A DNA stretch of 22,888 bases, taken from positions 1 through 22,888 of the forward strand of contig JAGLYR010000118.1 in the NCBI GenBank assembly GCA_023132135.1, written 5' to 3'. The stretch's first letter is position 1; each line of letters begins with the position of its first letter. A program made the position numbers and the translations under genes. This document shows, in pieces, positions 1 to 22,888 of this stretch. The notes beneath the pieces were generated by a model that saw only the letters and a program-made list of their open reading frames with translations, was not told the DNA's origin and ran no database searches. The DNA comes from Candidatus Eiseniibacteriota bacterium. Lineage in GTDB: Bacteria > Arandabacterota > Arandabacteria > JAGLYR01.

Positions 1-15
1 ACGCCTTACGCCTCA

Positions 16-43
16 CGTCATCCCCACGTTCGCGGGGACGACG
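16..43. repeat. Imperfect palindrome, possible dispersed repeat or lone CRISPR-like repeat
   Basis: The sequence is a near-perfect inverted repeat with arms CGTCATCCCCACG and CGCGGGGACGACG, with two mismatched positions and a very short loop. Read on the minus strand it has the size and the CCCCGCG...GGGGATGA form of type I-E CRISPR repeats. It also fits the dispersed CCCCGCGAACGCGGGG-type palindromes found between genes in many bacteria. Only one copy lies in the window and its left side is cut close to the edge, so the class cannot be decided. The bases just left of it (1-17) read as two similar phrases, ACGCCTT and ACGCCTC. Confidence 0.4.
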
Positions 44-58
44 GGCGCGAGTGCTCCC

Positions 59-90
59 CCTGGTCTCGGCCCTGAGTTGGTCAGGCCAGG
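59..90. other. Two-tier hairpin upstream of the DUF1844 gene
   Basis: An outer pair CCTGG/CCAGG encloses an inner pair CCTGA/TCAGG with a GTTGG loop. A seven-base bulge lies on the left arm. No T-run follows, so it is not a classical terminator. It lies just before the probable -35 box at 97 and could be the end of an upstream transcript or a protein site. Function is unknown. Confidence 0.3.
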
Positions 91-96
91 AAGATC

Positions 97-126
97 TTGA
101 CTCGCCGTCAGTTTCTCTATCAGAAT
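97..126 (+). promoter_or_regulatory. Probable sigma70-type promoter for the DUF1844 gene
   Basis: TTGACT (97-102) is followed after 18 bases by CAGAAT (121-126). These match the -35 and -10 consensus at five and four of six positions. Transcription would start near 133 and give a leader of about 80 nt. The GGGGAG ribosome binding site lies at 201-206, seven bases before the ATG at 214. Confidence 0.4.
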
Positions 127-213
127 GCGTCAACCGTGTTCCCGCGCGCTGGCGAGATCCACGCGCGGGAGCGCAATTGACGTAACGATCCTTCTGATGC
201 GGGGAGATACGGC

Positions 214-561
214 ATGACTGATACTGGTACTGAAGAAAAGGGAACCGGCAATCTATTCCTTCAGATGGTGCTCACTCTGCAGACCAGTGCGATGCAGCAC
301 ATGGGGAAAATTGCGAGTCCATTCACGGGAAAAGTGGAGCGCGACATGTTGTCGGCCAAGGCCGCCGTTGACATGCTGGTCATGCTGCAGGAGAAGACCG
401 GGGGGAATCTGAGTGCTGCGGAAAAAAAGATCCTGGACCAGGTGGTCTACGAACTTCAGATGAACTACGTCGACGAAGCCAACAAGCCGGATCCTGAGAA
501 ACCGGCAGACGAGCCCGCGGCAGACGAGCCCGCACCGGGAGACGGAGAAAAGAAGTCGTGA
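214..561 (+). CDS. DUF1844 domain-containing protein
   Basis: This small soluble protein of 115 residues matches the DUF1844 pattern: a hydrophobic first helix with FLQMVLTLQTSAMQHMG, then the segment around MLSAKAAVDMLVMLQEKTGGNLS (roughly residues 46-68), then an E-rich helix ending in LQMNYVDE. No biochemical role is established for this family. The last 25 residues form a low-complexity acidic Pro/Ala tail in which ADEPA is repeated, and the DNA shows a matching 15-nt direct duplication at 505-519 and 520-533. The ATG has a GGGGAG ribosome site at good spacing. The stop codon overlaps the GTG start of the next gene by the four bases GTGA, which suggests translational coupling. No signal peptide is visible, so it probably acts in the cytoplasm. 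Confidence 0.85.
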   Translation: MTDTGTEEKGTGNLFLQMVLTLQTSAMQHMGKIASPFTGKVERDMLSAKAAVDMLVMLQEKTGGNLSAAEKKILDQVVYELQMNYVDEANKPDPEKPADEPAADEPAPGDGEKKS

Positions 562-1517
562 GATTGCGCTCACGAGTAAGCGTCTTTCTGGCAATGGCGG
601 GCCTTGCCTCCTCCTGTCCCGCCGCACCGGTGGACAAGGGAGACTCTTCGCCGGCCTTCCCGATGACCTACGTGATTGCCGCCCGCGGGATGGCCTCCGG
701 GACTGTACTGACTGAAATCACCTTCTCTTGCTACCATCTCTTCGATTCGCCGTCACCGTCCGGATTCCTCGCGCGCGAAGAGAGCGTTGTCGAAACCCGT
801 TTCAGATTCTACGCATCCGCTGGACGGGCGCAGCTCTGGATTGAGCCAGGGACGCGGCGGTTCCGATGGGACCTCGGAGCGGAAGGCGAGATAACCGAGT
901 GGGGATGGACGGACACCTGGCTGGGGTTGCAGATCTTGCCGCCCGCCGGGGAGAGCTTCGTGCGACTCGGTATCGCCGGAATGCTTCTTCTTCCCACGGG
1001 CCGGGACGACGGAGGAAGACCGGGCGACTTCTCCACGGGAGGCACAGACTACGCGCTCATGAGTCTGTGCGATGTGGACCTCTCCCGGTTCTTCGGATCG
1101 GGACGCTGCGTTGTCTATCTCAACCTCGGCTACCGTTGGCACGGCAACGATGAAGACGGGAGTCGCGTGTGGCCGGACGCGTACCCCGCTGTGCCCGTTG
1201 GTGAACCTGCGAGCTTCAACAACCAGATGCTGCTGCGACTGGGGTGGAGGTACTCGGCCCGCGGCGTGAGTCTCGAAACCGAGTTCAGGGGCGACCGGTT
1301 CATCCATGCCCGGGACCGGATGGGACTACGGGAGAATCCCGTGTCGTTGAACGCCGGGCTGCGCAAGTGGTTCGGGGCGTGTTTCTGGATGCGGCTTGGA
1401 GGCGAGGTTGCCTTCTCAAAAGGAGATCCCGAATCCCAAGCGATGGCCGATCCGCTGTGTGCGTTTCCCGACTGGGTTGTCTCCGGTTCGATGGGATGGG
1501 GATGGGGTTCTTTGTGA
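558..1517 (+). CDS. Hypothetical exported beta-barrel-like protein
   Basis: I do not recognise a named family. The start is a GTG that overlaps the stop of the DUF1844 gene. Residues 1-23 look like a signal peptide: RLRSR, then a hydrophobic core VSVFLAMAGLASS, then Cys-Pro-Ala-Ala. The Cys at about residue 20 could be a weak lipobox (ASSC), but this is not canonical. The rest alternates polar and non-polar residues in strands typical of outer-membrane barrels, for example CVVYLNLGYRWHG, QMLLRLGWRYSARGVSLETEF, PVSLNAGLRKWFG and WVVSGSMGWGW near the C-terminus. Length (319 aa) suits a barrel of about 10-14 strands. It could be a small porin or transporter-like outer-membrane protein. Localisation is inferred from composition only. 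Confidence 0.6.
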   Translation: MRLRSRVSVFLAMAGLASSCPAAPVDKGDSSPAFPMTYVIAARGMASGTVLTEITFSCYHLFDSPSPSGFLAREESVVETRFRFYASAGRAQLWIEPGTRRFRWDLGAEGEITEWGWTDTWLGLQILPPAGESFVRLGIAGMLLLPTGRDDGGRPGDFSTGGTDYALMSLCDVDLSRFFGSGRCVVYLNLGYRWHGNDEDGSRVWPDAYPAVPVGEPASFNNQMLLRLGWRYSARGVSLETEFRGDRFIHARDRMGLRENPVSLNAGLRKWFGACFWMRLGGEVAFSKGDPESQAMADPLCAFPDWVVSGSMGWGWGSL

Positions 1518-1622
1518 AAAACGGCGGGTATTAGGAAAAGAGCTAAACCCGGTAGTTAGCATTGCCGAAAACAGACCATGCAGAACTTGTGAAAAAAGTT
1601 CCAAGTATTGCCTACTTTTCTC

Positions 1623-1651
1623 TTGACGACCCCAGTGGCCGGTGCTAGGTT
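1623..1651 (+). promoter_or_regulatory. Weaker alternative promoter before the giant gene
   Basis: TTGACG (1623-1628) is followed after 17 bases by TAGGTT (1646-1651). The -35 box is good but the -10 box matches the consensus at only three of six positions. An A- and T-rich stretch lies upstream. It may be a second start site or chance. Confidence 0.25.
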
Positions 1652-1709
1652 TTGAGCCGCTTAGGATTACGGCAGATTCGGTGTTCCGGGAACTTGGCGA
1701 GTTTTGCCC

Positions 1710-1738
1710 TTGACACCGGGAAGGCTGTGTGACATATT
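1710..1738 (+). promoter_or_regulatory. Probable sigma70 promoter of the giant surface-protein gene
   Basis: A perfect TTGACA (1710-1715) is separated by 17 bases from CATATT (1733-1738), which matches the -10 consensus at four of six positions. Transcription would begin near 1745, leaving a leader of about 400 nt before the chosen start codon at 2147. Confidence 0.5.
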
Positions 1739-2131
1739 GCCCCGGAATTTTGAGGGGTGTCTTTGGAGCATGGAGAATCGTGGTTCTCCGGCGCGGCGGT
1801 ATGGACCGTCATGCCGTGACCGCTTTCTCGAATACTGTTCTTGTGATTGTGGGAGCAGTTGCCTGGCGGGACCTGAAGGGGGGAAGACGAATCGCGCTGG
1901 GCGATGGACACAGCAAACAAAGAGGCAGTTTAGTGTAGAGAACCGCCTGGGGTCCGGAGAAATGATCCCGGCGATGGTATGGATGGCATCGTGGCTCGGG
2001 GGGCCACGGCGTTCGTTGCTCAAGGGACAAGGAGGATGCGAGTGAGTTGGTGCAGGGAAGATGCAATTGGGCGAGGACAGAAGCGCGGGAGAAGAGAAGC
2101 CCGTAGCTCGGGACGCGATGGAAAACGCGCG

Positions 2132-2138
2132 AAGGAGG
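2132..2138 (+). promoter_or_regulatory. Ribosome binding site that decides the giant gene's start
   Basis: A strong AAGGAGG lies eight bases before the ATG at 2147 and only two before the ATG at 2141. The spacing favours 2147, and translation from there opens directly into a clean signal peptide. A second AAGGAGG at 2029-2035 lies directly against an in-frame ATG at 2036 (no spacing) and six bases before an in-frame GTG at 2042, so a longer product cannot be fully excluded. Confidence 0.65.
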
Positions 2139-2146
2139 TTATGTCG

Positions 2147-5100
2147 ATGGTCACGTCAGGGAATCGTCTACTGGTTCTCTCTCTGGTCCTCACGGCGATG
2201 GTCATGCTGATGGTGAGCCCGGCCAACGCTGTGTTTGAACGCGGTGTGAGGGTCAAGACGACTGTTGCTGAGAGTACATACGTGAAGATCGACGTCGAGG
2301 ATCCTGCAGAGGCCGACAACCCTAACGCCTTGGGTGTAGGCATTGTCTCTCCCGGAGACAAGGTGAGACTGCTCATCCACGTGCAGAACACGCACAACCC
2401 GGCCTCGACAGTCAATGCCAAGGATCTCAGGATGCTTGGACAGACCATCGGGTTCAAGCCGCTTGCTGTGGTTGCGGCTACCGATGAGACGCTGGCCGAA
2501 ATGGCGCTCTTGAGCCCTGACGAGGCGGATGCGGCGATGCCGGATGCCGGCAACGCGGGCGACGGAGACTTCGCTGCCGCACCCACGCCCGATACCACGC
2601 TGTGGGTCGACATCGACTGGCTCGAGGCCAACGCCACAACGGACTCGGCGTTTCACTATTACTTCGAGATCGAGTGCACCGACGCCACTGATCCGTTCGT
2701 GTTCTCCGTGAACCGGGTTTGCATGACGACCGGTGGCGCGTTCATAACCTGTCCCGATTATACGCTCGGGACCGCGTACTACGCCCAGACGGCGGCGGAC
2801 ACGATGGGCTGCGACTTCGACATCGATCAGGGCGCCACCGTGGACTTCATCGTCACCGACAAGCTCTACATCTGGGCCGACCGTCACGTTGCCGACGAGC
2901 TGTACGCTCTGAACGTGACGGTGGCGACCTCCGGCAATGAGGACCACCAGGGCGCCTTCGACTTCGAGGTGACGTTCGAGTACACCGGGTCCGACACGGA
3001 CAGCGTCACGGTGGACCCGAACATTCCGCTCAACACCTTCCCGCCGGCCTGGGGGCCGGTGACCGCATCCCAGATCCGCTTCGACTGGCAGAGCGATAAC
3101 TCGGGGATGGGAAGTCTGTTCAACTGGGCCTATGCGGACAGTATCCTGAACCCGGCCAGCGGCATTTTCGGGACCGCGCCGGACGGGCTCCTGGGCGAGA
3201 TCAATCTGGATGCTCTCGCTCTGTATCCGAGTACGCTGGGCGACATCGGATACATCGGGTTCGATTTCACCCGGATAGCGGACTCGCTGGGAACCTACGG
3301 GGACCTGGCCGACGCCACCTTCGGCGGTGAGCCTGAGGCTACACATATCGGGGGCAATGTCTACCAGACGGCCCCGGTGGCCGTGCTCCAGGCGTTCCCG
3401 AAGTGGGCCGGAACGGATACGACGTCCGGCATCCACACAGTCACCGTGACCCTGTGGGACAACGGCGGGAACCTCATCAACCTGACAAGCACCGCCACGC
3501 TCCCGGCGATCGACAACCGGGTCCCGGCCTTGCAGGCCGGCTTCACGGGTGAAGACATCACGATCACCGAGGACGTGACAGTCGCCGGCTCAGTGACCTG
3601 GCTGAACCCCGCCAGTGGCGCCGACTCGGTGGGCGACTGGGTGAAGTGCACCGTCGATCTCGACGACGCCCACGACAAGGCCGACATCGTGGCAGGCGGG
3701 CTTGTCCTGTTCGACCTCTACAGCGTCATCGCCAATCCGGATACGTCGATCCAGTGCCCGGGAGTGGCCACGGGATGGTACCGGACCACGGCCACGACGA
3801 AGGCCACGAACTACGCCACACCGCAGGTCGAGGTGTTGGAAGGCACCCAGCGTAGCTATTCCACGGACAGCGTCCGCGTGAACTGCTACCTGATCGATGA
3901 TGCGGGGAACGTTGCTGTTGTGGAGTCCGATGGCCAGTACGCTGCCTTCAAGAACGTCGATAACGAGATTCCGACCGTGCCTGTCGGCAACATCGCGATC
4001 GCCTTTGTCGATCAGGATGCGACCGGCGGCCCCGAGGCTACTCCGAGTGACGTGGTGACCGTGATGGTCGACGCCTCGGGCGTCTTGGACGAGTCCTCCG
4101 TAGCCGCCAAGGGCGGCACGGCCTTCGGTGAGACCTTCACGGTGGCCGACGACGGGACGGACCCGGATGCCACGGTCGGAGACAGAATCTACACCGGCGA
4201 CGCGACTCTCCAGGGGGGCAAGAGCCTGATTGACGGCCTGGAGTACTTCACGCTGGTGGTCACCGATACGGCGGGCAACGTGTCCGAGGACATCATCTCG
4301 ACGGCCAGTCTCAACATGGATACCGACGAGCCGACGCTGACCGAGACCAACATCACCATCGCCTTCACGGACAACCCGGCAACTCCGGGCATTGATGGCG
4401 ATGCCAACGGCGACGGCGTGGTAGCCGACGATGACTGGGTAACCATCACGTTCGACTACCAGACCGAGGGCCTGACAGACGTGGTCCAGGGCCAGGGCCA
4501 GTCGGCGGTTCGGGTCGATCTGTCTACGATCGACGTGAACGGCGGCGTGGTGGCAATGACGCAGAATCAGGCAGCCGGCGTCTGGACCTTGAACTACCAG
4601 CTGACGTCGGGCGCTAACGGTGTTTCCGCCGAGGTGGGCGCCAAGGTTCAGGTAGAGGATGACGCCGGCAACCAGTCGGCCTGGGTCACATCCACTACCT
4701 CCACCGTGACGGTGGACCAGCGGCCTCCGGCGTTCACCGAGGCCGACATCCTCGCCGGCTTCGCCACCAACGGCGACGTCAATGGCGACGGTATTGCGGC
4801 CATCGGCGATATTGTGAAAATCCAGATTACTGTGGACGCCGATTCCGTCGAGGTCAACACGACGCCGATCAACGGTGTTCTCGGATTCACTCCGATGGTC
4901 TTGGCCAAGGGTACGTTCTCCCTTGAGGTCACGGTTACCGAAGACGGGTCCGGCGGTCTGGATGAGGGCATCGAGGTCAAGTGCTACGATGCCGCCGGCA
5001 ACTCTTCCACCAAGACCTCGGCCACCAACACCCTGGACCTCGATCCCGATCCGCCGCTCATGACTGCGGACGAGATCCTGGTCTTCGTTTCCAACGACGA

Positions 5101-8100
5101 GGTGGGTGGCGTCGGGCAGCCGGGCGAGGACGTCGTCAACGTGAGCGACGAGATTACCATCGCCTACGAGGACGAGACCCAGGGCGACATCAAGTCGGTT
5201 GTCGTCGATGTCTCGGCCTATGATGTCACCAAGAGCACTGTGACACTCAACCGGAACTTCAACGGCCTCGGACAGAATGTGTTCGGTTGGATCCTCGAAG
5301 TGGAGGCAACCGGGCTGGATCTGGCGCCGGGCGCTGCCGGGACCGGTCTTGCGTACACGGTGACGGACTCCAGTGGAAACGTCTCGACCGAGACGGTATT
5401 CCCGGAGGATTCGAATGTGACGATGGGGGGCGCCGATCCCGTGGAAGGCGCGCGGGCTATCAACCTGGCCTCGGTCGACACCGATCCGCCCGACACACCG
5501 GCAGGTGGAGCATTCACTCTGACCGGTGACCTCGACGCCAATGGAATCGTCAACGTCGGCGACCGGATGGACATCGTCATCGACATGGGCGACCCAGGCG
5601 TCGCCGGCTACGATATGGGATGGGAGAACACGGGCAACGGCCCGATGGTGTGGGTGGACCTCAACCACTACGGCCTGGGCGCCGCGGTGGCGCTGACCGA
5701 TGATGAGTACTCGGTCGGCGGTGAGGGCGACGGCCAGTGGTCCTACATAGATGGGGCCAACCTGCAGGGCTTCATTGTACAGCCCGGGGACCTGGACGAA
5801 GCGGCCGGCAGTGCGAACACGCAGGTCGAAGCCTGGGCCCGGGACGACGACGGCAATGTCGACCAGACCAAGGTTCTGACAGCGGTTCCGGATGACGGTG
5901 TGGCCAAGGCCGCAGTGGCCGTGGACACCCAGATTCCGCTGGTGGTTGCCGCCGACGTCATAGTCACGCTCCATACGGATGCCGACGCCAATGGTTGGGT
6001 GAACATCGGCGACTCGGTTCTGGTGAGCGTCGACATGAGCGAGACTGCTGCAATCGACGCGGTCAGCGGTGTGTGGGCGCTTCTGGGGCCCTGGGGTGAC
6101 GCAACCCAGGACGACGACGAGCTCTACGTCCAGCTCAGCAACGGTACGAAGGCTGATACCTGGACCTACACCCACTACGTGTCCAATACGGACAACGCGG
6201 TACTGTGGGACATGAACACCGGCGGCGCCTTTGCGGCAACGCTGGAAGTTATTGCATTCGACAATGCCGGAAACTTCTCCGGCTATACCGCCTTCGACCC
6301 CGTGGCGCTGGGTTACACCACGTCGATCGTTCAGGATCTCCTCGTAGACGTGAGCGCTCCGAACCCGGTGACGAACCTCCAGGCCGAGATCCTGGATTCG
6401 GGCCGGATCAAGCTCACGTGGACGGTCTCCAGCAGCACCGACCGCCATCACTACTTTGTCTTCGCGGATGGCGGCACGGGCACCATGGACTACACGACTC
6501 CGGTCGGTGGCCCCGTGGATCCCAACACGGCGCAGTGGGTGTCTGATTTCCTTGTCACCGAGGAGAAAGCAACGTGGCTCTTTGCCGTCCGCACCTACGA
6601 TGACGGCGGCAACGACGACGGCGACACCTTCTGGGTCACAGGAGGTACTCCTGACGACTCGGCTCCGGTGGGGACGCTGGCCTCAGTGCCCGTGGGTTAC
6701 AATCTGGGTAACGGTGCGGATATCGACGGCGCCGGTTTCGTGATCATGATCCACGCGGATGTGGATCAGACGGTCTACCCGGATGTGGCGAGCTGCCAGT
6801 TCCGGTACCGGATTGCGGACATCGATCCGGATGCGGCCGGCAACCAGCCGGGTTCGTTCGATAACCTTGGAGTTCTGGACGCGACGATCCCGTTCGAGGT
6901 TTCCACGGCTGCGCTGTTGGCCGCCGGAGGCGAAGGGATCTTCGAGATTATCGCTCGGGTGTTCGATGACGCCGGGAACTACCAGACGGATGACGCTCTG
7001 GCAGCCAAGGGTGTCTACACTTTCCAGATCGATACCACCGTTCCGGACGTCCAGATTGTTTCGGTCAACGGCAACCCGTCGCCGAACAACATAGAAGTCA
7101 GCGGCGTGGTTCCGGTCGTGATTGCGGCCCAGGACGATGTGAGCAGCACGTTCCATGTGCGGATCATCTTCAACGGCCAGGAGGTGTACGACGAGACCGG
7201 CGTGACGTTCACCGAGAATCTCACATACAACCTGGACTTGACCAGCATGACGGCGGGTGCCTACACGCTCCAGGTTCTCGTTTACGACGAAGCCGGCTAC
7301 ATTCCCATAGATGCCACCCCGACGGGTGGGTCGGACACCATCACCCTCGTGGTGCTGGATACCGTGGTGCCGATCGCCTCGTTCACCACGCCGACCAATG
7401 GCCAGCGGGTGCCGATGGGTAACGTGTTCGTCGAGCTGCAGGCCAGCACGGCGCCTGGGGCGTCCGACATTGCCACGGCCCAGCTCCTCATGAGTGCGCC
7501 GGCAGGTGGGAAGGGATGGGAGGTTGTCGGGACCATCGATAACTCCTTCGATCCCGAGTATCCCTTCAACTGGGATACCAGTTCACTCACCGACGGCGAG
7601 ACCTACTGGTTGATGGGCAAGTTCTGGGACGCCTCGGGTAACGAGGCCTACAGCGATTCCATCTTCGTGATCGTGGACGGTACAGTGATGGCGGTGGATC
7701 TGACGATTCCCGAGATCCAGACCCTCTGCGACCTGCCGAAGGTGAGCGGAACGAGTGTCGAGCTTATCGCCTCGATCACGGGCAAGGATCCGGTCGATAT
7801 TGCCAATGTGAAGTTCTATCGGAAGGATTCAGACAACCCGGACTTCTACAACCAGTGGACACTCATGGCCACGATTTCCCAGGGTGCGCCGGGTGGTGGT
7901 GGCACAGGCGCCACGCTCTTTAACTTCACCTGGAACACCACGGGTCTTGTGGACGGATGGGATATCCGGGTGATTGTCACCGACACCGCCGGCAACGTCT
8001 CGGACGACGCCGACGGTGACGGAGCATTCGACGATCACACTTTCGCGACCACAAAGGCCGCGGGAATGTCCGTCTGGGTAGACAATACGGCGCCGACCGT

Positions 8101-11100
8101 GGATATCGCCAAGATCACTTCGGGCGGCAACGAGTTTGTCGATCCGGATATCGGCGGCGGTGTGGTCTGGGTCGCTCCGGGCGCCGACATCACGGTCGAG
8201 TCGTTGGTCAGCAACACTGACTGTGACGCCGAAGTCTGGAAGGTCGAGTACTCAATCACCTACGATGGCAGCACTATGAACATCGGGATCTCGACTGTCG
8301 GTCCGAGCTTCCCACTGATGTTCAATCCGTTGAACGACGGATTGATTCCGCCCGACGACATGGAGGACCAAAGCGCAATCACAGCCTTCACCCTCCGGGC
8401 CCAGGCGTATGACCACTTGGGTCAGAGTTCGACGACCACGACGGTTACCGTCTACATTCTTGACGCCGCCGCCACTCAGGTCTTTGTGAGCGAGCCGTTT
8501 GACGGGGCCTACGTACGTGGAGACGTTTGCCTGAATGCCAAGCGTCTGGACGACTACACCGGGAGTGAGTACACCTGGGAGTACTCGACAGATCAGGAAA
8601 CATGGCATCTCATCGGCACCGGCACCACATCGTATGACACCTGGGAGACGCTCAACAACGTGCCGGACGGCCCGGCCTGGTTGCGGGTGACGACGGTGGA
8701 CGAGCACTTCAACACCGACACTAGCCCGTCGATCGGGGTCACCGTCGACAACACAGCGCCGACGGATCTCACGTTGACGGGCATCCCGGCGATGATCGGG
8801 CGGACGCCGGTTACGCTGACCACGACGGCGACCGATGCCAGCGGCATCATGAAGGTCGTGTGGCAGACCAAGTGGTCGACGACCGAGACGGATGACTGGG
8901 ACACCATCGACTCGGACAACTGCGCTCCCTTCGCGTACGTGTGGGATGCGTACGACTGGTATGACTGCAGCGGCCAGGTGATGATCCGGGCCCTCGTCTA
9001 CGACAAAGCCATCGAGTGCATTGACGAGGACGGGAACTACTCGATCATCGAAGTCGAGACGGTCATGGACTTCTGCCCGCCGTTTGGCTGCATTTCCATG
9101 ATCAACGACACCGAGGCCATTCACGGCGACACCGATTATCCCGAGTTCCCGGCGGGCCAGATGACGTTCTACGCATGGGCGTCGGATGATCCGGCGGAGA
9201 TGCCGTGGGACGACTGTCTGGATGACCAGTGCTGCTGGAATGACGGGGCGGAGATCATCCACTCCGGCGTCCAGGGCGTCCAGTTCCAGGTCTACGCGAG
9301 CGGTTGGTCGGACATCGGCCTGCCGGTCACCGCAGTTGGCACCAGCGGCTACTACGAGCTCCGGTGGGACAACGGCGAGTGGTCACCCGGGACGACGATG
9401 CGTGTCCGTGCGAAGGTCATCGACAACGCATACAACTGGTACGAAGGATCGGACTGCTGTCCGGAAGTGTACTTCACTATCGGCGACTACACGGCGCCGG
9501 TGGCCACACTCCGGGCGATCGATCCGATCACGGGTACCCTGGTTTACACGGCGTCCCCTGACGACGCGGATGAGATCGGCGAGATCGAGTTCCGCGTGAT
9601 GCCGGTCGGCAAAGCTGAGTCCGACTGGACAATCATCGGCAAGCGCACCGGCGATCTCGACAATTGGGGTGACTGCAACGACTACCTCAGGTGGGATTAT
9701 TACGACCGGTGGGAGTTCACGAACTGGCCGAGCGGCGACTACCTCCTCGAGGCTCGCGCGTTCCACAACGATCACGATTCTCTGAATCCGCTGTACGACG
9801 CGAACCCGCCGACTCTGATGGTGCGGGTCGACGCGGTTGCCCAGCGGGTCACAGTGCTTCCGAGCGGCGCGGGTCACCTCACCTCGCTCGAGCACCTGGG
9901 GATTGTTGGCGACTCGTATTACCATGACTGCGAGGTCATCAATTTCCAGATGACATGCGACAACTGCGTGGAGTGCGAAACGTGCTGCGGCGGTCCTGTC
10001 CTGGTCTTCTTCGGGCACGAGTACCCGTGCGATGATCACTGCGATAACCTCGAGATCAGGGTTATCGGGACCGAATACAACGCACTCGACGGTCTGTGGC
10101 GTCAGGTCGAGTACTACGAGCTGGACTGGCTGAACGTGGAGTATGAAGGCAACATCTTCATCGTCGGCAGTTGGTGGGACAGGAATGTTGCTGAGCCGAC
10201 CGACCCTGAAGTCGACGCCATAACCTCCACGGTCGATATCTTCCGCGTCACTGATGAGCGGGGGACTGCCGGACCGGTCCAGAGTCAGGGTGTCACCGTC
10301 GATATTCCGCCCGGAAACGGGGTGGATTGGTACGGATTGCGCATGGCGAAAGTCCCGCAGCCTCCGACTCCGCCGGAGCAGCAGGAGTACCTCCTCCCGG
10401 TCGGAGACACGCGGTCGATCTGCCTGATCGATGAGAGCCCGTCGCTTGACAACGCGGCAACGATCACGATTCCGTTCTGCACGCCGGTCAAGGGCAGCTT
10501 CCAGTCGCTGGGCTACACCATCGGCCGCTGGGACGTGAGCTCCGCACGCTGGGAGTTCCAGGACATCTGGGATGTGACCGTGGATGAGGAGAACTGCCTG
10601 GTTACGTTCAAGACGCATACGTTGGGTATCTTCTCCGTGATCCAGCGCTATGGTCTGAACATCGCCGGCTGCGGTCCGCTCTACTTCGAGAACGGCTACA
10701 CCAACGCGGCGCCGATTCTGAAGGCCTACATCACGGATTTCACGGACTACAGTGAGCCTGTGAACGGCGTCGATCCCAGTTCCATCAAGGCGGTCCTGAA
10801 CGGGATTACGATTCTCTCGGGCGGGCAGTTCGCCGAGAACTGGACCGGCGCCTCTGAGCTCGGCTTCAGCTCGGGCCAGTACTACGACCAGGTGTCCGGT
10901 CTGTTTGCAGTTGCAGCGTGCGGCGTGAACGACCTGCTGCATCCTGGTGAAGAGCACACACTGGTGATCAGTGCGCGCAATGTCGTGGGCGACGCAGTGA
11001 CGGACACCTGCACGTTCAAGATCGACCGCACCAAGCCGGTCGTGGACTGGACGGGTGGTTGGGTCGGACCCGACTTCCAGGTCGAGTTCAACATCACGGA

Positions 11101-12145
11101 CACCGAAGCAGGTGTTGATCCGAGGTCCGTCAATCTCGACTTCTACTCGGTCGTGCGGGATGACGAGGATGAAGAGGGTCCGGATCCGGACGACCATTGC
11201 TGTTGGGATGGTATTAACCACTGGGATGGCAACGAGAGCAAGGAATACCGCATGCAGCTGACATCCGACGCGTTGACGATCACCGGGGACACTCTCGGCG
11301 TGACAACGGTCATTGCGGCTGACATCGCCATGGATATCCACCATGGTGAGATGCTCGACGTTGTCCTCTACAGTTCCCGGTCGTGTTTCGAATGCGCCGA
11401 CTACTATGATGAGGGCGATCACGAAACCGACGAGATCGTGTACTCGTACTCGGTCGGTGTATACGACCGGGTGTATGACTCGAGCACCGGCAGCTGGAAG
11501 AACGGCTCTACCTACGGTATCAACATGAACGTCATCAAGCCGGTTGAGCGGCGGTACATGGTGGACGGAGTGGCGCCGGAGCTCACGCTCCTGACCGCAC
11601 TCAGCTCACCAACGCTGGAGTTCCGCCTCACTGACTGTGGTTCCGGTCTGGATCCGACGACCATCGCTATCACCGAGGATGGCGAGGAGGTGACCGGCTG
11701 GAGCTACGATGCGGTTACCAAGAAACTCACCTATGAGCCGAGCGGCGGCGGGGTGAGCGTGGTCATCAGCATCCAGGACGGGGTGGGCAACGCAGCAGTC
11801 CTCACGCTCAACACCGAGGCCAAGGTGCTGGCGTTCAATGACGTCCACAACTACCCGAACCCCTTCGATCCTGAGTTGGATGGAACGACCCAGATTGTCG
11901 GGTACCTGAGCCAGGAAGCCCACGTGACCGTGAAAATCTACGATTTCGCGGGCGAATACGTGGCGACGCTGGTCGAGGATGAGTTGATGCAGTCTGTGCT
12001 GGATGACTTGTTCTGGTCGGGCACGGACTCGGAAGGCAATCCGGTGGCCAATGGCGTCTACTTCTGCCACATTATTGCAGAGGGCAGGAGCAAGACTTCA
12101 ACGGCCAATGTGAAGATAGCGGTTCTCCGAGGATCCTCGGACTAG
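2147..12145 (+). CDS. Giant secreted multidomain Ig-like surface protein with T9SS-type C-terminal domain
   Basis: The protein has 3,332 residues. Residues 1-28 are a classical signal peptide ending ANA. An N-terminal domain of unknown family runs to about residue 500. From about 605 to 1402 there are tandem Ig-like modules with DAGN/DSSGN turns, and four of them carry dockerin-like calcium loops (752, 877, 1128, 1278). A fibronectin type III-like domain follows at about 1404-1495 (PNPVTNLQAEILDSGRIKLTW). More Ig-like domains joined by VDNTAPT linkers reach about 2350. Residues 2350-3060 are rich in Cys, Trp, Tyr and Asp. A segment near 2749-2835 resembles the 'IPF...W...FSVI' tails of surface proteins. 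Residues 3230-3332 form a FlgD-like/T9SS type A-like sorting domain (NYPNPF at 3235). The whole protein is strongly acidic. It is probably exported across the outer membrane and attached or released as an adhesin, S-layer-like or matrix protein. No catalytic site was recognised. Confidence 0.85.
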   Translation: MVTSGNRLLVLSLVLTAMVMLMVSPANAVFERGVRVKTTVAESTYVKIDVEDPAEADNPNALGVGIVSPGDKVRLLIHVQNTHNPASTVNAKDLRMLGQTIGFKPLAVVAATDETLAEMALLSPDEADAAMPDAGNAGDGDFAAAPTPDTTLWVDIDWLEANATTDSAFHYYFEIECTDATDPFVFSVNRVCMTTGGAFITCPDYTLGTAYYAQTAADTMGCDFDIDQGATVDFIVTDKLYIWADRHVADELYALNVTVATSGNEDHQGAFDFEVTFEYTGSDTDSVTVDPNIPLNTFPPAWGPVTASQIRFDWQSDNSGMGSLFNWAYADSILNPASGIFGTAPDGLLGEINLDALALYPSTLGDIGYIGFDFTRIADSLGTYGDLADATFGGEPEATHIGGNVYQTAPVAVLQAFPKWAGTDTTSGIHTVTVTLWDNGGNLINLTSTATLPAIDNRVPALQAGFTGEDITITEDVTVAGSVTWLNPASGADSVGDWVKCTVDLDDAHDKADIVAGGLVLFDLYSVIANPDTSIQCPGVATGWYRTTATTKATNYATPQVEVLEGTQRSYSTDSVRVNCYLIDDAGNVAVVESDGQYAAFKNVDNEIPTVPVGNIAIAFVDQDATGGPEATPSDVVTVMVDASGVLDESSVAAKGGTAFGETFTVADDGTDPDATVGDRIYTGDATLQGGKSLIDGLEYFTLVVTDTAGNVSEDIISTASLNMDTDEPTLTETNITIAFTDNPATPGIDGDANGDGVVADDDWVTITFDYQTEGLTDVVQGQGQSAVRVDLSTIDVNGGVVAMTQNQAAGVWTLNYQLTSGANGVSAEVGAKVQVEDDAGNQSAWVTSTTSTVTVDQRPPAFTEADILAGFATNGDVNGDGIAAIGDIVKIQITVDADSVEVNTTPINGVLGFTPMVLAKGTFSLEVTVTEDGSGGLDEGIEVKCYDAAGNSSTKTSATNTLDLDPDPPLMTADEILVFVSNDEVGGVGQPGEDVVNVSDEITIAYEDETQGDIKSVVVDVSAYDVTKSTVTLNRNFNGLGQNVFGWILEVEATGLDLAPGAAGTGLAYTVTDSSGNVSTETVFPEDSNVTMGGADPVEGARAINLASVDTDPPDTPAGGAFTLTGDLDANGIVNVGDRMDIVIDMGDPGVAGYDMGWENTGNGPMVWVDLNHYGLGAAVALTDDEYSVGGEGDGQWSYIDGANLQGFIVQPGDLDEAAGSANTQVEAWARDDDGNVDQTKVLTAVPDDGVAKAAVAVDTQIPLVVAADVIVTLHTDADANGWVNIGDSVLVSVDMSETAAIDAVSGVWALLGPWGDATQDDDELYVQLSNGTKADTWTYTHYVSNTDNAVLWDMNTGGAFAATLEVIAFDNAGNFSGYTAFDPVALGYTTSIVQDLLVDVSAPNPVTNLQAEILDSGRIKLTWTVSSSTDRHHYFVFADGGTGTMDYTTPVGGPVDPNTAQWVSDFLVTEEKATWLFAVRTYDDGGNDDGDTFWVTGGTPDDSAPVGTLASVPVGYNLGNGADIDGAGFVIMIHADVDQTVYPDVASCQFRYRIADIDPDAAGNQPGSFDNLGVLDATIPFEVSTAALLAAGGEGIFEIIARVFDDAGNYQTDDALAAKGVYTFQIDTTVPDVQIVSVNGNPSPNNIEVSGVVPVVIAAQDDVSSTFHVRIIFNGQEVYDETGVTFTENLTYNLDLTSMTAGAYTLQVLVYDEAGYIPIDATPTGGSDTITLVVLDTVVPIASFTTPTNGQRVPMGNVFVELQASTAPGASDIATAQLLMSAPAGGKGWEVVGTIDNSFDPEYPFNWDTSSLTDGETYWLMGKFWDASGNEAYSDSIFVIVDGTVMAVDLTIPEIQTLCDLPKVSGTSVELIASITGKDPVDIANVKFYRKDSDNPDFYNQWTLMATISQGAPGGGGTGATLFNFTWNTTGLVDGWDIRVIVTDTAGNVSDDADGDGAFDDHTFATTKAAGMSVWVDNTAPTVDIAKITSGGNEFVDPDIGGGVVWVAPGADITVESLVSNTDCDAEVWKVEYSITYDGSTMNIGISTVGPSFPLMFNPLNDGLIPPDDMEDQSAITAFTLRAQAYDHLGQSSTTTTVTVYILDAAATQVFVSEPFDGAYVRGDVCLNAKRLDDYTGSEYTWEYSTDQETWHLIGTGTTSYDTWETLNNVPDGPAWLRVTTVDEHFNTDTSPSIGVTVDNTAPTDLTLTGIPAMIGRTPVTLTTTATDASGIMKVVWQTKWSTTETDDWDTIDSDNCAPFAYVWDAYDWYDCSGQVMIRALVYDKAIECIDEDGNYSIIEVETVMDFCPPFGCISMINDTEAIHGDTDYPEFPAGQMTFYAWASDDPAEMPWDDCLDDQCCWNDGAEIIHSGVQGVQFQVYASGWSDIGLPVTAVGTSGYYELRWDNGEWSPGTTMRVRAKVIDNAYNWYEGSDCCPEVYFTIGDYTAPVATLRAIDPITGTLVYTASPDDADEIGEIEFRVMPVGKAESDWTIIGKRTGDLDNWGDCNDYLRWDYYDRWEFTNWPSGDYLLEARAFHNDHDSLNPLYDANPPTLMVRVDAVAQRVTVLPSGAGHLTSLEHLGIVGDSYYHDCEVINFQMTCDNCVECETCCGGPVLVFFGHEYPCDDHCDNLEIRVIGTEYNALDGLWRQVEYYELDWLNVEYEGNIFIVGSWWDRNVAEPTDPEVDAITSTVDIFRVTDERGTAGPVQSQGVTVDIPPGNGVDWYGLRMAKVPQPPTPPEQQEYLLPVGDTRSICLIDESPSLDNAATITIPFCTPVKGSFQSLGYTIGRWDVSSARWEFQDIWDVTVDEENCLVTFKTHTLGIFSVIQRYGLNIAGCGPLYFENGYTNAAPILKAYITDFTDYSEPVNGVDPSSIKAVLNGITILSGGQFAENWTGASELGFSSGQYYDQVSGLFAVAACGVNDLLHPGEEHTLVISARNVVGDAVTDTCTFKIDRTKPVVDWTGGWVGPDFQVEFNITDTEAGVDPRSVNLDFYSVVRDDEDEEGPDPDDHCCWDGINHWDGNESKEYRMQLTSDALTITGDTLGVTTVIAADIAMDIHHGEMLDVVLYSSRSCFECADYYDEGDHETDEIVYSYSVGVYDRVYDSSTGSWKNGSTYGINMNVIKPVERRYMVDGVAPELTLLTALSSPTLEFRLTDCGSGLDPTTIAITEDGEEVTGWSYDAVTKKLTYEPSGGGVSVVISIQDGVGNAAVLTLNTEAKVLAFNDVHNYPNPFDPELDGTTQIVGYLSQEAHVTVKIYDFAGEYVATLVEDELMQSVLDDLFWSGTDSEGNPVANGVYFCHIIAEGRSKTSTANVKIAVLRGSSD
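3959..6352 (+). repeat. Tandem Ig-like modules with dockerin-like calcium loops (inside the giant gene)
   Basis: About six diverged modules of roughly 110-150 residues follow one another. Each opens with a phrase such as D-x-x-[IP]-P followed by a strand like ITIAF, passes through a loop, and closes with D-x-x-G-N-x-S. Four loops obey D-x-[ND]-x-[DN]-G-x5-D exactly: DANGDGVVADDD (residue 752), DVNGDGIAAIGD (877), DLDANGIVNVGD (1128) and DADANGWVNIGD (1278). This is the 12-residue calcium-binding loop of dockerins and EF-hands. A looser DADGDG copy lies at residue 1954, outside this block. The repeats are visible at protein level. The DNA is diverged, so they are old. Confidence 0.7.
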
Positions 12146-12167
12146 TACGGTTCTGCGGGACGGACTT

Positions 12168-12190
12168 GTGGGCGGGCTTTGCCCGCCCAC
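12168..12190 (+). other. Perfect hairpin between the giant gene and the PorV-like gene
   Basis: GTGGGCGGGC and GCCCGCCCAC form a 10-bp GC-rich stem with a TTT loop. No T-run follows, so complete termination is unlikely. It lies 23 nt after the giant gene's stop and ends 29 nt before the ribosome site of the next gene. It could stabilise the long upstream message, block 3' exonucleases, or act as a partial Rho-independent stop. Confidence 0.6.
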
Positions 12191-12234
12191 CGGTTCCGCG
12201 CTGGAAACCTGGCTTGCGAAGGAGGCGAAGAGAA

Positions 12235-13149
12235 ATGACGAAGTTCAGCACTGCGATGACAGCGTCCCTGCTGGCCCTGGCAGTCGGACTGGCCGCGGCT
12301 GGTCCGTGCCCTGCTGAGGATCTTGCCCACAGCGCCCCGTTTCTTGGAATGGGCGTGGGACCCAGGGCCCTGGCCATGGGTGGAGCGTACGTCGGCGTTG
12401 CCGATGACGTGACGGCCGGATACTGGAACCCGGCGGGACTGATGCAGATTGACTGGATCGAGGCCACGTTCATGTATTCGGATATGGATCTCGACCGGAA
12501 GTACAACTACTTTGCCTACGGGCACCATCTTGATTTCGGCGCCGTGGCAATCAGCTGGATCAATTCCGGGACGGACGACATCAAGATCTACAACCCTGAT
12601 GGCACTGCGGACGGTACGGACAACTGGAACGACAACGCACTTCTGCTTTCCTACGGGACCGGCCTCGGGGGCTTTTACGTGGGCGGGACTGCGAAGATCC
12701 TGTGTTCGAAGATGGGGGATCAGGACGATACCGGCTTTGGCGTGGATGCAGCCGTGCGATTTGTTCCGTCATCCAAGCTCGCGGTCGGCATCATACTCCA
12801 GGACATCGGAACGCAGTACTGGGGCGAGACCGTGCCATCGACTGTGCGCGTGGGTGTGGCTCTGAAGTCGGCGGACGAGGATTTCCTGATCGCCGCGGAT
12901 ATTGACAAGAAAGGCGATGAGGACATCCGGTTCCACCTGGGCGCGGAATTCCAGTTCGCATACGTTCCTGGCAACTACGCAGCGTTGAGGGCGGGGCTTG
13001 TCAGTAGCGAGAGCCAGGAAGACAATGTGGCTCTGAGCTTCGGCGCCGGCCTCTGGGTGGGTTCCGTCAGCCTGGACTACGCCTACCTGCCGGAGAAGCA
13101 GGAGTTCATGAACAGCAGCCACCGGATTGCGCTGACCGGAAGGTTCTAG
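12235..13149 (+). CDS. PorV/PorQ family outer-membrane protein
   Basis: Residues 1 to about 27 are a signal peptide (hydrophobic SLLALAVGLAAAG). The mature N-terminus carries the family hallmark: FLGMGVGPRALAMGGAYV, then VADDVTAGYWNPAGL. The remainder is a beta-barrel with repeated aromatic-glycine strands and ends in Phe (ALTGRF), as outer-membrane proteins usually do. At 304 residues it fits the shorter members of the family. In Bacteroidota, PorV shuttles type IX secretion cargo to the attachment complex. Here the neighbouring giant protein with a sorting-like C-terminus is the obvious candidate client, but that link is inferred. The ATG was chosen because AAGGAGG (12219-12225) lies nine bases before it. 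An in-frame upstream extension would put an Arg-rich stretch before the signal peptide. No other T9SS gene is in the window. Confidence 0.85.
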   Translation: MTKFSTAMTASLLALAVGLAAAGPCPAEDLAHSAPFLGMGVGPRALAMGGAYVGVADDVTAGYWNPAGLMQIDWIEATFMYSDMDLDRKYNYFAYGHHLDFGAVAISWINSGTDDIKIYNPDGTADGTDNWNDNALLLSYGTGLGGFYVGGTAKILCSKMGDQDDTGFGVDAAVRFVPSSKLAVGIILQDIGTQYWGETVPSTVRVGVALKSADEDFLIAADIDKKGDEDIRFHLGAEFQFAYVPGNYAALRAGLVSSESQEDNVALSFGAGLWVGSVSLDYAYLPEKQEFMNSSHRIALTGRF

Positions 13150-13207
13150 ACTGAGGTCTCGCAAGCCGGGCAAGACAAGAGAATAAAGCAGGACGCAATC
13201 TGGGTTT

Positions 13208-13245
13208 CATGGGCCCCCTGCCCAGCGCAGGGGGCCCATGTCTTT
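13208..13245 (+). terminator. Rho-independent terminator of the giant gene/PorV-like unit
   Basis: CATGGGCCCCCTG (13208-13220) and CAGGGGGCCCATG (13228-13240) make a perfect 13-bp stem with a seven-base loop, followed by TCTTTT. It lies 58 nt after the PorV-like stop codon. The T-run is short, but the stem is very stable and may work in both directions. Confidence 0.8.
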
Positions 13246-13282
13246 TGGCGAGGATTGTTGTTCGCGAATCCCTGCTGCCAGC

Positions 13283-13310
13283 TGAATGTTTCACCGAGGG
13301 CCGGAAGCCA
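13283..13310 (+). repeat. 3'-end repeat element, degenerate copy behind the PorV-like gene
   Basis: This stretch matches 18559-18586 at 23 of 28 positions, including a shared run GGGCCGGAAGCCA and the core TCACC. It points the same way as the PorV-like gene, as the other copies do with their own genes. It lies after that gene's terminator rather than at its stop codon. Confidence 0.55.
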
Positions 13311-13367
13311 GTGCGGATATCAGTCTCTTGGCTCCGAGTCGGGTGGAAGGGTAAGGACTTGGTCTTT

Positions 13368-13435
13368 GCCCTATTTCCTATTTCCCATTTCCTACTTACT
13401 ATTTCCTGTGGGTAGCTGGTGAGAAATACAGGCTA
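13368..13435 (-). repeat. Stop-codon-anchored 3' repeat element at the end of mazG
   Basis: Read on the minus strand, the mazG stop TAG continues into CCTGTATTTCTCACCA and then a run of GGAAATAG-like phrases ending in GGAAATAGGGC. The pdp 3' end (18556-18621) has the same order of parts. The perfect arms GGGTAGC/GCTACCC (13410-13416 and 13432-13438) form a hairpin whose stem contains the mazG stop codon and whose loop is the conserved CTGTATTTCTCACCA. No T-run follows. Confidence 0.65.
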
Positions 13436-14212
13436 CCCCTCGTCTCGCTTTACCTCGTCCCAGATCTTGTCCATTTCCTCCAGCGTGAGGGGATGGGGGC
13501 TCTGGGCGAGGTGTTTCTCGATGTGGGAGAAGCGGCGGCGGAACTTGGCATTGGTTCCCTGGAGGGCGGCCTCCGGGTCGAGGCCGAGAAGGCGGGCAAC
13601 ATTGACAAGGGAGAAAAGAACATCCCCGAGTTCCGCGTGGATCTGCTCGGGGGTTTCCATGGCGAGTGCAGTCCTGAATTCGCCCAGCTCCTCCTCCAGC
13701 TTGGAGAGGGCGCCCGAGACGACCTTCCAGTCGAATCCGACCGAGCTGGCCCGCTCCTGAAGACGCCTGGCCTTGGTAAGGGCAGGCAGAGCGCTGGGCA
13801 GGCCGTCGAGAATGGAACCCCCGTCCCTGGCCCACTTCTCCTTTCGCTTTGCGGATTCCCAGGACAGGAAAGCCTCGCGCTCGTTGCAAGCCGTTGTGGA
13901 GTCGAAGACATGGGGATGCCGGCGGCGCATCTTCGCAATCGTGTTCGCGATGACATCGGAAGGGTGGAAGTCGCCCTTTTCCTCCGCCAGAACGAGGTAG
14001 AAGAGTACGATAAACAGAAGGTCGCCGAGTTCGTCAAGCATGCCGTCGCGGTCGTGTGAATCGATGGCTTCGAGGAGCTCATAGGCTTCCTCGAGAAGAT
14101 ACCGGCGCATTGTCTGGAAGTCCTGGGCCCGATCCCAGGGGCATCCACCCGGGCCGCGCAGGGTTCGAGTAAGGTCCAGGAGTTCGTCGAACTTCCGGGC
14201 GTCTTCGCTCAT
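13433..14212 (-). CDS. mazG: Nucleoside triphosphate pyrophosphohydrolase MazG
   Basis: The protein hydrolyses nucleoside triphosphates to monophosphates and pyrophosphate. It is cytoplasmic and is usually linked to pool cleansing or stress control. At 259 residues it is the full two-domain size of E. coli MazG. The N-terminal domain begins GCPWDRAQDFQTMRRYLLEE and has the metal-binding EEAYELLEAI and DELGDLLFIVLF motifs. The C-terminal domain repeats them as KLEEELGEF and IHAELGDVLFSLVN. The ATG at 14212 starts MSEDARKF. An in-frame TTG at 14221 is only six bases from the strong AGGAGGA (14228-14233), while the ATG is 15 bases away, so the protein may really start three codons earlier. The gene diverges from alr and converges on the PorV-like gene. 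Confidence 0.93.
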   Translation of the reverse strand: MSEDARKFDELLDLTRTLRGPGGCPWDRAQDFQTMRRYLLEEAYELLEAIDSHDRDGMLDELGDLLFIVLFYLVLAEEKGDFHPSDVIANTIAKMRRRHPHVFDSTTACNEREAFLSWESAKRKEKWARDGGSILDGLPSALPALTKARRLQERASSVGFDWKVVSGALSKLEEELGEFRTALAMETPEQIHAELGDVLFSLVNVARLLGLDPEAALQGTNAKFRRRFSHIEKHLAQSPHPLTLEEMDKIWDEVKRDEG

Positions 14213-14258
14213 TGTCGTCAACAGGTTCCTCCTCCCGCGCGCAGCGGTGTGCAAGAAG

Positions 14259-14287
14259 ATGGTAATCCAAGGCGTCTGACAAATCAA
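14259..14287 (-). promoter_or_regulatory. Probable promoter of mazG
   Basis: On the minus strand TTGATT (14282-14287) and TACCAT (14259-14264) are 17 bases apart. Each matches its consensus box at four of six positions. Transcription would begin near 14252, giving a short leader that contains the AGGAGGA ribosome site. Confidence 0.4.
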
Positions 14288-14315
14288 GGAAGCACTCAGT
14301 GCCGAAGACGGTGTT

Positions 14316-14344
14316 TTGACTTGCCGAGCCACTCCCGGTCTGAT
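14316..14344 (+). promoter_or_regulatory. Probable promoter of the alr-deoB-cdd-pdp unit
   Basis: TTGACT (14316-14321) and TCTGAT (14339-14344) are 17 bases apart, in an AT-rich setting (TGATATATGTG). Transcription from about 14351 would leave a 28-nt leader with AGAGGA (14365-14370) before the GTG of alr. It lies back to back with the mazG promoter. Confidence 0.45.
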
Positions 14345-14378
14345 ATATGTGATGCAAACGGACCAGAGGAGAATCACC

Positions 14379-15557
14379 GTGACGTACTCATGTTGGGCCG
14401 AGATTGATCTTGACGCTCTGGAAGGGAACATCCGCGCGATACAGGAACGGATCGGGCCCCGGCGCGGGATTCTCCTCACCATCAAGGCCGATGCCTACGG
14501 CCACGGGGCGGTCGAGGTCGCTCGATCTGTGTCCGAGCTTGTCCACGGGTTCGGAGTGGCGACTCTTCACGAAGGGCTCGAGCTGCGCTACGCTGGAATC
14601 CGGAAGCCGATCCTCATTCTTTCCCCGTCTCTGCCAAGCGAGATTGACGCAATTCTGGAGAACCGTCTCACGGTGACCGTCTCGGGCCGCGCGTTCGCTG
14701 AACACTTGTCCAGACGTTGCGGTGTTCTGGGCCGAAAGGCGGGCTGTCACGTGGAAGTGGACACGGGGATGGGGCGCGCGGGCGTAGAGCTGCGCAGAGC
14801 GAGGGATCTGATCACGCTGGTGAGCCGTCTGCCCGGAATTGCGCTTGAAGGCATTTACACCCATTTCCCGGTTGCTGATACCGATCCCGAATTCACAGCA
14901 CAGCAGATCCTGCGATTGAAAGCGCTGGTCAAGGAACTGGAGGAGGCGGGGGTCCGCGTTGGCCTGATCCACGCGGCGAATAGCTCGGGAGTCCTCGGGG
15001 CGCGGGATTCTTTTCTTGGGATGGTGCGGCCGGGTCTTCTGGCGTATGGTCTCTACCTTCCCAGCCAGCAGGATCGGGCAGTGGAGGTGAAGCCGGTCAT
15101 GCGCCTCAAGGCCAGGGTGGTTCACCTCCGGGACATTGCAGCAGGTGAATCCGTCAGCTACGGGCGTTCCTGGGTGGCGGACAAGGCTACCCGCGTGGCG
15201 AGCATCTCCATTGGCTACGGCCACGGGTACGCGTATCGGCTGTCGGGTTCCGGAGAGGTCCTGGTCCGGGGACGGAGGGCGAGGATCCTGGGAACCGTGA
15301 CCATGGATCTGACGATGGTGGATGTGACAGGTATTCCGGGTGTTTCCCTTGGGGACGAGGTAGTGCTGTTTGGTCGGCAGGGTGAGGCGGATCTGCCTGT
15401 CGCGGAGCTGGCTCGCAGGATCGAGTCTATCCCGTATGAGATCATATGTGGAATCGGTAGGCGGGTGGTCCGGGTGTACTACGCATCCGGCGAGCCTGTT
15501 CGGGTGGCAACGCTGGTAGGCGCGGAAAGCGCAGCGGGGGAGGTGTCTCGCTCCTGA
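14379..15557 (+). CDS. alr: Alanine racemase
   Basis: This PLP enzyme interconverts L- and D-alanine and supplies D-alanine for peptidoglycan. The cofactor lysine is K36 in TIKADAYGHG. HVEVDTGMGRAGV and RPGLLAYGLYL follow in the TIM-barrel domain. The second catalytic tyrosine is in SYGRSWVADK, and the C-terminal beta domain has SIGYGHGY and GTVTMDLTMVDV. The length of 392 aa is normal. The GTG start is preceded by AGAGGA at eight bases and gives the usual short N-terminus (MTYSCWAEIDLDALEGN). An in-frame ATG at 14352 would make a nearly leaderless message without a ribosome site. It heads an apparent operon with deoB 14 nt downstream. The last 25 residues or so extend a little beyond the typical end. 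Confidence 0.95.
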   Translation: MTYSCWAEIDLDALEGNIRAIQERIGPRRGILLTIKADAYGHGAVEVARSVSELVHGFGVATLHEGLELRYAGIRKPILILSPSLPSEIDAILENRLTVTVSGRAFAEHLSRRCGVLGRKAGCHVEVDTGMGRAGVELRRARDLITLVSRLPGIALEGIYTHFPVADTDPEFTAQQILRLKALVKELEEAGVRVGLIHAANSSGVLGARDSFLGMVRPGLLAYGLYLPSQQDRAVEVKPVMRLKARVVHLRDIAAGESVSYGRSWVADKATRVASISIGYGHGYAYRLSGSGEVLVRGRRARILGTVTMDLTMVDVTGIPGVSLGDEVVLFGRQGEADLPVAELARRIESIPYEIICGIGRRVVRVYYASGEPVRVATLVGAESAAGEVSRS

Positions 15558-15571
15558 GAAGCCGGTACAGG

Positions 15572-16744
15572 TTGGAACGGGTGCTCGTGGTCGTTCTGGA
15601 CGGTGCAGGCGTTGGGGCTCTCCCTGATGCAGACCACTACGGCGACGAGGGGAGCTTCACTCTTGGCAATACGGCCGCCGCTGCCGGCGGCCTGTCTCTT
15701 CCGCATATGGAGAAGTTGGGGATGGGGAAGGTGGCGGGCATCCGGGGGATTTCGCCGGACGTAGTCGCCGAGGGCGCCCATGGGAAAATGGCTGAACAAT
15801 CCCCGGGCAAGGACTCGATTTCCGGACATTGGGAACTTATGGGGGTGGTTCTCGAGAGGGCTTTCCCGACCTACTCCAACGGGTTCCCTGCAGAGATTGT
15901 CGGGGCCTTCGAGGAGCAGATTGGGCGCAGAGTTCTGTGGAATCGACCGGCCTCGGGCACAGAGATCATCGCGCGTCTGGGCGACGAGCATGCTGCAACG
16001 GGTTCTCCCGTTTTGTATACCTCGGCAGATAGCGTTTTCCAGCTGGCAGCCCACGAAGACGTGATCCCAACCCCGGATTTGTACCGTATGTGTGGAATCG
16101 CCCGGTCGCTTCTCGCTGGTGAGCACAGCGTCGCCCGCGTGATCGCCCGGCCCTTCACAGGCTCATCGGGTCACTATGAGAGAACCAGGGGAAGGAGAGA
16201 CTTCTCTCTGCCTCCGGTGGGCGAGACTCTCCTGGACCGGCTCCAGGGAGCAGGTCTGTCCACCTGGGGCGTGGGAAAGGTCGGCGACCTGTTCGCCCAT
16301 CGCGGATTTACGAGGATGGTCAAAGCCGGTGGGAATGACGATTGTGTCGCCAAGGTCCTGGATCTGTTCCCCGGCATGGGGCGCGGTCTCCTGCTGGTTA
16401 CTCTCGTGGATTTCGATATGCTTTGGGGGCACCGGAACAATGCCGGCGCATTCGCTGCAGGTCTCAGGGATTTCGACGCAAGTCTGCCGGCGATTCGGTC
16501 GAAACTGGGAACAGGGGATGTACTCGTTCTCACTGCAGACCACGGGTGCGATCCCACGACACCAGGTACGGATCACTCGCGGGAGTATGTGCCCATCCTG
16601 GTCTCGGGTTCCGGGATAAGGGCGGATGTGGACCTCGGGACCAGAGCGAGTTTTTCCGATCTGGCGGCCACTCTGGCCGAAGGATTCGGTGTGGGGCCCT
16701 TGGGCGGGAAGAGCTTCTTCCAGGAAATCTGGAAAGGGCCATAG
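15572..16744 (+). CDS. deoB: Phosphopentomutase
   Basis: It converts (deoxy)ribose-1-phosphate into the 5-phosphate, linking nucleoside breakdown to central metabolism. The fold is alkaline-phosphatase-like. Metal and active-site motifs are all present: VLDGAGVGALPDA at the start, KDSISGHWELMG (residues 80-91), FDMLWGHRNNAGAF and ADHGCDPTTPGTDHSREYVP near the end. The length of 390 aa is that of the Bacillus-type enzyme. The usual KDT of the phospho-acceptor loop is KDS here, with Ser82 where family members have threonine. The start is a TTG without a strong ribosome site. I chose it because MERVLVVVLDG aligns exactly with family N-termini. A GTG at 15581 is the alternative. Confidence 0.93.
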   Translation: MERVLVVVLDGAGVGALPDADHYGDEGSFTLGNTAAAAGGLSLPHMEKLGMGKVAGIRGISPDVVAEGAHGKMAEQSPGKDSISGHWELMGVVLERAFPTYSNGFPAEIVGAFEEQIGRRVLWNRPASGTEIIARLGDEHAATGSPVLYTSADSVFQLAAHEDVIPTPDLYRMCGIARSLLAGEHSVARVIARPFTGSSGHYERTRGRRDFSLPPVGETLLDRLQGAGLSTWGVGKVGDLFAHRGFTRMVKAGGNDDCVAKVLDLFPGMGRGLLLVTLVDFDMLWGHRNNAGAFAAGLRDFDASLPAIRSKLGTGDVLVLTADHGCDPTTPGTDHSREYVPILVSGSGIRADVDLGTRASFSDLAATLAEGFGVGPLGGKSFFQEIWKGP

Positions 16745-16771
16745 CCGCAGATTGCGCAGATTCCGGTGATT
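16745..16771 (+). repeat. Three degenerate 9-nt tandem repeats between deoB and cdd
   Basis: CCGCAGATT, GCGCAGATT and CCGGTGATT follow one another directly after the deoB stop codon. This resembles the short CGCAGATT/CACAGATT-type phrases seen between genes in several bacterial groups. It fills most of the space before the cdd ribosome site. Confidence 0.5.
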
Positions 16772-16798
16772 GAGGGACTTGGGAAGGAGAACGGGGAT

Positions 16799-17206
16799 TT
16801 GACCGATGAAGAACTGATGCAGATGGCCATGGAGGCGCGGGAGTCCGCCCACGCACCATATTCCTCTTTCAAGGTGGGAGCCGCGCTGGAAACTCTCGAA
16901 GGCGAGATCTTCCGCGCCGCGAATGTGGAGAACGCATCCTACGGACTGAGCTGCTGCGCAGAGCGGAATGCCATGTTTGCCGCCGTGTCCGCCGGGAAGA
17001 GGGGCTTCCGGCGGATGGCTGTGGTGAGCAGCGACTCCGGGATTTCCCTGCGACCCTGCGGAGCGTGCTTGCAGGTGCTGTGGGAGTTTGCACCGGACAT
17101 GGATCTTCTTCTTCAGGGGCCGGGGGGCCGCATTGAGCGGAGAAAAGTCCGGGATCTGCTTCCGGAGGGATTCACCTTTGACTACGCAGGGGAGAACACG
17201 ACTTGA
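16799..17206 (+). CDS. cdd: Cytidine deaminase
   Basis: It deaminates cytidine and deoxycytidine to uridine and deoxyuridine, feeding the phosphorylase encoded next. The zinc site is complete: C53-A-E55 in SCCAERNAMFAA, with Glu55 as the proton shuttle, and C87/C90 in RPCGACLQVLWEF. The substrate loop FKVGAAL and NVENASYG are present. At 135 residues it is the tetrameric Bacillus-type form. I chose the TTG at 16799 because AAGGAG (16784-16789) lies nine bases before it and MTDEELMQMA fits the family N-terminus. An in-frame GTG at 16766 would add 11 residues and include that ribosome site in the coding region. The stop overlaps a possible TTG start of pdp. Confidence 0.94.
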   Translation: MTDEELMQMAMEARESAHAPYSSFKVGAALETLEGEIFRAANVENASYGLSCCAERNAMFAAVSAGKRGFRRMAVVSSDSGISLRPCGACLQVLWEFAPDMDLLLQGPGGRIERRKVRDLLPEGFTFDYAGENTT

Positions 17207-17220
17207 GGGCGGTGCAGAGC

Positions 17221-18558
17221 ATGAGCCACCGGGTGGTCGACCTCATCATTCGAAAGCGCTCGGGCAAGAGCCTCGCCCGTGACGAGATCGAAGATCTTAT
17301 TGGAGCCTACTGCCGGAGGGAAATCCCCGACTACCAGATGTCCTCCCTCCTGATGGCCGTTTACTTCCAGGGAATGAGCGAGGCCGAGACGGTAGACCTG
17401 ACCCGAGCGATGCTGGAATCGGGATCGCGTCTGGATCTCGGCTCAGCAGATGGACCCAAGATCGACAAGCACTCCACGGGTGGGGTGGGGGACAAGGTCT
17501 CCATTATCCTGGGGCCGTTGGTGGCTGCCTGCGGCGTTCGCGTTCCCATGATCTCAGGAAGAGGCTTGGCTCACACTGGCGGAACTCTGGACAAACTCGA
17601 GTCCATTCCGGGCTTCCGGGTTGCCTTCACAGAGAAACAGTTCCTGTCGAATCTGAAAAGGGTGGGACTCGTGATTGCCGGGCAGAGTGCCAGATGGGTC
17701 CCCGCGGACAAGAGACTCTACGCGCTCCGGGACGTGACCGGTACAGTGGAGAGTGTTCCTCTCATCGTGGGGAGTATTCTCAGCAAGAAACTCGCCTCCG
17801 GGATCGGAGGGCTTGTCCTGGATGTCAAGGTCGGATCCGGGGGATTCAACCAAACGTCGGGGCGGGCAAAGGATCTGGCCGGCGCTCTGCTGAGGACGGC
17901 GGACCACTGGAAACTGCCCACGGCCGCAGTTCTGACTCGCATGGATGAACCCTTGGGCCGGGCCGTTGGCAATGCGCCGGAAATCGTGGAATGCGTGCAG
18001 GCTCTTCATGGGGACTGGGAGCCGGATCTCAGGACGGTAACCATGGATCTCGCAGCGGAGATGCTGGTTCTGGGGAACGTTGCTTCCTCGAGGAGAGTTG
18101 CAATCCGGATTCTCGAGGACGCGCTGGGATCCGGACGGGCGCTGGAGAAGTTCAGGGCTTTTGTGGCAGCCCAGGGTGGCGACCCCGCGGTCGTGGACGA
18201 TCCTGGAATGCTACCGACCGCAAAAGCGAGGTGGGCCGTTCGCTCACCCCGGGCGGGCTATGTCACGCGTCTGGATGCGCTTCGGATCGGCCAAGCGGCC
18301 GGCCGCCTGGGCGCGGGACGTGCGAAGGTCACAGACACGGTGCAATTCGCTGTAGGACTATGGCTGCGGAAGAAGGTGGGGGAAAGGGTAGCGAAAGGCG
18401 AGACACTGGCGGATCTTCTGGCTTCCTCTCGCGCGGATGCGCAGGCGACCGCAGGGATTGTGCTCTCGGCCTACGAGATCGGCCGGGCGCGGACGCGCCC
18501 TCAGCGCATCATCCTTGGCCGGATGTACAACAACCATGCTTCGAAGCTCACCAGCTAG
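17221..18558 (+). CDS. pdp: Pyrimidine-nucleoside (thymidine/uridine) phosphorylase
   Basis: It splits uridine, deoxyuridine or thymidine with phosphate to the free base and pentose-1-phosphate, the substrate of DeoB. The family signature is clear: KIDKHSTGGVGDKVS (phosphate loop), then VPMISGRGLAHTGGTLDKLE and SIPGF. LDVKVGSGGF and the C-terminal glycine-rich barrel-sandwich region (RAGYVTRLDALRIGQAAGRLGAGR) complete the length of 445 aa. DeoA and Pdp cannot be told apart with certainty here. The ATG gives MSHRVVDLI as in relatives. A TTG at 17203, which overlaps the cdd stop and has AGGGGAG (17188-17194) eight bases upstream, would add six residues and may be the true coupled start. It is the last gene of the operon. 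Confidence 0.93.
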   Translation: MSHRVVDLIIRKRSGKSLARDEIEDLIGAYCRREIPDYQMSSLLMAVYFQGMSEAETVDLTRAMLESGSRLDLGSADGPKIDKHSTGGVGDKVSIILGPLVAACGVRVPMISGRGLAHTGGTLDKLESIPGFRVAFTEKQFLSNLKRVGLVIAGQSARWVPADKRLYALRDVTGTVESVPLIVGSILSKKLASGIGGLVLDVKVGSGGFNQTSGRAKDLAGALLRTADHWKLPTAAVLTRMDEPLGRAVGNAPEIVECVQALHGDWEPDLRTVTMDLAAEMLVLGNVASSRRVAIRILEDALGSGRALEKFRAFVAAQGGDPAVVDDPGMLPTAKARWAVRSPRAGYVTRLDALRIGQAAGRLGAGRAKVTDTVQFAVGLWLRKKVGERVAKGETLADLLASSRADAQATAGIVLSAYEIGRARTRPQRIILGRMYNNHASKLTS

Positions 18559-18621
18559 CCTGCATTTCTCACCAGGGGCCGGAAGCCAAGGAAATAGCAA
18601 ATAGACAATAGGAAATAGGGC
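18556..18621 (+). repeat. Stop-codon-anchored 3' repeat element at the end of pdp
   Basis: The TAG of pdp is followed by CCTGCATTTCTCACCA, then GGGGCCGGAAGCCA, then GGAAATAG, CAAATAG, ACAATAG and GGAAATAGGGC phrases. The order and spacing match the minus-strand element at the end of mazG (13368-13435), starting from the same TAG. It is therefore a repeat that begins in the stop codon of two unrelated genes. Confidence 0.65.
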
Positions 18622-18837
18622 GAGGAGGACAGCAGCATTCCCCAATCCCAGTCGCTTGTCACCCTGTCACCTGTCACTTGGTTAGGGCCAGTGCCCCGTC
18701 CGTGTGACGAGGGCGAGTGACAAAGTGTCGAGTGTCGAGGAAATAGGGCAGAAGTCCGCAGGCCAGGGACTGCTTCCAATGCCTCTCTCCTTGGACTAGG
18801 GACTACGGACTAGGGACTTGTTCAGAACGGTGTTTTC
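18622..18837. repeat. Mosaic of short degenerate repeats between convergent pdp and the PBP gene
   Basis: The gap contains three TGTCAC phrases in a row (about 18658-18679), a GTGTCGA doublet (about 18725-18738), another GGAAATAGGGC (18739-18749) and two GGACTAGGGACT phrases near 18793-18820. Within it, arms GTCACT (18673-18678) and AGTGAC (18716-18721) enclose an imperfect inner stem CCCCGTC/GACGAGG. That structure could serve as a bidirectional stop for the converging genes. No open reading frame looks real. Confidence 0.5.
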
Positions 18838-20949
18838 TTACAGCTCTTCGAGAGATGTCAGCTGCCGGACAATGGGCGCATGCAGGGTGCAGAACTCGGT
18901 AGGCTCGGTGCCGCTGATGAAGATCTCGGCCCGGGTTTCCGGACAGCGGGGTCCGGCCAGGTAGCCGGTCGAAGTGCAGATCTCGCGGGTTACGATTTCC
19001 TCGGGAATAGGGAATTCCTCGCCCGGAGAGTCCTTCGTCGCTTCAATCATGAATCTGGTCCAGACAGGGAGTGCGGCCGCTGCGCCCGTCATGGCCTCGC
19101 CCATGGATCGGTTATCGAGGAATCCGACCCATACGCCTGCCACGAGATCGGGTGTGTACCCCATGAACCAGGCGTCCCGGTAATCGTTGGTTGTTCCCGT
19201 CTTGCCTGCCGCAGGGAGCCGGAACCCTCTCGACCTGGCGCCCCGGCCTGTTCCGCGATCGATCGCCGAAGCCAGCATACTGGTCACAATATATGAGGTT
19301 TGTGCATCGAGGACATCCGTCTTCCTTGATCTCTGTTTCTCGAGAACCAGGCCGTAGCGGTCCTCGACCTCCAGGATAGAGATAGGATCCGCACGGATGC
19401 CCTGGTTGGCCAGGATTCCATACGCCGAGGTCAGTTCCAGCAGCGTGACCTCCGCGCTGCCCAGGGCGAGGGACGGATAGGCATAGAGATGGCCCTGGAT
19501 TCCCATGGAGTGGGCGGTGCGGACCACGTTGCGAGCGCCCACTCCCAACAGGAGTTTCACGGCGGGGATGTTGATGGATTTCTGCAGGGCCAGGCGAAGG
19601 GTGACGAGTCCCCGGAAGCTCTTGGAGTAGTTGGGCGGTTCCCAGTCATCTCCGCCGGCCCCAGGGATCACCAGCGGTGCATCCAGCAGCACGGAACCGG
19701 CTGTGAACCCCTGGCGAATCGCCTCGGTGTAGACAAACACCTTGAAGGCGGAACCGGGCTGACGCCTGGCCTGGACGGCGCAGTTGAAGTAGCTCTCCTC
19801 GAAGTCCCGGCCGCCCACCATGGCCCGGATAGCTCCCTCCCTGGGATCCAGTGCCACTAGTGCGCCTTGGATATACTCGACCTGGCCCTCGGGCTTGGGC
19901 CTGACAGCCAACCATGTGGAATCTCGTTGAACGGGGTATTCCTTGCGAGTCTCCAGCTCCCTGAGCCAGGATTCCATAGCTTTTTCCGCCGCTGCCTGGA
20001 GACGGGTATCGAGGGTTGTGTAGACCTTCAGCCCGTCCCGGTACAGCCGCTCGGCGCCGTAGGTCTCTTCCAACTGGCGTTTCACGTAGCTGACGAAATA
20101 CGGCGCGATTCTCCCGTAGGGGGGGACCTCGGCCAGTTCGATCGGAGCTGCGCGCGCCTGCTTGTGCTGCCTTGGCGTGATAGACCCAACTTCCCGCATA
20201 GCGTCCAGGACTATGTCTCGACGATTGCCGGACCTCTCCGGATAGTCCCTCGGAGAGTAGCCGCTGGGATTCTTGGGAAGCCCGGCGAGAAGAGCGCTCT
20301 CGGTGAGGGTCAGATCCCGGGCATGCTTGTCGAAGAAGCTCCTGGCCGCTGCTTCCACACCGTAGGCGCCTTCGCCGAAATAGATCTGGTTGAGGTACAG
20401 CTCCAGGATCTCGTCTTTCGAGTAAGTCTGCTCGATACGGACAGCAAGGAGCAGCTCCTTCAACTTCCTGGAGAGCGTCTTCTCCTTGGTGAGGAAGAGG
20501 TCCCTGGCCAGCTGCTGTGTGATCGTGCTGCCGCCCTGGGCGAAGCGCCGGTGCCGCAGATTGCTCCAGAAGGCCCTGGCGATACCAGTGAGATCCACTC
20601 CCCAGTGCTCCCGGAACTTGCGGTCCTCGATGGCGAGCATGGCATCCTTGAGATACGCGGGCATCTCCGACAGGGGAATCAGCACCCGGTTTTCCCGGAA
20701 AAACGTGTAGAGAACCTCGCCGTCTGCCGAGATTATGGGCGTGCGAAGGGCTGGACGAATGGTCTGAAGACTCTCGGGGTCGGGGAGATCGGACCGGTAC
20801 ACCCCGTGCAGCGCGAACAAGACGCCGCCGCCTCCGGATGCAACGGCCAGCAAAACCAGCAGGGCTACCCTCAGGAGGGTCAGGCCGCCTTTCCGACGGG
20901 CCGGTGGAGGCGTTTCGCCTTTGGCGAAGGTCTTGTTCGGGGTCGCCAC
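18838..20949 (-). CDS. Class A penicillin-binding protein (bifunctional transglycosylase/transpeptidase, PBP1A-like)
   Basis: It polymerises lipid II into glycan strands and cross-links them in the periplasm. A Lys/Arg-flanked membrane segment lies at about residues 24-48. The glycosyltransferase family 51 domain has the catalytic E108 in AIEDRKFREHWG, GGSTITQQLARDLFL, the RKLKE...EILELYLN motif and GEGAYGVEAAA. The transpeptidase domain has the acylated S400 in GSAFK, SIN (458-460) and KTGT (583-586) followed by DAWFMGYTP. A C-terminal stretch with three cysteines follows. The length of 703 aa is usual. The start is GTG with only a weak purine-rich site (GAAAGGGA) before it. The gene is divergent from tyrS and convergent with pdp. 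Confidence 0.93.
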   Translation of the reverse strand: MATPNKTFAKGETPPPARRKGGLTLLRVALLVLLAVASGGGGVLFALHGVYRSDLPDPESLQTIRPALRTPIISADGEVLYTFFRENRVLIPLSEMPAYLKDAMLAIEDRKFREHWGVDLTGIARAFWSNLRHRRFAQGGSTITQQLARDLFLTKEKTLSRKLKELLLAVRIEQTYSKDEILELYLNQIYFGEGAYGVEAAARSFFDKHARDLTLTESALLAGLPKNPSGYSPRDYPERSGNRRDIVLDAMREVGSITPRQHKQARAAPIELAEVPPYGRIAPYFVSYVKRQLEETYGAERLYRDGLKVYTTLDTRLQAAAEKAMESWLRELETRKEYPVQRDSTWLAVRPKPEGQVEYIQGALVALDPREGAIRAMVGGRDFEESYFNCAVQARRQPGSAFKVFVYTEAIRQGFTAGSVLLDAPLVIPGAGGDDWEPPNYSKSFRGLVTLRLALQKSINIPAVKLLLGVGARNVVRTAHSMGIQGHLYAYPSLALGSAEVTLLELTSAYGILANQGIRADPISILEVEDRYGLVLEKQRSRKTDVLDAQTSYIVTSMLASAIDRGTGRGARSRGFRLPAAGKTGTTNDYRDAWFMGYTPDLVAGVWVGFLDNRSMGEAMTGAAAALPVWTRFMIEATKDSPGEEFPIPEEIVTREICTSTGYLAGPRCPETRAEIFISGTEPTEFCTLHAPIVRQLTSLEEL

Positions 20950-21054
20950 GGCTTTCCCTTTCTCGGGGGTGTGGTTTGACCTCTGATAACTGCAATGCCG
21001 CAGGTCGGCGGTCTACCGTGTGACGATCCAGACGCGCTCTTTCTTGCGCGACTC

Positions 21055-21083
21055 AATCTAGACGGCACAATCCGCGCGGTCAA
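21055..21083 (-). promoter_or_regulatory. Probable promoter of the PBP gene
   Basis: On the minus strand TTGACC (21078-21083) and TAGATT (21055-21060) are 17 bases apart and match the consensus at five and four of six positions. The transcript would start near 21048, with a leader of about 100 nt in which I see no clear regulatory structure. Confidence 0.5.
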
Positions 21084-21131
21084 GACAAATCCCGATTCGG
21101 CAGCGCCGCTCTCTCGCGTGCCACTTATCTC

Positions 21132-21159
21132 TTGAGAGACCGGAAAACCTGTGCATAAT
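21132..21159 (+). promoter_or_regulatory. Probable promoter of tyrS
   Basis: TTGAGA (21132-21137) and CATAAT (21154-21159) are 16 bases apart, each matching its consensus at five of six positions. The leader would be about 80 nt. I see no T-box anti-terminator features in it. The gap 20950-21245 holds nothing else recognisable beyond this and the divergent PBP promoter. Confidence 0.55.
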
Positions 21160-21245
21160 GCAAACTGGTGCGTTGTCGGACAGGAGAAGTAGACGATAGA
21201 CCGCAATAGAGAAGTGTGAAGGTGTTTCTATTGGGAGAGAAGAGC

Positions 21246-22493
21246 GTGACGAACGAACCAGGACATATGCCGCCGCTTAACGAGCAGATGGATCTCATCC
21301 GCCGCGGTACGGCGGAGATCATCTCCGAGGAGGAGTTGGAGCAGAAGGTCGCGCGATCCATTCGGGAGAAGAAGCCACTCACGGTCAAGGAAGGTTTCGA
21401 CCCCACTGCGCCTGACATCCACATCGGTCACACAGTGTCCCTTCGGAAGATGAGGCATTTCCAGGACCTCGGGCACGATGTGGTCTTTCTGATTGGCGAT
21501 TTCACCGGCATGATAGGCGATCCCACGGGGAAGAGTGAGACGCGGAAACGTCTGTCCCGCGAGGAAGTCGAGCAGAACGCGAAGACCTACGAGGAACAGA
21601 TTTTCAAGATCCTCGATCGCGATCGGACAACCATCGATTTCAACTCCCGGTGGCTCTCATCCATGACCTTGGCGTCGGTGGCGAAGCTGGCGGCGGCTTC
21701 CACTGTGGCCCGCATGTTGGAACGCGATGACTTCGCGGGTCGGTTCAGGGAGAAACGTCCCATCAGCATTCTGGAGTTTCTCTACCCGTTGATGCAGGGC
21801 TACGATTCGGTTGCGCTGGAAGCGGACATTGAACTGGGAGGGACCGACCAGAAATTCAACCTGCTTGTTGGGAGAGATATCCAGAGAGCCTACGGTCAGG
21901 AACCCCAGGTGGTAATCACTCTCCCACTCCTTGTTGGGCTGGACGGCACGGAGAAAATGAGCAAGAGCTTGGGGAACTACGTCGGTGTCACAGACCCGCC
22001 CAACGAGATGTTCGGGAAGCTGATGTCTATCGCTGATTCCCTCATGATGAACTACTTCGAGATCCTGACGGATGTTCCCGGAAAGCAACTGGATCGGATC
22101 CGGCGGGATCTTGAGGAAGGAGCGGGCAATCCAAGGGAGGTGAAGGCGCGGCTCGCGCGGATCATCACAGCTCAGTACTATGGAGAAGAAGCAACGGAGC
22201 TGGCGTCGGATGAGTTTGACCGCGTGTTCCGCGACCGCGGACTTCCCGAAGACATGGAGCAAGTTGCTCTGGAAACTGAGGGGGAGACAATCTGGATTGT
22301 GAAGCTCGTCGTCCGAGCTGGTTTGGCGAAGAGCAATGGCGAGGCCAGGCGATTGGTGGAGCAGGGCGGCGTGTCCCTCGACGGAGAACGCGTGGACGAC
22401 GCGCAAGCGGAAATCTCGGTCCGGCCCGGGCTGAGTCTCGTGCTCAGGGTTGGCAAGCGCCGATTCAGGAACGTGCAATTCGTTGGTGGCTAA
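21246..22493 (+). CDS. tyrS: Tyrosyl-tRNA synthetase (TyrZ-like form)
   Basis: It charges tRNA-Tyr with tyrosine in the cytoplasm. The class I signatures are HIGH (residues 59-62, in [19 protein letters not shown]) and KMSKS (237-241). The tyrosine-binding region includes [16 protein letters not shown] and [22 protein letters not shown]. The C-terminal 65 residues are an S4 RNA-binding domain ([19 protein letters not shown]). The short KMSKS-proximal region and the [12 protein letters not shown] start place it in the second bacterial TyrRS clade (B. subtilis TyrZ, H. influenzae TyrS). The GTG at 21246 has GGGAGAG six bases upstream. A GTG at 21216 would add ten residues and an ATG at 21267 would remove seven. 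No obvious terminator separates it from the rRNA promoter. Confidence 0.94.
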
Positions 22494-22573
22494 TAGGTTA
22501 GGGCTAGCGATGGGGATGTGTGGCGGACGTTGGGGGGGTGTCAAAAAAAAGAGGAACCAGGGCAAGAAAAGTA

Positions 22574-22602
22574 TTGACGACTCCAGAGGTTTCGTCTATA
22601 TT
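22574..22602 (+). promoter_or_regulatory. rRNA operon promoter
   Basis: TTGACG (22574-22579) and TATATT (22597-22602) are 17 bases apart, each matching its consensus at five of six positions. An A8 run (22543-22550) and the purine-rich GCAAGAAAAG just upstream could work as an UP element. It is the strongest promoter-like site in the window. Transcription would start near 22609. Confidence 0.7.
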
Positions 22603-22608
22603 GGCTTT

Positions 22609-22863
22609 TGGAGAGGGTGGTGTGAGTGGCGCCCTCCCTCTCAACGGGGAGGAATCCCTTTTGGGAGATTGATCTGCTGCTCAGACAGAAAGCATCCCGA
22701 CTCGGGATATCCGATCTTTGACAAACGAGTAGTGCATACCTACCGTTCAGGGCCTTGTCCAAGGGTCCTTATTTTCGGGTGGATTCGTCCGCCTGGAAGT
22801 TTGGATTGGATAAGCTAATAAGGGACGTCGGTGTGATGCCGGCTTCTCTTGAAGATTTTGTTG
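22609..22863 (+). ncRNA. Leader of the rRNA precursor
   Basis: The leader is about 255 nt and structured. It has a stem GAGAGGG/CCCTCTC (22611-22617 and 22636-22642), a hairpin ATCCCG/CGGGAT with an ACT loop (22694-22708), the boxA-like sequence, and a hairpin closed by a TTCG tetraloop (22777-22794). The partner strand for RNase III processing would lie beyond the window. Short open frames here are not supported as genes. Confidence 0.6.
22715..22725 (+). promoter_or_regulatory. boxA-like antitermination element in the rRNA leader
   Basis: TCTTTGACAAA in the context GATCTTTGACAAACGAG resembles the boxA sequences (TGCTCTTTAACA in E. coli, CTTTGACAACTG in others) bound by NusB/NusE to prevent premature termination in rRNA operons. 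Its place, about 110 nt after the promoter and 150 nt before 16S, fits. The TTGACA in it is not followed by a good -10 box. Confidence 0.55.
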
Positions 22864-22888
22864 ACAACGGAGAGTTTGATCCTGGCTC
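22864..22888 (+). rRNA. rrs: 16S ribosomal RNA, 5' end only
   Basis: AGAGTTTGATCCTGGCTC at 22871-22888 is the universal 16S 5' primer region (E. coli positions 8-25). The mature end should lie about seven bases earlier. The gene runs off the right edge of the window, so only the start is present. Confidence 0.95.

Follow-up and report, generated by a model that had tools for sequence, protein, structure and literature searches.

We report a pair of adjacent genes, encoding a giant secreted protein and a PorV-family outer-membrane barrel, that probably represents a cognate cargo-shuttle module of a type IX secretion system (T9SS) outside the Bacteroidota, one that would use a SprA pore in common with other cargo. 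The evidence for such a module comprises gene content, adjacency, conservation and family membership. The cargo-shuttle relation is supported because pairs of this kind recur, because the C-terminal domains (CTDs) of paired cargo diverge, and because this divergence is mirrored in the barrels. From this we infer that the giant and the barrel would be physical partners. The pair lies in the window, by which we mean the whole 22,888-nucleotide stretch that was analysed (Candidatus Eiseniibacteriota bacterium, GCA_023132135.1, contig JAGLYR010000118.1, 1-22,888; positions are on the forward strand). The host is an uncultured bacterium, kin to Candidatus Eisenbacteria, and one relative in the same class was deposited under the latter name. 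The features of the locus are as follows.

2132..2138, + strand: ribosome-binding site of the giant gene, AAGGAGG (direct sequence reading)
2147..12145, + strand: gene for the giant secreted protein, 3,332 aa (open frame; full-length orthologue in relative G001)
2147..2230, + strand: probable signal peptide of 28 residues, ending SPANA (read from the translation)
7004..7297, + strand: region with the highest Ig-like scores within the body (Pfam Big_3_3, 23.1 bits, and Big_7, 21.9 bits; each under its cut-off)
11852..12142, + strand: sorting-type CTD, YPNPF ... IYDFAG ... NGVYFCHI ... KIAVLRGSSD (over the FlgD_ig cut-off; likeness to PorU and PorZ CTDs)
12220..12225, + strand: ribosome-binding site of the barrel gene, AGGAGG (direct sequence reading)
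12235..13149, + strand: 304-aa outer-membrane barrel of the PorV family, the proposed shuttle of the giant (NF033709, 113 bits; 14-strand model)
13208..13240, + strand: predicted intrinsic terminator hairpin of 14 pairs, closing the two-gene unit (pattern scan, which is suggestive rather than conclusive by itself)

The frame of the giant is open over 1979-12145, and the start at 2147 is preferred, with AAGGAGG ~8 nt upstream and the signal peptide following (...LVLTAMVMLMVSPANA). For the barrel, the preferred start is the ATG at 12235, which also has its AGGAGG upstream. The two genes are on the same strand, with 89 bp from the stop of the giant to the start of the barrel. Given the hairpin 3' of the barrel, and given that the pattern scan found no terminator between the genes, co-transcription is likely, on a single two-gene transcript, in line with the original prediction that the pair ends at one terminator. 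Elsewhere in the window, a 319-aa open reading frame (558-1517) with a signal-peptide-like start and no Pfam match adjoins a gene for a DUF1844 protein.

The giant had been described as a 3,332-residue secreted protein with a CTD of the FlgD/T9SS type, and this was borne out, coordinates included. Its C-terminus carries the motif YPNPF...KIYDFAG...W.G.D..G..VANGVY and passes the FlgD_ig model (27.5 bits, cut-off 27). It falls just under the type A model TIGR04183 (20.4 bits, cut-off 23), and below both the type A model PF18962 (14.2 bits, cut-off 27) and the type B model CHU_C PF13585 (13.5 bits with the whole protein and 18.3 with the CTD alone, cut-off 27). The protein also has partial matches to the models of PorZ and PorU, which cover the CTD, and the profile match of the CTD to PorU has an E value of 2e-8. 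The structure model of the CTD, of moderate confidence (pLDDT 76), is an all-beta, Ig-like antiparallel beta-sandwich whose best structure matches include PorU 6za2 and PorZ 5m11 (Z 8.1, 26% identity). With moderate confidence, then, the predicted domain resembles the CTDs of PorU and PorZ. The protein as a whole is ~356 kDa and acidic, with a pI of about 4 (composition from the translation), and has no peptidase domain; no DNA repeats of 40 bp or longer were found within its gene. An adhesin or stalk would be in keeping with the Ig-like traces, all sub-threshold, and with the D.N.DG loops of the acidic body, and the giant is probably one or the other, displayed at the surface.

That the next gene encodes a PorV/PorQ-family barrel also proved correct, as it passes the PorV_fam model NF033709 (113 bits, cut-off 90). 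The score is below the cut-off of the PorV equivalog NF033710 (27.5 bits, cut-off 250) and far below that of the PorV2 equivalog NF052325 (97 bits, cut-off 325), the latter being, next to the general PorV family, the nearest of the models for a named subfamily, with a function listed as putative. There was no match to the PorP/SprF family TIGR03519 at E 1. On these scores the barrel is a member of the PorV family and not of PorP/SprF. We therefore class the module with neither the type A nor the type B systems, because its CTD is under the curated cut-offs of both and its barrel is not PorP/SprF. The C-terminal residue of the barrel is aromatic (...TGRF), and its model (pLDDT 75) has 14 strands and a FadL-type fold. 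The top Foldseek match to this model is PorV 8gl6_F, from a T9SS complex with the RemA CTD bound (E 1e-9). By VIA-align, PorV 8gl6_F (Z 29.2, 269 residues, 22% identity) and FadL (Z 29.6, 14% identity) are tied, and this equally FadL-like modelled fold counts against the module.

It could thus be argued that the giant is ordinary T9SS cargo, carried by the general PorV, and that the barrel is kept beside it by linkage as a FadL-type channel or a BamG-like, BAM-associated protein. BamG of Bacteroidota, which takes part in the assembly of outer-membrane proteins, is indeed homologous to FadL (PMC12578637), and in Flavobacterium johnsoniae one PorV is reported to serve type A cargo and their CTDs, whereas type B cargo often have a linked PorP/SprF (PMC12618676). 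However, the barrel is over the PorV_fam cut-off and lacks a Pfam FadL match, and PorV is its sole significant solved relative by sequence profile. Moreover, as described below, barrels of this family are recurrently paired with unrelated cargo carrying divergent CTDs, which would be unexpected for a channel or a BAM subunit. We regard this reading as unlikely.

The host genome is a 3.4 Mb draft in 345 contigs, 96% complete. SprA and PorU, both named in the original prediction, were found: SprA on contig C275 (TIGR04189, 498 bits, cut-off 200; PF14349, 72 bits) and PorU on contig C141 (NF033707, 553 bits, cut-off 420). Directly 3' of PorU is the best-scoring PorV_fam gene of the genome, the canonical PorV. 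A count of other proteins with such a domain gave about 140 CTD sites in the genome, together with 14 PorV-family loci, the window barrel included. By gene content, the host encodes a T9SS. This is not in itself new, as T9SS genes have already been reported in several FCB phyla, including Cloacimonadota (PMC11285876). The core-gene search succeeded only in part, in that the GldL, GldM and GldN models (PorL/M/N) gave no credible match in the fragmented draft. It should be noted that these models come from Bacteroidota, and that the GldN model gave no match in any control genome either. A negative result from models of that origin, in so fragmented an assembly, does not establish that the motor is missing. 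Likewise, the search for a full-length PorE in the host found none, with matches to the OmpA domain only. By these model searches, undetected PorL/M/N and PorE count against the module. A genome with ~140 CTD sites yet an unrecognisable motor raises the question of what powers a T9SS without recognisable PorL/M/N.

The adjacency is conserved. In two members of another family of the same class, a barrel orthologue (42% identity) lies directly 3' of a giant CTD protein (G001, JAOZOU010000016; G004, JALGWB010000054), and in a third relative the barrel sits at a contig end. The giant of G001 has 3,451 aa and aligns to that of the window at 28% identity over 3,285 columns. The MazG and alanine racemase genes near the pair are also common to the relatives. 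A single-sequence scan of contigs for barrel relatives returned nothing, and an alignment-based scan gave matches. Two Cloacimonadota MAGs encode a barrel with 30-33% identity to that of the window, 10-11 bp 3' of a CTD protein. In both, the body of the CTD protein is unrelated to that of the window giant; in one MAG the protein is at least 3,308 aa long. The Cloacimonadota CTDs carry a DFAG motif, as does the CTD of the window giant. Judged from these alignments, relatives in another family have kept the two genes together, and Cloacimonadota have a related form of the pair, which answers the question of adjacency raised in the original prediction. Neither of the two results that the original prediction named as contradicting it, a genome devoid of T9SS core genes or separation of the pair in close relatives, was obtained. 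In the Cloacimonadota loci (L141:1-12872 and L142:3-5818), the CTD protein, the barrel and a PorE-like gene follow one another with very short gaps, and the body of one of the CTD proteins is built of CHB_HEX_C_1 (chitobiase-type) repeats.

The gene after the Cloacimonadota barrel encodes PD40, carboxypeptidase-regulatory-like and OmpA domains (in one case TPR as well), and the one such gene tested scored 180 bits against T9SS_PorE, under the cut-off of 600. The same order is seen in F. johnsoniae, in operons for a substrate, an SprF-like protein and PorE (PMC12618676), and it recalls the PG1035-PorP-PorE complex of Porphyromonas gingivalis (PMC9143113), in which PorP holds PG1035 together with PorE and which differs in the family of its barrel. 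From a PorE-like peptidoglycan-binding gene next to the barrel it might be argued that the barrel is a static anchor or scaffold, to which the giant is fixed at the envelope after leaving SprA by the general route. The genome of the window, however, is without a recognisable full-length PorE. Furthermore, secretion itself requires SprF-type barrels (PMC12618676), and shuttle and anchor roles are thus not exclusive. A purely static anchor seems to us improbable, more so than a linked channel.

Pairing of this kind extends well beyond the window. In a survey of 79 PorV-family genes from ten genomes, four of these outside the class, 48 lie directly 3' of a CTD gene with the same orientation, usually with 30-190 bp between the CTD stop and the start of the barrel domain; none of the 79 had an opposite-strand CTD gene ending just upstream. 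The 48 CTD partners form about 22 clusters by body similarity. Only 5 of them are PorU-like, so the pairs are not PorU-PorV in disguise. That pair, of which the host has its own copy on C141, has the same layout of a CTD protein followed directly by a PorV-family barrel, the difference being that PorU is a sortase and the giant has no peptidase domain. Since both CTD genes and PorV-family genes are common in the host, some adjacency might be put down to chance. However, 7 of the 14 host PorV-family loci are paired, versus ~0.013 CTD stops expected per 600-bp upstream window (P about 2e-10), and the arrangement persists in other families and phyla. Conservation and CTD density together rule out a fortuitous adjacency, to which we assign a negligible probability.

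About eight cargo/PorV-family pairs, that of the window among them, occur in the host, and dozens in related genomes. The idea of a dedicated export unit for one giant protein must therefore be modified: a cognate cargo-shuttle relation is supported, and uniqueness is not. Nor is the unit self-contained, because the SprA pore is common to other cargo and is encoded on another contig (C275). The wider pattern appears to be new, as none of the papers found in the open literature, to which our search was limited, describes a pairing of PorV paralogues with cargo of type A.

The paired CTDs are distinct from those of orphans. Scored with a profile built from 79 orphan CTDs of the host (a set that includes loci chosen at successive ranks of a genome-wide search by paired-CTD profile), orphans reached a median of 103 bits (leave-one-out) and paired CTDs 34-90 bits (Mann-Whitney p = 5e-5), the paired set including the C319 CTD, near a contig end, whose pairing is presumed. 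The divergence held after enlargement of a first orphan sample that leaned to the top FlgD_ig matches. The DFAG motif occurs in 0 of the sampled orphans; of the 48 paired CTDs, just those of the three giants have it. Across within-genome pairs, CTD similarity tracks barrel similarity (Spearman 0.60, with 0/1000 shuffles as high; 0.56 without close duplicates), although these tests are less independent than the counts imply, as families recur across several genomes. These comparisons show a tendency of cargo and barrel to be passed on together as a unit. Joint inheritance of linked genes would by itself also produce mirrored divergence, and such divergence is not itself proof of binding.

Under the cargo-shuttle module that we favor, the giant would cross the inner membrane by Sec and pass through the SprA pore used by other cargo. 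The adjacent barrel, rather than the general PorV, would then collect its divergent CTD from SprA, and might hold the giant at the cell surface or hand it to a fixed site. By analogy, the closest functional counterpart is SprB-SprF, along with other type B CTD/PorP-SprF pairs of F. johnsoniae (PMC12618676). There, likewise, a giant surface protein has a T9SS CTD, the gene immediately 3' of the cargo encodes a 14-strand FadL-type barrel, and there are many pairs per genome (9/12 in F. johnsoniae; PMC12618676). The differences are that here the barrel is of the PorV family and that the CTD, instead of being type B, is type-A/FlgD-like.

The pairs suggest dedicated shuttles on the PorV branch too, in several lineages. 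The chances seem to us roughly even that, outside the Bacteroidota, T9SSs commonly rely on a whole set of PorV-family shuttles, every one dedicated to a single cargo that is encoded next to it and has a divergent, type-A-like CTD. If so, dedicated shuttles would replace the one PorV serving all type A cargo, and the arrangement could be an ancestral or parallel form of SprB-SprF, possibly with a different motor. The dozens of natural CTD-barrel pairs are also material for mapping recognition residues.

A reverse search from divergent orphan CTDs found a barrel partner at one locus, on C11 of the host (L231:4248-6050), where the gene directly after that of a 301-aa CTD protein encodes a 276-aa barrel-like product, missed by the PorV family model and matching a local profile only. 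For the divergent orphan CTDs on C84, C73, C101, C223 and C295, the same search found no recognisable barrel partner. C319, with a CTD near its contig end, and C169, with a barrel near its contig end, are possible neighbours in the intact genome, though they have no exact end overlap. On C142 (L232:158-4516), a 1,095-aa CTD protein precedes a 347-aa protein ending VRKWF, possibly a barrel, that has no NCBIfam match. The PorV-family protein on C98 (L068:8226-9815) has about 230 extra residues after the barrel and adjoins a CTD protein of 540 aa that also contains an internal FlgD_ig domain. Finally, a recurring three-gene cluster of the host (C289, L064:254-6329; C226, L066:3346-9036) starts with a barrel of the TonB-dependent-receptor or OMP_b-brl type carrying a carboxypeptidase-regulatory-like domain, continues with a 600-717 aa CTD protein that has relatives in several other genomes, and ends in a PorV-family barrel.
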